Source of the DNA: Gemmataceae bacterium
GTDB taxonomy: Bacteria > Planctomycetota > Planctomycetia > Gemmatales > Gemmataceae
Assembly: GCA_901538445.1 (NCBI GenBank)
Contig: LR594584.1
Location: forward strand, 2,221,738-2,285,737
Reading direction: 5' to 3'
Length of the DNA stretch: 64,000 nt
In this document: positions 1 through 64,000 of the stretch, in pieces
Numbering within the stretch: the stretch's first letter is position 1
Layout of the letters: each line of letters starts with the position of its first letter
The notes under the pieces: model-generated
Told to the model about the DNA's origin: nothing
What the model saw: only the letters and a program-made list of their open reading frames with translations
The model's database searches: none
Program-made: the position numbers and the translations under genes

Positions 1-1
1 G

Positions 2-103
2 ACCCTCATCGACGCCGACCGGGCGTACGTCGCGAGCGGCGGGAGCTTCAAGGCCGTGATCGTCTCGCTGCTGACCTCCGACTCGTTCATGTACCGCAAG
101 TAA
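2..103 (+). CDS. DUF1592/DUF1585-type protein, C-terminal fragment
   Basis: Only the last 33 codons lie in the window, ending in TAA. The peptide finishes with a FKAVIVSLLTSDSFMYRK tail, which is the usual end of the DUF1585 domain of large planctomycete DUF1587/DUF1592/DUF1588/DUF1585 proteins. These are often exported and cytochrome c-like; their function is poorly known. The next gene, 34 bases downstream on the same strand, is a DUF1552 protein. These two families are classic neighbours in Planctomycetes, and this pairing is the main support for the call. The start and the rest of the protein lie outside the window. Confidence 0.75.
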   Translation, partial: TLIDADRAYVASGGSFKAVIVSLLTSDSFMYRK

Positions 104-137
104 CCCCCGACCGACACCCGCACGCCGAGGAGTTCCG

Positions 138-1550
138 ATGCTCGACCGACGGACGTTCCTGACCCGCTCCGCCGCTGCCGCGGGCGGGGCCGCGTTCGCC
201 CCCTGGCTGCAAGAGGCGCTCGGGGCCGCACTGGCGGCCGGCAAGCCCCCGATGCGGTTCGTGTTCCTGCACAAGGGGAACGGGCTGTTCCCGTCGGCGA
301 TGGTCCCGCCGACGCTCGGGGCCGCCGAGCAGGAGAAGGAGAAGCGCAAGGACGCCTTCGAGGTGGACCTCGCCAGGCACGAGTTGCCCGCGTGGATGAA
401 GCCCGTGGCGGCCCACAAGGCCAACCTGACCATCCTCCAGGGGCTGTCGGGCAAGATGTGCCAGACCGGCCACCACACCTGGCAGTCGTCGCTGGGCGTG
501 TACAAGGCCAACGAGAAGCTCACGTCGATCAAGTGGGCGACGGTGGACTTCGAGCTGGCCCGGATGTTCCCGTCGCCGCTGGAGCACATCGAGCTCGCGT
601 GCTTCCCGAACGGGGGCGGCAACGCCCGCGGCAACATCAACGGCATCGAGACCGGGTTCTCGGCCCGCGGCCCGCAGCAGCCGAACCTCGCCTACGGGTC
701 GCCGAAGGTGGCGATGCGCGAGCTGTTCAAGCTGGTGTCGGCCGACAAGAGGGACCAGGTCGAGTACAAGTTGAAGCAGATGGTGTGGGAGTTCACCGCC
801 GGCGAGCAGACCGGGCTGGCCGGGAACCTGAAGGGGGCCGAGCGGGCCAAGGTGGCCACCTACGCCGACGCGGTGGCCGAGGCCCGCGAGCGGGACCGCC
901 GGCTCGAGGCGATGGCCGACGCCATCCGCAGGCACCTGCCCAGGCTCGACGCCAGGTACCTCGCCGACGACCTCACCACCGTGGACCGGCAGCGGGGGCA
1001 CCTCGAGATCCTGCTCGCCGCGCTGATCTCCGGGATGACCAACGTGGTCGCCTTCACGCTCGACGAACTCGGCACCCCGTACACCGGGCTCAAGGGGCTG
1101 GAGGCCGAGCAGGTGAACCTGCACGACGTCGGCCACAACAAGAGCTTCGGCGGGGTCGCGGCCACCGAGATCCGGGCCATCGTCCGCACCCAGCACATGG
1201 CGATCATCGACGCGCTCATCACCCGGCTCAAGGCCGTGCCCGAGGGCGACGGCACCATGTTCGACAACACCACGGTCCTGTACTTCCCGGACAACGGCGA
1301 GACGCACCACAGCAACGGCAGCGAGTGGCCGTTCCTCGTGTTCACCGGGCGGAACTCGAAGCTCAACCTGGGCGGGAAGTACGTCCGGCTCCCGGCCCAC
1401 GGCCGCGAGGGCCACAAGACCCTCGGGAACTGGTACACCACGATCCTCAACGCCTACGGGAACCCGGTCCCGCACTACGGCGACCCGGACCTCGACCTGG
1501 ACCGGATGAAGATGAAGCAGAAGGGGCCGATCCGGGAGTTCCTGACCTGA
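138..1550 (+). CDS. DUF1552 domain-containing exported protein
   Basis: This 470-residue protein starts at an ATG preceded by GGAG about nine bases upstream. The N-terminus is twin-arginine-like (DRRTFLTRSAAAAGG) followed by a small-residue hydrophobic stretch, so export by Tat is likely. The body has DUF1552 character: a HKGNGLFPSAM segment near the start, a GLSGKMCQTGHHTWQSS segment around residue 100, and a late DNGETHHSNG segment resembling the sulfatase-like fold of DUF1501/1552 proteins. It sits directly after a DUF1592-type gene, the standard partner, and the two are probably co-transcribed. No enzymatic role is established for the family. Length is normal and no damage is visible. Confidence 0.85.
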   Translation: MLDRRTFLTRSAAAAGGAAFAPWLQEALGAALAAGKPPMRFVFLHKGNGLFPSAMVPPTLGAAEQEKEKRKDAFEVDLARHELPAWMKPVAAHKANLTILQGLSGKMCQTGHHTWQSSLGVYKANEKLTSIKWATVDFELARMFPSPLEHIELACFPNGGGNARGNINGIETGFSARGPQQPNLAYGSPKVAMRELFKLVSADKRDQVEYKLKQMVWEFTAGEQTGLAGNLKGAERAKVATYADAVAEARERDRRLEAMADAIRRHLPRLDARYLADDLTTVDRQRGHLEILLAALISGMTNVVAFTLDELGTPYTGLKGLEAEQVNLHDVGHNKSFGGVAATEIRAIVRTQHMAIIDALITRLKAVPEGDGTMFDNTTVLYFPDNGETHHSNGSEWPFLVFTGRNSKLNLGGKYVRLPAHGREGHKTLGNWYTTILNAYGNPVPHYGDPDLDLDRMKMKQKGPIREFLT

Positions 1551-1623
1551 TCCGGCCCCGCCCCGCGCGCCGCGCCCCCCCCCGAGCTGCCGACGGGGGC
1601 GCGGCCGCGCACCGCCCCGGGCG

Positions 1624-2985
1624 TCACCGGCGCGACAGGATGCGGCCCCAGCACGGCGGCACGTCCACCCGCAACCGACCCCCGTTCACCACGAACGTGT
1701 CGCTCCCGAGCAGGTCGGCGAACGGCTCCCCGTCCCGCGCCGCAACCGCCACCTCCACGCGCGCCGCCGTTGCGGCCGCGTTCACCGCAACAATCACCCG
1801 CTCCCCGTCCGCCTCGCGCTCGAACGCGAACTGCTCGCTGGCGACGTGGAGCGGGCGGTACCCGCCGCGGCGGAGGGCCGGGGAGCGGTGCCGCACGTCG
1901 GCGAACCGTGCCACGGCCGCGGCCAGGTCCGGGTGCCTCCCGAGGGCCCTCGCCGCCGCGGGCGACGGCAGCGCCGGGCGGAGCGGCCGGTCGTCCCCGC
2001 CGGCCTTCACCCCTTCGACCCCCCACTCGCTGCCCGCGTACACCGACGGGGTGCCCGGCATGGTGAACAGCAGCAAGTACAGCGGGTACAGGTGGGCCTT
2101 GTTCCGCAGGACGCTCGCCACGCGGTTCACGTCGTGGTTGTCCGCGAAGTTGTACCCCGCCACCCCGCGGTACAGCCCGTTCGCCCCGAACTGCCGGTCG
2201 AGGGAGTGGGCCAGCTCGAAGTAGTTCCGGTCGTTGTGGCTGGAGTGCAGCCCCTTGAAGCACTCGTAGTTCGTGACCGCGTCGCACAGCCCGGGGGCGG
2301 CGACGCGCCGGTAGTCGCCGTGGATCGCCTCGCCGAGCAGCCAGAAGTCTTCCCGCAGGGTGCGGCAGAAGGCGGCCAGGTCGCGGAGGAAGCCGGTGTC
2401 GAGCGCGTAGGCCACGTCGAGCCGGAGCCCGTCGATGCCGAACCGATCGACCCACGACCGCACGGCCCCGAACAGGTGCCCGCGGACGTCGGGGTTGTGC
2501 GGGTTCAGCTTCACCAGGTCGAAGTGCCCCTCCCACGGCTCGTAGTGGAACGGGTCGCCCCGCGGGCTGCGGCGGCCGAAGTCCACGCCCGCGAACCAGG
2601 TTCGGTAGGCCGACCGCTCGCCGTTCCGGAGCAGGTCGCGGAACGCCCAGAAGTCCCGCCCGACGTGGTGGAACACGCCGTCGAGGACGACCCGGATGCC
2701 GAAGGCCCGGAGCGCCGCCGTTACCCCCGCGAGCGTGTCGTCGGTGCCCAGCCGGCGATCGACGTGGTAGAAGTCGGCGGTGTCGTACCCGTGGGCGGTG
2801 GACTCGAACACCGGCCCGAGGTAGACGGCCCCGACCCCGAGGTCGCGGAGGTGATCGACCCACCCGTGGAGCTGGTCCAGGCGGGGGACCGGGGCCGAGC
2901 GGAAGTCGTTCCGCGGCTCCGCCCCGCACTGCCCGAGCGGGTAGATGTGGTAGAAGCAGACGTCCCTCGCCCATGATTCCGGCAT
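1624..2985 (-). CDS. GH13 alpha-amylase family glycosidase
   Basis: This 453-residue protein acts on alpha-glucosidic bonds. No signal peptide is visible, so it is probably cytoplasmic. GH13 signatures are clear: DGVFHHVG (conserved region I) near residue 102, GLRLDVA with the nucleophile Asp190 and Arg188, LLGEA with acid/base Glu219, and ADNHDVNR with the transition-state stabiliser Asp285. The start MPESWARDVCFYHIYPLGQ was chosen because the fold begins immediately after it; an upstream in-frame ATG at 3081 would add a low-complexity Arg-rich leader. The lack of a long extra domain suggests a compact maltodextrin or neopullulanase-like enzyme. The exact substrate cannot be told. It follows the FHA gene on the same strand. 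Confidence 0.88.
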   Translation of the reverse strand: MPESWARDVCFYHIYPLGQCGAEPRNDFRSAPVPRLDQLHGWVDHLRDLGVGAVYLGPVFESTAHGYDTADFYHVDRRLGTDDTLAGVTAALRAFGIRVVLDGVFHHVGRDFWAFRDLLRNGERSAYRTWFAGVDFGRRSPRGDPFHYEPWEGHFDLVKLNPHNPDVRGHLFGAVRSWVDRFGIDGLRLDVAYALDTGFLRDLAAFCRTLREDFWLLGEAIHGDYRRVAAPGLCDAVTNYECFKGLHSSHNDRNYFELAHSLDRQFGANGLYRGVAGYNFADNHDVNRVASVLRNKAHLYPLYLLLFTMPGTPSVYAGSEWGVEGVKAGGDDRPLRPALPSPAAARALGRHPDLAAAVARFADVRHRSPALRRGGYRPLHVASEQFAFEREADGERVIVAVNAAATAARVEVAVAARDGEPFADLLGSDTFVVNGGRLRVDVPPCWGRILSRR

Positions 2986-3091
2986 GCCGCGCCCCGTTGA
3001 GTGACCGACCCACGGCGGCGTGACGCGAACGGCGTGCCGGGTCCGCAGCCGCGCGCGACAGCGGCCCGACGCTCGCGACACAACACTCTCA

Positions 3092-3472
3092 TCAGTCCGG
3101 GTACACGTCCGGAAGTGCGTTGCGGCGGAGCGGGGTCGGGCCGCCGGCCTTGCGCGGCGCCTCGGCGGCCGCCATCTCGCGCTCCAGCTCCTCGCCGAAC
3201 TTCACCGTGAACTTCACGTTCGCGACCGACAGCGTGTCGTTGGGCATCAGCGCCGCCCGGCGAACCCGGGTGTTGTTCACCCGCGTGCCGTTGGTGCTCC
3301 CCAGGTCGCGGACCAGGATCAGCCCCTCGGTCTTAACCAGCACGCAGTGCTGCTTCGACACGCTCTTGTGGTCGAGCTGGACCTCGCAGTCCGCGTCGCG
3401 GCCGACGACCGATAGGTCCTTCACCAGGTCGATGGGCGGGCCGCCGTCGGTGGGTACGAGCCGGGCGTTCAT
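3092..3472 (-). CDS. FHA domain protein
   Basis: This 126-residue protein is almost entirely one forkhead-associated domain, which binds phosphothreonine peptides. The signatures are VVGRDADCEVQL, then SVSKQHCVLV, then DLGSTNGTRVN, in the right order and spacing. The start MNARLVPTDGG was chosen because an AGGG motif precedes it at a suitable distance; a longer in-frame ORF reaches 3544 but adds unsupported residues. A short charged tail follows the domain. It is probably a small adaptor for the Ser/Thr kinases that this genome carries, for example those at 38.7 and 56.8 kb, but no kinase gene is adjacent, so the partner is inference. Confidence 0.88.
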   Translation of the reverse strand: MNARLVPTDGGPPIDLVKDLSVVGRDADCEVQLDHKSVSKQHCVLVKTEGLILVRDLGSTNGTRVNNTRVRRAALMPNDTLSVANVKFTVKFGEELEREMAAAEAPRKAGGPTPLRRNALPDVYPD

Positions 3473-3590
3473 GGGACCCTGCGGAAGAGATCGGCCGAGG
3501 GAGGGAACCTCCCACATTGTTGAACCAAATCGGCCCGGGAGCAACCGGGGCGGCGGGTTTCGAGGCGAACCTCGCCGAGGGAGCCCGGCC

Positions 3591-4715
3591 TCACGCCCCG
3601 TCGGCCACCACGCCCAGCTCCCGCGGGCCGCGGGTGCCGCGGATGACGTACTCCTGGAAGTGGAAGATCCGCTCCTCGCGGGTGCCGATCACGCCGCGGT
3701 GCGGGCTCGCCGCCATGCCCCTCTGCACCCCGCCGTAGATCCGCCCGTCCTCGTCGAACACCTGCCGGGCCACGGCCGCCGCGATCGGCCGCAGGAAGCG
3801 GTAGATCGCCCACGCGAGCGGCCCCCGGCGCGCGCCCCGGAGGGTGAACAGGAGGCTCCGGTACCGGCACGAGGTCGGCCCGGTCGGGAACACGCACTGC
3901 ATGATCCGCATCACGTCGAGCGACGCCCCGGTCACGTGCGGGTGCCGCACCCGGTGCCAGTACATGTTCTCCACCGGCCGCCCCAGCCGCCGGACCAGCC
4001 AGTTCGCCGACCGCGTCGGCAGGTCGTTGGGCGGCACCGTGCGGTACGACGTGAACGTCTCGGTCAGCTCGTGCCACGAGTTCTCCTCGGTCGAGAACTC
4101 CTTGAACGTCGTCGGGTGGACCTCCGGGATGTGGTACGACTCCAGCGAGTTCTCCAGCACGATCTTCCAGTTGCACGGGAACTCGCGCTCCCACGTGGCC
4201 GCGTGCCGGTAGTCGCCGCCGTAGTCCTGCCACGGCCCCCAGACCGGCCCGAGCCACTCCCGGAGCGGGACCGGGTTCTCGCTGAAGTTCACGAACACCA
4301 CGTCGCCGCACGTCTCGACCGCGAACCGCTTGAGGCACGAGTTGTCGCGGTCCCACGGGCGGAACGCCTTCGCGTCGGGGATCTTCCCGGTCCGCCCGTC
4401 GGCGTTGAACTCCCACCCGTGGTACTGGCACCGGAGCCGCTCGGTGTTCCCGCGGGGCCGGTCCGTCAGCTTGCTGTGCCGGTGCGGGCACACGTTCAGG
4501 AACGCGCGCAGCTCGCCGTTGAAGTTCCGCAGGAGAACCGGCGTTTCCAGCAGGTCGAACGTGAGGAAGTCGCCGGGCCTCGCGAGGTCGGCCTTCACCG
4601 CGAGCGGGTGCCACGCCGGGCGGAACAGGTGCCGCAGCTCGGCCCGGTACTGCTCCTCCGACGTGTACTGGTCCGGCCGCAGGAGGTGCTGGAGGTGCGT
4701 CTGGTTGGTGAACAT
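3591..4715 (-). CDS. Rieske [2Fe-2S] aromatic-ring-hydroxylating oxygenase, alpha-subunit type
   Basis: This 374-residue protein has a Rieske domain with Cys76-x-His78 in CPHRHSKL and Cys96-x2-His99 in CQYHGWEF, which bind the 2Fe-2S cluster. A catalytic domain follows, with the mononuclear iron histidines in ESYHIPEVHP (His195 and His200). This is the architecture of ring-hydroxylating dioxygenase and demethylase alpha subunits. No reductase, ferredoxin or beta subunit lies next to it, so the electron donor must be elsewhere and the substrate is unknown. The start MFTNQTHLQHLL was preferred over a longer ORF beginning at 4886, whose extra 57 residues are Arg/Pro-rich. The family also includes choline and carnitine oxygenases. 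Confidence 0.88.
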   Translation of the reverse strand: MFTNQTHLQHLLRPDQYTSEEQYRAELRHLFRPAWHPLAVKADLARPGDFLTFDLLETPVLLRNFNGELRAFLNVCPHRHSKLTDRPRGNTERLRCQYHGWEFNADGRTGKIPDAKAFRPWDRDNSCLKRFAVETCGDVVFVNFSENPVPLREWLGPVWGPWQDYGGDYRHAATWEREFPCNWKIVLENSLESYHIPEVHPTTFKEFSTEENSWHELTETFTSYRTVPPNDLPTRSANWLVRRLGRPVENMYWHRVRHPHVTGASLDVMRIMQCVFPTGPTSCRYRSLLFTLRGARRGPLAWAIYRFLRPIAAAVARQVFDEDGRIYGGVQRGMAASPHRGVIGTREERIFHFQEYVIRGTRGPRELGVVADGA

Positions 4716-4910
4716 GGTGGGGGGTTCGGGTGCGGGGTCGGAGCACGGGGCGGCGGACCGCGGCCGCGGGGCCGGCGCGCGGGCGGGGTGGCCCCCCGCC
4801 CGCGACCCGCACTCGACACGGTACACGATTCGGCCGCCGGTTCTCAGTCGCGAGCGGGCGGGCGGAACCGAGAAACGTCCACTCACTTTACTCCCGCTCC
4901 CCGCGGCCCA

Positions 4911-6314
4911 CTACTTCCCCGCCCGGAAGGCGTACAGGAACTTGTCGCTGCGGACGTAGAGGGTGTCGTGCGCGAGGGCCGGGGTGGCCCGGACCGGCTC
5001 GGCGAGCTTCACCGAGTGGACGACGTCCGGCGCGTCCTCGCCCGCGGCCACCACGGCCACCGTGCCGTCGAGCCCGGCGAGGTACAGGTGCCCGTTCGCG
5101 GCCACCGGCGAGGCGTAGACCATCGGCCCGGCCTTGACCCGCTCGCCCTCGTACACGGGCTTCCCGGTCGCCGCGTCGAGGCAGGTCATCTGCGGGCCGT
5201 CCTTGAACAGGTAGAACCGGTCGCGGTACACGATCGGGCTCGGGACGTACGGGAGCCCCTTGGCGTAGCTCCACGCGAGTTCGGGCTTCGCGCCGGGCTT
5301 GAGGGCGACCGCCCGGTTCTCGCCGCCGGCCAGGGCCTTCAGGTTCAACTCCCACTCCTCGCGGGTCACCTTGCCGTCCTTGTTCGGGTCGTTGTTGTCG
5401 AAGAAGTCCTTGAAGAACGTCTTCGCCGCGCCCGCCTTCGAGAGGTACCCGAGCTTCTCGTCGCCGGCGGCCTGGAGGATCTCCTCGAACGTCGGCATCT
5501 TGAAGTCCGCGCCGCCCGGCGCCCACCCCGAGTACACGAGCGCGCCCTTGTACGCGACCGGCGTGGTGCAGGCGACGGCCGACATCTTGTCGAGCGACCA
5601 CAGCTCCTTGCCGGTCTTGAGGGCGTACCCGGTGAGGGTCCGCGCGCCCGGCACGGCGAGCACCTTCGCGTCGCCGTCGGCCCACACGAGCGGCGTGCTG
5701 TACGACGTGAACGCCTTACGGTCCGTCTTCCACTTCTGCGACCCGGTCGCGAGGTCGACCGCGTACACCGCCGAGTCCTTCGAGAGGTCGCGGGCGAGCA
5801 GCACTAGGCCGTCGGCGAGGACCGGCGAGACGCCGGTGCCGAACTCGTTGTTGGTGACGGCCGTGGGCAGCTCGAACCGCCACAGCTCCTTGCCGGCGAG
5901 GTCGTAGCAGATCAGCCCGCACGAGCCGAAGTACGAGACGACCGACTTGCCGTCGCTCGCCGGCGTGGACGCGGCCGGGCTCCCGTGGATCGGGTGGAAC
6001 GCCTCGATCTGCTTGGCCTTCGCGTCGGCCCGCCAAAGCTCCTTGCCGTCGGCGGTTGCGTAGCAGATGGTGTAGAGCTTGTCGTTCTCGAACGCGGTCA
6101 GGATGAGCTTGTCACCGACGACGATGGGGGACGACGCGCCCGGCGGCACGGCGACCTTCCACGCGAGGTTCTCCTTCGGACCGAACTTCACCGGCGGCTT
6201 CTGGTCGTCGGCGACGCCGGACCCGGCCGGCCCGCGGAACTGCGGCCAGTCGCCGGCGGTGGAGGATGACAGTGCGAGGCCGAGCGTGAAACAGGACAGT
6301 GCGAGGCGCATCAT
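4911..6314 (-). CDS. PQQ-like beta-propeller repeat protein with an embedded EF-hand
   Basis: This exported protein of about 467 residues has a signal peptide (MMRLALSCFTLGLALSSSTAG) and then DWPQFRGPAGSGV, the typical opening of planctomycete outer-membrane-protein-assembly/PQQ-like propellers. Repeating blades contain AxDGKELW- and GKELWSL-like motifs. About residues 304-322 hold a canonical EF-hand loop (NNDPNKDGKVTREEWE), with Asp/Asn ligands at the usual positions and a Glu at the end. It is placed between propeller blades, so calcium binding is likely. The start is supported by GGAGAAG six bases before the ATG at 6314. Function is unknown; such proteins are usually periplasmic structural or binding proteins rather than true PQQ dehydrogenases. 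Confidence 0.85.
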   Translation of the reverse strand: MMRLALSCFTLGLALSSSTAGDWPQFRGPAGSGVADDQKPPVKFGPKENLAWKVAVPPGASSPIVVGDKLILTAFENDKLYTICYATADGKELWRADAKAKQIEAFHPIHGSPAASTPASDGKSVVSYFGSCGLICYDLAGKELWRFELPTAVTNNEFGTGVSPVLADGLVLLARDLSKDSAVYAVDLATGSQKWKTDRKAFTSYSTPLVWADGDAKVLAVPGARTLTGYALKTGKELWSLDKMSAVACTTPVAYKGALVYSGWAPGGADFKMPTFEEILQAAGDEKLGYLSKAGAAKTFFKDFFDNNDPNKDGKVTREEWELNLKALAGGENRAVALKPGAKPELAWSYAKGLPYVPSPIVYRDRFYLFKDGPQMTCLDAATGKPVYEGERVKAGPMVYASPVAANGHLYLAGLDGTVAVVAAGEDAPDVVHSVKLAEPVRATPALAHDTLYVRSDKFLYAFRAGK

Positions 6315-6371
6315 GCCAAACTTCTCCGGGAACAAGCGGGCAGCGGTCGGCAGCAACTGGGAGCGACGGGG

Positions 6372-7019
6372 TCACACGCGCTCGATCACCTCGTCGGGGG
6401 CGAACCGGGCCTTCACGAGCGCGGCGGCCGGGTCGTCGGGGTGGCGGTACCCGGCGGCGGCGATCACGACCGAGCCGTACCCGCGGGCGGCGAGGCCGAG
6501 AACCTCGTCGTACCGGGCCGGCTGGAACCCTTCCATCGGGCACGCATCGACTCCGGCCATCGCGCACGCCGACAGGAACACGCCCAGCGCGATGTAGCAC
6601 TGGCGGGCGGCCCAGGCGTGCGCGTCGGCGGGGGTCATCCGCGACAGCGACCCGAGGATCATCTGCTTGTACGGGTCCAGTCCGGCCGGCGGGAGCCCGC
6701 GGACCTCCGCGACCCGGGCGATGTGCCGGTCCACGTCGGCCGCGGCCGGCGGGTTCTTCGCGGCGAACACGACCAGGTGCGAGGCGTCCACGACCTGCGG
6801 CTGGTTCCACGACACCGGGTGCAGCCGCTGCCGCACCGCGGGGTCGGTGACCACGACGAACCGCCACGGCTGGAGCCCGTAGGACGACGGGGCCAGCACG
6901 GCGGCCTGTTCGAGCTTGGCCCACAGGTCCGGGGCGATCTTGCGGGCCGGATCGAACTTCTTCGTGGCGTACCGCCACCGCAACTGTTCGAGCACGGCGT
7001 CGGGCGAGGCAGCGGGCAT
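6372..7019 (-). CDS. Nitroreductase family NAD(P)H oxidoreductase
   Basis: This 215-residue protein matches the NfsB-like nitroreductase fold, which binds FMN and reduces nitro or quinone compounds using NAD(P)H. Visible family features are LRWRYATKKFDP near the N-terminus (FMN phosphate-binding Arg/Lys), APSSYGLQPWRFVVV in the middle, and ACPMEGFQPARYDEVLGL near the C-terminus. The length is normal for the family. It is transcribed just behind the alcohol dehydrogenase gene with a 24-base gap, so the two may form a small detoxification or reductive operon. The physiological substrate is not predictable. Confidence 0.88.
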   Translation of the reverse strand: MPAASPDAVLEQLRWRYATKKFDPARKIAPDLWAKLEQAAVLAPSSYGLQPWRFVVVTDPAVRQRLHPVSWNQPQVVDASHLVVFAAKNPPAAADVDRHIARVAEVRGLPPAGLDPYKQMILGSLSRMTPADAHAWAARQCYIALGVFLSACAMAGVDACPMEGFQPARYDEVLGLAARGYGSVVIAAAGYRHPDDPAAALVKARFAPDEVIERV

Positions 7020-7043
7020 GGCAGCGGGCTCCTGAGCGGGGCG

Positions 7044-8060
7044 TTACGCGGGCAGGTCGTTCTCGAGGACGATCCGGTACCGGGCCTTCCCGGCCTTGAG
7101 GTGCTCCAGTGCCTCGTTCACCTTTGACATCGGGAACGTCTCGGTGACCGGGGCGATCTTGTGCCGGGCGCAGAACGCGAGCATGTCGGCGGTCGTCGCG
7201 GGGCTCCCGAGCGGCGACCCGGACAGCGACCGCTGCGCCATGATCATCGGGAACACCGCGACCGGCACCGGCTGGGGCACCGCGCCGACGAAGTGGAGCC
7301 GGCCGCGGGGGGCGAGCGCGTTGATGTACGCGGGCCAGTTGAGGGGGACGTTCGCGGTCACGAGGATCACGTCGAGCGACCCGGCGAGCTTGGCCATCTC
7401 GCCGTCGTCCTTCGAGTTGACGACCCGGTGCGCGCCGAGCTGCTTCGCCTCGTCGGCCTTCCCGGCCGACGACGAGAACGCGACCACCTCGCACCCCCAC
7501 TTGTTGGCGAACTGGAGGGCCATGTGGCCGAGCCCGCCGATGCCGACGACGCCGACCTTGTGCGTGGGCCGCACGTCGAGCTGGACGAACGGGTTGAACA
7601 CCGTGATGCCGCCGCAGAACAGCGGCCCGGCCTTGGCCGGGTCGAGGGCCGCGGGCAGCGGGGTGGCCCACTCCTGGCTGGCCCGGACCTTGTTCGCGAA
7701 CCCGCCGTGCCGCCCGACGATGGTCTGCTCGGCGGTCGCGCACAGGTTGTGGTCGCCGCCCATGCACTGGCGGCAGTGCATGCAGCTCCTCGAGTACCAC
7801 CCGAGGCCGACGCGGTCGCCGACCTTCACCGTCGTGACGTGGCTCCCGGCCGCCGCGACCGTGCCGACGACCTCGTGCCCCGGCACGAACGGGTACCCGG
7901 TCATGCCCCAGTCGTTGTCGAGCATCGACAGGTCGGAGTGGCACACGCCGCAATAGCTGACGGCGATCTCGACCTGCTCGTCGCCGAGCGGCCCCGGCTC
8001 GTACTCGAACGGCTTCAACTCGCCCTTGGCGGCGGTGGCGGCGTAGGCGCGGATCGGCAT
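7044..8060 (-). CDS. Zinc-dependent NAD(P)-dependent alcohol dehydrogenase
   Basis: This 338-residue medium-chain dehydrogenase/reductase interconverts alcohols and aldehydes. Catalytic zinc ligands are in CGVCHSD (around Cys37-His41) and GHEVVG (His62, Glu63). The structural zinc lobe is complete, with four cysteines around residues 93-107 (CMHCRQCM and NLC). The nucleotide-binding turn is GIGGLGHMA. The overall pattern is that of the YahK/cinnamyl-alcohol dehydrogenase branch, which is usually NADP-dependent. The start [13 protein letters not shown] was chosen by family alignment and a GGAG upstream; a longer ORF starts at 8129. It is likely co-transcribed with the nitroreductase. A divergent Uma2 gene begins 131 bases away. 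Confidence 0.9.
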
Positions 8061-8191
8061 CGGGTGACTCCTGACGACGTGTGACAGACCTATACCTAGC
8101 GACCCCCGGGGGTCTTTCACCGTGGGCAACCACGCGTGGCGACGAAGATTTGAAGTGTGTTACACTGCGGGCGAACCACGAGGGCGAAGTG

Positions 8192-8782
8192 ATGAACGCG
8201 ACCGTGATCCCACCGCCACAACCTCAACCCGCGACACGCGCGCCGGCCCGCATGACGGCCGAGGAGTTCGGCCTTGCCTACGCGGGGCGGCACGTCGAGT
8301 ACGTCAACGGAGAAGTGAGGGAGGTCCCCATGGCCGGAGGGAGGCACGGCAAGGTGTGCGTGCGGGTCGGCTTCTACCTCACGCTCCACGGGGACAACGC
8401 GGGGCACATCTTCGGCAACGACACGTTTCTGAAGGTCGCGACGCCCGACGACCCCGAGCGGGTGTACGGACCGGACGTGTTCTTCGTTTCGTTCGAGCGC
8501 CTGGCCCGAGACGCGGAGGTGCCCGTCAGCACGGTCGCGGTCGTGCCGAACCTGGTGTTCGAGGTGCGGTCGCCGTCCGACACGTGGACGGCTGTGATGG
8601 CCAAGGTGGTGGACTACCTCAACGCGGGCGTGTCGGTGGTCGTGCTGCTCGACCCCGAGTCGAAGACGGCGTCGGTCTGCGGCAACGACTTCTGGCAGCG
8701 GGTGTACGGCCCGGCCGACACGCTCACGCTCCCCGAGGCGCTCCCGAGGTTCGCGGTCGAGGTGCGGAAGTTCTTCGAGTGA
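8192..8782 (+). CDS. Uma2 family endonuclease-like protein
   Basis: This 196-residue protein belongs to the Uma2/DUF820 family, PD-(D/E)XK-fold proteins vastly expanded in Planctomycetes and Cyanobacteria. Family features in order: RMTAEEFGLAY, a YVNGEVRE strand, GRHGKV, the acidic YGPDVFFVS strand, FEVRSPSD, and a C-terminal LTLPEALPRFAVEVRKFFE tail. The internal start at 8192 follows GGGCGAAG; the longer ORF from 8081 adds residues unlike the family. A paralogue sits at 14507-15058. Although nuclease-like, the biological role of the family is unknown. It converges on the next gene with only three bases between stop codons. Confidence 0.85.
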   Translation: MNATVIPPPQPQPATRAPARMTAEEFGLAYAGRHVEYVNGEVREVPMAGGRHGKVCVRVGFYLTLHGDNAGHIFGNDTFLKVATPDDPERVYGPDVFFVSFERLARDAEVPVSTVAVVPNLVFEVRSPSDTWTAVMAKVVDYLNAGVSVVVLLDPESKTASVCGNDFWQRVYGPADTLTLPEALPRFAVEVRKFFE

Positions 8783-8785
8783 CTC

Positions 8786-9388
8786 TTACGCCGCGGGCGC
8801 GGCGCTCGTCCCCTCGGGCTCCGGTGCGGCGGGCTTCCGTGCGACGAACCGGCTCGCGCCGAACACGCCCAACCCCAGTCCGAACACCCCCAGCGCGACC
8901 GCTCCGATCACGAACTCGGTACTCGGACCGGTCGCGGCGGCCGGCGGGGCGTCGGTGGGGGCGGATGCGGCCGCGGGCCGTCCGGGCGGGGCCGGCGAGC
9001 CGGTGACCGGCCCCACAACGGTAATCTGGTCGGGGCGCTCGACCTGGATGTCGGTGACGCTCTTGAAGTGCCGCACCTTCCCGGTTACCCGGATCAACTG
9101 CCGGAAGTAGTGCTTCTCAATGTTCTCGATGCCCGCGGCCCGGAACGCCGCCTGTGCGGTCGGGGTGAAGACCAGCGTGAAGTTGTCGTTGGACCGGAAG
9201 TTCTCGTGCGAGTTCAGGAACACGAACCCTTCCTTGCGGCTGCTCCCGGTCGACCGCACCGGCACCTCGACGGTCACGACCTCGTCCACGTGGCGGCCCG
9301 CCTCGGCCGCGGGGACCACCTTCGGTGTGTCCGCCCCGGCGAGGGCCGGGAGCGAACACGCCACAACAAGAACCAGAACGATCCGCAT
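8786..9388 (-). CDS. Exported OB-like protein with C-terminal membrane anchor (tandem copy 2)
   Basis: This 200-residue protein has a signal peptide (MRIVLVLVVACSLPALAGA), a domain of about 110 residues, a Pro/Ala-rich linker, and one C-terminal membrane segment (VIGAVALGVFGLGLGVFG). The domain contains VTVEVPVRSTGSS, FVFLNSHENFRSNDNFTLVF and IRVTGKVRHFKSVTDIQV, a pattern consistent with a small OB-fold or nucleotide-binding-like beta barrel. It is clearly paralogous to the gene at 9416-9994 just upstream on the same strand (HENFRSNDNF against QNFRGPNNF, IRVTGKV against IRVTGRV). Function is unknown. It is presumably anchored in the cytoplasmic membrane with the barrel outside, but orientation is inferred only from the signal peptide. 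Confidence 0.7.
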   Translation of the reverse strand: MRIVLVLVVACSLPALAGADTPKVVPAAEAGRHVDEVVTVEVPVRSTGSSRKEGFVFLNSHENFRSNDNFTLVFTPTAQAAFRAAGIENIEKHYFRQLIRVTGKVRHFKSVTDIQVERPDQITVVGPVTGSPAPPGRPAAASAPTDAPPAAATGPSTEFVIGAVALGVFGLGLGVFGASRFVARKPAAPEPEGTSAAPAA

Positions 9389-9415
9389 GAAGGTCTCCGG
9401 CGGTGGGGTGGCGAG

Positions 9416-9994
9416 TTACTTGGCGGCAGCGACTTCTTCGGTCCGCTTCTTCCGGGCGCGGAGGACGTACCACACGCCCCCGAGGAGAACCCCGCCGGCG
9501 ACGAAGTAGTACGAAAGGTACGACGGGGGATTGGGGTCGAAGTCGTCGGACACCGAGGTCGGGGGCGACGGGAACTCGTTCGGGTCCAGTTCCGGTGCTT
9601 TGTTGGTCACGACAAGTGTACCCGACCCGCTCCGGATCCCGATGCCGGACTTGATCTTCTCGACCCTCCCGGTCACGCGGATCTGCTTGAGCCGAAAGTA
9701 GCTCTCGACGCCGTCCTTTCCGGCCGCCGGAAACGAGGTGACCCCACTCTTCGGGATCGTCACCGCGAAGTTGTTCGGGCCGCGGAAATTCTGCTCGGAG
9801 TTCAGGTAGACCGTGCCGTCCTTGTCGTGACCGGTCGATTTCACCACAAACTCGACGGTGCAGGTTTGCCCGACCTTGCCGGCGGCCTCGGCAGGGGTCA
9901 GGTTGCCGGGACTTTGTGCGGGGGCGAGCACGGCCGCCGCACACGTTGCGACCAGCGCAAAGGTCGCGCGACTCAACGGGCTGTGTGATTTCAC
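9416..9994 (-). CDS. Exported OB-like protein with C-terminal membrane anchor (tandem copy 1)
   Basis: This protein of about 192 residues starts at a GTG preceded by a GAGG-containing stretch; a longer ATG ORF reaches 10054 but overlaps the neighbour's end and adds non-signal residues. It has a signal peptide (LSRATFALVATCAAAVLA), an OB-like domain with FVVKSTGHDKDGTVYLNSEQ and IRVTGRVEKIKSGIGI, and a C-terminal membrane segment (YYFVAGGVLLGGVWYVL) followed by a basic tail. It is the paralogue of the next gene downstream and likely arose by tandem duplication. No enzyme motif is visible. Both copies lie downstream of a DUF1559 gene on the same strand. Confidence 0.7.
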   Translation of the reverse strand: MKSHSPLSRATFALVATCAAAVLAPAQSPGNLTPAEAAGKVGQTCTVEFVVKSTGHDKDGTVYLNSEQNFRGPNNFAVTIPKSGVTSFPAAGKDGVESYFRLKQIRVTGRVEKIKSGIGIRSGSGTLVVTNKAPELDPNEFPSPPTSVSDDFDPNPPSYLSYYFVAGGVLLGGVWYVLRARKKRTEEVAAAK

Positions 9995-10031
9995 GGTTGA
10001 GAACCTCGTGTGTCTGGTGGGGAGGGGACCA

Positions 10032-11099
10032 TCACTCGAGCTGGGTTTCCCCACCGGCCCGCGTGCTCAGGTTCTGGAGGATGTTGAGTTGGGTGCTGTT
10101 CGGGAGGAAGCGGACGGACCCGTCGGCCATGCAGAAGTTCGCTCCCCCGGTGTGCCCGCTGCCCCATGCGGAGAGCCGCTGGTCCTTGTACGCGTAGGTG
10201 GTCTGGCCCGCTGCTGCCGCAGGCGTGGTGAAGTTAATTGGGACCGAGGCGTTGGCGAGAACGTGTCCGGCCGCCTTGTAGCTCCCCGAGAATGACCACG
10301 CCGACCACATCTTGAGGTCGTATTCGCGTGTCGCGAGCGGGATCTTGTCAAAGTTCGGATCAAAGTGGAACTTCTCGCCGAACATGATGGTATTGCTTGT
10401 TCCGTCCGTGATCCCCTGGAGCGTGGGGGCCTGCGGGCCGGGTTGGTACTTCCACGTGCCGCCACTGTTGACCCACGATCCGAGCGTGCCCCAAGACCCG
10501 TAGCTCTTTTCACACACGGTGAGGACGCCGTCGGCCTTCCCGCCCGCGTCCCAGAGCCAGTTGCCGGTCCCCGAGTTCCCGGCGTAGCTCGTCGCCCCGT
10601 ACCACCCGTAGAGGGTCGTGTGGCTCCAGTAGCCACCATCGGCCGTCCCCCCGGCCGGGAGCGGGATGAGGAACGGATTGTCGCCAAGGATGTCGGACGG
10701 GCACAGGTAGGACTTGATGACGGTCGCGCTCTCCGACTGCGGGCGGGGGCCGCCGCCGTTCGGCTGAGTGACATCCAGCACCATCGCGAACGGGTCGTCG
10801 TACTTCCACCGGCTGGCGAGAGCCCCCTGTTCCATTTGCGGGAGGAGGTGGGCGAAGACGCTATTCCCGCGGTACTTCAGGCCGCGGCCGAACTCCTCGT
10901 AGCCGGGCGGCAACTTGCCGCGGTCCGAGACGTAGTTGTGGGCGGCGATGCCCAACTGCTTGAGGTTGTTGGCGCACTGGGCGCGGGCCGCGGCCTCGCG
11001 GACCTTCTGCACGGCGGGGAGGAGGAGGCCGATCAGGATCGCGATGATGGCGATCACCACCAGTAACTCGATCAGCGTAAACCCACGACGAGGGGGCAT
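10032..11099 (-). CDS. DUF1559 family protein with type IV pilin-like N-terminus
   Basis: This 355-residue protein has a prepilin signal and hydrophobic helix, RRGFTLIELLVVIAIIAIL, with Glu at position +5 after the cleavage site. It is processed like type II secretion pseudopilins. The rest is the DUF1559 (SBP_bac_10) domain: CANNLKQLGIAAHNY after the helix, LYGWYGATSYAGN in the middle, and the C-terminal H-x9-DG motif in HTGGANFCMADG. The family is hugely expanded in Planctomycetes and its role is unknown, possibly surface or pseudopilus-related structures. The gene is followed by the two OB-like membrane protein genes on the same strand, 37 bases away. Confidence 0.92.
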   Translation of the reverse strand: MPPRRGFTLIELLVVIAIIAILIGLLLPAVQKVREAAARAQCANNLKQLGIAAHNYVSDRGKLPPGYEEFGRGLKYRGNSVFAHLLPQMEQGALASRWKYDDPFAMVLDVTQPNGGGPRPQSESATVIKSYLCPSDILGDNPFLIPLPAGGTADGGYWSHTTLYGWYGATSYAGNSGTGNWLWDAGGKADGVLTVCEKSYGSWGTLGSWVNSGGTWKYQPGPQAPTLQGITDGTSNTIMFGEKFHFDPNFDKIPLATREYDLKMWSAWSFSGSYKAAGHVLANASVPINFTTPAAAAGQTTYAYKDQRLSAWGSGHTGGANFCMADGSVRFLPNSTQLNILQNLSTRAGGETQLE

Positions 11100-11152
11100 G
11101 AGGGCTCCCGGATTAGAGCGGGGGGTAACGACCGACCCGGAGGGCCGGATCA

Positions 11153-11250
11153 GGGGCCGACGGACCAGCGGGTGGCGTCACACCACCCGTGACCCGCCGG
11201 CGGGGCCGACGGACCAGCGGGTGGCGTCACACCACCCGTGACCCGCCGGC
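11153..11250. repeat. 49-bp perfect tandem duplication at a gene's 3' end
   Basis: Two identical 49-bp units lie head to tail at 11153-11201 and 11202-11250. Each contains an internal inverted repeat, GGGTGG...CCACCC with a 7-base loop, and ends in CCGCCGGC. The second unit contains the stop codon and last codons of the gene ending at 11227; the first lies just downstream in the direction of transcription. Each hairpin may act in transcription termination or mRNA stability, but neither is followed by a run of T. Confidence 0.85.
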
Positions 11251-12372
11251 GCGGACGACGGAAGGAGCGAGCGCGGCAGGGTCGAGGCGGGTGCGGAGGG
11301 CCAGCAGCGCCTGGGCGACCGCGGGCGGGGTGTTCGCTTCGAGGTCGCCCGTCACCGGCTCGGCACTGCGGTACGCGGCCGCGGCCGCCTGAAGGGACGC
11401 GGCCCCGGACCACGCACCCGGACCGGGGCACTCGCGCAGGACCACCGCACGAGCGAACGACCCGACCGGATCGGACTCGCCCGCGAACCGGCGCGCGACC
11501 GCCCCCTCGGGGGTGAACAGGACGGCCGATTCGCCGTCGCACACCAGCCGGCCCGCCGTACCGTCCACGACGACGCCGGTCCCGATGCCTTCGGGCAACG
11601 GACCGGAGACGGCGGACTGCTCGAGGACCAAGGTGCGCGTGCCGAACGTGAAGACCGCGGCGGCCGACTCGGGCAGGGCGGCGGCGGGCTGGGGGCGTGA
11701 CGTGAACCCGGCAACGAACACCCGTTCGGGGCGGGCGTCGCCGAGCGCCCAGACGCCGAGGTCGAGCGCCCGCACCACGCGGGCCGACCACGCGGCCGAC
11801 CCGAACGGGGCGGCCGCGTCGCCCGGACCGCGGAGGCACACGGCCCGCACGGACCGCACCACCCCGATCGCCCCGGAGCGGACGGCTCCGAGCGCGTCTT
11901 GCACCGCCGTGTTTGAACGGTGCGAACACGCCACCGACGCCACACGCCCGTTCGCCCCGGCGACCGCGCGGAGTTCTGCAAGGTCATCCGACGCGTAGCC
12001 GCGGATCGGGTCGAGGTAGACGTCCTTCCCGTTCTGAAGGGCTGCGAAGGCGTAGCCCAGCGACCACCGGCCGGGCACCGACACGGCCACCGCATCGACG
12101 GCGGGCTCGGCCAGCCACCGAGACGCGGCCGCCTTCCAGTTGCTCGAAGCCCGGACCGACTTGTCCTTGACCCGGACGCCGGCAACCTCGCGAACGGCGA
12201 CCGCGGGGTGCCCGAGGAACCCGGCCGCCAGGCGCTCGCCCGCACGCCCCCGGGCCACGACTGCAACCCGGCACTGCGGAACAGCCCCCGTCGCACCCGA
12301 GCCACTCAAACCTGCTACGGCGGCCAACGCCGCGGAGACGCGAAAGAAGTCACGACGATCGGCTAAGGGCAT
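11227..12372 (-). CDS. Degenerate Gfo/Idh/MocA-like exported protein
   Basis: This 381-residue protein has a Tat-like leader (DRRDFFRVSAALAAVAGLSG) followed by a Rossmann-like domain. The arrangement resembles planctomycete Gfo/Idh/MocA oxidoreductases: CRVAVVARGRAGE at the nucleotide-binding position, VDAVAVSVPGRWS, then GKDVYLDPIRGYASDDLAELRAV where the family normally has a VY-x-EKP motif. The catalytic lysine of EKP is missing here (YLDP), and the first turn lacks the usual GxGxxG. The C-terminal beta-sheet domain is short and Ala-rich. It is therefore probably a non-catalytic paralogue or a decaying gene. The start at 12372 was chosen at the leader; an alternative ATG lies at 12384. Confidence 0.6.
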   Translation of the reverse strand: MPLADRRDFFRVSAALAAVAGLSGSGATGAVPQCRVAVVARGRAGERLAAGFLGHPAVAVREVAGVRVKDKSVRASSNWKAAASRWLAEPAVDAVAVSVPGRWSLGYAFAALQNGKDVYLDPIRGYASDDLAELRAVAGANGRVASVACSHRSNTAVQDALGAVRSGAIGVVRSVRAVCLRGPGDAAAPFGSAAWSARVVRALDLGVWALGDARPERVFVAGFTSRPQPAAALPESAAAVFTFGTRTLVLEQSAVSGPLPEGIGTGVVVDGTAGRLVCDGESAVLFTPEGAVARRFAGESDPVGSFARAVVLRECPGPGAWSGAASLQAAAAAYRSAEPVTGDLEANTPPAVAQALLALRTRLDPAALAPSVVRAGGSRVV

Positions 12373-12844
12373 AGTGAACCCCATCAAACAGTATGAAACC
12401 GGACATCGAGGAATGCTCGAAGCCAGCCACAATAATCAACTCACGACCGAATCAGCCGCCGACACGGTAATGTCCACGCATATTCAACTAATATCAATTA
12501 AAATATCAAATGCATTTCGTGTCGAGAGATGGCGACCCAGGTAAGCGATGCAACTTTGGTCAACGCAGGTGATATGCCGGTACACTGTACGGTCTAGGAA
12601 GCGGCCAAGTGCATGCGGTGCGTAGTCTGTAAGTTACCGTGGGGCATGCTGTTGCAAAATGATGATTCTTTGGTGAGGTTCGCTCTTGGTCTGTGCGGGC
12701 GAGTTGCGGCCGCTCGCAAGTTGGGCAATCGCTGTTACAAACTGCTATCGAAATCAACATGCAGCCAGCAGTCGAGATTCGAGTTCAAGAATCGAGCAAA
12801 TACCCCTTGCGTTCGTCCGCGGAACGAGTAATATTTATTTCGTA

Positions 12845-12904
12845 GCCGGACGAGGCGATCACAAGCCGGACGAGGTTACCTTTTGCCGGACGAGGCAAGT
12901 TTAA
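12845..12904 (+). repeat. Three-unit phased array: constant 11 nt plus variable 9 nt
   Basis: The 11-mer GCCGGACGAGG begins at 12845, 12865 and 12885, so the period is exactly 20 nt. The nine bases after each copy differ completely: CGATCACAA, TTACCTTTT and CAAGTTTAA. The last unit runs into the stem of a rho-independent terminator. Just upstream, at 12813-12819, TCGTCCG is the reverse complement of CGGACGA inside every copy, so an RNA could form alternative 7-bp pairings. Whether this is a small RNA, a set of protein-binding sites spaced about two helical turns apart, or an iteron-like element cannot be decided from sequence alone. Confidence 0.8.
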
Positions 12905-12934
12905 GGCCCGGGGAAACCCGGGCCTTCTTCTTTT
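12903..12934 (+). terminator. Canonical rho-independent terminator
   Basis: A perfect 10-bp stem (AAGGCCCGGG with CCCGGGCCTT) closes a GAAA tetraloop and is followed by CTTCTTTT. This is the best intrinsic terminator in the window. It points rightwards, yet no plus-strand protein gene lies upstream within several kilobases, which implies an unannotated transcript ending here. Confidence 0.85.
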
Positions 12935-12998
12935 CCCCCTTCAGCACTCGCCCATTCTCGTTTCAGTTCTTGCTACGCTGATTGCAAGTCGAAATGCT

Positions 12999-13030
12999 CC
13001 GGGGTACCTTCTCCGTCACACCCCGGGGAG
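12999..13030 (+). promoter_or_regulatory. Possible hairpin overlapping the ribosome binding site of the ligase fusion
   Basis: CCGGGGT at 12999-13005 can pair with ACCCCGG at 13020-13026. The 3' arm overlaps the GGGGAG ribosome-binding stretch (13025-13030) that lies just before the ATG at 13038. Such a helix could limit translation. The helix is only seven pairs and no ligand-binding fold is visible. Confidence 0.4.
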
Positions 13031-13037
13031 ACCAGAC

Positions 13038-14429
13038 ATGCCCGACCTGGCCGACGGCGAAACGACCGAGATGAAAGGGTCCGGGAAGAACCCGTACCGC
13101 ATCAAGAACAGCGGCGGCGTGTACTCCTGCACCTGCCCGGCGTGGTGCAACCAGTCGCTGCCGAGCAACGCCCGCACCTGCAAGCACATCCGCAAGCTCC
13201 GCGGCGACGCGGCCGAGGAGACCCGCCTCGCCACCGCCGGGCCGCTCGCCCCGCTCAAGCCCGCCGGGTCCGAGGAGGTCAAGGAGCTGCCCATCCTCCT
13301 CGCCAACGTCTGGACCGACGAGCACGACCCGACCGGGTGGTGGATGAGCGAGAAGCTCGACGGCGTGCGGGCGTACTGGGACGGCAAGCAGTTCCTCTCG
13401 CGCCGTAACAACATCTACCACGCCCCGGACTGGTTCACCGCCGGGCTCCCGCCGCACCCGCTCGACGGCGAGCTGTGGTTCGCACGCGGGCAGTTCCAGC
13501 CGGCGAGCGACATCGCCCGCAGTCAGGGCACGCCCGACCGGTGGAAGGGGCTCAAGTACCTCGTGTTCGACGCGCCCGACGCGAAGGGTCCGTTCGAGGA
13601 CCGACTCAAGTTCCTGCAAGACGGCGTCGGAAAGTGGAAGAACACCTACACCACGCTGCACGACCACGCCCACTGTACCGGGCTCGACCACCTGCTCGCG
13701 GAACTGGACCGCGTCGTCGCGCTGGGTGGCGAGGGGCTCATGCTCCGCAAGCCGCGGTCGGAGTACGAGCGGACGCGGTCGTCCACGCTGCTGAAGGTGA
13801 AGAAGTTCCTCGACTGCGAGGTGACGGTTTCCAGCTACGAGGCGGGCAAGGGCCGGCACAAGGGCCGGGTCGGCGCGCTGTGGGTGCGGCTGAGCAACGG
13901 GAAGGAGTGCAAGGTCGGCACCGGCCTGAAGGACAAGGACCGCGAGAACCCGCCCGCGGTCGGCAGCATCGTCACGGTGAAGTACCAGGAGCTGACGCCC
14001 GACGGGGTGCTGCGGTTCCCGGTGTACGTCGGCGTGCGGCCCGACGGCGACCCGAACCAGCCCGCGCCGACGCGCAAGCCGTCCGCAGCTCCCCCGGCCC
14101 CCGCACCGGTGAAGGCCGTCGCAGTGGAACCCGCGCCGGCCCCGAAACCCGTTCCCCAAGTGACCCCTGTTGTTCCCGTTACCAGTGGAGGATCGACGAT
14201 GGCAGCGACCGCGAAGCGGTACTTCGAGTTCATCGACGGCGACTCGAAGAAGTTCTGGGAGATCTGGATGGACGGCGCCGTGGTGACGACGTGCTGGGGC
14301 AAGATCGGTACCGCGGGCCAAACGAAGCCGAAGACGTTCCCCGACGAGGCGAAGGCGAAGAAGGAGTACGACAAGCTGCTCGCGGAGAAGACCGGCAAGG
14401 GCTACAGCGAGAAGCCGCGGCCGGCGTGA
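13038..14429 (+). CDS. SWIM zinc finger - ATP-dependent DNA ligase - WGR fusion protein
   Basis: This 463-residue protein has three modules. Residues 31-50 form a canonical SWIM finger (C-x-C-x14-C-x-H in SCTCPAW...CKH). Residues about 90-325 are an ATP-dependent DNA ligase core of the small bacterial type: motif I SEKLDGVRAYW with adenylated Lys106, LDGELWFARG, EGLMLRKP and LLKVKKF, followed by an OB-like domain ending in FPVYVGVR. A Pro/Ala linker (about 337-380) leads to a C-terminal WGR domain (YFEFIDGDSKKFWEIW, CWGKIGTAGQ) of the kind found in PARPs. Both added modules are nucleic-acid-binding in known proteins, so a role in strand-break repair is reasonable. GGGGAG precedes the start. 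Confidence 0.88.
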   Translation: MPDLADGETTEMKGSGKNPYRIKNSGGVYSCTCPAWCNQSLPSNARTCKHIRKLRGDAAEETRLATAGPLAPLKPAGSEEVKELPILLANVWTDEHDPTGWWMSEKLDGVRAYWDGKQFLSRRNNIYHAPDWFTAGLPPHPLDGELWFARGQFQPASDIARSQGTPDRWKGLKYLVFDAPDAKGPFEDRLKFLQDGVGKWKNTYTTLHDHAHCTGLDHLLAELDRVVALGGEGLMLRKPRSEYERTRSSTLLKVKKFLDCEVTVSSYEAGKGRHKGRVGALWVRLSNGKECKVGTGLKDKDRENPPAVGSIVTVKYQELTPDGVLRFPVYVGVRPDGDPNQPAPTRKPSAAPPAPAPVKAVAVEPAPAPKPVPQVTPVVPVTSGGSTMAATAKRYFEFIDGDSKKFWEIWMDGAVVTTCWGKIGTAGQTKPKTFPDEAKAKKEYDKLLAEKTGKGYSEKPRPA

Positions 14430-14456
14430 CCCGCGGGCTCAATCCGGTTGCACCCC

Positions 14457-14484
14457 CGGGCGCACGAGTGGTATCGTGCGCCCG
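14457..14484 (+). terminator. Perfect 11-bp hairpin between ligase fusion and Uma2 genes
   Basis: CGGGCGCACGA (14457-14467) pairs perfectly with TCGTGCGCCCG (14474-14484) around a six-base loop. It sits 28 bases after the ligase-fusion stop and 22 before the Uma2 start. The T content downstream is modest (GTTCCGTTTC), so it is either a weak terminator for the upstream gene or a 5' UTR hairpin of the Uma2 gene. Confidence 0.6.
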
Positions 14485-14506
14485 GTTCCGTTTCGGAGGC
14501 ACTGCG

Positions 14507-15058
14507 ATGGTTGTTGCGACACCCCCGACGATGACGGCCGAGGAGTTCTTCGCGCTCCACGGCAGCGAGTCGAACATCGACCTCGTCCGCGGTCAGATCG
14601 TGAGGTACCAGATGCCCGGTGCGAAACACGGCGTGGTCTGTCTGGCCGCAGGTGCGATCGTTCGCGACTTCGTCCGGTCCGGGAAGCTCGGGCGCGTGAT
14701 GGGAAACGATACCTACATTCGAATCAGCCCGGACTCGGTACGCGGGGCGGACGTGTGTTACGTCAGCTATGACCGGTTACCACAGGGTTCCACGCCGGAC
14801 GGGATACTGGAGGTGCCGCCGGACCTGGTGATCGAGGTAAGGTCGCCGTCCGACCTGTGGACCGACGCCCTCGCGAAGATGCTCGACTACATCCGCATCG
14901 GCGTGCCGGTCGTGGTAATCCTCGACCCGCCCACCGAATCCGCGAGCGTGTACCGCCCCGGCACCCGCCAGGACATCTTCGAGAAGGACCAGACGCTCAC
15001 CCTCCCCGACGCGCTCCCCGGCTTCGCGGTGCCGGTCGCCCGCTTCTTCGAGGAGTGA
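14507..15058 (+). CDS. Uma2 family endonuclease-like protein
   Basis: This 183-residue protein is a second Uma2/DUF820 member, paralogous to the one at 8192-8782. Shared landmarks are TMTAEEFFAL, a LVRGQIVRYQMPG strand, GRVMGNDTYIRI, RGADVCYVSYDRL, LVIEVRSPSDLWTD and the closing LTLPDALPGFAVPVARFFEE. The acidic residues of the PD-(D/E)XK-like core (Asp in GADVCYV, Glu in IEVRSPSD) are present. The start is fixed by GGAGG eight bases upstream; the same frame extends far upstream through the ligase gene but only as a shadow. Function is unknown. Confidence 0.87.
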   Translation: MVVATPPTMTAEEFFALHGSESNIDLVRGQIVRYQMPGAKHGVVCLAAGAIVRDFVRSGKLGRVMGNDTYIRISPDSVRGADVCYVSYDRLPQGSTPDGILEVPPDLVIEVRSPSDLWTDALAKMLDYIRIGVPVVVILDPPTESASVYRPGTRQDIFEKDQTLTLPDALPGFAVPVARFFEE

Positions 15059-15162
15059 CGGCCGGCGAGACCCCGATGGAGGCGGGAATGTGCCACTCCC
15101 GCTTTCACTGCCAGAGTGATAAAGCTCCGTCCGTTCGACGCAACTCCTGGTCAAAGCGAGAG

Positions 15163-15438
15163 TCATCGCGAAACGCGCACGACTCGACCAGTGGAGTCGA
15201 AGCGGACCGTCACACCAGAGCCTGAGTAGGTGTGGACGGTCAAGGACTCCCGCGGCGGCCCGTGGGTGTCGGATGAATCAGGCTGGCCGAGCAGTCGCTC
15301 GACAGTTGAACGGTCCATGCCCGGCTGGACGAGGTAACTCAGAGCCCACTCATGGAGCGGATTGGTGCCGAGCGGCGAAAAGCGCCCTGCCCACTCGTCG
15401 CCACCGATCAAAGCCAACCACATCAGCGTCGGTAACAC
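15163..15438 (-). CDS. Small BamE/SmpA-like hypothetical protein
   Basis: This 91-residue protein begins with a hydrophobic stretch (MLPTLMWLALIGG) that may be a short signal or anchor. The core, PGMDRSTVERLLGQPD then SLTVHTYSGSGVTVRFDSTGRVVRV, matches the helix-turn-strand pattern of BamE/SmpA/OmlA-fold proteins (G-x-x-x-x-x-V-x-x-L-G-x-P). A lipobox is absent. It starts 12 bases after the stop of the LecA-like gene and is probably in the same transcript. Composition is lower in GC than the average gene here. A true BAM complex role is not supported; many unrelated small proteins share this fold. Confidence 0.6.
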   Translation of the reverse strand: MLPTLMWLALIGGDEWAGRFSPLGTNPLHEWALSYLVQPGMDRSTVERLLGQPDSSDTHGPPRESLTVHTYSGSGVTVRFDSTGRVVRVSR

Positions 15439-15450
15439 GGCTGTTCTCCG

Positions 15451-16807
15451 TCAAGGCTTGTCCCAAGGTCCGTTGAACGTGAGCGTTCCATCCTTGGTGA
15501 TGGCGACCTTTAGCGTGATTTGTGTCGTTTTGCCAGCCCAGGCGACTTTGCCCTTCAGCCCTCCGACGTGCTTATCTTCAAGAATCTCAAACTTGCTGAC
15601 TCCATTTCCGTTGTAGGTGCCTGCACCAAGGGTGATCTTCATGGTCTGTTCAACCCGATCCACCTTTGCTGGATCGAAAGCGCGGCGGATCGTCTGTAGA
15701 TCAAGATTAGTCATCCCATTTTTGAGGAAAATCCCTTCGACCTGGACCTCACTTGTCGCAATAGGCTTTCTCTCGCCAGTAGGCCAGAGTTTAGTCTCGG
15801 TCTCGATAACTTGAAGCACAGTGCCGTTATAGTTTGGAATGGAAATCAAGTGGCCCCACTGCAAATATGCTCCGAGTTGCTTGCCCATCCCGAGATCAAC
15901 AACTGCGATTTCTCCATACCGCAATTTGTCTTTAATTGCAGCTGACTTGAGCTGATCGACATCGGTGAAGATCGCCTTATTGCCCACAACCAAGCCGCGG
16001 CCCTTCAACTCCAGGTTCGCAGCATCTTTCGATCCGAACTCGGCAATCAACTGATCAGCAATTTTATCCATGGACTGTACTGTTGATGTCGGTGCAGCTG
16101 GAGCCTGCGCGAGGCCTGCGAAGAATTGTTCAGCCTCATCCGAACCGGGTGGAGGGTAGGTGTAATTCCCACTTCGGATACCATCGTAAATGACGGATGT
16201 AAAGTCACTAACTAGACCAACGCCCTCGGGCACCTCGGCGTAAAGATCGACTTGGAGAGTGCCGGAGTTGTCGCCGTAGTACCCGGGGATGTCGCTGTAC
16301 CACCCGCGAAGCGCCGTGCCCTGGCCGGTCACCTCACGGACGTACTGGTGGTCGGCTTCGTACCCGCCCCAGAAGTTGCCGGTCGTGTTGCCCTCGGCGA
16401 TGCCGTCGAGGCGGATGCCGTGGTTGTTCCAGGCGAACCCGGGGCTGGAGCCGTCCTGCGGGCCGGTGCTCTTGTTGTACCGGATGAACTCCGCGTCGGT
16501 GAACCCGGTCCCGTCGGTCGCGATCCGAGCCGTGCCCGATGCTACCGCGAGGTAGGTCACACCGGAGTCGAGCACGACGTTCGACTGCACGCCCAATTCC
16601 GCGGTCGGGTTGGTCTTGGTGGCGACGGTGATCATGTCAATCTTCACCCACGCCCCGCCGTTGGGGCCGGTCAACGGGATCGCCGCGGGGACGGTGCGGT
16701 CCTCAAGTGTCGTGACGCCCAGCACCGTGCGGAGGCGGCAACGGATCAGATGGGTGTGATAACGATGCCCCGTGCTTGGCGAACAGGCGGACGAGCGGGC
16801 GCAGCAT
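15451..16807 (-). CDS. LEDRTVPA-type exported LecA-like protein, probable N-terminal frameshift
   Basis: The long frame (16833 to 15451) encodes about 445 residues after a LEDRTVPA motif, an N-terminal hallmark of many large exported Gemmataceae proteins. Next comes a LecA/PA-I-like galactose-binding region (VVLDSGVTYLAVASGTA, EFIRYNKSTGPQDGSS, GTLQVDLYAEVPEG) and then an uncharacterised C-terminal half. The expected basic leader MLRPLVRLFAKHG, with AGGA seven bases before its ATG at 16807, lies in a different frame and stops at 16703. A single-base shift between about 16800 and 16720 would join it to LEDRTVPA. This is either a sequencing error or a real mutation. The C-terminal half (15451 to about 16250) is distinctly lower in GC than the N-terminal half. 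Confidence 0.6.
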
Positions 16808-17190
16808 GGCGAATTCCTGTGCTGAAGAAGCAAAGAACTGTTCGATCAGTATCTCCGGAGACAAGTGTGCGCAACATAGTGACGAAGCTGAAGCTGAGAA
16901 GTGAAATTTTTGCGTAATCGTCACAAACGGGCGAACTGGAACGCGCGATTCGGGAGTCGTGCCGTGATTCCTCTTTGGGCGTTCTGGTCGCAGATTGAGA
17001 CGCCTCAGGCGCAACGAAAGTTCCACGGCGTCCGGCGATGGTTGCCCGCCAACTTGGCACGGATGGAGCACAGGACAGCGGCTCCCCTCCCCTGCCCCGC
17101 TTGCCCCGCTTCTGGTTGCGGTTGCGTCGCCCGAATCCCCCGGTATAGTCCGGCCGCGCGGAGGGAGTCCGCTCGCCCCGGAGGGATGCC
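16808..17190. other. Divergent intergenic region, no gene seen
   Basis: This stretch separates the minus-strand LecA-like gene from the plus-strand redoxin-like gene. The part near 16810-16930 is AT-richer (including GAAATTTTTGCG) and probably holds the leftward promoter. The right end holds the GGAGGG ribosome site of the gene at 17191. No convincing ORF, RNA gene or large palindrome was found. Confidence 0.5.
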
Positions 17191-18726
17191 GTGACCGCCG
17201 GTCTGCTCGCACTGTCGTTCGCCGTCGCCGCGCCCCCGGTCACCGGGCTCCAGCGGGGCGACGAGTTCACCTTCACCGGCACCGTCGCCGAGGGGGTCAG
17301 CCGCGCGCCCGACTTCTTCCGCCGCAACCACGCCCTCGAACTTCGGTTGCTCGTCCTCGACCGCCAGGAGAACTGGGCCGACGTGACCGTGCTCACGCGG
17401 TTGCAGCGCACCGCGGACGCGGTCGGCGGGGCGGTCGGCGCGGTCACCGGCGGCGCGGCGAAAGACTTCCCGCCGATCGTGCGGCTCGACGTGGTGCGGG
17501 TCCACTCCGACGGCACCGTTCACCTCCTGTCGCCGGTCGGCCCGGCCCCGCTCAAGCTCGCCGCAAACACCCCGGCCCGTGCGCTGCCGCCGACCCCGCT
17601 CGACTCGTTCCCGGTGTCCGAGTTCGGCGTGTTCCCGCCGCCGGTCCCGCGGGGCAACGGCGACGACCCGTGGACCGTCGCGTCGGCCGGGAACCGCCCC
17701 TCGCAGACGTGGCAGGCCAAGGGGTTCGAGTTCATCCACGCCGAGCGGTGCCGGCTCCTCGCGGGCAACCAGGCGTCGCCGAACTGGGAGAAGCCGGTCG
17801 GTGGGCAGACCGCGTGGCACCGGGCCGACGCGGTGTGGGTCTCGACGCAGGACGGCACCGCCCGCAAGGTCCACCGCGTCATCCGGCACCGCGACGGTCG
17901 AAGCGAGGCCGCGGCCGCGTGGGTCGAGGTCAAGTACGAACTGAAGGACCAGGGGCGGCTCGGCGGGCAGACGTTCGACCGGGTCCGCCGCGACGTCGAC
18001 GTGGCGTACTTCGCGCTCGCCGACGCGGCCCAGCTCCTGCCCGACGCGCAGAAGCTCGGCCCGAAGACGTTCGAGGCGCGCATCGCCCGGCTCGACGCGC
18101 AGCTCGAAGAGACCGACCCGGCCAGCCCGTACCGCGAGGCGATGCTCGCGGCCCGCCGGATGCTCGACGACGGCCGCGACGGGAAGCCGGCGGCGCTTCA
18201 GCCCGTGGTCGCGACCGTGCCCGCCGTTCCGGCGTCGCGGCTCGCGGCCCCGGAGGTCGGGCAACTCGCGCCGGACGTTTCAACGGGCGTGTTCCGCCTC
18301 GCCGAGCAGCGCGGCACGCCGGTCCTGCTCGTCTTCTTCCGCCCCGGCGGCGAAACGTCGGCACACGCGCTCGCGATCGCCGGCGCGCTGGAGAAGCGGT
18401 ACGCGGGGAACCTCGTCGTCGCACCGCTGGTGGTGTTCGGCGACGCGGCGACGGCCGCGAGAGACCGCGACGGGCTCAAACTCAAGCTCCCCCTCTACGA
18501 CGGCGCGAAGGCGGTCGCGGCCTACGGCGTCGAGACGGCCCCGCGGTTCGTGCTGGTCGACGGGGCCGGGAAGGTGGCGTGGGCGTTCGCGGGGGTCGGC
18601 GCGGAAACCGGGTATCTGGCGAAGGAGCAGGCCGACCGCCTGGCCGCCCCGGCCTTCCCAGACGGCGCGACCGGAACATCCCCCGCAGGCGTGCCCGTGC
18701 TGCCGCCAATCGTGCCCCGGCCGTGA
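17191..18726 (+). CDS. Hypothetical exported protein with Cys-less redoxin-like C-terminal domain
   Basis: This 511-residue protein starts at a GTG after GGAGGG. The N-terminus is weakly signal-like (LLALSFAVAAPPVTG). Residues about 20-320 are unrecognised and rich in beta structure. Residues about 345-495 look like an AhpC/TSA-thioredoxin fold: PEVGQLAPDVSTGVFRLAEQ, TPVLLVFFRPGGETSAHALAIAG, LPLYDGAKAVAAYGVETAPRFVLVDGAGKVAW. The catalytic cysteine position is RPGGETS, with no cysteine, so peroxidase or disulfide chemistry is not expected. A short Pro tail follows. A palindromic repeat lies just downstream. Confidence 0.65.
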   Translation: MTAGLLALSFAVAAPPVTGLQRGDEFTFTGTVAEGVSRAPDFFRRNHALELRLLVLDRQENWADVTVLTRLQRTADAVGGAVGAVTGGAAKDFPPIVRLDVVRVHSDGTVHLLSPVGPAPLKLAANTPARALPPTPLDSFPVSEFGVFPPPVPRGNGDDPWTVASAGNRPSQTWQAKGFEFIHAERCRLLAGNQASPNWEKPVGGQTAWHRADAVWVSTQDGTARKVHRVIRHRDGRSEAAAAWVEVKYELKDQGRLGGQTFDRVRRDVDVAYFALADAAQLLPDAQKLGPKTFEARIARLDAQLEETDPASPYREAMLAARRMLDDGRDGKPAALQPVVATVPAVPASRLAAPEVGQLAPDVSTGVFRLAEQRGTPVLLVFFRPGGETSAHALAIAGALEKRYAGNLVVAPLVVFGDAATAARDRDGLKLKLPLYDGAKAVAAYGVETAPRFVLVDGAGKVAWAFAGVGAETGYLAKEQADRLAAPAFPDGATGTSPAGVPVLPPIVPRP

Positions 18727-18771
18727 TTGTCGGCGGACGCGCGGCGCGAGTAGGATTTGGTGTCTCAGTTA

Positions 18772-18831
18772 GTGGGGCAGGCATTCTTGCCTGCCCGCGC
18801 TCGGAGGGGCAGGCAAGAATGCCTGCCCCAC
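18772..18831. repeat. Palindromic repeat, copy A
   Basis: A near-perfect inverted repeat: GTGGGGCAGGCATTCTTGCC on the left and its reverse complement on the right, separated by a short GC loop. It flanks the gene at 18855-19343 on its left; a second copy lies at 19348-19413 on the right. It resembles mobile REP/MITE-type intergenic palindromes common in Gemmata-like genomes. Confidence 0.85.
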
Positions 18832-18854
18832 CCCAGCTTGGTCAGGACGACGAC

Positions 18855-19343
18855 ATGACCGATTACGAGATCCAGGGGCCGGCGCGGGTGTGTGCGGCCA
18901 CCGGCCGGGAGCTGCGGGCGGGCGACGGGTTCCACGCGGTGTTGTCGGAACAGAACGGCAAGTTCGTTCGCACGGACTACGCGGCCGACGCCTGGCCGGG
19001 ACCGCCCGAGGGGGCCGTTGCGCACTGGGCCGGCAAGGTGCGGGCGGCCGAAAAGCCCCGTAAGCCGGTCGTGAACGACGACCTGCTGATCGGGTGCTTC
19101 GACCGCCTCAAGGGCTCGACCGACGCCGACGGCCTGAACTTCCGGTACGTCGCGGCTCTCCTGCTCATGCGGCGGAAGCGGTTCAAGTTCGAGGACGCGG
19201 CCCGCGACGAGCACGGCCGCGACGTGCTGGTCTTGAAGGACGCGAGGGGCGGGGCGGTCCACCACGTGACCGACCCGCGGCTCACCGACGAGCAGATCGC
19301 GACCGTGCAGGCCGAAGTGTTCCGGGTGCTGGGCTGGGAGTAG
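18855..19343 (+). CDS. Conserved-looking hypothetical protein
   Basis: This 162-residue protein begins with YEIQGPARVCAATGRELRAGDGFHAVL, continues with KFVRTDYAADAWPGPPEGAVAHWAGKV, and has a helical C-terminal part (CFDRLKGSTDADGLNFRYVAALLLMRRKRFKFEDAARDEHG). The N-terminal part looks like a small zinc-ribbon-like or beta domain, but only one cysteine is present. No signal peptide or membrane segment is seen, so it is probably cytoplasmic. Function is not recognised. It is enclosed between two copies of the same palindromic repeat. The start was chosen at the ATG after the repeat; the same frame is open far upstream only as a shadow of the previous gene. Confidence 0.7.
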   Translation: MTDYEIQGPARVCAATGRELRAGDGFHAVLSEQNGKFVRTDYAADAWPGPPEGAVAHWAGKVRAAEKPRKPVVNDDLLIGCFDRLKGSTDADGLNFRYVAALLLMRRKRFKFEDAARDEHGRDVLVLKDARGGAVHHVTDPRLTDEQIATVQAEVFRVLGWE

Positions 19344-19347
19344 GGTG

Positions 19348-19413
19348 TGGTGGGGCAGACATTCTTGCCTGCCCCTCCCGGTCGGCGGGTAGGCAAGAAT
19401 GCCTGCCCCACCA
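19348..19413. repeat. Palindromic repeat, copy B
   Basis: Second copy of the palindrome seen at 18772-18831. The left arm TGGTGGGGCAGACATTCTTG and the right arm CAAGAATGCCTGCCCCACCA pair with one mismatch. It begins five bases after a stop codon and ends 32 bases before the next start. Confidence 0.85.
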
Positions 19414-19445
19414 AAGAGACGACCGCTCGGGAGTGGAGAACCGCC

Positions 19446-20411
19446 ATGCGACGCCGCCAGTTCCTCCTCGCCGCCCTCACCCTGACCCCCGGGCTCGGGT
19501 GCCAGTCGCTCCGCGAGGCGTTCGGCATCAAGCAGAACCCGGCCCCGACCGGCACCGGGGCGGTCCAGAAGGTCACCGCCGAGCAGCTCGTCGGCTACCT
19601 CAACATCCAGGCGGGGCGGCTCCAGAACGTCAGCTACGGCGAGGTCACCGTGTCCGCGAAGGAGGGCGACGGGATCCGCGGCGCGCTCAAGGAGATGGCG
19701 TACCCGAACCTCCGCGGGAACCTCTCGGCCAGCCAGCCCCGGAACTTCCGCATGGTCGCCAAGGGCGGGCTCGTGGACGTGAAGGTGGACCTCGGCTCGA
19801 ACCCGGACCAGTTCTGGGTGTACTTCACCGCCCCGCAGATGCCGCCGACCTACGTGTTCGCGTCGCACTCCGACTTCGAGGCCGGCAAGGCCAAGGTGCC
19901 CGGGAACATGCCGGTCGATCCGGACTGGATCATGCAGGCGCTCGGGATGACCACGTTCCAGCCCGGCCCGCAGTACATCGCCACCGCCGACGAGCGGGCC
20001 CGTACCTACACCCTGAGCTGGGACACGACCACGCCGAACCGGGTGCCGATCCGCAAGGAGATCATCTTCAACGCCGACGACGCCGACGCGGGCCGGGGCC
20101 AGCCGCAGGTGAAGCGGCACGTCGTCCGCGACGCGAAGGGCAAGGTGCTCGCCTACGCCGACGTGAAGGCCGCCAAGACCGTGCCGGCCGGCGGCAGCGA
20201 TCCGCAGTCAGGCCGCCCGTACGTCGTGCAGTACCCAACGGAACTGCTCCTGCGGTGGGAGGAGCAGAAGTTCGAGATGACGCTCAAGCTCGACGCGGGC
20301 CGCATCAACGCCCAGATGACCCCGCAGGACACCCGCCGCCTCTTCGACCTGCCGAACATCCCCGGCGCGAACCCCGTCAACCTCGCCGAGGCGCGGTTCG
20401 GGGCACAGTAG
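19446..20411 (+). CDS. Putative lipoprotein, LolA/DUF4292-like
   Basis: This 321-residue protein has a basic N-terminus (MRRRQFLLAAL) and a lipobox-like LTPGLGCQ, so it is probably a lipoprotein. The mature part starts with VQKVTAEQLVGYLNIQAGRLQNVSYGEVTVSA and continues through RNFRMVAKGGLVDVKVDLGSN and FWVYFTAPQMPPTYVFASH. This beta-rich pattern resembles LolA/LolB- or DUF4292-type lipid-binding half barrels. Such proteins carry hydrophobic ligands across the periplasm in other bacteria; the role here is inferred only from fold-like pattern. The start at 19446 follows a GGAG-containing stretch. Confidence 0.65.
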   Translation: MRRRQFLLAALTLTPGLGCQSLREAFGIKQNPAPTGTGAVQKVTAEQLVGYLNIQAGRLQNVSYGEVTVSAKEGDGIRGALKEMAYPNLRGNLSASQPRNFRMVAKGGLVDVKVDLGSNPDQFWVYFTAPQMPPTYVFASHSDFEAGKAKVPGNMPVDPDWIMQALGMTTFQPGPQYIATADERARTYTLSWDTTTPNRVPIRKEIIFNADDADAGRGQPQVKRHVVRDAKGKVLAYADVKAAKTVPAGGSDPQSGRPYVVQYPTELLLRWEEQKFEMTLKLDAGRINAQMTPQDTRRLFDLPNIPGANPVNLAEARFGAQ

Positions 20412-20413
20412 CC

Positions 20414-20519
20414 AGTTTCGAGTTTCGAGTTTAACGTTTCAAGTTGAGAACCCGACCTGTTCGGCACTCGGTGATTCCGAGCGACCGAACTTGAAGCGTT
20501 AAACTCGAAACTCGAAACT
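20414..20519. repeat. 32-bp inverted repeat between convergent genes
   Basis: The left arm (20414-20445, beginning AGTTTCGAGTTTCGAG) and right arm (20488-20519) are complementary over 32 positions with a single mismatch that is a G-U wobble in RNA; the loop is 42 bases. It lies between the stop codons of two convergent genes and its right end overlaps the LeuD stop. It may act as a two-way terminator. Related AGTTTCAAGTT-type words recur near 32.72 kb and in the IS ends at 35.6 and 36.8 kb. Confidence 0.85.
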
Positions 20520-21087
20520 ATTTGGCCAGCATCCCCACCTTCTGAGCGTAAGCGAACAGGCCGCCGGCCTCGATGATCGGGCCGACCTCGCCGAGCGGCA
20601 GCAGTTCGGTCACCGCGCCGCTCGTCACGTTCGTCAGCGTCTTCGCCTCCAAGTCGATCACCAACTTGTCGCCGGTGCAGACGCTGTCGATGAGCCGCGT
20701 CTTCGACTCGATCGGCACGAGGTAGCCGCCGTTCACCGCGTTGCGGTAAAAGATGCGGGCGTAGAATTCGGCCACGACCGCAACGACGCCGGCGGCGGCG
20801 AGGGCGATCGGGGCGTGCTCGCGACTCGAGCCACAGCCGAAGTTCTTGCCCCCGATGATAATCGTGTACGGCGACACGTACTCGTCGGCCCCGGGCGGGT
20901 GGAACGGGACGTGGCCCTTCGGGAGCCCGGCCTGGTCGTCGGGGACGCCGCACAGCGCGAACTTGCCGAACATCTTGAACTCGGCCGGGATCGCCGGGTT
21001 GTACGTCAGGTACTGGGCCGGGATGATCTGGTCGGTGTCGATGTTGTCGCCGAGAACGTAAGCAGTTCCTTCGATTCGCGATTGCAT
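20518..21087 (-). CDS. leuD: 3-isopropylmalate dehydratase small subunit
   Basis: This 189-residue protein matches the small subunit of isopropylmalate isomerase, which with LeuC converts 2-isopropylmalate to 3-isopropylmalate in leucine synthesis. Signatures are GDNIDTDQIIPAQYL near the N-terminus, NFGCGSSREHAP in the middle, and FYRNAVNGGYLVPI. The start MQSRIEGTAYVLG was chosen by family length and an AGGG upstream. LeuC is not adjacent. The length and the YLTYNP variant are typical of the archaeal/thermophile-like LeuD subtype, so a related homoaconitase or citramalate-pathway role is possible. Confidence 0.88.
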   Translation of the reverse strand: MQSRIEGTAYVLGDNIDTDQIIPAQYLTYNPAIPAEFKMFGKFALCGVPDDQAGLPKGHVPFHPPGADEYVSPYTIIIGGKNFGCGSSREHAPIALAAAGVVAVVAEFYARIFYRNAVNGGYLVPIESKTRLIDSVCTGDKLVIDLEAKTLTNVTSGAVTELLPLGEVGPIIEAGGLFAYAQKVGMLAK

Positions 21088-21403
21088 GTCGGTGCCCTGG
21101 GAGTGGCGGGGTGCGCGCGCCGGCGTCTCACGTTGGTGTAGCAATCGGGCGCGCCGGTGGCGAACCCGGAGCGGCGGGCGACCCCGCCCGCCGGGTAATG
21201 GTTTCCCCGGGCGGAATCGCGTGCTAAAGTTTTCCGCAGAGTGCGATTAGTCGATTGTTGCACGCGGTGAGGGCGATCGGCCCCGGCCGCCCGGAGCCCA
21301 CCCGCGGCGCGCTCCGCGGCCGCCCGGTCGATCGTCACGAGCCATTGCCGCCGCCACGCGCCGCTCCTCCCGGCGGCGGGCGCGTCAGGAGACCCGGCCG
21401 ACC
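21088..21403. other. Divergent intergenic region with a GC-rich hairpin
   Basis: This interval of 316 bases separates leuD (leftward) from the sigma54 activator gene (rightward). It contains a perfect 7-bp hairpin, GGCGGGC at 21173-21179 with GCCCGCC at 21186-21192. No gene is supported. Promoters for both neighbours are presumably here, but no clear -24/-12 or -35/-10 pair was identified. Confidence 0.45.
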
Positions 21404-23416
<2,013 letters not shown>

Positions 23417-23507
23417 GCGGCGAGGGGCGTTGCGCGGGCCGAATCTCCGTTCGGCACCGGGTCGTGCCACTGAGTCATGTGAAGCTGGTCGAGCGGGACA
23501 AGCGCCG

Positions 23508-24230
23508 GTGTTCACCAAACTTCCGCCCTGGGTCGAGATCGGCGGCTTCTGGCTCGCGGCCGTGGCCGGCGCGGTCAACGCCATCGGCCTGCTGGGGTTC
23601 AAGCACCAGGCGGTCTCGCACCTCACGGGCACGTCCACCCTGCTCGGCGTGTCGCTGGTCAACTTTGATGTGATCGAGAGCGTTCACCTGTCGCTCATCC
23701 TGGTTTCCTTCCTGTTCGGTGCGGCCCTGAGCGGGGTCATCATCGACAGCACCGCCCTCCGCCTCGGCCGCGGCTACAGCGTCGCGCTGATCCTGGAAGC
23801 GCTCCTGTTGCTGCTGGCCATGGTGACGCTCCAGCAGGGCTCCGTCGTCGGGCACTTCCTGGCCTCGGCCGCGTGCGGCCTTCAAAACGGCATGGTCAGC
23901 ACGTACAGCGGCGCGACGGTCCGAACCACGCACGTGTCGGGCCTGTTCACGGACCTCGGCACGATGTTCGGGGCCCGGCTGCGGGGCCGCCCCCTCGACA
24001 GGAGGAAGGCGACGCTCTTCCTGCTGTTGATTTCGGGCTTCATCCTGGGCGGTTCGGTCGGTGCCTGGAGCTTCCCGTACTTGCAGTTCGGTGCCCTCGT
24101 GATCCCGGCCGCGGGAGCGTTCGCGCTCGCGGTCGTCTACTGGGTGTACCGGCACACGGCCCACGCGCCCGGACCGGGCACCGGTTCTGTGCGGCCGCCC
24201 GCCGCGAGTCCGCCCTCTGATGGCCCGTGA
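23508..24230 (+). CDS. DUF1275 (YoaK-like) membrane protein
   Basis: This protein of about 240 residues starts at a GTG, because no in-frame ATG lies close to the start of homology. It has about six hydrophobic segments, with the family motifs GAVNAIGLLG...VSHLTGTSTLLG at the N-terminus and GLQNGMVSTYSGATVRTTHVSGLFTDLG in the middle. DUF1275 proteins are widespread inner-membrane proteins of unknown transport or sensing role. A hydrophilic Pro-rich tail follows the last membrane segment. The start could also lie a little upstream, overlapping the end of the sigma54 activator gene by shadow reading, but that part is not family-like. Confidence 0.8.
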   Translation: MFTKLPPWVEIGGFWLAAVAGAVNAIGLLGFKHQAVSHLTGTSTLLGVSLVNFDVIESVHLSLILVSFLFGAALSGVIIDSTALRLGRGYSVALILEALLLLLAMVTLQQGSVVGHFLASAACGLQNGMVSTYSGATVRTTHVSGLFTDLGTMFGARLRGRPLDRRKATLFLLLISGFILGGSVGAWSFPYLQFGALVIPAAGAFALAVVYWVYRHTAHAPGPGTGSVRPPAASPPSDGP

Positions 24231-24451
24231 CCGTTCAGTGTGCGGTCCGGCCCGCCGGACGACGTGACACGTGCCGAGTCGGGTTCGAGGCGCCCGCGCC
24301 CGGGGCTCGGCGGACCGCGAGGGACCGGAAGCGACGACGCCCGCGAGGTCGATCCGAGCCCCGGCCGCGGCTAACCTGGATTCTTTCGGCGGCGGATGTT
24401 ACGGGAATAGCGAACCGCACCCGCGGGGCGGGTCACGACCGAGAGAGTCAC

Positions 24452-24922
24452 ATGCCCGAGCCCAAGCCGAAGAAGACCGCCAAGAAGCCGACCGCGAAGA
24501 AGGCCGCCGCAGGGGACGTGCCGGTCCTGCTCTCGGGCGGCAACCCGCAGGTCGCCAAGGGCGACGGCGACGCCCCCGTGCAGGCGTACATCGCCGCAAT
24601 GCCGGGCTGGAAGCGCGACGTCGGCCGGTGGCTCGACGCACTCATCGTCCGCACCGTCCCCGGCGTTCAGAAGGCGGTGCGGTGGAACTCGCCGTTCTAC
24701 GGCGTCGAGGGCCGGGGCTGGTTCCTCGGCGTCCACTGCATCACGAAGTACGTCAAGGTCGCGTTCTTCCGCGGCGCGTCGCTGAGCCCGGTGCCGCCGG
24801 TCGAGTCGAAGCAGAAGGACGTGCGGTACTTCCACATCCACGAGGGCGACACGCCCGACGAGGCGCTCGTGGCGAGCTGGATCACGCAGGCCGCGGAACT
24901 CCCCGGGGAGACGTGCTTCTAG
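24452..24922 (+). CDS. DUF1801 domain-containing protein
   Basis: This 156-residue cytoplasmic protein begins with a Lys/Ala/Pro-rich tail (PKPKKTAKKPTAKKAA) resembling histone-like basic extensions, then a DUF1801 domain: VQAYIAAMPGWKRDVGRWLDALIVRTVPGVQKAVRWNSPFYG followed by WFLGVHCITKYVKVAFFRGASL. The domain is frataxin- or YdhG-like and its function is unknown. The basic N-terminal extension could bind nucleic acid, which is inference. GAGAGA lies upstream of the start as a weak ribosome site. Confidence 0.82.
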   Translation: MPEPKPKKTAKKPTAKKAAAGDVPVLLSGGNPQVAKGDGDAPVQAYIAAMPGWKRDVGRWLDALIVRTVPGVQKAVRWNSPFYGVEGRGWFLGVHCITKYVKVAFFRGASLSPVPPVESKQKDVRYFHIHEGDTPDEALVASWITQAAELPGETCF

Positions 24923-25020
24923 CACTCCGGCGAGCCGCGACCGCAACGGAGCAGGAAACGCGATCCCGCTCCCTTGCGGTCGCGGCTCGCCCAAACAAAT
25001 TCTTGGCGCGTCGAACGCCG

Positions 25021-25341
25021 TCAGTGCCCTGCGGTGAGCTTCAATCCGACGATGCCGGCGACGATCAGGCCGGCGCACGCGAGTCGGGCCGCATTCGCCG
25101 GTTCGCCGAACAAGACGATGCCGAGAACCACCGTGCCGACCGCACCGACCCCGGTCCACACGGCGTAGGCCGTGCCGAGCGGGAGCGTGCGGAGCGCGAC
25201 GCCGAGCAGCGCCAGGCTGACGACCATCGACAGGACGGTCGCGACCGACGGCCACAGCCGCGTGAACCCGTGCGTGTACTTGAGGCCGACGGCCCACCCG
25301 ATCTCGAACAGGCCCGCCAAAACGAGGACGACCCATGCCAT
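25021..25341 (-). CDS. Small multidrug resistance (SMR) family transporter, SugE-like
   Basis: This 106-residue protein has four hydrophobic helices. The essential membrane glutamate is present in [15 protein letters not shown], and the signature [20 protein letters not shown] matches the SugE/Gdx branch, whose best-known members export guanidinium. No guanidine riboswitch was recognised upstream. Upstream lies a GCGTGGGG...CCCCACGC hairpin near 25389-25408. SMR proteins work as antiparallel dimers or heterodimers; no second SMR gene is adjacent, so a homodimer is likely. The start [13 protein letters not shown] was chosen as the usual family start. Confidence 0.87.
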
Positions 25342-25465
25342 AACGCACTCGTGCGTCGGGGCAGGGTCGTCCCTACCGAATTGTGTCTGGCGTGGGGTCG
25401 TCCCCACGCGGGTTGGTGCGGCATTCTACGCCCCCCGTCGCCGCCGGGACAAGTGCCGGGCCGCG

Positions 25466-26107
25466 TCAGAGGTCGCCGCGGCCGATGGTCTCGTTCTCGT
25501 CGCGGAACCGCTGCTCGGTCCACGGGTCGCCGCGCATGTGGTAGCCGCCGTTGCTCCAGCTCTCCCAGAACCCGGGCCGGTCCTTCTCCATGAACTCGAC
25601 CCCGCGGACCCACTTCGCGCTCTTCCACGCGTACAGCTTCGGCACCACCAGCCGCAGCGGGTAGCCGTGGTCGGGGGTCAGGTCCGCGCCGTTGTGCTTC
25701 AGCGCGAACAGGCAGTCGCTGCCGAAGAAGTCCTCGATCGGCAGGTTCGTGCTGAACCCGTACTCGCAGTGGACCATCACGAACTTCGCCGCCGGCGACA
25801 CCTTCACGTGGTTCAGCAGCTCGCCGGTCGCCACCCCTTCCCAGAGGTTGTCGAGCAGGCTCCACCGCGTCACGCAGTGCATGTCGGCGAACACCTTCGT
25901 CCGCGGGAGTGCGCAGAACTCGTCCCAGGTGAACCGCTTCGCCTCGTCCACGAGCGGCACGGGGATGATGCCGAAGTCCCACGTCGCGGGGTTGAAGTCG
26001 GGGACGCGGCCGGCGTGCAGCACCGGCCACTTGCGGGTCTGCGCCTGCCGCGGCGGGATGCGGTTCTCGCGCCGCGTGTCCGGGCTGATGATCGGCTCGT
26101 CGGCCAT
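25466..26107 (-). CDS. Molybdopterin-dependent sulfite oxidase-like protein
   Basis: This 213-residue protein belongs to the soluble YedY/sulfite-oxidase Mo-cofactor domain family. The molybdenum-ligating cysteine is in ADMHCVTRWS (about Cys77), and the domain continues with MVHCEYGFSTNLP, GADLTPDHGYPLRLVVPKLYAWKSAKWVRGVEF. There is no Tat signal and no second domain, so it is a short cytoplasmic variant of unknown substrate. Many bacteria encode such a stand-alone enzyme beside a membrane heme subunit, but none is present here. It is followed upstream by a lower-GC gene pair transcribed in the same direction. Confidence 0.88.
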   Translation of the reverse strand: MADEPIISPDTRRENRIPPRQAQTRKWPVLHAGRVPDFNPATWDFGIIPVPLVDEAKRFTWDEFCALPRTKVFADMHCVTRWSLLDNLWEGVATGELLNHVKVSPAAKFVMVHCEYGFSTNLPIEDFFGSDCLFALKHNGADLTPDHGYPLRLVVPKLYAWKSAKWVRGVEFMEKDRPGFWESWSNGGYHMRGDPWTEQRFRDENETIGRGDL

Positions 26108-26116
26108 GTGGAACCC

Positions 26117-26431
26117 TCACGACTTGTCGTTCACTTCCATTCGATCCGGCGATGCTGCCCGACCGCCGAGCAACCCAACCAGCGCACCCAACGAAACCTT
26201 GATGATGAAGTCGCAGACTTCGGCCATTCGCGTCTGCATGGCCGTCGGTGGGTCCTTGCTCACCAAAGCGAGGACACCCAAGCAAATCAAGGCGGTAAAT
26301 GCAAACAGTGTCACAATCACGATGAGCGAGGCAAACATCCGGTTCTGGGTAATGACCGGGAGTGCTTTCCGAGGTGATTTTGGTTTTCCGGGCGAACTCG
26401 GGTCGGGAGCGGGCGGTTTCTCCTTTGCCAC
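26117..26431 (-). CDS. Small two-helix membrane protein, hypothetical
   Basis: This 104-residue protein has a Pro/Lys-rich N-terminus (PPAPDPSSPGKPKSPRKA) and two hydrophobic segments: MFASLIVIVTLFAFTALICLGVLAL and FIIKVSLGALVGLLGG. No known family was recognised. The coding region is lower in GC than nearby genes. It lies 12 bases behind the gene at 26444-27010 on the same strand, so the two are probably co-transcribed and may form a two-gene module of a cytosolic helical protein and a membrane partner. No function can be assigned. Confidence 0.65.
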   Translation of the reverse strand: MAKEKPPAPDPSSPGKPKSPRKALPVITQNRMFASLIVIVTLFAFTALICLGVLALVSKDPPTAMQTRMAEVCDFIIKVSLGALVGLLGGRAASPDRMEVNDKS

Positions 26432-26443
26432 TGCGATTCCCTT

Positions 26444-27010
26444 TCAGGTGCGGTACAGGACTCGGCCGGTACTGAGGTCAATCGTCGTGTTCGAAAGTGG
26501 GTGCAGGATCGCCGACCAGAACAGGTTCCACATCGCACGGAGGTGAGCGCGGGGCGAAATACGAACGGTCCACACCACAGCCTCTAGATCTTCTGCGAGA
26601 CCGAGTTCCAGCTCTGGCTTTGCGACGAGAACAAATCGAATGAGATCCACAAGGGCGCCAATCCCGTCATTGAGTTCGCTGAAGTATTTCCGAATTGCCG
26701 GGACCAGGAAAGGCAACCAACAATAGCTTCGCGCCCACTGGCGTAGCACGCTTTGGTGTCGGAGCGAGACCCGAAGAACAGCGCAAGTAAAGTTCCAATC
26801 GATTCGAGCGCGTTCAAGGACAAACTCTTGGACCACACCCTCGTCTTGGCTGATGTCGCGCAAGTAGAACTGCTGCACTTCCTCAGCAATTTCGGTAAGG
26901 CTACTGCCCTTCGGTAAATTGTGCGTGCTTTCAGAGCGCGCTGACAGCAAGCGAGCGATCTGCTGGCGCTGTTCGTCCCCCCAGACGGACGCCATGAGTG
27001 CGAACGACAT
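26444..27010 (-). CDS. Hypothetical helical protein, lower-GC module partner
   Basis: This 188-residue protein is mostly helical, with many Trp and Leu residues (WNFTCAVLRVSLRHQSVLRQWARSYCWLPFL). No domain family was recognised and no signal peptide is seen. The Leu-rich middle could be partly membrane-associated. Composition is markedly less GC-rich than the adjacent Mo-enzyme and flavin reductase genes, suggesting later acquisition. It is followed 12 bases later by the small two-helix membrane protein gene. Confidence 0.6.
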   Translation of the reverse strand: MSFALMASVWGDEQRQQIARLLSARSESTHNLPKGSSLTEIAEEVQQFYLRDISQDEGVVQEFVLERARIDWNFTCAVLRVSLRHQSVLRQWARSYCWLPFLVPAIRKYFSELNDGIGALVDLIRFVLVAKPELELGLAEDLEAVVWTVRISPRAHLRAMWNLFWSAILHPLSNTTIDLSTGRVLYRT

Positions 27011-27037
27011 CTCCAGCCTCCGGTATAATTCCAGTCC

Positions 27038-27526
27038 TCAGTATCTTAACCCGTTCTTGCGGACGTGGACAATCGGGCCGCCGTGGTGGAGCAGTTCGCC
27101 GGCGGCCACGCGACCGACCACGAGAACGTGGTCTCCGGCCTCGACGCGGCGCTCGACGCGGCACAGCAAGTAGGCGTGGGCGGCCAGCAGCACCGGCGGC
27201 GCGTCCCCGTCGCGGCGCACGTCGAGCCCCTCGAACGCCGGCTCGTCCGGCTCGAACCCCTTCCCGAAGTGCGCGATCAGTGCCTTTCCGCCCTCGGGGA
27301 TCACGTTGACCACGAACGGCGCGCCGTCCGCGAGCCAGTCGAGGACGTACCGCCCGGCCCGCACCGCCGCCGACACCAGCGGCGGGTCGAAGGAGCACTG
27401 CTGCACCCAGCTCGCCAGCATCCCCGTCTCGCGGCCGCTGCTGCCGTCGCGCGCCGTCAGTACGAACAGGCCGCTCGGGATTCGCCCCAGCGCCTCGGCG
27501 AACGTCCCGGTTCCCGGTTCACCCAT
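27038..27526 (-). CDS. Flavin reductase family protein
   Basis: This 162-residue protein has the split-barrel FMN-binding fold of flavin reductases and flavoproteins. Visible marks are AEALGRIPSGLFVLTARDG at the N-terminus, MLASWVQQCSFDPPLVSAAV, FVVNVIPEGGKALIAHFGKGF and EAGDHVLVVGRV near the C-terminus. The start at 27526 is backed by AAGGGGG upstream; a longer ORF reaches 27604. It may reduce flavin for an oxygenase, but no such partner lies next to it. It is divergent from the TolC-like gene at 27676. Confidence 0.87.
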   Translation of the reverse strand: MGEPGTGTFAEALGRIPSGLFVLTARDGSSGRETGMLASWVQQCSFDPPLVSAAVRAGRYVLDWLADGAPFVVNVIPEGGKALIAHFGKGFEPDEPAFEGLDVRRDGDAPPVLLAAHAYLLCRVERRVEAGDHVLVVGRVAAGELLHHGGPIVHVRKNGLRY

Positions 27527-27675
27527 GTTGGCCCCCTTACCCACCATGCTAGGGCGCGGCCGGCCTCGCGTTCTCCCGACGCACCTTCTCGGCGCTTTCA
27601 TCAACTCCGTTAAGCTGGGCGGCCGATACCGGACATACCGGATACTCGGGTCGTCCGGCTCGCGCAGGGAATGTC

Positions 27676-30507
27676 ATGAACGAACGCTCCCGGTACGCGC
27701 TGCTCGCGGTCCTCGTGCTCACGCTCGTCGGGCCGGGGTGCTCGCGCAAGTTCTTCCGCAAGGCGGCCGACAAGGACGTCGAGGGGATCATCTCGCAGAA
27801 GAACCAGTTCCCGGACTGGGAGGTGAAGAACTGGTTCGCGTACCCGCACCCGGACGCCCGGTTCGCCGACCCGTTCAACCCGGACCGGCCCCCGTACCCG
27901 CCCGACGACCCCGCGGCCCGCGCCCTGTCGCCGAACCCGCAGCACCCCACGAAGCGCACCGGCGTCGGCCGCGTGGACGGCGAGGGCTACCTGCACCTGT
28001 TGGAACAGTGGGACGCCGAGAACCGCGCCCGCGACGGGGCCGCCGGGAACGTCGGGGCGGTGCCCGAGCCCTCGGGTGTCGTGCCGGCGTCGGCGCAGGT
28101 GAAAGTGGACCTGCCGGCCATCCCCGTGGTTCAGGGCTCGCCGGTGCCGCTGCCGAAGAAGGACGGGCTCCCCAACGTGCCACCCGCACCGTCGGCCGGT
28201 CAGCCCGAACCGCCCCAGGGGTTCCCGAGTACGCAGACGCTCATCGCCCTCGGCGGCAGCCCCGACGACTTCCTCCGCGCGCTCTACACGAACCAAATCG
28301 GGTACCGCATCCGCGTCGATCAGGCCGTGTCGCTCGGCCTCATCAACAGCCGCGAGTTCCAGGACCGCCGCGAGGACCTGTACCTCGCCGCCCTGCCCGT
28401 CACCCTGGAGCGGTACAACTTCGCGGCCCAGGCGTTCTTCGCCGAACAGGTGGTCCGCGACTTCGTCGGGAGCGAACTGGGCGGGGGCCGGCTCTGGAGC
28501 CTGAACACCACCACCGGGGTGAACAAGAACTTCTCGACCGGGGCGTCGCTACTCGTGCGGCTCGCGAACCAGGTGGTCATCGACCTCGGCTCGAACCGGC
28601 CCGACATCGCGTTCTCGAACCTGACGCTCAGCTTCGCGCAACCGTTCCTCCGCGGCGGCGGGTTCGCCGTGAACCTGGAGGCGCTGACTCAGTCCGAGCG
28701 CAGCCTGCTCTACGGCATGCGGTCCTACGCCCGGTTCCGCAAGCTGTTCTACGTCGCTACCGTCGCCGGGCCGGCCGGCGGCCTCGGGCTCACGAACAAC
28801 CCCTACGGGCTCCAGGGGCTGTCCGTGAACCTCGGCCGCGGCATCGGCGGGAACCTGACCTCACCCGTCATCGGGTACTACCCGCTGCTCCAGCAGTCGG
28901 CGGTGATCGCCAACCAGCGGAAGAACGTCGCGTTCCTCAGCCAGCTCCTGCGGCTGTACGAGGCGTTCCGCGAGGGCGGCCAGCAGTCGGACCTCCAGGT
29001 CGGGCAGGTCGAAGTGCAGTTGTTGAACAGCCGCGGGCAGTTGCTCGGCTCACCGAACCCCGGCGGGGGCGGTGGCGGGGGCGGGTCCGGCATCCGCGGG
29101 TTCCTCGACGCCCTCGACAACTACAAGCTCCAGCTCGGGTTGCCGGTGACCGTCGGGCTCGACCTCGACGACGCCCCGCTGCGCCCCATCCGCGAGCAAC
29201 TCACGCGGTTCGAGAACATCTACGCCGACCTCGCGAAGTTCGAGACGACGGCCCGGCAGTACAACCTGAACGACCCGATCGGCGAGTTCCGGCCGCGGTG
29301 GCGTCGGCTCCTGACCGAGTCGGACCTCGTTCGCGGCACGACATTTTCCCGCACAATCGGCGCAAGATGGGACGCCTGGGCGGGTTTAACTGATGACGCG
29401 TTCGCTTCGCGCTCGGCGGACATCAGGAAGCAGCGGACCGCACTGCTCGACGAGCGCGCGAAGCGGCAGCTCGAAGGGAAGCCCGAGCCGCCGGCCGAAA
29501 TCCGCCGGCTGGCGGCGCTCGACGCGGAACTCGACCTCGCGGCGTTCGAGCGGGCCGTGCGGGTGTACGTCGCCCGCCCGTGGCTGAAGCTCGACGGCCC
29601 GGCACGGGCCGCGAACCAGGCCGGGGCGTTCCGCGACGTGTTCTACGCCTTTTATCAGGTGGCGCTGGAGGCCCGGAACGAGCGGCTCGCCGACGTCCGC
29701 ACCAAGTGGCCGGACCTGCCGCCGCTCATGGTCAACGGGGTGAACCTGCTCGACACCGACCTCGACGACGCCTACACGGTCGGCGTCCAGACCGCCCTGT
29801 CGGGCCGGTTGGACCTGATGAACGCACGGGGGCAGGTGGTCGACGCGTTCCGCCAGATCGCGGTTCAGGCCAACGCCTTGCAGGGGACGTTCAACGTCCA
29901 GTATGATCACAGCGCGGCGACCCCGGCGGGGGGGAGCCAGCCGTTCAACTTCTCGGGGAGCCGGTCCCGCCAGACCCTGACGTTCACCGGCGAGTTGCCC
30001 CTGGTCCGCCGCGCCGAGCGGAACGACTACCGGGCCGCTCTCATCGGCTACCAACGCCAGCGGCGTACACTAATGGCGTTCGAGGACAACATCGCCACGG
30101 ACGTGCGGAACGACATCCGGGAACTGCGAACCCAGGCGCAGTTGTACCGCATCCAACAGCGGGTGGTCGACCTGGGGTACTCGCAGGTGGACAACGCCAA
30201 GGAGCTGCTGGTGGCCCCGCCCGCCCCGGGCGCGGCGAGCGACGCCGGCAGCGCGGCCGCCCTGACGCAGCAGGTGCTCCAGGCGCAGAGCAGCCTCTTG
30301 ACCGCCCAGAACGCGCTGTACACGCTGTGGGTGAACTACCTGACCGCCCGCATGAACTTGTACCTCGACCTAGAGTTAATGCAACTCGACGAACGCGGGG
30401 TGTGGATCAATGAGCAAAGCACCGAACCAGATCGAGGACCCGCTGGCGGGCAGCCCCGCGAGCGGCTGCCCGCTCCCCGGCCCGCTGACCCAGCCGACCG
30501 GAAGTAA
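27676..30507 (+). CDS. TolC-like outer membrane efflux protein with long N-terminal extension
   Basis: This 943-residue protein is roughly twice the usual TolC length. It starts with a lipobox signal (LVGPGCSRK), then a charged, Pro-rich region of about 190 residues, then two alpha-helical/beta-barrel halves. TolC-like features include FSNLTLSFAQPFLRGG, the helical region around NVAFLSQLLRLYEAF, and TFTGELPLVRRAERNDYRAALIGYQRQRR in the second half. A Gly run near residue 465 separates parts. Its 3' end overlaps the membrane fusion protein gene by 98 bases. With the next three genes it would form a trans-envelope ABC export system. Confidence 0.87.
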   Translation: MNERSRYALLAVLVLTLVGPGCSRKFFRKAADKDVEGIISQKNQFPDWEVKNWFAYPHPDARFADPFNPDRPPYPPDDPAARALSPNPQHPTKRTGVGRVDGEGYLHLLEQWDAENRARDGAAGNVGAVPEPSGVVPASAQVKVDLPAIPVVQGSPVPLPKKDGLPNVPPAPSAGQPEPPQGFPSTQTLIALGGSPDDFLRALYTNQIGYRIRVDQAVSLGLINSREFQDRREDLYLAALPVTLERYNFAAQAFFAEQVVRDFVGSELGGGRLWSLNTTTGVNKNFSTGASLLVRLANQVVIDLGSNRPDIAFSNLTLSFAQPFLRGGGFAVNLEALTQSERSLLYGMRSYARFRKLFYVATVAGPAGGLGLTNNPYGLQGLSVNLGRGIGGNLTSPVIGYYPLLQQSAVIANQRKNVAFLSQLLRLYEAFREGGQQSDLQVGQVEVQLLNSRGQLLGSPNPGGGGGGGGSGIRGFLDALDNYKLQLGLPVTVGLDLDDAPLRPIREQLTRFENIYADLAKFETTARQYNLNDPIGEFRPRWRRLLTESDLVRGTTFSRTIGARWDAWAGLTDDAFASRSADIRKQRTALLDERAKRQLEGKPEPPAEIRRLAALDAELDLAAFERAVRVYVARPWLKLDGPARAANQAGAFRDVFYAFYQVALEARNERLADVRTKWPDLPPLMVNGVNLLDTDLDDAYTVGVQTALSGRLDLMNARGQVVDAFRQIAVQANALQGTFNVQYDHSAATPAGGSQPFNFSGSRSRQTLTFTGELPLVRRAERNDYRAALIGYQRQRRTLMAFEDNIATDVRNDIRELRTQAQLYRIQQRVVDLGYSQVDNAKELLVAPPAPGAASDAGSAAALTQQVLQAQSSLLTAQNALYTLWVNYLTARMNLYLDLELMQLDERGVWINEQSTEPDRGPAGGQPRERLPAPRPADPADRK

Positions 30508-32587
30508 GCCGGGGCTGCCCCGGGCCCTGCCGAGCGCCGCCGCGAAGCGGTCCGGCCGGGCGAGGGGGCTCGTCGCGGCCGCGGCCGCCGGCGCCGCGTT
30601 CCTCGCGGCCGACGCCGGGTCGTACTTCTTCTTCAACAAGGGGTGGGTCACCAGCGCCGTCCTCGGCGAGCGGACCGTCGCGCGGCCCGACGTGATCCTC
30701 CACACGGTCAAGAAGGAGGAGCTGCGGGTCACCGTCATCGAGAAGGGGACGCTCGAGAGCGCCGACAGCCGCGAGATCGTGTGCAAGGTCCGCGCGGGGT
30801 CGAAGGGGTTCGCGACCACCATCAAGGAGGTCATCGACGACGGCACCCGGGTCAAGCCGGGGCAGTTGCTCATGGTCCTCGACGACTCGGCCCTGAAGGA
30901 CCAGGAGGAGTCGCAGCGGATCGTGTACCAGACCGCCGCGGCCGCCAAGGTGAAGGCCGAGAAGGACTACGAGATCCAGATCAAGAAGAACGAGAGCGCG
31001 ATCGCCCTGGCCCAGACGACCCTGTCGCTGGCCGAGATCGAGCTCGACAAGCTCACCGGGTTCGCCCACGACCCGGCCCTGCTCGCGCTGGCGGCCGCCG
31101 CCGGGGTCCCCGCGTCGCTCGCCGAGGGCGGGTCGTACCGCCAGGAGCTCGACGACCTCTCGGGCCAGATCTCGCTGGCCCAGTCCACCGTCGAGCAGAA
31201 CCGCGAGCGGGCCGCGTGGGCCGAGCGGATGGTCAAGCTCAGCTACATGAGCTCGGCCCAGGCCCAGGCCGAGAAGTCGCGGCTCGACAGCTCGATCGAG
31301 GACCTCCGCAGCAAGATGGCGAAGAAGGCGCTGCTCATCTCGCACGACCGCCGCCAGCGGGTCACCGACCTGACCAGCAAGCGGGACAACGCCCGCCGCG
31401 ACCTCGAAAAGGCGAAGCTGGAGGCCGACGCGACCGAGATCCAGTTCCGCATCGAGATGCAGACCAAGACGTCCATCTTCAACCAGGAGCAGGACAAGCT
31501 CGACGACATCCAGCAGCAGCGCCGCGAGTGCCGGATCCACGCCCCGGACGACATCGAGGAGGGCTCGATGGTCGTGTACTTCAAGCCCGAGTCGAGCCGG
31601 TTCGGCAGCTCGTCGTCGCAGGGACTCATCGAGCAGGGCGCGCAGGTGAAGGAGGGGCAGAAGATGCTCCGGATCCCGAACCTGTCGCGGATGCAGGTGA
31701 ACACCAAGGTCCACGAGGCGATGGTCGCCCGGATCCGCGGCGACGTGCGGGTGCCGACCAAGATCGTCGAGTTCGCCCAGGCCGCGATGCTGCTCGCCAC
31801 CGACCCCTACGGGCGGCTGGTGGCGGGCCGCCCGGAGGTGACCGAGAAGGTCCGCGAGGCGCTCCGCGAGAGCGCCCGGCGGGACGGGGACCGGGGCCGC
31901 GACGTCGAGTACGAGAAGGTGTCCGACGGCCAGCGGGCCACCATCCGCCTCGACTCGATCCCGACCAAGCAGTTCGTCGGACACGTCCGCACCGTCGCCG
32001 CGGTCGCCAGCCAGGCCGACATGTTCATGTCCGACGTCAAGCTGTACCAGACCCTGGTCCGCATCGACGGCGAACTCGGGCCGGACGGCAAGGTGGTCCC
32101 GCTCCGGCAGGTCATCGCCCGCGAGGGCGAGTTGCTCAAGCCGGACATGACGGCCGAGGTCACGATCAACGTGGACGCAGTGAAGACCCCGGTGCTGACG
32201 GCCCCGATCCAGGCGGTCCTCGGCGGCACCGAAATGGGCGCGACCCGCGAGGTGTTCGTCAAGACGCCCGACGGCGGGTACGAGCGGCGGACGGTCACGC
32301 TCGGGCTGTACAACGAGCGGATGGTCGAGGTCCGGTCCGGGCTCAACGAGGGCGACGAGATCGCCGTGAACCCGAAGGTGTTGCTCGGCGACTCGAAGTC
32401 CAAGACCCGCGACGGCGGCGACCAGAAGGGCGGCGGCGACGCCAAGGACGCCGACGGCAAGGGCGGCGGCGACGCCCCGACCAAGAAGGGCAAGCGGCCC
32501 CCGGGCGGCATGCCCCCAGGCGGTCCCGGTGGCGGCCCCGGCGGGGGCGCTGGCGGCCCCCCGGGGGGCGGCAACAAGGACGGGTGA
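30410..32587 (+). CDS. HlyD/MacA-type membrane fusion protein
   Basis: This 725-residue protein has a cytoplasmic N-terminus, one membrane helix at about 45-68 (VAAAAAGAAFLAADAGSYFFF), then a long periplasmic part. The barrel-sandwich half motif is KEELRVTVIEKGTLESADSREIVCKVRAG; then a long helical hairpin rich in Gln/Glu/Lys (about 155-390), then beta-barrel and membrane-proximal domains (GQRATIRLDSIPTKQFVGHVRTVAAVASQ and PDMTAEVTINVDAVKTPVL). The tail is Gly/Pro-rich low complexity. It connects the ABC permease with the TolC-like protein. The start overlaps the TolC-like gene's end by 98 bases. Confidence 0.9.
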   Translation: MSKAPNQIEDPLAGSPASGCPLPGPLTQPTGSKPGLPRALPSAAAKRSGRARGLVAAAAAGAAFLAADAGSYFFFNKGWVTSAVLGERTVARPDVILHTVKKEELRVTVIEKGTLESADSREIVCKVRAGSKGFATTIKEVIDDGTRVKPGQLLMVLDDSALKDQEESQRIVYQTAAAAKVKAEKDYEIQIKKNESAIALAQTTLSLAEIELDKLTGFAHDPALLALAAAAGVPASLAEGGSYRQELDDLSGQISLAQSTVEQNRERAAWAERMVKLSYMSSAQAQAEKSRLDSSIEDLRSKMAKKALLISHDRRQRVTDLTSKRDNARRDLEKAKLEADATEIQFRIEMQTKTSIFNQEQDKLDDIQQQRRECRIHAPDDIEEGSMVVYFKPESSRFGSSSSQGLIEQGAQVKEGQKMLRIPNLSRMQVNTKVHEAMVARIRGDVRVPTKIVEFAQAAMLLATDPYGRLVAGRPEVTEKVREALRESARRDGDRGRDVEYEKVSDGQRATIRLDSIPTKQFVGHVRTVAAVASQADMFMSDVKLYQTLVRIDGELGPDGKVVPLRQVIAREGELLKPDMTAEVTINVDAVKTPVLTAPIQAVLGGTEMGATREVFVKTPDGGYERRTVTLGLYNERMVEVRSGLNEGDEIAVNPKVLLGDSKSKTRDGGDQKGGGDAKDADGKGGGDAPTKKGKRPPGGMPPGGPGGGPGGGAGGPPGGGNKDG

Positions 32588-32612
32588 CCCCGGGGCGGGT
32601 AGCATCTGGCCG

Positions 32613-32676
32613 GGCGAACCCTGAGCGCCAGCGAGGGGGTGCACCTTTACCCCCTCGCTGGCGCTCAGGGTTCGCC
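32613..32676. repeat. Perfect 28-bp palindrome
   Basis: GGCGAACCCTGAGCGCCAGC is the start of a 28-base arm (32613-32640) that pairs perfectly with 32649-32676 around an eight-base loop. It sits between the membrane fusion protein and ATPase genes. It is probably a mobile intergenic palindrome; it could attenuate transcription into the ATPase gene. Confidence 0.88.
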
Positions 32677-32743
32677 AAACTGCCCCGGCTGCGACCGGCC
32701 CGGGACTCGAAACCTTGAACACGAAACTTGAAACTGCACGCTC

Positions 32744-33448
32744 ATGCCACCCATCGTCCGCGTCGTCGATCTGGTCAAGAACTACTACATGGGGACGCAG
32801 ACCGTGAACGTCCTCAAGGGGCTGAACCTCACGTTCGAGGAGGGCGACTTCGTCGCCCTCATGGGGCCGTCCGGGTCGGGCAAGTCCACGCTGCTCAACG
32901 TCCTCGGGTGCCTCGACCGGCCCACGTCCGGCGCGTACTACCTCGGCGACGTGAACGTGGCCGAGATGAACGACGACCAACTCTCGGAGGTCCGCAGCAC
33001 GTACCTCGGGTTCATCTTCCAGTCGTACAACCTGCTCCCGCAGTACACCGTCGTCGAGAACATCGAGCTGCCGCTCCTGTACCAGGGGATCAAGCTCGAC
33101 GAGGCGACGAAGGACCGGTGCGTGAAGCTGGCCGAGATGGTCGGGCTCGCCGAGCGGCTCGACCACCGCCCGCTGCAACTGTCCGGCGGACAGCAGCAGC
33201 GCGTGGCCATCGCCCGGAGCCTGGTGAACGACCCGCACCTGATCCTCGGCGACGAACCGACCGGGAACCTCGACACGAAGACCAGCATCGAGATCATGCA
33301 GATGCTCCGGACGCTCAACCGGAGCGGCAAGACGATCATCATGGTGACGCACGAGAACGACATCGCCGAGTGGGCGCGGCGGGTCGTGCGGCTCCGCGAC
33401 GGCCGGGTCGAGTCCGACGTCCGCAACGACACCCGCACCGTGGCGTGA
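32744..33448 (+). CDS. ABC transporter ATP-binding protein, MacB/LolD-type
   Basis: This 234-residue protein is a complete ABC nucleotide-binding domain: Walker A GPSGSGKST, Q-loop FIFQSYNLLPQ, ABC signature LSGGQQQRVAIARSL, Walker B LILGDEPTGNLD, and the H-loop in IIMVTHEND. It belongs to the MacB/LolD/FtsE branch that works with FtsX-like permeases, matching the permease gene 429 bases downstream. It energises the tripartite exporter of this locus. Substrate cannot be predicted; the branch covers peptides, lipoproteins, macrolides and other hydrophobic molecules. Confidence 0.94.
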   Translation: MPPIVRVVDLVKNYYMGTQTVNVLKGLNLTFEEGDFVALMGPSGSGKSTLLNVLGCLDRPTSGAYYLGDVNVAEMNDDQLSEVRSTYLGFIFQSYNLLPQYTVVENIELPLLYQGIKLDEATKDRCVKLAEMVGLAERLDHRPLQLSGGQQQRVAIARSLVNDPHLILGDEPTGNLDTKTSIEIMQMLRTLNRSGKTIIMVTHENDIAEWARRVVRLRDGRVESDVRNDTRTVA

Positions 33449-33514
33449 GGCGGGGGGCGGCCGAGGTGGTTGCGCCACGCCCGCCCACCGTGCTACGGAG
33501 ACGGACCGGTGCAA

Positions 33515-33820
33515 CACCTCGCCCCCGGTCTCGGGGGGAGAGGTCGCGACGAGTCCTCGAGTCGCGGGTGAGGGGGCGAAACCCTCACCCGCTTCCGCCA
33601 GGTTCGCGTGATCGGTAAATTGCGTGCGTGGTGCCCCCTCACCCGCCGCGGTCAGAGCCCCGCTGCGACCTCTCCCCCCAGACGGGGGGCGAGGTGGGGC
33701 TCACCGGGCTGCTTCCCGACGCACCGGCCCGCGTCGCTAGCGAGTGGCACAGGTGCCCCACCTCGCCCCGTTCCGACGGGGAGAGGTCGCGACCCGGCTC
33801 TGCGGGTCGCGGGTGAGGGG
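33515..33820. repeat. Three copies of an intergenic palindromic repeat between ATPase and permease
   Basis: The 428 bases between the ATPase and permease genes hold no ORF of interest but three copies of one element, at about 33515-33577, 33634-33698 (inverted) and 33757-33820. Each combines CACCTCGCCCC, a GGGGAGAGGTCGCGAC arm and a GTCGCGGGTGAGGGG arm. Related but shorter elements lie at 35.3-35.5 kb. Such REP-like units spread in the genomes of many high-GC bacteria. Confidence 0.82.
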
Positions 33821-33876
33821 CGGCCACGCACAAGGGCCACCGGGTACGCGAACCGTCCCAACACACGATCTCCGAC

Positions 33877-35283
33877 ATGAACACCTTCTTCGAAGCCCCG
33901 TCGCAGTCGAACCTGATCGCACTGGCGGCCGCGGCCCTTGTCGCGGTCGCGGCGTGCGTCTGGGCGGTGGCGAAGGTCCGCCGCAGCGGGGCCGGGGCCA
34001 AGCTCCAGCGGAGCGTGGACCTCGCGGTCAAGAGCCTGTGGCTCCACAAGCTCCGGTCGTTCCTGTCGGTCCTCGGCATCATCATCGGCACCAGCTCGGT
34101 CATCGCGCTGATGGCGTTCGGCGAGGGGTCCATGCAGGACGCCCTCGAAGACATCCGCCGCCAGGGCGCGACCAACATCATCGTCCGCAGCGTGAAGCCG
34201 TCCGACGACTCGGCCACCGCGACCCGCACGTGGGTGAACTCCTACGGGCTGGTGAAGCGGGACCTGGAGCGGATCGACACGATCGGCGACTCGATCGTCC
34301 GCGTGGTCCCGATCCGGGTGTTCCCGACCGAGGCCCGGTTCCTGGAGCGGCTCGTCAACGCCCGGGTCATCGGCACCACGCCCGAGTACGCCGACGTCCA
34401 CAAGCTCGAACTGTCCCGCGGCCGGTTCCTGATGCCGACCGACGACCGGGACCGGAAGAACGTGTGCGTGCTCGGGGCCGAGGTGGCCGACAAGCTGTTC
34501 CCGTTCGAGGACCCGGTCGGGCGGTCGGTGCTGATGCGGACGTTCGACTTCACCGTGGTCGGGGTGGTCCGCGAGCGGATGCCGACCGGCGGGAGCGGCG
34601 GGAGCCAGGCGGCCGAGGAGTTCAACCGCGACATCTACGTCCCGCTGAACACGACCGTGGCCCGGTTCGGCGAGGTCATCTCGGTCCGCTCGTCCGGGTC
34701 GCGGGTGAACGAGAAGGTGCAGTACAACCAGGTGACGATCACCGTGTCGGACATCGACAAGGTGCGGCCCGTGGGCGACTCGGTCCGGGCGATCCTGGAG
34801 CAGGAGCACGGGGCCAAGAAGGACTGGGCCGTCACCATCCCGCTCGACAAGCTCGAGGAGGCCGAGCGCGCGAAGAACCGGTTCCTCACGCTCATGGCGA
34901 TGATCGCGTCGATCTCGCTGCTCGTCGGCGGCATCGGGATCATGAACATCATGCTCGCGACCGTGACCGAGCGGACCCGCGAGATCGGCATCCGCCGCGC
35001 CCTCGGCGCGAAGCAGAAGGACATCACCCTCCAGTTCCTCGTCGAGGCGGTCGTGCAGACCACCGTGGGCGGGCTGTGCGGCGTGCTGCTCGGGATCGTG
35101 ATGGTGTTCCTGGTGCCGCTCGTGTGGGGGCTGTTCGCGGCCAACCCGCTGCCGGCAAAGGTCCACGTCCCGGCGATCTTCCTGTCGCTGTTCGTGTCGA
35201 TCGGCGTCGGGGTGCTGTTCGGGTGGTACCCGGCCCGCCGGGCCGCCCGGCTCGACCCGATCGAGGCGCTCCGGCACGACTGA
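33877..35283 (+). CDS. MacB/FtsX-type ABC transporter permease
   Basis: This 468-residue protein has an extra N-terminal membrane helix (LIALAAAALVAVAACVWAVA), then the MacB layout: a first core helix (LHKLRSFLSVLGIIIGTSSVIALMAFG), a large periplasmic MacB_PCD domain (about 100-330), then three membrane helices in the FtsX domain: LTLMAMIASISLLVGGIGIMNIMLA, the region VVQTTVGGLCGVLLGIVMVFLVPL, and IFLSLFVSIGVGVLFGWYPA. The motif TRVREIGIRRALGAK appears as TERTREIGIRRALGAKQ. It completes the TolC-MFP-ATPase-permease set. Confidence 0.92.
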   Translation: MNTFFEAPSQSNLIALAAAALVAVAACVWAVAKVRRSGAGAKLQRSVDLAVKSLWLHKLRSFLSVLGIIIGTSSVIALMAFGEGSMQDALEDIRRQGATNIIVRSVKPSDDSATATRTWVNSYGLVKRDLERIDTIGDSIVRVVPIRVFPTEARFLERLVNARVIGTTPEYADVHKLELSRGRFLMPTDDRDRKNVCVLGAEVADKLFPFEDPVGRSVLMRTFDFTVVGVVRERMPTGGSGGSQAAEEFNRDIYVPLNTTVARFGEVISVRSSGSRVNEKVQYNQVTITVSDIDKVRPVGDSVRAILEQEHGAKKDWAVTIPLDKLEEAERAKNRFLTLMAMIASISLLVGGIGIMNIMLATVTERTREIGIRRALGAKQKDITLQFLVEAVVQTTVGGLCGVLLGIVMVFLVPLVWGLFAANPLPAKVHVPAIFLSLFVSIGVGVLFGWYPARRAARLDPIEALRHD

Positions 35284-35600
35284 CCCCGCATCGCGGTGAT
35301 CCGGTGCGTTCCGTAGCGGGTTTCCCTTGCGGGAGAGGGCAAGACCGTCCGGGCCGCTTGTGTCTTCTCCCTCTCCCCTTGCGGGAGAGGGTGGCGAGGC
35401 TCTGCGAGCCGGGTGAGGGGTCGGGCCTCGACCTCTCAGCAGGTTCGACCCCTCGCCCGCCGCTCGGGGACTCGCGGCACCCTCTCCCGCAAGGGGAGAG
35501 GGCACCAAGACGCCACGGTTACGCATCTACCAGACTCGGTATGAGAGTCCCCAAGCACCGGCCTCACAGAGGCCGGCTACAGTGAGCATTCAACGAGATT
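35284..35600. other. Intergenic region holding inverted REP-like copies
   Basis: This stretch between the permease stop and the IS left end has no convincing gene. It holds a partial repeat near 35321-35340 and two full, mutually inverted copies of the CCCTCTCCCCTTGCGGGAG-type element at 35369-35425 and 35446-35502. They may fold into large hairpins. Confidence 0.75.
35369..35502. repeat. Pair of inverted REP-like elements
   Basis: One copy (35369-35425) reads CCCTCTCCCCTTGCGGGAG followed by a GGCGAGGCTCTGCG word and GGGTGAGGGG. The second (35446-35502) is its inverse, ending GCAAGGGGAGAGGG. Together they form a composite palindrome directly upstream of the IS element. Confidence 0.82.
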
Positions 35601-36838
35601 CCAGTAGTTTCAAGTTCGGCGTTGAGGAGTAGCGGGCCGCATGGGTTTCGCCGTGAATGGAGGTTGCCACACCGCCGTCACGGAGATCACCCATGCGTTC
35701 CGCTCCCCAGTCTATCCCCCGCGGCCGGGCGGCTGCTTCCCGCCACCTGCGGGTCGTGCTGACCACGTGGCTGTCGGCCGCCGTTCGCCTCCCGGCCAAC
35801 CGACGCGCCTGTACCCCGGCCGCCGTCTGGCAACTCCTGCTGTGGGCCGCCGCGTTCGCCCGCTCGCTCGCCGCGGCGTGTGCCGTCACCCCCGGTGCCC
35901 CGACCGGGCAGGCCGTCTGGAACGCCCTCCGGGCCGCCCTTCCGAAGCGCCGCCGCACCCTCGAACGCTGGCTCCTCCCGGCCCTCCACGCCCCACTTCC
36001 GAAGCGGCCCAAGGGGGCGTGCGTCGCGCTCGACTACCACCGCATCCCGTACTACGGCGCGCCGGACCGGAACACCACCCGAGCGAAGTCGTCGGCCGGT
36101 ACCCACACGTTCCACACGTACGCCACCGCCTGTGTGGTCGGCGGGCCGGGGCGGTACACCCTCGGGCTGACCGCGGTCGCCGAGAAGGAGCCGATGGCCG
36201 ACGTCCTGGCCCGCCTACTCGATCAGGTCGCGGCGTCCCGGGTGCCGGTCCGGGCGGTTCTGCTCGACCGGGCGTTCTTCTCGATCGCCGTGATGCGCCT
36301 GCTCCAGGCCCGCCGGGTGCCGTTCGTGATCCCGGCCGTCGTCCGCGGGCGCAAGCCCCGGCCGGGCGTGCCGGCGCTCGGACTTCGGGCCGTCCGACGA
36401 CGGGGGGCCGGGCGGTACGGGTACACCCACGCCGACCGCGGGCAGTCGGTTCGGGTCGCGGTCGTGGTCGCCCACAAGAGCTACCGCCACGCCCGGACCG
36501 GGCGGCGGCACACCCGCAAGCTGCTGTACCTGACGTGGCGTGTGGGCGGCGGACCGGTCGCCGTTCGGGATCTGTACCGAACCCGGTTCGGGATCGAGAG
36601 CAGCTACCGCCAACTCGGCGAGGCGCGCCCTCGAACCGCCTGCCGGGACGGGGTGGTGCGGCTGTTGTGGGTGGCGCTGGGGCTGATCATCCGCAACGCC
36701 TGGGTGTGGGCCAACCGGGGCGAGACGCGGCCGTGGTCGCTCGCCTCGACCCGGCTCATCCTGCTGCTGGACATCCTGGTCACCTTCACCCGTCAAACGA
36801 CCGACCTCCAACCAAGACCCGCAACTTGAAACTACTGG
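35601..36838 (+). mobile_element. Insertion sequence with perfect 16-bp terminal inverted repeats
   Basis: The left end CCAGTAGTTTCAAGTT (35601-35616) is the exact reverse complement of the right end (36823-36838), giving an element of 1238 bp with a single transposase gene. Both ends and the transposase frame are intact, so the copy may be functional. A target duplication is not clear: the left flank ends ...GATT and the right flank begins AT.... The element inserted only eight bases outside the stop codon of the adenylate cyclase gene. Confidence 0.85.
35693..36829 (+). CDS. DDE transposase, ISH3-like (IS4 superfamily)
   Basis: This 378-residue protein carries an RNase H-like DDE catalytic core: first Asp in ACVALDYHRIPYYG (Asp114), second in VLLDRAFFS (Asp192), and Glu in the Y-x-R-x-x-x-E-x-x-Y pattern YRTRFGIESSYRQ (Glu302). 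The DYxxxPYYG start of the core resembles the ISH3 group. The start MRSAPQS was preferred because GGAG lies eight bases upstream; another ATG at 35657 adds 12 residues. It catalyses cut-and-paste movement of the element at 35601-36838. No frameshift or truncation is seen. Composition matches the genome. Confidence 0.85.
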   Translation: MRSAPQSIPRGRAAASRHLRVVLTTWLSAAVRLPANRRACTPAAVWQLLLWAAAFARSLAAACAVTPGAPTGQAVWNALRAALPKRRRTLERWLLPALHAPLPKRPKGACVALDYHRIPYYGAPDRNTTRAKSSAGTHTFHTYATACVVGGPGRYTLGLTAVAEKEPMADVLARLLDQVAASRVPVRAVLLDRAFFSIAVMRLLQARRVPFVIPAVVRGRKPRPGVPALGLRAVRRRGAGRYGYTHADRGQSVRVAVVVAHKSYRHARTGRRHTRKLLYLTWRVGGGPVAVRDLYRTRFGIESSYRQLGEARPRTACRDGVVRLLWVALGLIIRNAWVWANRGETRPWSLASTRLILLLDILVTFTRQTTDLQPRPAT

Positions 36839-36846
36839 ATCCGGTA

Positions 36847-38682
36847 TTACCCCTTGCTCCCGAGCGGGATGACGCCGTTCCAGTTCGTCGGCGGCGTGCG
36901 GTTGTACTTGAGGATGAACTCGGTGAGCATGTCCTTGCCGCGGTCGTCGGGCGGCACCTGGTGCAACAGCTTGTACGCCTCGTTCCAGTCCTCCGAGAGG
37001 AACGCGTCCAGCGCCGCCTCGTAGGCGGCGACGTCGTCGTTGGTGAGCACCTGTTCGGGGCCGGCGGGGGGGATCAACTCGGCCACCTCGATGGGCGTTT
37101 CGAGCCCGTAGGGCTTCACCTTCGCGAGACGCCGGACGCGCGCGACGTCGGGGGACGTGTGCGACCGAACGGCCGCGGCGGTCGCCCCGTCGATCAGGAT
37201 CGGCACCCGCAGCAGCTTGGTCATGTCCTGGAGCCGCGACGCGAGGTTCACCACCGGGCCGAACACGGTGATCTTCACCTGCTCGGGCGGCCCGATGCCG
37301 CCGGCGACGGCCCGGCCGGACGCGATGCCGATGCCCACGCGGAACCCCGAGAGCGGGTGCTTCGGGTCCCGGGCGATGCCCTCGAACGCGGCCCGGATGC
37401 CCAGCGCCGCCCGGCACGCGTCCTCGGCCTTTCCGGGGTGCGACAGCGGCCAGCCCCAGAACCCGAGGGCCGCGTCGCCGAGGAAGTCGGCGATCGCCCC
37501 GCGGTACTGGAGGATGTTCTGGGTCATCACCCCGAGGGCGGTGCTGACCCGGTTCAGAACGGCGAGCAGGTCGTCGGCCACCTCGACGGTCTTCGAGAAC
37601 CCGCGGAGGTCGCAGAACAGCACGGTGATGTCGGTCTCCCGCGGCTCCAGCGCCCGCGGCCCCTCGTGCCCCGAGAGCAGGCTCATCACGCCCGGGGAGA
37701 AGAACCGGCGGAACACCCCCTGGCGCTCGCGGAACACGTGGACCTGGCGGAGCGCGCCGAGGATGTCCGCGACGAGTTCGGCGAACTTCAGGTCGTCGCG
37801 GAGTTCGTTCGCGTCCCACGGGGCCAGGAGCGTCTGCGCGTCGGCCCCGTCGAACCCGCCCGCGACGTAGATCCCCCACCCGGGGCACCCGTCGCCGTGG
37901 ACCGGGGTGCAGAACGCCCAGTCGATCCCGCCCCGCATCGTGAACGGCTCGGCCCCCGTCGCCGGCCCCTCCTGGCGGCTCCAGACGTGCAGCACCGTCT
38001 GCTTCTGCCGGTCGCACGCCTCCACGATGAGCCGGCGGCTCGGCTCGAACGCGCCCTCGGCGACGAACCGGCGGTCCCAGTGGAGCACCTTGACGGTCGC
38101 GGCCGACGCGGGCACCGGCGGGTCCCCCGTCGCGCCCCCGGCCCGTGCGGTGACGATCGCCACCGCGTCGGCGCGGCGGACCCCGGCGAGGAGCATGTCG
38201 GTGAGCCGCGCGAACAGGTCGGTGTCGTCGGTGGCGCTGGAGATGACGTCCGGGAGCTTGCTGAGCACGTCGAGCCGGTGCGGGGCGTCGCGGAACGCCA
38301 TCCCGTCGAGTTCGTGGTGCATCACCGTCCGCGACTCGACCAGCACCTTCTCCCCGTACCCGCTGCCCGAGGGCGAGAAGGTGCGGGTCGAGGGGTTCGC
38401 GAGGGTGAACACGGTCCGGCCGATCACGAACGCCTCGCCCGACTCCAGCTCGAACGTCTCCACCGGTTTGCCCGCGCGGAACACGGGGTTCGCCGCGGCC
38501 GCAACCCGCCGGCCCTTGAGCCGCTCGCCGTCCAGCGCCAGCTCGACGTGCCGGCGGCCGAGGAACGGCTCCCACGGCACCGCCCACGCGCCCGCCTCGC
38601 GGCCGATGACGACCGTGCCGGCGCTCGGCAGCGGCCGCCGCCACGACTCGGTCGAGTTGGAGCCCTGCGCGATCAGGATCAT
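36847..38682 (-). CDS. FHA/GAF-containing class III adenylate/guanylate cyclase
   Basis: This 611-residue protein synthesises a cyclic nucleotide. The N-terminal part (about 20-95) looks like a divergent FHA domain (VVIGREAGAWAVPWEPFLGRRHVEL). A GAF-like region follows (about 145-310). Residues about 350-525 are a class III cyclase catalytic domain: metal-binding Asp358 in TVLFCDLRGFSK and Asp403 in ADFLGDAALGFWG, and the transition-state motif FGPVVNLASRL with Asn479 and Arg483. A C-terminal TPR-like tail ends the protein. It starts seven bases after the kinase gene's stop on the same strand, so kinase and cyclase are surely one operon. Confidence 0.93.
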   Translation of the reverse strand: MILIAQGSNSTESWRRPLPSAGTVVIGREAGAWAVPWEPFLGRRHVELALDGERLKGRRVAAAANPVFRAGKPVETFELESGEAFVIGRTVFTLANPSTRTFSPSGSGYGEKVLVESRTVMHHELDGMAFRDAPHRLDVLSKLPDVISSATDDTDLFARLTDMLLAGVRRADAVAIVTARAGGATGDPPVPASAATVKVLHWDRRFVAEGAFEPSRRLIVEACDRQKQTVLHVWSRQEGPATGAEPFTMRGGIDWAFCTPVHGDGCPGWGIYVAGGFDGADAQTLLAPWDANELRDDLKFAELVADILGALRQVHVFRERQGVFRRFFSPGVMSLLSGHEGPRALEPRETDITVLFCDLRGFSKTVEVADDLLAVLNRVSTALGVMTQNILQYRGAIADFLGDAALGFWGWPLSHPGKAEDACRAALGIRAAFEGIARDPKHPLSGFRVGIGIASGRAVAGGIGPPEQVKITVFGPVVNLASRLQDMTKLLRVPILIDGATAAAVRSHTSPDVARVRRLAKVKPYGLETPIEVAELIPPAGPEQVLTNDDVAAYEAALDAFLSEDWNEAYKLLHQVPPDDRGKDMLTEFILKYNRTPPTNWNGVIPLGSKG

Positions 38683-38689
38683 GCCGCGG

Positions 38690-40891
38690 TCACTCCGGCT
38701 TGGGCGGTACGGCCAGGGTCGCGGCGGGGTCGGGGGCCGGGGTCGGGCCGCTCGGGCCGACGCTCGACCGCGACGACCCGACCGTCTGCGTGCCGCCGCT
38801 CACGCCGGTCCCGGTGCCAGTCGGGAGCCCGGCCCACCGCCGGAGCAGCCGCGTCATCCGCGACTTCGGCGAGGCGTCCAGCACCGAGACCGTTCCGGCC
38901 CACATCAGAACAATAATGAGCAGCAGGAACGCGGCCGCCACGGCACCGCCGCGGCGCAGGTGCCACTGGAGCGACGTGACCGGCTGGAGCACCTCGTCCT
39001 TCCGCTCCTGAACGAGGATCACCCACCCGGTGTCGATCGGGTGCCCGTCCTCGGGCCGCACGAGGACGTGTTCGACGGACGCGAGCCAGGTGCCGTCGAA
39101 CGCGCCGCCGACCGGGTCGCGGTACTCGTCGGCCTCGGGGAACGCGGTCGCCCCCGAGTCGGCCCAGCGGACCACAGCGTCGCAGTACACCGGCTGCAAC
39201 TCCGCCCCTTCGGGAAGGTCTTGCAGGTAGGGGTGCCGCACGATCAGGCCGCGCCGCCCGGTCGCGTCGGGCCGGGTGTCGATCAGCACCGCGAACCGCT
39301 CCCGCGACCCGGCAACCTGCGTGCGGCCGCGCAGATCGATGGCGATCCCGACCACTCCGAGCGGCTTGCGGGCCGCGGCGGCCGGGTCGTCCCACACCGG
39401 GACGCAGAACGCGACCGACCAGATCGGCCCGCTCCCCTCGCGCTTCCGCTGGTACACCATCGAGCGGTGCGGGGCGGCGATCATCGCCCGCGCCGGCCCC
39501 GCCTTATCGTCCAGTTCGCGGCCCTGGCCGTGGAAGTAGTCGCGGTACCCGCGGTAGACGTGCCGGCCCGGTTCGTAGGGCGGGTCGGAGCCCCGCTGGA
39601 ACCCGAGAAAGTCGGTCGCGAACCAGACCGCGGACCGGTTCGCCTCGTCGAACTGCCGGTCGGACCGGGCCCGCCGGGCGGCGAGGACCGCGTCGAGTTC
39701 GGCGGTCGCCCTCGGGTCGGCCCCGAGCCGGTTGCCGCGGCCCAGCAAGTCGCGGATCTGCGGGTCGCGCCCGGCCGCTTCGAGCTGCGCCCACCGGAAC
39801 TGGACCTGCATCCCGAGCTGCCGGGCCTCGGTCCGGGCCGCGAACTGGTTCCCCTCCAGTGCCCGCCCGATGACCCCGTTGCGGGCCGTGCTGACCGCCA
39901 TGTGGAACACGTACCACCCCATCCCGGTCAGCATCAGCATGAGCATCACGAAGCCGACCCCGGAGAACGCGAGGATCGGCTGGCGGACGCGCCGGAGCTG
40001 CCAGGCGTCGAGCGCGGAGACCACCTCCTGGGGGTTGTGGAACCGCTTCGCGGGGGACGTTTCGAGGCACCGGTCGATGATCCCCGCGAGTTCGGCGTTC
40101 ACCCCGGGCACCTTGCGGTGAGCGGCCGGCCTCGGCGCGTGCAGGATGTGCTTCCGGTACGCGGTGAGCTGCACCTCCAGGTTGCCGCTCGACAGGGGCT
40201 TGCTCTGGTAGTGCGGGGGCTGGCCGGTGAGCATCCGGTACACCACGGCGCCGAGGGCGTACACGTCCCACCGGGCGTCCGGCGCGGCCGACAGGTCGGC
40301 CTGCTCGGGGGCCATGTAGAACAGCGTGCCGAGGGCCGGCGACATCTCGTTGGTGAGCCGCGACTGGCCGAAGTCCGCGAGCCGCGGCCGCCGGTCCTGG
40401 TCGAGGAGGATGTTCGCGGGCTTCAGGTCGCAGTGGAGGATGCCCTTGTCGTGCGCGTGGACGAGGGCGACCGCGACCTCGCGGAAGTACGTCACGGCGT
40501 CGTGGACCGACACCGGCCCGTTGCGGAGCAGGTCCTCGAGCGACCCGTGCTCCATGAACTCCATGACGTAGTACGGCGGGTCCGACTCCCACCCGACCTC
40601 GAAGAGTTGTACCACGTACCGGTCGGAGAACAGGTACCGGAGCTTCTCGACCTCGCGGGCCAGGGACGCCCAGTCGAGCCCGCCGCGGCGGGTGTAGAAC
40701 TTGATCGCGACCTTCCGCCCGCTGTTCCGGTTGACCGCGACCCACACCTCGCCGTAGGCCCCGCTGCCGAGGTACTGCTCCTGCTCGTACCCGGGCACCT
40801 TCGCGGGCGGCCGCGCCCCCCTGAGGCTCAGGTCGCGCGCGGCCGAGCGGTCCTGCTCGCCCATCAGAGGAGTGTGCTCGCCGTCCGTCAC
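38690..40891 (-). CDS. Transmembrane Ser/Thr protein kinase with periplasmic sensor
   Basis: This 733-residue protein has a cytoplasmic kinase domain: P-loop LGSGAYGEVW, catalytic Lys64 in VAIKF, HCDLKPAN with catalytic Asp155, DFG at 173-175, and APE in YMAPEQ. A first membrane helix (about 306-328, ILAFSGVGFVMLMLMLTGMGW) is followed by a large extracytoplasmic region resembling a double Cache sensor (about 330-640) and a second helix (about 650-672, AAAFLLLIIVLMWAGTVSVL) before a Pro-rich tail. It probably senses a ligand outside and passes the signal to FHA proteins, in first place the cyclase encoded seven bases downstream. The HRD motif is HCD. Confidence 0.93.
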   Translation of the reverse strand: MTDGEHTPLMGEQDRSAARDLSLRGARPPAKVPGYEQEQYLGSGAYGEVWVAVNRNSGRKVAIKFYTRRGGLDWASLAREVEKLRYLFSDRYVVQLFEVGWESDPPYYVMEFMEHGSLEDLLRNGPVSVHDAVTYFREVAVALVHAHDKGILHCDLKPANILLDQDRRPRLADFGQSRLTNEMSPALGTLFYMAPEQADLSAAPDARWDVYALGAVVYRMLTGQPPHYQSKPLSSGNLEVQLTAYRKHILHAPRPAAHRKVPGVNAELAGIIDRCLETSPAKRFHNPQEVVSALDAWQLRRVRQPILAFSGVGFVMLMLMLTGMGWYVFHMAVSTARNGVIGRALEGNQFAARTEARQLGMQVQFRWAQLEAAGRDPQIRDLLGRGNRLGADPRATAELDAVLAARRARSDRQFDEANRSAVWFATDFLGFQRGSDPPYEPGRHVYRGYRDYFHGQGRELDDKAGPARAMIAAPHRSMVYQRKREGSGPIWSVAFCVPVWDDPAAAARKPLGVVGIAIDLRGRTQVAGSRERFAVLIDTRPDATGRRGLIVRHPYLQDLPEGAELQPVYCDAVVRWADSGATAFPEADEYRDPVGGAFDGTWLASVEHVLVRPEDGHPIDTGWVILVQERKDEVLQPVTSLQWHLRRGGAVAAAFLLLIIVLMWAGTVSVLDASPKSRMTRLLRRWAGLPTGTGTGVSGGTQTVGSSRSSVGPSGPTPAPDPAATLAVPPKPE

Positions 40892-41008
40892 GCCGCCTCC
40901 GTGCCAGGTGGGTGGGTCATGTTACGAACCGCGCCCGCCGGAGTCCTTGCGCGGCCCCGGCAGGATACCCGATTCGGGGCCGCGGGAGAAACGCTTTTGG
41001 CGGCCCGG

Positions 41009-42079
41009 TCACCCGGCCGCGGGCTCCTGCTGCGTCATGCAGTGGAGCGTGCCCAGCCCCCAGACGAGGTCCACGCAGTGGATCCCGACCACCTCGCGGC
41101 CCGGGAACAGTTCGTCGAGCGTCCCCAGCGCCACGCGGTCGGCCGGGTCGTTGAACGTGGGGACGATGACCACGCCCTCGGCGATGTAGAAGTTCGCGTA
41201 GCTCGCCGGGAGGCGGAGCCCGTCGAACACCACCGGCCGCGGCATCGGGAGGGGTACGACCTCCAGCTTCCGGCCCTGGGCGTCCGTCGCCGAGCGGAGC
41301 CGCTCGAGGTTCACCTGGAGCAGTTCGTAGTTCTCGTCGCGGGTGTCCCGCTCGACCACGGTCACCACGGTCCGCGGGTTCACGAACCGGGCCAGGTCGT
41401 CGACGTGCCCGTGGGTGTCGTCGCCGACGATCCCGCGGTCGAGCCAGATGGTGTTCCGGACCCCGAGGTGCTCGGCGAACGCCCGCTCGTAGTCCGCCCG
41501 GCCCATCGGCGGGTTCCGCTGCTGCGTCGTGCTCAGCAGGCACTCCTCGGTCGTCAGGATCGTCCCGGCCCCGTTCACGTCGATGCTCCCGCCCTCCAGA
41601 ACGATGCGGTGCCCGCCGTGGTGCGGCTGCCAGCGGGGGAGGGCACGCAGGCCCGCCACGAACCCGGGGAGCTGGTCGTCGAGGGTCCAGTCCGGGTACT
41701 TCGCCCAGGCGTTGAAGTGCCAGTCGAGGACGCCGCGGTCGCCGGCCGCGTTCTTGACGAAGATCGGCCCCGAGTCGCGGACCCACGACCGGTCGGTCGG
41801 GAGCTCGTGGAGCGCGACCCGCGAGAGGTCCGCGGCCGCGTCGGCCAGCGTCTTCGTGACCCGATCGCGCGCGCCCGGCGGCACGATCAGGTTCACGTCC
41901 TCGTACCGGCTCAGGGTGCGGACGATCTCGGCGTACACCCACGGGACGACGGCGAACTTCCCGGGCCAGTCGGACTCGCGGTGCGGCCACGCGAGCCAGG
42001 TCGAAGCGTGGGGCTCGAACTCCGCGGGCATGCGGAACCCGGCCGGTGCTGGGGCGGGCGGTGCGGGGGGTGGATTCAT
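41009..42079 (-). CDS. aguA: Agmatine deiminase
   Basis: This 356-residue enzyme converts agmatine to N-carbamoylputrescine and ammonia in putrescine synthesis. The family is the peptidylarginine deiminase/agmatine deiminase fold. Marks: EFEPHASTWLAWPH, DRSWVRDSGPIFV, VLEGGSIDVNGAGTILTTEECLL, GHVDDLARFVNP, and catalytic Cys in GLGTLHCMTQQEP at the C-terminus. The start MNPPPAPPAPAP was chosen because the fold starts at FRMPAEFEPH; a longer ORF from 42400 is unsupported. No N-carbamoylputrescine amidase is adjacent. It is divergent from RNase III. Confidence 0.93.
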   Translation of the reverse strand: MNPPPAPPAPAPAGFRMPAEFEPHASTWLAWPHRESDWPGKFAVVPWVYAEIVRTLSRYEDVNLIVPPGARDRVTKTLADAAADLSRVALHELPTDRSWVRDSGPIFVKNAAGDRGVLDWHFNAWAKYPDWTLDDQLPGFVAGLRALPRWQPHHGGHRIVLEGGSIDVNGAGTILTTEECLLSTTQQRNPPMGRADYERAFAEHLGVRNTIWLDRGIVGDDTHGHVDDLARFVNPRTVVTVVERDTRDENYELLQVNLERLRSATDAQGRKLEVVPLPMPRPVVFDGLRLPASYANFYIAEGVVIVPTFNDPADRVALGTLDELFPGREVVGIHCVDLVWGLGTLHCMTQQEPAAG

Positions 42080-42203
42080 CGTTGGTGTCAGAGTGTTCCG
42101 GAGGTCGGTGCGGGGCGTCGCCGGGTACGCCGCGTTGACGCGGCCACGTTCAAATGCTAGGTTATGAAACACCGTCGCCCCGTGAGGCCGACCGAACCCA
42201 AAT

Positions 42204-42941
42204 ATGTCCCCCCCCCAAGATACCCTGCCGGTGTCCCGCGAACGCACCATCCTCGACCAGTGCCAGCAGGCGATCGGGTACCGCTTCCGCCGGCCCGAGC
42301 TGCTGCGGGCGGCCCTGACGCACACGTCCGGGGCCAACACCCGGGCCGCCTCGAACGAGCGGCTCGAGTTCCTGGGCGACAGCGTCCTCGGCCTCGTCAC
42401 CTGCGAGCAACTGTTCCACCAGTTCCCCGACTACCAGGAGGGCGACCTCACCAAGGTGAAGTCGGTGGTGGTCAGCCGCAAGACGTGCGCCAAGTTCAGC
42501 CAGGAGATCGGCCTCGGCGAGTTCCTGTTCCTGGGCAAGGGGGTCAGCCACTACGGCGAGATCCCGTCGAACATGCTCGCGGACGTGTTCGAGTCGCTGA
42601 TCGCCGCCATCTTCCTCGACGGCGGGTGGGACGAGGCCAAGGCGTTCATCCTCAGGTTCATCACCCCCGAGCTGGAACTCGTCGGCCGCGACGCGGTGAA
42701 CGCGAACTCGAAGTCGCAGCTCCAGCAGGTCGTCCAGCGGGAGTACGGCGACACCCCGCGGTACTACGTCCTCGACGAGCAGGGGCCGGACCACGACAAG
42801 TGCTTCAAGGTGGCCGCTCAGGTCGGCGAGCACCGGTTCCCGGCCGCGTGGGGGCGGACCAAGAAGGACGCCGAACTCAAGGCCGCCATCAACGCCCTGG
42901 CCGACATCAACGGCGACCCGCTCCCGTACCCCGTCGGATGA
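42204..42941 (+). CDS. rnc: Ribonuclease III
   Basis: This 245-residue protein cleaves double-stranded RNA and processes rRNA precursors. The RNase III signature NERLEFLGDSVLGL is present (residues about 51-64), with the second acidic site in DVFESLIAAIFLDGG. A double-stranded-RNA-binding domain (about 165-240) follows: NSKSQLQQVVQREYGDTPRYYV and GRTKKDAELKAAINAL. Length is normal. The downstream gene starts inside its stop codon (ATGA), suggesting translational coupling. Confidence 0.95.
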   Translation: MSPPQDTLPVSRERTILDQCQQAIGYRFRRPELLRAALTHTSGANTRAASNERLEFLGDSVLGLVTCEQLFHQFPDYQEGDLTKVKSVVVSRKTCAKFSQEIGLGEFLFLGKGVSHYGEIPSNMLADVFESLIAAIFLDGGWDEAKAFILRFITPELELVGRDAVNANSKSQLQQVVQREYGDTPRYYVLDEQGPDHDKCFKVAAQVGEHRFPAAWGRTKKDAELKAAINALADINGDPLPYPVG

Positions 42942-43267
42942 CCCACACTTCACCCGCCGCCGTCATGGCAATGCCGCCCTACACGGTGATGTGCTACCGG
43001 CCCGGGTGCCCGAACCCCGCCGCGTACAAGATCGCCGCCCGGTGGACCGACGGGCTCACCCAGGAACTCAAGACGTACTCGCTGTGCTGCGACGGGTGCC
43101 TCCCGGCGCTGTACCGCTCCGCGGTCGCGAAGCGCGCCGCGTGCCGCCTCGCGCCCGGTGAGAAGCTGGAAGAACCGGGCGTCTACGACCTGACCCGCGG
43201 CAACCGCGACAAGCAACTCAAGCGCCGCCCCGAACTCGAGAAGGCGGCGAGGACCGACGCGGGTTAG
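42938..43267 (+). CDS. Small zinc-ribbon-like protein coupled to rnc
   Basis: This 109-residue protein starts at ATGA, overlapping the rnc stop by four bases. It has two cysteine pairs, CYRPGCPNP and LCCDGCLPAL, which may bind zinc. The rest is basic and helical (YRSAVAKRAACRLAPGEKLEE, KQLKRRPELEKAARTDAG). No known family was recognised. Co-translation with RNase III suggests an RNA-related role, which is inference. An internal start at MAMPPYTVMCYRPG would give a 100-residue form. Confidence 0.7.
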   Translation: MTHTSPAAVMAMPPYTVMCYRPGCPNPAAYKIAARWTDGLTQELKTYSLCCDGCLPALYRSAVAKRAACRLAPGEKLEEPGVYDLTRGNRDKQLKRRPELEKAARTDAG

Positions 43268-43285
43268 CACTCGGCCTTCAGGGGC

Positions 43286-44335
43286 TCACTTCGGCAGGCG
43301 GATCACGAACACGCCGGCGTCGCTCACCGCGGCGAGGTGGCGGTTGTCCGGCGCGAACCCCGCCGCCGGGACGTGCGCGTCGTACTTGAACTCGTGCTTC
43401 TTCTTCCCGTCCTTCGTCCAGACCACCACCCGGTCCTCGGTCCGCGAGTGGGCGAGCGTTCCGGCGATCATCGACCCGTCGGCCGAGAAGTTTGCCGCGA
43501 GGATGGCGCGCTTGTCGGTCTCCAGATCGACGGGGTCGTCGAACTTGCCCTCCTTGAGCGTCCACACGGCCCCGGTACCGCGTGACCCGGCCAACACGAT
43601 CGACTTCCCGTCGGGCGAGAAGTTCACGCCGATCGCCGGGGCGGGCAGCTTCACGACCTCGCCCGCCTTGGGCTTGTCGCTCGTCGCGTCCCACACCCGG
43701 AACTGCTTCTCCTCCGCGCTGACGGAGATGAGCATGTTTCCATCGGGGGAGTACGCGACGCCGCGGATCTCGTCCTTGTGGTCGGGGAGGCTCGCGAGGA
43801 GCGCGGGCTTCGCCTTACTGATGTCCCAGATCTTGAGCAACTTGTCGCGGCCGCCGGTGGCGATCTTCTTCCCGTCCGGGTGGGTCGCGAGCGCCCACAC
43901 CGGGCCGTCCTTGTGCGCCGGGAACGCCGCCTTGACGACGAGCTGCCGCGTGTCGGCCTTATCGAGGATGCGGACGTTCCCGCTCGCGTCACCGGCGACG
44001 AGCAGCTTCCCCTCGGGCGGGAACGCGAGGCACACGATCGAGTCCGGCTGTTTGAAGCTCCAGTTCAGCTTCGGCCCTTCGGTCGCCCACACGCGGATCG
44101 TCTGGTCCGGCCCGGAGATCGCGAGGAACTTGCCGTCGCCGCGGAACGCGAAGCAATCGACCCGGTCGATCTTCTGCGACAGGTTGGCAATTGCTTCGGG
44201 GGAGGTGCCCTTGGGCGGGCGCATCGCCGGAGGGAGTTTCGCGGGGTCGATCTTGTCGAGCGGCGATGCGTCCTGAGCGAGCGAGAGCCCGACGGCGGCG
44301 ACGAGGAGGCCAACCGCCCCACAGAACCGGATCAT
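43286..44335 (-). CDS. Exported WD40 repeat protein
   Basis: This protein of about 349 residues has a signal peptide (MIRFCGAVGLLVAAVGLSLAQ) and about six or seven WD40-type blades. Repeats include KFLAISGPDQTIRVWATEG, KKIATGGRDKLLKIWDISK and NMLISVSAEEKQFRVWDATS, each with the GxDxxxRVW pattern. It is a beta-propeller scaffold acting outside the cytoplasmic membrane, as is common in Planctomycetes. An alternative start lies at 44347. The signal peptide fixes the start region. The next gene on this strand (44484-45101) is an LRR lipoprotein, and both may be co-regulated envelope proteins. Confidence 0.88.
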   Translation of the reverse strand: MIRFCGAVGLLVAAVGLSLAQDASPLDKIDPAKLPPAMRPPKGTSPEAIANLSQKIDRVDCFAFRGDGKFLAISGPDQTIRVWATEGPKLNWSFKQPDSIVCLAFPPEGKLLVAGDASGNVRILDKADTRQLVVKAAFPAHKDGPVWALATHPDGKKIATGGRDKLLKIWDISKAKPALLASLPDHKDEIRGVAYSPDGNMLISVSAEEKQFRVWDATSDKPKAGEVVKLPAPAIGVNFSPDGKSIVLAGSRGTGAVWTLKEGKFDDPVDLETDKRAILAANFSADGSMIAGTLAHSRTEDRVVVWTKDGKKKHEFKYDAHVPAAGFAPDNRHLAAVSDAGVFVIRLPK

Positions 44336-44483
44336 GCGAGTTCCCATGCGGGTGAGTGTTTGGTCGCGGCGCACAATGCAATTCGGGTGCCAGGGCCATG
44401 ATATGAGGCCGCACCCCTCATTCGCGCGCCCCCCATTTGGGCGGGTGGACAACGGGTGCCCGCGTGTGGTCACCCGGCGGCCG

Positions 44484-45101
44484 CTACTGGATCTTCTCGA
44501 TCTTGCACTTCGGGAGCGCCCGCTGAAGGCTGTTGACGCCCTCGACGGTGCCCATGATGGCGATCAGGTCGAGTGACGTGAGGCTCTTCAGTGCGCCGAT
44601 CTCGCGTAAGCCGGCGTCCGAGACGTGCGTGGCGCGCAGGTCCATCGAGGTGAGACTCTTGAGCGGGGCGAGGGCGCGGAACCCGGCTCCGGTGACCTTC
44701 GTCCCCCGCAACGAGAGGGTCGTGAGGCTCTTGAGCGGAACCAGTTCCGCGACCCCCGCGTCGGTGACCTGCGTGTAGGCGAGGTTCAGCACCGCGAGCC
44801 GCTTGAGCCCGGCCAACTCCTTCAGCTCCGCGTCGGTGACCGGCTTGAAGCTCAGATCGACCTCGGTGACCGCGTTCCCGTCGCCACGCCTGACCTTCCC
44901 CTTCATCCGCGTGACGAACGCGATCGCTTTGTCCTGCGCGGCGGCCTCGGCCGGGTCCAGGTCGGTCGCAGTCGTTCCGCCGTCGGAGCCGTTCCCGGTT
45001 TGCTTCGCATCAGCAGGTGGCTTCGGAGGGGCAGTGTCACCGGACCGGGAGCACCCGACGAGGGCCAGTCCCAGTGCGAGGGCGGGAAGAACGCGGGACA
45101 T
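44484..45101 (-). CDS. LRR lipoprotein
   Basis: This 205-residue lipoprotein has a signal with lipobox (ALGLALVGCSRS) and a Pro-rich linker, then leucine-rich repeats of the bacterial Thr-Asp-Ala-Gly type: LAVLNLAYTQVTDAGVAELVPL, LTTLSLRGTKVTGAGFRALAPL, LTSMDLRATHVSDAGLREIGAL. It ends in LQRALPKCKIEKIQ. The protein at 50763-51632 shares linker, repeat type and C-terminus and is a paralogue. The repeats form a curved protein-binding surface displayed outside the cytoplasm. Partner unknown. Confidence 0.9.
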   Translation of the reverse strand: MSRVLPALALGLALVGCSRSGDTAPPKPPADAKQTGNGSDGGTTATDLDPAEAAAQDKAIAFVTRMKGKVRRGDGNAVTEVDLSFKPVTDAELKELAGLKRLAVLNLAYTQVTDAGVAELVPLKSLTTLSLRGTKVTGAGFRALAPLKSLTSMDLRATHVSDAGLREIGALKSLTSLDLIAIMGTVEGVNSLQRALPKCKIEKIQ

Positions 45102-45263
45102 GGGTAGTACCCCTTGGGCGAACGCGGGCCGGGAGATGCGCCGATGCTACCCCCCGCGTCCCGCCGGGACAACGCCCCCGGTGGCGGGTTGTTACGCACC
45201 GGTTGGCCTTGAGCCGCTCGCACGTTTTGACTATCCCGCTGTTTCTCGGACCCGGGGAACGTC

Positions 45264-46640
45264 GTGCGGAACCACCTCATCGCGTGCGTTGCGGTCGCGC
45301 TGCTCGCCAGCGGAAGCGTTCGCGCGCAGGAGCCACCCGCCCCGCCGGCGGAACCCGCGGCGGGTGAGCCGGCCGGCCAGGGGGCCGCGGAGCGGCTCCG
45401 CGAGGCGTCCGAGGGGTGGCCGGTCAAGGTCCGGTTCAACGACGGGTTCGCGCTCACCTCGCTCGACGACCAGTTCGAGTTGCGGCTCCGGCTGCTCGCC
45501 CAGAACGACGCGAAGCTGTTCACCCCGACCGACCAGCAGCCGGCCCGCAGCGGCATGTACATCCCGCGGTTCCGGGTGTACTTCGAGGGCCAGCTCACCG
45601 ACCCGTTCCAGTACGAGTTGTCGGTCCAGCGGAGCGTCGAGGGCGCGTTCGACGTCCTCGACGCGAACGTGAACGTGCGGTTCGCGAAGCAGTTCCAGGT
45701 CCGGTTCGGCCGCGGCCTCGTGCCGTACAGCTACGACTGGTACGACCACCTGGAGCAATACTTCATCGCCCCCGAGCGCGGCCTGTTCGCCCTCAACCTG
45801 GGCCTGTCGCGGCAGTCCGGGATCATGGCGTGGGGCGACGTGTGGGAGGAGCGGGTGCGGTACGCCGTGGGCGGGTTCACCGGGCAACTCGCGGGGCTGG
45901 CCGATGTGAACAACAGCCGCGACGGGGTCGGGTACGTCAACGTGCGACCGTTCCTGAAGAGCACCGCGGTGCCGGCTCTGAAGGGGCTGTACTTCGGCGG
46001 CTCGATCGGTCTGGGCGTGCAGGCCTACGAGGCCGAGTTGCTGCCGGTGCGGACGTCGATCCAGACCTCGGAGAACGATGAGGCGGCGAACTCAGCGTCG
46101 AGCGTGTTCCTCGACTACAACGAGGGCGTTGTCGCCTCCGGCGCACGGCGGCAGGGGGCGCTCCACGCGGGCTGGTACGGGCTCGGGTTCTCGGTCGAGT
46201 CCGAAGCGTACCTCGGCCAGTTCGGGGCGAAACGCCCCGAGACGGGCGTATCAGCGCTCATCCCGGTGGCCGGTTACAACGTAACCGTGGGGTACTTCCT
46301 GACCGGTGAGGAGGTGCTCGGCCGCGGGCCGGTCGATCCGAAGCGGCCGTTCACGGCCCGCCGTGGCACCGGCCCCGGTGCGTTCGAACCGTTCGTTCGG
46401 TACAGCGAACTCGACTACAGCGAGAAGGTGTTCACCAAGGGCTTCGCGGACCCGGACAAGTGGACCCGCAGCGCCGGCGTCACCGACCTGGGGGTGAACT
46501 GGTACTGGAACCGGTACATCAAGTGGACCTTCGACTGGCAGCACGCGGCGTTCGGCTCGCCGGTGCTCATCAACGAGTCGAAGGGCAAGTACGCGAACAG
46601 CCTCGACCTCTTCTGGCTGCGGGGTCAGGTGTATTATTGA
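45264..46640 (+). CDS. Phosphate-selective porin (OprO/OprP)-like outer membrane protein
   Basis: This 458-residue protein starts at a GTG, with a signal peptide (HLIACVAVALLASGSVRAQ) and an Ala/Pro linker. The rest alternates strands typical of an outer membrane barrel: FELRLRLLAQNDAKLF, SGMYIPRFRVYFEGQLTDPFQYELSVQRS, VRFGRGLVPYSYDWYDHLEQYF, ending in LDLFWLRGQVYY with terminal aromatics. This is the pattern of the porin O/P family. It is probably an outer-membrane channel with anion or phosphate preference, inferred from family. The 122 bases after it contain no further gene. Confidence 0.85.
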   Translation: MRNHLIACVAVALLASGSVRAQEPPAPPAEPAAGEPAGQGAAERLREASEGWPVKVRFNDGFALTSLDDQFELRLRLLAQNDAKLFTPTDQQPARSGMYIPRFRVYFEGQLTDPFQYELSVQRSVEGAFDVLDANVNVRFAKQFQVRFGRGLVPYSYDWYDHLEQYFIAPERGLFALNLGLSRQSGIMAWGDVWEERVRYAVGGFTGQLAGLADVNNSRDGVGYVNVRPFLKSTAVPALKGLYFGGSIGLGVQAYEAELLPVRTSIQTSENDEAANSASSVFLDYNEGVVASGARRQGALHAGWYGLGFSVESEAYLGQFGAKRPETGVSALIPVAGYNVTVGYFLTGEEVLGRGPVDPKRPFTARRGTGPGAFEPFVRYSELDYSEKVFTKGFADPDKWTRSAGVTDLGVNWYWNRYIKWTFDWQHAAFGSPVLINESKGKYANSLDLFWLRGQVYY

Positions 46641-46762
46641 GCGGCCGGTGTCCAATTTTGGGGACATCCCGCGAATTATTCATGACACCCGATTCTCGGC
46701 CGCGCAGAATACAGGACCGGACCGCTCGCACGGCCGCCCTCCTGCCCCACTGGACACCCTTC

Positions 46763-48034
46763 ATGACTCCCTCAACCTCTCGCCGGGCGTTTCTCCAGAC
46801 GTCCGCTGCGTCCGCCGTCGCCGCCGGCGTGGTCCTCCCCGGGGCGTTCGCCGCCGGGAACGACGCCCCGCTCCGCATCGGCCTCGTCGGGTGCGGCGGC
46901 CGCGGCACCGGGGCCGCCCGCGAGGCGCTCCGGGCCGACCCGAACGTCAAGCTCGTCGCCATGTGCGACGCCTTCGCCGACCGGCTCCAGGAGAGCCTCG
47001 GGAACCTCAAGAAGATCAAGGACATCGCCGCCAAGGTCGATGTCGCCCCGGACCGCTGCTTCGACGGGTTCGACGGGTACAAGAAGCTCCTCGAGCACGT
47101 CGATGTCGTGCTCCTGACGACCCCCCCGGGGTTCCGCCCGCTGCACCTGCGGGCCGCGGTCGAGGCCGGGAAGCACGTGTTCTGCGAGAAGCCGGTCGCG
47201 GTGGACGCGCCGGGCGTGCGGTCGGTGATCGAGAGCGCCAAGCTCGCGAAGCAGAAGGGCACCGGGCTCTGCTCGGGGTACTGCTTCCGGTACGACGCGG
47301 CCAAGCGCGAGACCGTCAAGCGGGTCCACGACGGCGCGATCGGCGACGTGGTCGCGATGAACATCACCTACCACACCGGCCCGCTCTGGGACCGCGGCGG
47401 GCCGGACAAGTTCGACTCGATGGAGTACCAGATGCGGAACTGGTACTACTTCTCGTGGCTCTCCGGCGACTTCATCGTCGAGCAGCACTGCCACAACTTC
47501 GACAAGGCGAACTGGGTGCTGAAGGGGGCCGTCCCCGTGGCCGCGACCGGCGTCGGCGGCCGGCAGATCCGCACCGCCCCGCGGTTCGGGAACATCTACG
47601 ATCACTTTGCCTGCACCCTGGAGTTCCCGGGCGGGGTGAAGCTGTTCAGCGCGTGCCGGCAGATGCCCGGGTGCAGCAGCGACGTGAACGACCACGTCAT
47701 GGGCACGAAGGGCCAGGCGCAGCTCATGAAGCACACCGTGACGCCGACCGGCGGCGAGGCGTGGGAGTTCGCCGGCAACGCGAAGGACATGTACCAGGTC
47801 GAGCACGACGAGCTGTTCGCCAGCATCCGGGCCGGGAAGCCGATCAACGACGGCGAGACGGCGGCCCACAGCTCCGCGATGGCGATCTTCGCCCGCGAGG
47901 CCGCCTACTCGGGCCAGCGGATCACCTGGAAGCAGTTCATCAACTCCGAGAAGTCGCTCGCCCCGAAGGAGTACGCCTGGGTCACCAACCCGGTGCAGGC
48001 GACCCCGACGCCGGGCGCGTACAAGATCGCCTGA
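46763..48034 (+). CDS. Gfo/Idh/MocA family oxidoreductase, Tat-exported
   Basis: This 423-residue enzyme has a Tat leader (SRRAFLQTSAASAVAAGVV), an N-terminal Rossmann domain with GLVGCGGRGTGAA, and the catalytic GKHVFCEKPVAVDAPG motif (EKP intact, Lys about 145). The C-terminal domain includes FSWLSGDFIVEQHCHNFDKANWVL. It oxidises or reduces a sugar or polyol using NAD(P); many such exported planctomycete enzymes are of unknown substrate. It stands 58 bases before a TIM-barrel isomerase gene, suggesting a sugar-processing pair. Confidence 0.92.
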   Translation: MTPSTSRRAFLQTSAASAVAAGVVLPGAFAAGNDAPLRIGLVGCGGRGTGAAREALRADPNVKLVAMCDAFADRLQESLGNLKKIKDIAAKVDVAPDRCFDGFDGYKKLLEHVDVVLLTTPPGFRPLHLRAAVEAGKHVFCEKPVAVDAPGVRSVIESAKLAKQKGTGLCSGYCFRYDAAKRETVKRVHDGAIGDVVAMNITYHTGPLWDRGGPDKFDSMEYQMRNWYYFSWLSGDFIVEQHCHNFDKANWVLKGAVPVAATGVGGRQIRTAPRFGNIYDHFACTLEFPGGVKLFSACRQMPGCSSDVNDHVMGTKGQAQLMKHTVTPTGGEAWEFAGNAKDMYQVEHDELFASIRAGKPINDGETAAHSSAMAIFAREAAYSGQRITWKQFINSEKSLAPKEYAWVTNPVQATPTPGAYKIA

Positions 48035-48092
48035 GGCGGCCAGCCGCCCACGCGTCGCGACGCGTGGGCTCATTTTCACCAGGAGCAACCCC

Positions 48093-48974
48093 ATGAACGG
48101 ACCCATCGGCCGCCGCGACTTCCTCCGCACCACCGCCGCGGTCACCGCCGCCGCGATGACCGGCGCGCCGCTCTTCGCCGCCGACGACAAGAAGCCGAAG
48201 CTGAAGAAGGCCGTCAAGTACGGCATGATCGGCCTCAAGGGCACGCACCAGGAGCGGCTCGAACTCGCCAAGAAGTGCGGGTTCCTCGGCGTCGAGATCG
48301 ACAGCCCCGGCACCCCGAACCTCGACGAGCTGGTGAAGGCCAGCAAGGACACCGGTGTCGCGGTCCACGGCGTCGTCGATTCGGTCCACTGGCGCGACAC
48401 GCTGTCCTCCCCCGACGAGAAGGTGCGGGCGAAGGGGCTCGACGCGCTGATCGGCGCGCTCAAGGACGCCAAGACGGTCGGGGCCGACACGGTCCTGCTC
48501 GTACCGGGCGTCGTGAACAAGGACGTGACCTACGAGCAGTGCTGGGAGCGGTCGCGGGCCGAGGTGGTGAAGGCGCTGCCGACCGCCGAGAAGCTCGGCG
48601 TGAAGATCGCCATCGAGGTCGTGTGGAACAACTTCCTCACCAAGCCCGAGCAACTCGTCGAGTACGTCGACAGCTTCAAGAGCGACTGGGTCGGCGCGTA
48701 CTTCGACGTCTCGAACATGATCAAGTACGGCGTGCCGCCCGCGGAGTGGATCCGCAAGCTCGGCAGCAAGCGGCTGCTGAAGATCGACTTCAAGGGGTAC
48801 AGCAAGGCAAAGCAGTGGGTGGCGATCGGTGAGGGCGACGAGGACTGGCCCGAGGTGCTCAAGGCGCTCGCCGAAGTCGGCTACAACGGCTGGGCCACGG
48901 CCGAGGTGGGCGGCGGCGGTGAGGAGCACCTCAAGAAGATTTCGGCCCAGATGGACAAGGTGCTCGGGCTTTGA
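48093..48974 (+). CDS. Sugar phosphate isomerase/epimerase-like TIM-barrel protein, Tat-exported
   Basis: This 293-residue protein has a Tat signal (GRRDFLRTTAAVTAAAMTGAPLFA) and a xylose isomerase-like TIM barrel: FLGVEIDSPGTPNLDELVKASKDTGVAV, VLLVPGVVNKDVTYEQCWERS, VKIAIEVVWNNFLTKPEQ (catalytic Glu), WVGAYFDVSNMIKYG and GYNGWATAEVGGG near the end. Such enzymes isomerise or epimerise keto sugars with a divalent metal. Together with the Gfo/Idh/MocA gene upstream it forms a likely exported sugar-conversion unit. A strong hairpin terminator follows its stop. Confidence 0.9.
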   Translation: MNGPIGRRDFLRTTAAVTAAAMTGAPLFAADDKKPKLKKAVKYGMIGLKGTHQERLELAKKCGFLGVEIDSPGTPNLDELVKASKDTGVAVHGVVDSVHWRDTLSSPDEKVRAKGLDALIGALKDAKTVGADTVLLVPGVVNKDVTYEQCWERSRAEVVKALPTAEKLGVKIAIEVVWNNFLTKPEQLVEYVDSFKSDWVGAYFDVSNMIKYGVPPAEWIRKLGSKRLLKIDFKGYSKAKQWVAIGEGDEDWPEVLKALAEVGYNGWATAEVGGGGEEHLKKISAQMDKVLGL

Positions 48975-49004
48975 GTCGAGAACCCACTCGGAATCTCGGG
49001 CGCA

Positions 49005-49032
49005 GCGGGGGCAACCCCGCCGCGTTTGTTTT
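49005..49032 (+). terminator. Rho-independent terminator after the TIM-barrel isomerase gene
   Basis: GCGGGG (49005-49010) pairs with CCCCGC (49015-49020) around a GCAA tetraloop, followed by CGCGTTTGTTTT. It lies 31 bases after the isomerase stop and would end the two-gene transcript. Confidence 0.75.
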
Positions 49033-49437
49033 GGTGTCACTATGCGCCGGGGGGAAATCTGCAAAATCCCGCAGAACGGCCCGCCTGGCGCTGCGAAATG
49101 TCCTACACCTTGTGTAGCCCTCCGCCAACGGCTTCTCGCCTGCCCGCCTCGCCCCTGAAGCGCCCCGACTTGTAAGGTTTGTTCTGCAGCACCGTGCGTC
49201 GCGCGCAAGGTTCCGCGCGTCGGGCGTTCGCTGATCGAGCGTGACAGATCTCCGGTGTCCCGCGTGCGACGCGCGGCCCGGTTGCGCATTACGGATGGTT
49301 CGCCTTCATCCGGCCCCTTGCGGTGGTCCCGCCGCGGGGGTTCAACTACCGCCCAACTCGAGAAACCCGCGGATAGCAATCCGCGGGTTTCTTGCGTATC
49401 CTGGGGCCACCCCTACCTTTCCCCGGGAGACTGCCCC
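49033..49437. other. Gene-free stretch with a second hairpin, no RNA gene proven
   Basis: This interval runs from the isomerase terminator to the next gene. It has one strong inverted repeat at 49362-49391 and some GC-rich local hairpins near 49190-49280. A tRNA-like reading was tried and failed. No ORF with a good start and family-like content was seen. Confidence 0.5.
49362..49391 (+). terminator. Perfect 13-bp hairpin upstream of a Gfo/Idh/MocA gene
   Basis: GAAACCCGCGGAT pairs perfectly with ATCCGCGGGTTTC around an AGCA loop and is followed by TTGCGTAT. It could terminate an unrecognised short plus-strand transcript, or lie in the leader of the gene at 49438. Confidence 0.6.
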
Positions 49438-50655
49438 GTGCCGACCGACCGCCGCACCTTCCTTGCCGCGTCCGCACTCGCGACCGCCGGTCTGCTCACC
49501 GAATCGAGCCGCGGGTTCGCCGCCAACGACACGCTTCAAGTCGGCCTCATCGGCACCGGCGGCCGCTGCCGTCAACTCGTGAAGTCGTTCGGTGGCCTGC
49601 CGAACGTGAAGATCACGGCCGTGTGCGACGTGTGGGACCAGAACCTCGCCGAGGGGCAGAAGGTCGCCGACCCGAAGGCGTTCGCGACCAAGCAGTACGA
49701 GGAGCTGCTCGCCCGCAAGGACGTGGACGCCGTGCTGATCGGCTCGCCCGACCACTGGCACGTGCCGCTCACGATCGACGCCTGCAAGGCCGGGAAGGAC
49801 GTGTACGTCGAGAAGCCGCTGACGCACGACCTGAGCGAGGGCAGGGCCGTGATCGCGGCGCAGAACGAAACGAAGCGCGTCGTGCAGGTCGGCACCCAGC
49901 AGCGGAGCATGACGCACATCCTCAAGGCCCACGAGTTGCTCAAGGCCGGCACGATCGGGAAGGTCCACAAGGTCCACTGCACCTGGAACCGCAACGCGGC
50001 GCGCGCCGGGCGGTTCAAGGACGGCATCGACCCGAAAACCGTGGACTGGAAGCGGTTCCTCGGCACCGCGAAGGCCCAGGACTTCGACCCGTACCGGTTC
50101 CGGCAGTGGCGGTGGTTCTGGGACTTCGGCGGCGGCATCTTCACCGACCTCATGGTCCACTGGATCGACGTCGTCCACTGGTTCCTCGAACTCGACCACC
50201 CGGCGACGGCACACAGCATCGGCGACTTCTACTCCGCGAAGGACGTGTGGGAGACGCCCGACACGGTGCAGACGCTGCTCCGCTACCCGGACAAGGACGT
50301 GCAGGTGTACTTCGAGGGCACGTTCAGCAACAACCGCAATGGCTCGATGCTCGAGTTCATGGGCACCGAGGGCACGCTGTACATCGACCGCGGCCGGTAC
50401 GAGGTCATCCCCGACCGCGACAAGAAGAAGCCCGAGCCGAGCTCGCTGATTCTCGGCACGGACCAGCGCAAGGGGCTCGACTTCTACGACAAGCCGGACG
50501 GCGAGTTGCTGCACCTGCTGAACTGGGTCGAGTGCGTCCGCGACCGCACGAAAAAGGTGAACTGCCCGGTCGAGGCCGGCGTCAGCTCGGCGAGCGCCGC
50601 TCACATGGCGAACCTGTCGCTCCGCACCGGCCAGGTCGCGACCTGGAAGGCGTAG
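49438..50655 (+). CDS. Gfo/Idh/MocA family oxidoreductase, Tat-exported
   Basis: This 405-residue enzyme begins at a GTG with GGGAG upstream and a twin-arginine leader (TDRRTFLAASALATAGLL). The Rossmann turn is GLIGTGGRCRQ, and the catalytic EKP is intact in GKDVYVEKPLTHDLSEG. The downstream pattern FWDFGGGIFTDLMVHWIDVVHWFLELDHP is the typical DxxxHxxDxxxW block of planctomycete members. It probably acts on a sugar or polyol with a bound nicotinamide cofactor in the periplasm. It is one of three related genes in the window; the one at 11227-12372 has lost the motif. Confidence 0.93.
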   Translation: MPTDRRTFLAASALATAGLLTESSRGFAANDTLQVGLIGTGGRCRQLVKSFGGLPNVKITAVCDVWDQNLAEGQKVADPKAFATKQYEELLARKDVDAVLIGSPDHWHVPLTIDACKAGKDVYVEKPLTHDLSEGRAVIAAQNETKRVVQVGTQQRSMTHILKAHELLKAGTIGKVHKVHCTWNRNAARAGRFKDGIDPKTVDWKRFLGTAKAQDFDPYRFRQWRWFWDFGGGIFTDLMVHWIDVVHWFLELDHPATAHSIGDFYSAKDVWETPDTVQTLLRYPDKDVQVYFEGTFSNNRNGSMLEFMGTEGTLYIDRGRYEVIPDRDKKKPEPSSLILGTDQRKGLDFYDKPDGELLHLLNWVECVRDRTKKVNCPVEAGVSSASAAHMANLSLRTGQVATWKA

Positions 50656-50762
50656 CGCGGGCCGGGACGAACCCCGTCCCCGTGCGTGGACGGGGGGACC
50701 GAGTTTTGTATCCCAACCCCGAACCGGTGGTTGGTGACGCACGAACACCCTGGAGTTCCCTC

Positions 50763-51632
50763 ATGCGTGGCGGCGTCCTGGTACTCGCACTGCTGATGAC
50801 CCCGGTCGGTTGCTCGCGCTCGCCCCGGGCGACGCCCTCGAAGCCGGCCCCCGCGGCCCTGATCACAACACCAGCACCGTCCACGCCACCGGCCAAGGCC
50901 GACCCGGAGCCGAAGCCCGACGCGAAGGTCGTCCCGGATCCCGCGAAGGCGGACCCCGCGGAGGACAACACCGCGGAGTTCGTGCGGAGCGTCGGCGGTG
51001 CGGTCCACCGGGACGACACGAAGCCGGGTAAGCCGGTCGTTCGCGTCGAACTGACCGGCGGCAAGGTCACGGACGCCGACCTGAAGCGCGTGGCCGAGTT
51101 GAAGAACCTGACCGCCTTGAACCTCCGCGGGGCCGGGGTGACCGACCAGGGGCTGAAGGAACTCGCGGGAATGACCGGTCTGTCCGAGTTGTCGCTGAAC
51201 AGGACGTTGGTGACCGACGGCGGGATGAAGCACCTCGCCGGGCTCAAGAACCTCACCAAACTCCAGCTCGGCGGCACCAAGGTCACCGACGCCGGCCTGC
51301 GGGCGCTCGCCCCCCTAAAGAGTCTCACCTCGCTGGGGCTGAACGGCAACAACATTACCGACGACGGGGCCCGGGAACTGGCGGCGCTAGGCCAGCTCGC
51401 GGTGCTGCACCTGAACGCCACCGGGGTCACGGACGCGGGGGTGCAGGAGCTCGCGGCCCTCAAGAACCTTACCGAGTTGGACCTCGCGTTCACGCGGGTG
51501 ACCGACGCGGGCGTGCGGGGCCTCTCCGGGCTGAAGAACCTCACCGTCCTCAACCTCAACAACACGCCCACCACGTACCCGGGTGTGACCCAGTTGCAGG
51601 CCGCGCTCCCGAACTGCAAGATCAGCCGGTAA
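50763..51632 (+). CDS. LRR lipoprotein, paralogue of the gene at 44484-45101
   Basis: This 289-residue lipoprotein has a lipobox (LLMTPVGCSRS), a long Pro/Ala/Lys linker (about 20-65), and then about seven leucine-rich repeats of the type LTALNLRGAGVTDQGLKELAGM and LTKLQLGGTKVTDAGLRALAPL. It ends in LQAALPNCKISR, similar to the paralogue. Repeats are of regular length (about 24 residues). It is an extracytoplasmic binding scaffold with unknown partner. The HdeD-like gene follows 25 bases later. Confidence 0.9.
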   Translation: MRGGVLVLALLMTPVGCSRSPRATPSKPAPAALITTPAPSTPPAKADPEPKPDAKVVPDPAKADPAEDNTAEFVRSVGGAVHRDDTKPGKPVVRVELTGGKVTDADLKRVAELKNLTALNLRGAGVTDQGLKELAGMTGLSELSLNRTLVTDGGMKHLAGLKNLTKLQLGGTKVTDAGLRALAPLKSLTSLGLNGNNITDDGARELAALGQLAVLHLNATGVTDAGVQELAALKNLTELDLAFTRVTDAGVRGLSGLKNLTVLNLNNTPTTYPGVTQLQAALPNCKISR

Positions 51633-51657
51633 CGCCCCCGACACCCGAGACCGCACC

Positions 51658-52254
51658 ATGAACATGCTGCTGAACCTGTCGATGCTGGAGCCCCAGGAGC
51701 GCGAGATGCTCCGCCGCGGGTGGGGAACGTTCGTCGCGATGGGCGTGCTGTTCGCACTGCTCGGGGTCGCGGGGCTCGTTTTCGTCGGCCTCGCGACGCT
51801 GGTGACGGTGATCTTCGTCGGGTGGTTCTTCGCCATCGCGGGGTTCGCGGGCGTGGCGCACGCGATCGTCCGAAAGGGGTGGTGCGGGTTCGTGCCCGAC
51901 CTCCTCGCGGGCCTCGTCACCGGGATCGCCGGCGTGTTCATCATCTTGCACCCCGCGGAGGGCGCGTCGGTGCTCACCATCGTCATCGGCGCGATGTTCC
52001 TCGTCGGCGGGATCTTCCGGCTCGGGGCCGGCGTCGCGATGAAGAACCCCTACGCCGGCTGGTTCATCTTCCACGGCGTCATCTCGCTGCTGCTCGGGTT
52101 GATGATCCTCGTCGAGTGGCCGTACACCGCGCTGTGGGTCATCGGCACCCTCGTGTCGATCGACCTGCTCATGGACGGGCTGCGGCTCGTCTCGTTCGGG
52201 CTCGCCGTGAAGAGCGGAGCGCCCGTCGAGCCCGTTGCAGCGCCGCCCGCGTGA
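51658..52254 (+). CDS. HdeD family (DUF308) membrane protein
   Basis: This 198-residue protein has six hydrophobic helices in the HdeD pattern: GWGTFVAMGVLFALLGVAGLVFV, VTVIFVGWFFAIAGFAGVAHAI, LLAGLVTGIAGVFIILHPAEGA, LTIVIGAMFLVGGIFRLGAG, FIFHGVISLLLGLMILVEWP and WVIGTLVSIDLLMDGLRLV. HdeD is linked to acid resistance in enterobacteria; the role in other bacteria is undefined. The start is at MNMLLNLSML. It may be co-transcribed with the LRR gene just upstream. Confidence 0.9.
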   Translation: MNMLLNLSMLEPQEREMLRRGWGTFVAMGVLFALLGVAGLVFVGLATLVTVIFVGWFFAIAGFAGVAHAIVRKGWCGFVPDLLAGLVTGIAGVFIILHPAEGASVLTIVIGAMFLVGGIFRLGAGVAMKNPYAGWFIFHGVISLLLGLMILVEWPYTALWVIGTLVSIDLLMDGLRLVSFGLAVKSGAPVEPVAAPPA

Positions 52255-52333
52255 GCCCTTCCAAAGCGACACCGAGCGGGCGTAGAATGCGGCAGACGCC
52301 GCACGTCCCCTGCGCCCGCTCAACAGGTGTCAC

Positions 52334-53848
52334 ATGGCACTTCTTCTCCCGCCGGTCCGGGGCCGGCTCGCGATCGCCGGTGAGTGGTCCCCGCCCCGCG
52401 ACGACTTCCAGAGTCTCAGTCCCGCCGATCTGTCGCAGGTCGTCGGCGCGTTCCCCGTGGCGACCACTTCCGAGGTGAGCGCTGCGGTCGATGCCGCACG
52501 CGCCGCGTTCACGAACTGGCGGCGCACGTCACGCATCCTCCGCGCCGAGTGCTTCGACCGGCTCGCACAGCTCATCAAGCGCGACACCGACGCGCTCGCG
52601 GAACTGATGGCCCGCGAGTGCGGCAAGAACGTCACCGAGTGCCGGGCGGAAGTGGTCGAGGGGCTGCACATGGTGCAGTACGTCTTCGGCACCGGCCGCA
52701 CGCCGTTCGGCGAGGTGGTCGCCAGCGAGATCGCCGAGAAGGACGTGACCGTGCGGCGGAAGCCGTGGGGCGTGGTCGCCGTCATCACCCCGTGGAACTT
52801 CCCGTTCGCGGTGCCGCTGTGGATGCTCGGGCCGTCGCTCCTCGAAGGCAACACGTGCGTGTTCAAGCCGAGCGAGGACACCCCGGCCGTCGGCCAGCGG
52901 CTCGTGGAGTTGTTCGCCGAAGCGGGGTTCCCTGCGGGCACGCTCAACCTCGTTCACGGGGCAGGGGAGACGGGCGAAGCGCTCGTGCGGAACCCCGGCG
53001 TGAACGTCGTCTGCTTCACCGGCAGCTACGACGTGGGCCGGCACATTCAGCAGGTGTCGGCCGGAATGCACGACCGCACCGTCGCGGCGGAGATGGGCGG
53101 GAAGAACGCGGTGATCGTGTGCGAGGACGCGCTCCTCGATCTCGCGGTCACGGCCGGCATCCTGAGCGCATTCAAGACGACCGGTCAGCGCTGCGTGTCG
53201 GCCAGCCGCATCCTCGTCCACGAGTCGCTGATCGATCGTTACCAGAAGGCGTTCGTCGAGACCGCTCGACGGCTGAAGTTCGGCGACCCGCTCGACCCGA
53301 AGAACTTCGCCGGGCCGGTCATCCACCGCGAGTCGGTCGAGAAGATCCTGCGCTACAACGCGCTAGCGAGGGAAGAGGGCGCGACGGTCCTGCTCGACGG
53401 CGGCGAGACCGCCCCCGCGGGTGCGAAGGGCTGCTACCTCTCTCCGTTCGTGTACCGCACCGAACCTCGGCCCGGGATGCGTGTCATCCGGGAGGAGGTG
53501 TTCGGCCCGCACGTCGCGCTCATCCCGTTCCGCACCGATGAGGACGCCGCCCGCATCGCCAACGACACTGAGTACGGCCTGTCGATGGCGGTCATCACCG
53601 AGAGCTACCGGCGGATGCGGTTCTTCCGCGACGAGTGCGACTACGGCATGGGGTACGTGAACCTGCCGTGCATCGGTGCAGAAGTGCACCTGCCGTTCGG
53701 CGGCGTGAAGAAATCCGGCAACGGGCACCCGTCGGCCGCGGCACTTGTGGACGCCGTCACGCACAAGACCGCGTGGACCGTGAACCACGGCACCGACATC
53801 AAAATGGCCCAGGGGCTGACGACCGCAATCTACGGGGGGCCGGCGTGA
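52334..53848 (+). CDS. NAD(P)-dependent aldehyde dehydrogenase
   Basis: This 504-residue enzyme oxidises aldehydes to acids. Signatures: VITPWNFPFAVPLW with Asn155, the catalytic glutamate in AAEMGGKNAVIV (Glu253), and the catalytic cysteine in FKTTGQRCVSASRI (Cys287). The cofactor-binding FTGSYDVG turn is present. The body is the standard ALDH length. The aminotransferase gene 441 bases downstream suggests the pair acts on an omega-amino acid and the resulting semialdehyde, for example the 4-aminobutyrate or lysine route. This is an inference from gene order; the sequence does not fix the substrate. Confidence 0.92.
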   Translation: MALLLPPVRGRLAIAGEWSPPRDDFQSLSPADLSQVVGAFPVATTSEVSAAVDAARAAFTNWRRTSRILRAECFDRLAQLIKRDTDALAELMARECGKNVTECRAEVVEGLHMVQYVFGTGRTPFGEVVASEIAEKDVTVRRKPWGVVAVITPWNFPFAVPLWMLGPSLLEGNTCVFKPSEDTPAVGQRLVELFAEAGFPAGTLNLVHGAGETGEALVRNPGVNVVCFTGSYDVGRHIQQVSAGMHDRTVAAEMGGKNAVIVCEDALLDLAVTAGILSAFKTTGQRCVSASRILVHESLIDRYQKAFVETARRLKFGDPLDPKNFAGPVIHRESVEKILRYNALAREEGATVLLDGGETAPAGAKGCYLSPFVYRTEPRPGMRVIREEVFGPHVALIPFRTDEDAARIANDTEYGLSMAVITESYRRMRFFRDECDYGMGYVNLPCIGAEVHLPFGGVKKSGNGHPSAAALVDAVTHKTAWTVNHGTDIKMAQGLTTAIYGGPA

Positions 53849-53867
53849 GCCGTCACTGGAGTCAAGG

Positions 53868-54278
53868 ATGTCAATGATCTGCCGCGTCTGTATCGGCTAC
53901 TTCGATCCGCTTGATGTCGCTTTTCGCCCGCGAGTCATTCACCAACCGATTACGCAGGAGCAACTGGCACGCCTTGGTGAATTGTGCCGAGAGGTGTTCT
54001 CAGTCAGTTTGAATTTAGTCGAGTACCTCCATGACGACGGGTATCTGGAATTCATCTCCGGAACTGTCGGTGAGTCCCTCTACCAAGTGTCTGCTGTCGG
54101 CTGGGAAGCTTTCGGCATGACTTCTATGGACTGCGCTCACCACGCAGTCTTGTTTTCGGACGCAGCGGATGTTCCACAGTGGTGCGACAGCCAATCCGAG
54201 TTCCACCGGCATTTAGTTGAAACCGTGCAAAATCACCTGCGCCGTGTGAATGGAGATCGACCAAGAAATAGATCGTGA
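53868..54278 (+). CDS. Hypothetical protein, lower GC
   Basis: This 136-residue protein begins MSMICRVCIGYFDPLDVAFRPRVIHQPITQEQLARLGELCREVFSVSL-like (given here only in part for the helical N-terminus) and has no recognisable domain, signal peptide or membrane segment. The composition is much less GC-rich than its neighbours and it interrupts an aldehyde dehydrogenase-aminotransferase unit. A second in-frame ATG lies at 53874. It looks like an accessory insertion of unknown role. Confidence 0.6.
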   Translation: MSMICRVCIGYFDPLDVAFRPRVIHQPITQEQLARLGELCREVFSVSLNLVEYLHDDGYLEFISGTVGESLYQVSAVGWEAFGMTSMDCAHHAVLFSDAADVPQWCDSQSEFHRHLVETVQNHLRRVNGDRPRNRS

Positions 54279-54288
54279 GGACTCTCCC

Positions 54289-55722
54289 ATGTGGCTCTTC
54301 GATGACCGCACGGTTCCCGACGTTCGCACCGCCCTCCCGGGTCCGAACGGGGCGACCCTGCTCACCCGCGACAAGCTTTACGTGTCGCCGTCGTACACCC
54401 CGGTGTACCCGCTGTTCGTCGAGCGCGGCAGCGGGGCGGTTATCGAGGACGTGGACGGCAACCTGTTCCTCGACTTCACCGCCGGCATCGCCGTCACGAA
54501 CACCGGCCACTGCCACCCCGAGGTCGTCGCCGCGATCAAGGACCAGTCCGAGAAGCTGCTCCACATGAGCGGCACCGACTTCTACTACCGCCCGCAGATC
54601 GACCTCGCCGAGAAGCTCGCCAAGGTCGCACCCGGGCCGACGCCGAAGAAGGTGTTCTTCTGCAACAGCGGGGCGGAGGCGCTCGAGGGCGCACTCAAGC
54701 TCGCCCGGTGGCACACGAAGCGCAACCGCGTAGTCGCGTTCTTCGGCGCGTTCCACGGCCGCACCTACGGAGCGATGTCGCTCAGCGGCTCGAAGCTCAT
54801 CCACCGCCGCGGGTTCTCGCCGCTCGTCCCCGACATTCACCACGTGAACTTCCCCCGAGAAGAGTGGGCAGTGGGCAGTGGGCAGTGGACAGAACAAGAC
54901 AGGCCGGCTGCGTGCCGGGTGAAGGGATGTGGACTGACCACTGAGCACTGTTCACTGCCCACTTGCAAGCTCGTTGCCGAGATCGAGGACACTATCTTCC
55001 GCCGCACCTGCCCGCCGGAGGAAGTCGCGGCCGTCTTCGTTGAGCCGATCCAGGGGGAAGGGGGATACCACCCGATCCCGAAGGGGTGCATGTCGGCGCT
55101 GCGGGAGTTGTGCGACAAGCACGGTATCCTGCTCGTCGTCGACGAAGTGCAATCGGGGATGGGCCGCACCGGGAAGATGTTCGCGGTCGAGCACTACGGC
55201 GTCGAGCCCGACATCATTTGCTCGGCGAAGGGGATCGCGAGCGGGATGCCGCTCGGCGCGATCATCGCCAAGGCCGACGTGATGGACTGGCCTCCGGGCA
55301 GCCACGCGAGCACGTTCGGCGGCAACCCCGTCGCGTGCCGGGCATCGCTCGCGACGATCGACTTGCTCGAGCGCGAGTACATGGCCAACGCCACGGCGCG
55401 TGGGGAGCAACTGCGAGCCGGCCTCCGCGAGCTTGCCGCCCGGCACCCGGAACTCACCCACGTCCGCGGGATGGGGCTGATGACCGCCGCAGACCTGCCG
55501 ACCGCGGCGCACAAGGAGTCGGTGATTCAGGCGGCGTTCCACCGCGGGCTGCTTTTGCTCGGGTGCGGCGAAAGGGCGCTCCGCTTCTGCCCGCCGCTGT
55601 GCGTTACCGCCGCACAGGTCGAGACGTGCCTGCGAATCCTCGACGGCGTCCTCAGTGCGGCGGAACCAGCCAAGCCGGCCGGTCCGATGGCACCGACGGG
55701 CGGCCCGCTGCCGGTCGTGTGA
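54289..55722 (+). CDS. Class III (PLP-dependent) aminotransferase with an in-frame repeat insertion
   Basis: This 477-residue enzyme transfers an amino group using pyridoxal phosphate, like acetylornithine, GABA or lysine aminotransferases. Motifs: TGHCHPEVV, VFFCNSGAEALEGALKLAR, FHGRTYGAMSLSGSK, VEPIQGEGGY, LLVVDEVQSGMGRTG, and the cofactor lysine in ICSAKGIASGMPLG (Lys314). Residues about 192-227 (from EEWAVGSGQW to LPTCKLV) are unlike the family; they are encoded by a repeat-like insertion at 54863-54963 that keeps the frame. The start at 54289 follows GAGG; an upstream ATG at 54250 overlaps the previous gene. Activity depends on whether the insertion forms a tolerated surface loop. Confidence 0.9.
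   Translation: MWLFDDRTVPDVRTALPGPNGATLLTRDKLYVSPSYTPVYPLFVERGSGAVIEDVDGNLFLDFTAGIAVTNTGHCHPEVVAAIKDQSEKLLHMSGTDFYYRPQIDLAEKLAKVAPGPTPKKVFFCNSGAEALEGALKLARWHTKRNRVVAFFGAFHGRTYGAMSLSGSKLIHRRGFSPLVPDIHHVNFPREEWAVGSGQWTEQDRPAACRVKGCGLTTEHCSLPTCKLVAEIEDTIFRRTCPPEEVAAVFVEPIQGEGGYHPIPKGCMSALRELCDKHGILLVVDEVQSGMGRTGKMFAVEHYGVEPDIICSAKGIASGMPLGAIIAKADVMDWPPGSHASTFGGNPVACRASLATIDLLEREYMANATARGEQLRAGLRELAARHPELTHVRGMGLMTAADLPTAAHKESVIQAAFHRGLLLLGCGERALRFCPPLCVTAAQVETCLRILDGVLSAAEPAKPAGPMAPTGGPLPVV
54863..54963 (+). repeat. Repeat-like insertion inside the aminotransferase gene
   Basis: The segment starts with three copies of AGTGGGC, about 7 bases apart, and ends in CTGTTCACTGCCCACT (54948-54963). The last 16 bases of the left block, AGTGGGCAGTGGACAG, are complementary to the right block with one mismatch. 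It is open in the gene's frame and codes for about 34 residues. Such AGTGGGC-type palindromes usually lie between genes. Confidence 0.75.
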
Positions 55723-55772
55723 GCGGCGAATACGCTAACCGCTCGCCCGCCGCACACCTGAAAGGATTCAGC

Positions 55773-56789
55773 ATGTCCGCCACCCCACCGGCGCCGCCCG
55801 AAGTGCTGTTGATGCAGATGGCCTTCGGCAAGGCCGTTACCCAGGCGCTCTCCGTCGCGGCACGGTTCAGGATCGCCGACCACCTCGTCACCGGCCCCAA
55901 GTCGGCCGCCGAACTCGCCACCGCCACCGGCCTGCACGCCGGTCACCTGCACCGCGTCATGCGAGCGCTCGCGGGCATGGGCGTGTTCGCGGGCGACGAC
56001 GCGGGCCGGTTCTCGCTCACCCCCATGGGCAGCCTGCTCCGCACCGACGTGCCGGGCTCGCTCCGGCCGATCGCGACCTATGTATGCGACCCGTGGAGCT
56101 GGAAGCCGTGGGGCGACCTCGCGGGCGCGGTGAAGAGCGGGCAGCCGGTGTTCGACCGGATGTTCGGCGAGGGCGTGTTCGACTACTTCGCCAAGCACCC
56201 GGACGAGGCCGCGACGTTCAATGAGGGCATGACCGGCTTCTCGCAGCAAGCGGCGGCGGCGGTGCTCAAGGCCTACGACTTCTCGAAGTTCGGCACGGTC
56301 GTGGACGTGGGCGGCGGGCACGGCGCTCTGCTGGCGGCGGTCCTCAAGGCGACCCCAGGCGCAAGGGGCATCGTGTTCGACGCACCGTCAGTCGCCGCCG
56401 GTGCAACGGAGGCGATCGCGGCCGCCGGTCTGGGCGACCGGTGCCGCGCCGAGGGCGGCGACTTCTTCACCGCCGTGCCGACCGGCGACCTGATCGTGAT
56501 GAAGAACATCATCCACGACTGGAACGACGAAAAAGCAACGAACATCCTGAAGGCGTGCCGGGCCGCGCTCGCCCCGACCGGCACGCTGCTCCTGGTGGAA
56601 CTGGTCGTCCCGCCGGGGTTCGCGCCGCACATGTCGCACATTCTCGACCTCGAAATGATGGTCATCTGCGACGGAAAGGAGCGAACCGAGGCCGAGTACC
56701 GCACGCTCCTTTCGGGCGCGGGGTTCCGCCTCACGCGGGTGGTCCCGACCGAGGGCCCGTTCGGGCTGGTGGAAGCCGTCCCTGCCTGA
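55773..56789 (+). CDS. O-methyltransferase family 2-like protein
   Basis: This 338-residue SAM-dependent methyltransferase has an N-terminal dimerisation/winged-helix region (RIADHLVTGPKSAAELATATGL, RVMRALAGMGVF) and a Rossmann-like catalytic domain: VVDVGGGHGALLAAVLKATPG for SAM binding and KNIIHDWNDEKATNILKACRAAL, in which the HDW block matches the plant-type O-methyltransferase pattern. The catalytic histidine of that family is plausible in the HDW segment. Related proteins methylate hydroxyl groups of aromatic or polyketide substrates. The substrate is unknown. AAAGG precedes the start. Confidence 0.9.
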   Translation: MSATPPAPPEVLLMQMAFGKAVTQALSVAARFRIADHLVTGPKSAAELATATGLHAGHLHRVMRALAGMGVFAGDDAGRFSLTPMGSLLRTDVPGSLRPIATYVCDPWSWKPWGDLAGAVKSGQPVFDRMFGEGVFDYFAKHPDEAATFNEGMTGFSQQAAAAVLKAYDFSKFGTVVDVGGGHGALLAAVLKATPGARGIVFDAPSVAAGATEAIAAAGLGDRCRAEGGDFFTAVPTGDLIVMKNIIHDWNDEKATNILKACRAALAPTGTLLLVELVVPPGFAPHMSHILDLEMMVICDGKERTEAEYRTLLSGAGFRLTRVVPTEGPFGLVEAVPA

Positions 56790-56834
56790 AGGCCGTTCCC
56801 CCGGTAAAATGCGTTCGGTGCCCCGGGGAGCGTC

Positions 56835-58691
56835 ATGGCGAAGTCCTCCAGTCACGAACCGACGTTGGCGCAAACGTCCCCGCCGGAGATGATCCTCCGC
56901 GAGGCCGTGACGCCCCCGCCCGCCGCGCCGCCGGTCACCCAGATCGGCGACTTCGTCATCATCTCCAAGCTCGGGGAGGGCGCGTTCGGGCAGGTCTACC
57001 TGGCGCGGCAAAGTTCCCTCGGCCGCGAGGTCGCGCTCAAGGTCACCCGTCTGGGCACGGGCGAAAAGGACGACACCTCGTCGGGGACGATCGGCCCCGA
57101 GACCGCCAGGTCGGACGCCCGATCGAAGAACGAGGGCAAGCTCCTCGCCGGCCTGGAACACGACCACATCGTCAAGGTGTACTCGGAGTTCCACGACCAC
57201 GCGAGCGGCGCGCGCGGGCTGTGCCTTCAGTACGTCCCCGGGGCCGACCTCAACGCGATCATCCGCAAGGTCCACGGGGGCGGGGGGCGGCCCGCGTCCG
57301 GCACCGCGATCCTCGACGCGCTCGACGCGACCCGCCGGGGCGTCGCGGACTTCAACCCCGTCGCCCTCCGCGACCGCGAGGCGCTCGCCGGCGACTCGTT
57401 CCCGCAGGCCATCTGCCGGATCGGGGCGCGGCTCGCCGAGGCGCTGGCGTTCGCGCACGCCCGCGGCATCCTCCACTGCGACATCAAGCCCGGGAACATC
57501 CTGCTGACGCAGTACGGGCGGCCGATGCTCGCGGACTTCAACGTCGCGTTCGACCGGCGGCGGCTCGACCCCGCGGGGGGCGGGGTCGGCGGCACGATCG
57601 CGTACATGGCCCCGGAGCACCGCGCCGCCGTGTACGGCCAGCCCGACGGCCGCGTGGACGAGCGGTCCGACGTCTACTCGCTCGGCCTCGTGCTCCACGA
57701 ACTCGCGACCGGGCGGCGGGTCGCGCCGGCGAGGACCGAGGGGGCCGACGAGCCGATCCCCGTGCTGGTGGGGGTGCCGCGGGAGCTGGCCGCCGTGATC
57801 CGCCGGTGCCTCGATTCGGTCCCCGCGAACCGCTACCAGAGCGGCACCGAACTGGCCCGCGCCCTCGACGCCGCGTGGCACCTCCTCGCCGCCCGCCGCG
57901 CGCTGCCGCCGCCGGTCCGCGTCGCCCGCTGGGTGACCGCACACCCGATCGCCGGGCTGACGCTCGCGGCGATCCTCCCGCACGTCCCCGCCACGGTGGT
58001 GAACATCGGGTACAACGCGGTCGAGATCAAACTGAACGCGGAGCAGCAGGGCGTCTTCGTGATGCTCGTGATCGGCTACAACCTGATCGCGTACCCCGCG
58101 TGCGCCGGGGTGGCGGCGTACCTCATCTGGCGCATCAAGCACGGGCTCGTGGGCCTGGTCCTCGCCCCGGGGCCGGCGGTGGACGAACTCCGCGCCCGGG
58201 TGCTGCGGCTCGGGTGGTGGGCGGTCGGGCTCGGCGCGTTCGGGTGGTTCTCGGGCGGCATCGTGTTCCCGCTCGTGATCGACCTCGCCGTGGGCGACTT
58301 CGACTGGAAGCTCTACGCACACTACATCGTGTCGTTCACCCTGGCCGGGCTGATTGCCGTCGTGTTCAGCTACCTCGCGATCCAGGCGGTGGTGCTCCGC
58401 GCGCTGCTCCCGAACCTCGGGAACCCGGACACCTACACCCCGGCCGGGATGTGGGCGGAGGTGCGCCCCATCACCTTAGCGTTCGGGCCGTTCGTGCTGC
58501 TCGCCTCGGCCGTGCCGCTCACCGGGGCCGTGCTGCTGATCGCACTCACCGACGGCGTGATGACGCTCGGGTTCCGGCTCCTGGTCGGCGGGCTGATCGG
58601 CGTCGGGGTGGCGGGGGTCGGCATCGCCGAGCGGCTCACCGGGAAGCTACGGCAGCTCACCGCCGTCTGGCAGCGGGACTCGGCCGTGTGA
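56835..58691 (+). CDS. Ser/Thr protein kinase with multi-helix membrane domain and DFN motif
   Basis: This 618-residue protein has a kinase domain at about 40-350: P-loop LGEGAFGQVY, Lys69 in VALKV, HCDIKPGN with catalytic Asp216, but LADFNVAF (Asn where Gly of DFG normally stands) and MAPEH for APE. The C-terminal part has about six membrane segments, such as PIAGLTLAAILPHVPATVVN, VFVMLVIGYNLIAYPACAGVAAYL and VLLASAVPLTGAVLLIALT, and no sensor domain. It is a membrane-bound signalling kinase. The HRD motif is HCD, as in the kinase at 38690-40891. Whether DFN reduces activity is uncertain; the metal-binding Asp is retained. Confidence 0.9.
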   Translation: MAKSSSHEPTLAQTSPPEMILREAVTPPPAAPPVTQIGDFVIISKLGEGAFGQVYLARQSSLGREVALKVTRLGTGEKDDTSSGTIGPETARSDARSKNEGKLLAGLEHDHIVKVYSEFHDHASGARGLCLQYVPGADLNAIIRKVHGGGGRPASGTAILDALDATRRGVADFNPVALRDREALAGDSFPQAICRIGARLAEALAFAHARGILHCDIKPGNILLTQYGRPMLADFNVAFDRRRLDPAGGGVGGTIAYMAPEHRAAVYGQPDGRVDERSDVYSLGLVLHELATGRRVAPARTEGADEPIPVLVGVPRELAAVIRRCLDSVPANRYQSGTELARALDAAWHLLAARRALPPPVRVARWVTAHPIAGLTLAAILPHVPATVVNIGYNAVEIKLNAEQQGVFVMLVIGYNLIAYPACAGVAAYLIWRIKHGLVGLVLAPGPAVDELRARVLRLGWWAVGLGAFGWFSGGIVFPLVIDLAVGDFDWKLYAHYIVSFTLAGLIAVVFSYLAIQAVVLRALLPNLGNPDTYTPAGMWAEVRPITLAFGPFVLLASAVPLTGAVLLIALTDGVMTLGFRLLVGGLIGVGVAGVGIAERLTGKLRQLTAVWQRDSAV

Positions 58692-58735
58692 AGTCGGTGG
58701 CTGGTAGCTTCCCCGCTCCCCACCGCGGCCGTAGA

Positions 58736-59929
58736 ATGTCAGCTATGTCTGCCACGCTGCCACTCCTGAACGAACCGACTTCCCCCCCGGCCGCGCCGCT
58801 GCCCGGCATCCTCGACGTGCCGGCCGAGGGGCTGCGCGCGTGGCTCGCCGAGCGGCGGCAGCCGCCGATGCGCGTCAACCAGATCCGGCGGCAGATCCTG
58901 GCGAACCGGGCCGAATCGTTCGAGGCCATGTCGGACCTCCCGAAGGACCTGCGGGCCGACCTCGCGGCCTCGTTCTCGGTGTTCTCCACGCGGGTCGAGC
59001 GGCACCTGTTCGCACAGTCCGACGACACGCACAAGCTCGTGCTGCGGCTCGCCGACGACCGCATGATCGAGTGCGTACTGATCCAGGACGACGGCCGGGC
59101 GACCGCCTGCGTCAGCACCCAGGTGGGGTGCGGTATGGGGTGCGTGTTCTGCGCCAGCGGCCTGAACGGGGTCGTGCGGAACCTCACCGTCGGGGAGATC
59201 GTCGAGCAGTTGGTCCGGCTCCGCAACCTGACCGACCCGACCACCACCAACCCGGACCGCGCCCCGCGGCTCACGCACATCGTCGTCATGGGCATGGGCG
59301 AACCGCTCGCGAACCTCGATCGGTTGCTGGAGGCGCTTGCGATCGCCGGCGACAAGAACGGGCTGTGCATCGGCCAGCGGCACGTCACGATCTCCACGGT
59401 CGGGCTCCCCGCGAAGATCCGCCAGCTCGCCGAGGCCGGGAAGCAGTACCACTTGGCGGTGTCGCTCCACGCCCCGAACGACGCGCTCCGCACGCAGATC
59501 GTGCCGACCAACGACAAGACCGGCATCCCGGCGATCCTCGACGCGGCCGACGACTTCTACGCGAGGACCGGCCGTCAGGTCACCTACGAGTACGTCGTCC
59601 TCGGCGGGCTCAACGACGGCCCGACGCACGCGAAGGAGCTCGCCCGGCTCCTCTCCGGCCGCAAGGCGCACGTGAACCTGATCCCGTGGAACGACGTGGA
59701 CGGGCTCCCGTACCGCCGCCCGGTCGAGGGCAACCTCCAGGGGTTCGTCGACACGCTCCGCCACAGCGGGGTGAGCGTGAAGGTCCGCAAGCGCAAGGGC
59801 ACCGAGATCGACGCCGCGTGCGGCCAGTTGCGGCGGAAGGTGGAACAGGAAGCGGCCGCCGGTCGGGAGCCGGCCCCCGCGGCGGCGACGGCCCCGCCGG
59901 ACCCGGTCCCCGCGGCCGCGGCCCCCTGA
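58736..59929 (+). CDS. rlmN: 23S rRNA (adenine2503-C2)-methyltransferase, radical SAM
   Basis: This 397-residue enzyme methylates adenine 2503 of 23S rRNA (and some tRNAs) using a radical SAM mechanism. The 4Fe-4S cluster is bound by Cys132, Cys136 and Cys139 in GCGMGCVFCASG. SAM and substrate motifs follow: VMGMGEPLAN, HVTISTVGLPAKI, LAVSLHAPND and VLGGLNDGPTHAKEL. The acceptor cysteine lies near the C-terminus in IDAACGQLR. The tail (PAPAAATAPPDPVPAAAAP) is low complexity. An alternative start lies at 58745. Confidence 0.93.
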   Translation: MSAMSATLPLLNEPTSPPAAPLPGILDVPAEGLRAWLAERRQPPMRVNQIRRQILANRAESFEAMSDLPKDLRADLAASFSVFSTRVERHLFAQSDDTHKLVLRLADDRMIECVLIQDDGRATACVSTQVGCGMGCVFCASGLNGVVRNLTVGEIVEQLVRLRNLTDPTTTNPDRAPRLTHIVVMGMGEPLANLDRLLEALAIAGDKNGLCIGQRHVTISTVGLPAKIRQLAEAGKQYHLAVSLHAPNDALRTQIVPTNDKTGIPAILDAADDFYARTGRQVTYEYVVLGGLNDGPTHAKELARLLSGRKAHVNLIPWNDVDGLPYRRPVEGNLQGFVDTLRHSGVSVKVRKRKGTEIDAACGQLRRKVEQEAAAGREPAPAAATAPPDPVPAAAAP

Positions 59930-59957
59930 CCCCCGAACCCGACACACCCGGCGTGCG

Positions 59958-60620
59958 ATGCCGATCGGTCACACCAGCGCCCAGATGGCACTCCGCGACC
60001 CGGACATCCGGCTCATGCTCCGGGTCCGGGACGACGATTCCGCGGCGTTCGGGGAGCTGGTCGAGCGGTTCCAGCACCGCCTCGTCGGGGTCATGCACCA
60101 CCTCGTCGGGAACGCGGACGAGGCCGAGGACCTGGCCCAGGAGGTGTTCCTCCGGGTGTACCGGAACCGCAAGAAGTACACCCCCAAGGCCAAGCTCTCG
60201 ACCTGGCTGTTCACCATCGCCAACAACCTCGCGCTCAACGCCCTGCGGGACCGCAAGCGGCGGCAGGTCGTCCCGCTCGAGGTGAGCGAGAGCGGGCCGG
60301 TCGGGTCGCGCCCGGCCGAGGCCCCCGCGGCGACCCGCGACGCCCCGCCCGCGCACCAGCTCCAGCAGCAGGAACTCGCGGTCGTGATCCGCCGGGCGCT
60401 CGACGGGCTCAACGAGCGGCAGCGGGTCGCCATCGTCCTCAACAAGTTCGAGGACATGAACTACACCGACATCGCCGAGGTCATGGGGCTCACGAGCAAG
60501 GGCGTGAAGTCGCTCCTGAGCCGCGCCAGGGCGAAGCTCCGCGAGGCGCTCCAGGGTTACATTTACATGGACGCCGAGCCCCCGCCCGAGCCCGCGGCCG
60601 GCGGCGACGAGGCGGAGTAG
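59958..60620 (+). CDS. ECF-type RNA polymerase sigma factor
   Basis: This 220-residue sigma factor has region 2 (FQHRLVGVMHHLVGNADEAEDLAQEVFLRVYRNRKKYTPKAKLSTWLFTIANNLALNALRD) and region 4 (LDGLNERQRVAIVLNKFEDMNYTDIAEVMGLTSKGVKSLLSRARAKLRE). These recognise the -10 and -35 promoter parts respectively. The linker is Pro/Ala-rich. A gene for a protein with an anti-sigma-like layout follows 31 bases later, the classic pair. It therefore drives a stress or envelope regulon in response to release from that partner. The promoter of this operon was not identified. Confidence 0.92.
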   Translation: MPIGHTSAQMALRDPDIRLMLRVRDDDSAAFGELVERFQHRLVGVMHHLVGNADEAEDLAQEVFLRVYRNRKKYTPKAKLSTWLFTIANNLALNALRDRKRRQVVPLEVSESGPVGSRPAEAPAATRDAPPAHQLQQQELAVVIRRALDGLNERQRVAIVLNKFEDMNYTDIAEVMGLTSKGVKSLLSRARAKLREALQGYIYMDAEPPPEPAAGGDEAE

Positions 60621-60651
60621 GCGGTCCGGACTGTTCCCGTGGGGTCGCGGC

Positions 60652-62418
60652 ATGAGTAGCGAATCGACACCGCCGCCGGACGACGGCGAGGACCACGAGA
60701 TGGACCCGTTCGAGGCCGAACTGGTCGCGTACCTCGACGGCGAACTCGACGCCGAGGCCGCCCGCCGGATCGAGGCGCGGCTCGCCGCGGACCCCGACGC
60801 GCGGGGCAAGGCCGCGGCGCTCAAGGAGACGTTCGGCCTCCTGGACTACCTCCCGCGGACCGAGCCGTCGCCGACGTTCGCCACCCGCACGCTCGAGCGG
60901 CTCCCGGTCGTCCAGGCCCCCGCGGCCCGCTCCGGTTCGCAACCCGCGCCCGTCGCGGCCCCGGCCCCGTCGGCGGCGACGTCGGGGATCGTGACGCCGG
61001 CCCAATCCGGGTCCGGGCCGCAGTTCCTGGCCCCGCCGCCGAGTTCGTGGGGCCGGTGGGCCGCCGGGCTGGTGGTCGCCGCGTGCGTGTGCGGGGCCGC
61101 CGGGTACTTCGCCTCGGGGGCGCTCCACGCGCACCTCTCCCCGGGGCACTCGCAGCGCGACGGCCCGGCACAGGAACTCGACGTCGCCGACCACGTGATC
61201 GTCGAGCGGCTCCCGCTCTACGCCGCGGCCGACGACCTCGACTTCGTCAACGAACTCGCGAAGGGCGAGTTCTTCGGCGACGAGCCGTGCGTGCTGGTCG
61301 ATCCCGCCACCAAGCCGCCCGCGGTCGAACCCGACAAGCCGTCGGGCGCGGCGTTCGCCAAGCTCGCGGCCGCGTTCCGGGCGCTCACGGCCGCGCGGCA
61401 GCAGGCGGTCCGCGACCTCGACCGGCAGCTCCGCGGGCTCGACGGCCCGACCCGCGACCAGCGGTACCGGGTGCTCGAGGCGTACGCGATCTGGCTCGAC
61501 AAGCTCCCCGAGCCCGAGCGGAAGCAGGTGCTCGCGGCCGACACGGCCCGCCGCCGCCTCGACGAGGTCCGCAAGATCCGCAACCAGCAGTGGCTCGACG
61601 CCCTCACGGCTGCCCAGCGGGCCAAGCTCAACAGCCTCCCGGCGTCGGGCCAGGCCGACCTGATCCGCCAGTGGCGCGAGGAGGAGCAGGCGCACCGCGA
61701 GGAGTGGGCGTTCTACCGCACCTACGCCGACGACGTGGTCGCGAACAAGACCCCGTGGCCGTTCGACGCCCCGTCGCGCCAGAGGGACGTCATCGAGTTC
61801 GCGCGGGCCGCGTTCCGCCTCGACGACGACCGGGCGCGGCGGCTCGAAGAGGGCGAGCGGGTGCGGTACGCCGCGAGCCTCGCGCTCGCGACCGAGCAGG
61901 GCGGGTGGATGCCGTGGTACGCCTACGGCCGCAACGTGTACGCCGCGACCAAGAAGTACGAGCGGTTCCTGCTGCCCGAGCCCGCGACCGGCGAGCCGGT
62001 CACCCGGTACGAGCAACTCGGGCCGCGGGTGGAGCGGTTCTTCGAGAAGGGCAAGGGCCGCACCACGACCCAGAACCTCGTCGGCAAGTGGCCGGACTTT
62101 GCGCTGGCCGTCAACGCCTTTGCCATGTCCGAGAAGGGCGACAAGATCCCGCCCGCCGTGCTCGGCCCGGCCCGGCCCGGCGAGTTCAAGGAGCCGCTCC
62201 GGCACTTCGTGACCCGCGAGTTGATCCCGGCGCTGTCGCCCGGCGACCGCAAAGCGCTCGAGGCGCTCGAGGGGAAGTGGCCGGAGTACCCGAACGCGAT
62301 TGTGCGGCTCGCGAGGCAGTGCGACCTCTCGGCCCCGGGGCTGATGCTCCCGGGCTCGCCGAAGCGGTGGGACGCGATGTACGGCGGGCTCGGGCCGCGT
62401 GTGAAGGGACTGAACTGA
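60652..62418 (+). CDS. Putative transmembrane anti-sigma factor, zinc-less
   Basis: This 588-residue protein starts with an acidic helical segment (FEAELVAYLDGELDAEAARRIEARLAADPDARGKAAAL) that resembles the anti-sigma domain of ZAS proteins but lacks the H-x3-C-x2-C zinc motif. One membrane helix (WAAGLVVAACVCGAAGYFASG) follows near 135-158. The remaining about 420 residues are extracytoplasmic, helical and rich in Arg/Leu (FRALTAARQQAVRDLDRQLRGL). It probably holds the upstream sigma factor at the membrane. The large external domain could sense envelope state. Unlike the usual about 220-residue anti-sigmas, this one is very long. Confidence 0.78.
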   Translation: MSSESTPPPDDGEDHEMDPFEAELVAYLDGELDAEAARRIEARLAADPDARGKAAALKETFGLLDYLPRTEPSPTFATRTLERLPVVQAPAARSGSQPAPVAAPAPSAATSGIVTPAQSGSGPQFLAPPPSSWGRWAAGLVVAACVCGAAGYFASGALHAHLSPGHSQRDGPAQELDVADHVIVERLPLYAAADDLDFVNELAKGEFFGDEPCVLVDPATKPPAVEPDKPSGAAFAKLAAAFRALTAARQQAVRDLDRQLRGLDGPTRDQRYRVLEAYAIWLDKLPEPERKQVLAADTARRRLDEVRKIRNQQWLDALTAAQRAKLNSLPASGQADLIRQWREEEQAHREEWAFYRTYADDVVANKTPWPFDAPSRQRDVIEFARAAFRLDDDRARRLEEGERVRYAASLALATEQGGWMPWYAYGRNVYAATKKYERFLLPEPATGEPVTRYEQLGPRVERFFEKGKGRTTTQNLVGKWPDFALAVNAFAMSEKGDKIPPAVLGPARPGEFKEPLRHFVTRELIPALSPGDRKALEALEGKWPEYPNAIVRLARQCDLSAPGLMLPGSPKRWDAMYGGLGPRVKGLN

Positions 62419-62443
62419 TCGGCGTCGCCCGGACAGGCACGAC

Positions 62444-63019
62444 ATGAACCAACCGACCCCGCACCGGCCGACCCGGGCCGAACTCCTCGCGGCCCGGGAC
62501 AAGACCGTTCCGGACGTGATCGCGCCGGGGCTGTCGGTGCTGTTCTGCGGGATCAACCCGGGGCTCTACACGGCCGCGATCGGCCACCACTTCGGCCGCC
62601 CCGGGAACCGCTTCTGGCCGACGCTCCACGCCGCGGGGTTCACGCCGCGACTGTTCGACCCAAGCGAGGAGCAACAACTTCTCCCGCTCAGGTACGGCAT
62701 CACGAACGTCGTCGCCCGCGCCACCGCCGCGGCCGACGAACTGACGACCGATGAGATCATTGCGGGCGGCAAGCGGTTGCGCCGAACCGTGCTGAAGTAC
62801 GCGCCGCGGTTCCTCGCGGTGCTGGGCATCGGGGCGTACCGCGTCGCGTTCGCACGGCCCAAGGCGAAGCTGGGGTTGCAGGCCGACCCGATCGGCCCGA
62901 CCCGCGTCTGGGTGCTCCCGAACCCGAGCGGGCTCAACGCCCACTACCGGGCCGGCGACCTCGCGAAAGTGTTCGCCGAGTTGCGCGTGGCGGCCGCTGA
63001 TTCGGCCGCCGCGGGGTGA
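62444..63019 (+). CDS. mug: G/U mismatch-specific DNA glycosylase
   Basis: This 191-residue enzyme removes uracil (and ethenocytosine) mispaired with guanine. Marks of the Mug/TDG family: FCGINPGLYTAAIGHHF near the N-terminus, NRFWPTLHAAGFTPRLF, and VLPNPSGLNAHYRAG near the C-terminus. The length matches Mug rather than the larger TDG. It starts 25 bases after the anti-sigma gene and may be in the same transcript. Its activity is base-excision repair of deaminated cytosine, well suited to a very GC-rich genome, though that link is only inference. Confidence 0.93.
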   Translation: MNQPTPHRPTRAELLAARDKTVPDVIAPGLSVLFCGINPGLYTAAIGHHFGRPGNRFWPTLHAAGFTPRLFDPSEEQQLLPLRYGITNVVARATAAADELTTDEIIAGGKRLRRTVLKYAPRFLAVLGIGAYRVAFARPKAKLGLQADPIGPTRVWVLPNPSGLNAHYRAGDLAKVFAELRVAAADSAAAG

Positions 63020-63025
63020 GTGAGG

Positions 63026-64000
63026 TCAGTTGGACGTGATCGTGCGGTAGAACGCCTCGAACCGGCGGCACATCGCGTCGCGGCTGTACTCGGCCTCGAC
63101 CCGCCGCCGGGCCGACGACCCGAACGCCGCGGCCCGCATCGGGTTCTCCAGCATCTGGCCGAGCGCCCCCACGAGCGCCTCGCTGTCGCCGGCGGGCACG
63201 ATCAACCCGTCCTTCCCGTGGCGGAGCACCTGCGCGTTCGCCCCCACGTCGGTCGCGATGACCGCACGCCCGGCCGACATGTACTCCAGCAGTGCGTTCG
63301 ACATTCCTTCCGAGTGCGACGGCAGCACGGCGACGTCTACGGTGCGGAGGAACCCGGCCACGTCGGTGACCGAGCCGCGGAGCTTGAACCGGTCGCCCAG
63401 GCCAAGTTCCGCGTGGAGCCGCTCCAGTTCGGGGCGCTGCTCGCCGTCGCCCGCGACGTCGAACGTGAGTCGCGGGAACCGTTCCAGCGCCGACTTCGCG
63501 GCGCGCATCAACCCGTCGATGTTCTTCACCGGCCGAAGGTTCGCGACGCACCCGACCCGCACGCGCGGCTTCGACGTGTCCGGGAACATGAACCGGTTGA
63601 ACCGCGCCGTGTCGACGCCGTTCTCCAGCACCACGACGCGGTCGCCGCGGTGCCGCTCGCGCTCGACGAGCGCCTGCTTGCCGGCGTCGGTGTTGGTCAG
63701 CATCGCGTCAACGAACGGCCGCACGCACCGACCCAGAACGCGGTGCTTGCCGGTCAGCCAGTACCCGAGGTTGTTCTGCACGCGGACGACGCGTTTGATG
63801 CCGCACGCCTTGGCAAGCGGCGCGCCGAAGTATGCGGCGTCGAGGAAGTACGTCTGGAGCACGTCCGGCCGCTGCTCGCGCCAGAACGACCGGAGCCGGG
63901 CCGCGGCCCGCGTCGCCGAGACGCTCAGGAGTTTGCGGACCCCGAGGCGGATCACCGGGCAATCGGCCGGTTCGAGGGCGCGCGACAGGTCGTCCTCGCC
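63026..64000 (-). CDS. GT4 family glycosyltransferase, N-terminus outside the window
   Basis: The frame is open to the right edge, so the start lies beyond 64000; the peptide at the edge reads GEDDLSRALEPADCP before the first in-window ATG-like codon. At least 325 residues are present. The GT-B fold is visible: DVLQTYFLDAAYFGAPLAKACGIKRVVRVQNNLGYWL, the nucleotide-sugar part VRVGCVANLRPVKNIDGLMRAAKSAL, and the C-terminal EX7E-like VDVAVLPSHSEGMSNALLEYMSAGRAVIATDVG. It transfers sugar from an activated donor to a lipid or polysaccharide. The stop is followed closely by the mug gene in the opposite direction. Confidence 0.9.
   Translation of the reverse strand, partial: GEDDLSRALEPADCPVIRLGVRKLLSVSATRAAARLRSFWREQRPDVLQTYFLDAAYFGAPLAKACGIKRVVRVQNNLGYWLTGKHRVLGRCVRPFVDAMLTNTDAGKQALVERERHRGDRVVVLENGVDTARFNRFMFPDTSKPRVRVGCVANLRPVKNIDGLMRAAKSALERFPRLTFDVAGDGEQRPELERLHAELGLGDRFKLRGSVTDVAGFLRTVDVAVLPSHSEGMSNALLEYMSAGRAVIATDVGANAQVLRHGKDGLIVPAGDSEALVGALGQMLENPMRAAAFGSSARRRVEAEYSRDAMCRRFEAFYRTITSN

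What the first reader, a model, noticed from the sequence alone, without database searches (positions are those of the whole stretch)
12845..12934. Exactly 20-nt-phased constant/variable repeat array ending in a strong terminator, with no known gene upstream
Three copies of GCCGGACGAGG start exactly 20 nt apart, each followed by a different 9-nt segment, and the array runs straight into an intrinsic terminator (10-bp stem, GAAA loop, CTTCTTTT). A complementary heptamer (TCGTCCG, 12813-12819) upstream can pair with each repeat copy, so several mutually exclusive folds are possible. The constant/variable layout recalls an array of short recognition elements. No protein gene feeds this terminator. 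It could be a small regulatory RNA, an RNA that titrates a protein binding each repeated loop, or a DNA site array spaced about two helical turns. Seen directly: repeat, period, terminator, complementarity. Inferred: any function.
Basis: partly seen in the sequence, partly recalled or inferred. Interest (0 to 1): 0.75.

Follow-up and report, generated by a model that had tools for sequence, protein, structure and literature searches.

The report
Small RNA with repeated identical loops
This is probably a short (about 90-nucleotide) regulatory RNA of a Gemmata-type bacterium that shows the same six-letter loop (GGACGA) three times, kept in one related species with two loops, and it may soak up an RNA-binding protein; neither its transcription nor its partner has been shown.

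Summary
The array is real: three exact GCCGGACGAGG copies at 12845, 12865 and 12885, followed by an intrinsic terminator (12903-12926). It is the only such array in the window, and the only one before any of 43 strong terminators in 2.06 Mb of this genome. A syntenic relative (L047 = G015, same genus) has two copies at the same 20-nt phase and the terminator. The array is the only non-coding stretch conserved in a syntenic block whose proteins are mostly 55-75% identical. Each repeat is a small stem with the loop GGACGA; the "variable" nine bases are stem arms and linker, and one homologous pair changed A-U to U-A. Both loci have a sigma70-like promoter (TTGCG[T/G]-16-TANNAT) ending 9-10 nt before the first repeat, predicting an RNA of about 90 nt (about 75 in the relative). 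The upstream TCGTCCG heptamer then lies in the promoter spacer, is absent from the relative, and cannot act as a switch. Downstream genes differ, so this is a stand-alone sRNA rather than a leader. Best mechanism: multivalent loop recognition, most plausibly CsrA titration (six CsrA genes, no Hfq), but the preferred ANGGA context is absent. No other relative was found among about 300 class genomes.

The parts
12807..12812 (+). predicted -35 box TTGCGT
   Evidence: relative has TTGCGG at the same place, with the same 16-nt spacer
12829..12834 (+). predicted -10 box TAATAT; transcription would start at about 12841-12843
   Evidence: relative has TACCAT ending 9 nt before its first repeat (10 nt here)
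12813..12819 (+). TCGTCCG heptamer, inside the predicted promoter spacer; probably not transcribed and not conserved
12845..12855 (+). repeat copy 1 (GCC-GGACGA-GG); weak hairpin alone, predicted to pair with copy 2 flanks as GUAGCC/GGUUAC
12865..12875 (+). repeat copy 2; homologous to copy 1 of the relative
12885..12895 (+). repeat copy 3; hairpin UUUUGCC-GGACGA-GGCAAG
12903..12926 (+). intrinsic terminator stem-loop, T-rich tail to about 12934
   Evidence: terminator also in the relative
11227..12372 (-). divergent Gfo/Idh/MocA-like oxidoreductase gene; at E<=1e-30 found only in the same two genomes as the array

Best explanation
An independent small-RNA gene. A sigma70-type promoter at 12807-12834 drives a transcript of about 90 nt (about 12842-12934), made of three 20-nt modules that present the single-stranded hexamer GGACGA, and closed by an intrinsic terminator. 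The RNA works by multivalent recognition of the repeated loop. The most likely partner is one of the CsrA-type GGA-binding proteins, which the RNA would titrate as CsrB/RsmY-type RNAs do. Shown here: sequence, phasing, conservation in one relative, predicted fold, terminator. Inferred: transcription, protein partner, function. My confidence is about 0.75 for 'stand-alone structured sRNA' and about 0.3 for CsrA as the partner; the figure below is for an sRNA acting by multivalent loop binding to a protein.
For: A syntenic relative has the array and terminator at 80.5% identity over 77 nt, the only conserved non-coding stretch of the block. All five repeat copies keep GCCGGACGAGG, while the arms change and mostly still pair: at the homologous copy, A-U became U-A and G-U became G-C. 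Folding energy z is -3.8 in the window and -3.6 in the relative, with GGACGA unpaired at probability 0.84 or more in both. Promoters match in sequence, spacing and distance to the first repeat; chance is about 0.001 and 0.0007, though the pattern was chosen after looking. Downstream genes differ, so it is not a leader. The genome has six CsrA-family genes and no Hfq hit. GGA in a six-base loop, and GGA sites within the 10-63 nt that a CsrA dimer can bridge, suit CsrA (PMC7652899). No enrichment of loop complements at start codons, which speaks mildly against the base-pairing rival.
Against: No transcript evidence. Only two genomes carry it. CsrA prefers ANGGAN loops (PMC7652899); here the context is CCGGA, with GG at the 5' edge of the loop. 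Only three GGA loops (two in the relative) is few for a titrating RNA. Covariation rests on three rows and is not beyond shuffles (110 of 500). In the window, the array does not fold better than with shuffled arms (827 of 5000), although in the relative it does (19 of 5000). Copies 1 and 2 are predicted to fold with each other here, unlike in the relative.
Confidence: 0.45

Rival explanations
1. A base-pairing sRNA: each loop (GGACGA, or CCGGACGAGG when opened) is a seed for mRNAs holding UCGUCC, with several identical seeds raising avidity, as in the SmelA075/SmelA099 and LhrC type of sRNA.
For: Three hairpins with one constant loop and variable stems is the architecture described for the three-hairpin SmelA075 and four-hairpin SmelA099 families (PMC3927594). 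Loops are unpaired and fully conserved.
Against: TCGTCC and its neighbours are not enriched around predicted start codons in 2 Mb (38 seen, 45 expected). No Hfq gene found. A few specific targets cannot be excluded.
Confidence: 0.3
2. A DNA operator array: direct or inverted repeats about two helical turns apart bind a regulator, perhaps of the divergent oxidoreductase gene.
For: Phase of exactly 20 bp; TTGCC-N6-GGCAA is a perfect palindrome in the relative; array and divergent gene occur in the same two genomes.
Against: The non-palindromic centre is conserved rather than the arms; the array sits directly between a predicted promoter and a terminator in both species; distance to the divergent gene start differs (about 470 versus about 190 bp).
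Confidence: 0.12
3. A riboswitch or attenuator leader of the downstream + strand gene.
For: A structured RNA followed by a terminator about 100 nt before a + strand gene at 13038.
Against: Downstream genes are unrelated in the two species (a DNA ligase/WGR protein here, a short unnamed protein in L047). No Rfam family matches at its gathering score in this region.
Confidence: 0.06
4. A neutral tandem duplication next to a terminator, without function.
For: Found in only two genomes; copy number differs.
Against: The copies have stayed identical in both species while the rest of the intergenic DNA has no detectable similarity, and flanks diverged while pairing was mostly kept.
Confidence: 0.07

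Closest known systems
CsrB/CsrC, RsmX/Y/Z-type CsrA-titrating sRNAs
   Same: Repeated GGA in small hairpin loops; site spacing within the range a CsrA dimer can bridge; CsrA genes present in the genome
   Different: No ANGGA context; GGA at the 5' edge of the loop; three loops or fewer; no sequence relation
SmelA075 / SmelA099 sRNAs of Rhizobiales (CCUCCUCCC loops)
   Same: Three or four hairpins with a constant loop and variable stems
   Different: Loop is GGACGA, not an anti-Shine-Dalgarno sequence; different phylum; no Hfq gene found here
LhrC family of Listeria (repeated UCCC motifs; from my own knowledge, only title and abstract seen here, PMC4132741)
   Same: Redundant short motifs in one sRNA
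   Different: Motif here is G-rich rather than C-rich; no sequence relation
Guanidine-II (mini-ykkC) riboswitch, RF01068
   Same: Small hairpins with ACGA in the loop
   Different: Here C-G pairs close a GGACGA hexaloop, where mini-ykkC has ACGR tetraloops on G-C pairs (from my own knowledge; seen at 25362-25409); no Rfam hit; unrelated downstream genes

Membership tests
CsrA-titrating sRNA (CsrB/RsmZ type) | Multiple unpaired GGA motifs in hairpin loops | tested here: met
   Three GGACGA elements, unpaired at 0.84 or more; in the window two of them may lie in an internal loop instead of hairpin loops
CsrA-titrating sRNA (CsrB/RsmZ type) | ANGGA(N) context | tested here: not met
   Context is CCGGACGA in all five copies; consensus from PMC7652899
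CsrA-titrating sRNA (CsrB/RsmZ type) | CsrA encoded in the genome | tested here: met
   Six PF02599 matches over the cut-off; four translated
CsrA-titrating sRNA (CsrB/RsmZ type) | Binds CsrA | not testable with these tools
   Needs gel shift or CLIP
Guanidine-II riboswitch RF01068 | Matches the covariance model | tested here: not met
   No match at E<=1 in the region, while a true one is found at 25362-25409
Constant-loop multi-hairpin sRNA (SmelA075/SmelA099 type) | Three or more hairpins with identical loops and variable stems | tested here: inconclusive
   Clear hairpins in the relative (two); in the window copies 1 and 2 may fold together
Constant-loop multi-hairpin sRNA (SmelA075/SmelA099 type) | Loop motif CCUCCUCCC | tested here: not met
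   Loop is GGACGA
Intrinsic-terminator-ended sRNA gene | Own promoter and own terminator, no protein gene feeding it | tested here: inconclusive
   Terminator clear, promoter predicted in both species, transcription not tested

The most novel reading that the evidence does not exclude
A new planctomycete sRNA class in which 20-nt modules, each showing the same GGACGA loop, titrate a CsrA-type protein with a GGA context unlike the proteobacterial one. This would be a first RNA antagonist for the expanded CsrA set of Gemmata relatives.
Probability: 0.2. Interest if true: 0.65.

Novelty: new variant of a known kind. Interest (0 to 1): 0.42.

Why it matters
My literature searches found no described sRNA from Gemmata relatives (only open-licence papers are held). 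This genome has six CsrA genes and no Hfq hit, so how its post-transcriptional control works is open. A compact candidate with clear modules and a natural copy-number difference is easy to test.

Tried and rejected
Rfam: only sub-threshold chance hits in the region. Pattern search of 84,980 species: 52 loci, and L047 alone has an intrinsic terminator following the array; the few others with T-rich stretches downstream have 32-nt matches and no such terminator. Pattern with three mismatches in the order, and loop-only pattern in the family: chance matches. Covariance model over 298 class genomes: only the two known loci are significant; the next hits (E 0.004 and 0.011 per genome) are what 298 genomes give by chance and lack a terminator. 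DNA similarity in 95 family genomes: the other hits are similar terminator stems (beside tRNA-like sequence) or unrelated. Seed enrichment at start codons: none. Other arrays before terminators in 2.06 Mb: none comparable. Considered and rejected: leader peptide (a 20-nt period is not a multiple of 3 and no ORF is shared), and an upstream heptamer switch (heptamer lies in the predicted promoter spacer and is not conserved).

Full report
Observation. The three exact 11-mers and their 20-nt phase are as described, as is the terminator. Markov shuffles never gave a triple 11-mer (0 of 20,000), and no other equally phased triple exists in the window. In 2.06 Mb of this genome only this one of 43 strong terminators is preceded by such an array; one other has a two-copy 9-mer. 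The genome holds no other pair of the exact 11-mer at 18-22 nt start-to-start phase.

Conservation. A relative of the same genus (G015, contig PNKH01000048.1, locus L047) has two copies, again 20 nt apart, followed by a terminator. The two loci are syntenic over window 9.0-23.4 kb; in that block the array is the only conserved non-coding stretch that I could identify, 80.5% over 77 nt (the other short matches fall in coding frames or in a dispersed repeat). The neighbouring oxidoreductase is 60% identical. Window copies 2 and 3 correspond to the relative's copies 1 and 2. Among 95 family genomes both the array and the adjacent Gfo/Idh-like gene (E<=1e-30) are found only in these two. No further relatives were found with looser patterns, a loop-only pattern or a covariance model.

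Anatomy. Each repeat is a hairpin of the form (UU)GCC-GGACGA-GGC(AA); the 'variable' nine bases are outer stem arms plus a linker. In the relative both hairpins are clear (6 bp each), and shuffled arms rarely do as well (19 of 5000). In the window copy 3 forms its own hairpin, while copies 1 and 2 are predicted to pair with each other (GUAGCC/GGUUAC), leaving both GGACGA hexamers in an internal loop; the window's array is not significant against shuffled arms (827 of 5000). In both species the GGACGA hexamers are unpaired (0.84 or more). At the homologous copy the stem changed A-U to U-A and G-U to G-C, but three rows are too few for a firm covariation claim.

Transcription unit. TTGCGT-16 nt-TAATAT (12807-12834) ends 10 nt before copy 1; the relative has TTGCGG-16 nt-TACCAT ending 9 nt before its first copy. 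Chance for such a pair in each shuffled upstream region is about 0.001, but the criterion was set after looking, and the tool's stricter scan did not list it. If right, the RNA starts near 12842 and is about 90 nt, and the TCGTCCG heptamer is promoter spacer; the relative has no such heptamer there. Downstream genes differ between the species (a DNA ligase/WGR protein here; an unrelated short protein there), so it is not a cis leader.

Mechanism. The constant part is the loop and the changing part is the arms, which points to recognition of the loop. Two partners are plausible. CsrA: six family members in this genome, no Hfq match, GGA in a six-base loop, and a 20-nt phase within the range a CsrA dimer can bridge (10-63 nt, best above 18; PMC7652899); against it, the ANGGA context is missing. 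Base pairing: the SmelA075/SmelA099 precedent has three or four hairpins with a constant loop (PMC3927594); against it, no enrichment of the complement at start codons. I favour protein binding modestly. Function and transcription remain unproven.

Noticed in passing
window 25362-25409 (-): Guanidine-II riboswitch (46.8 bits) directly upstream of a small multidrug-resistance-like membrane protein (frame 25021-25407 -, ATG at about 25341), a known arrangement for guanidinium exporters; the protein family was not tested.
   Followed up: partly
G000 contig C3 (outside the window): Six CsrA-family genes in this one genome, and two to eight in each of 20 relatives searched: an expanded CsrA set.
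   Followed up: partly
window 18760-18833 and 19344-19420: A dispersed repeat in both orientations that also occurs in the relative's contig (23279-23355).
   Followed up: no
window 13038-14429 (+): A gene combining DNA ligase catalytic core and OB domains with a C-terminal WGR domain.
   Followed up: no
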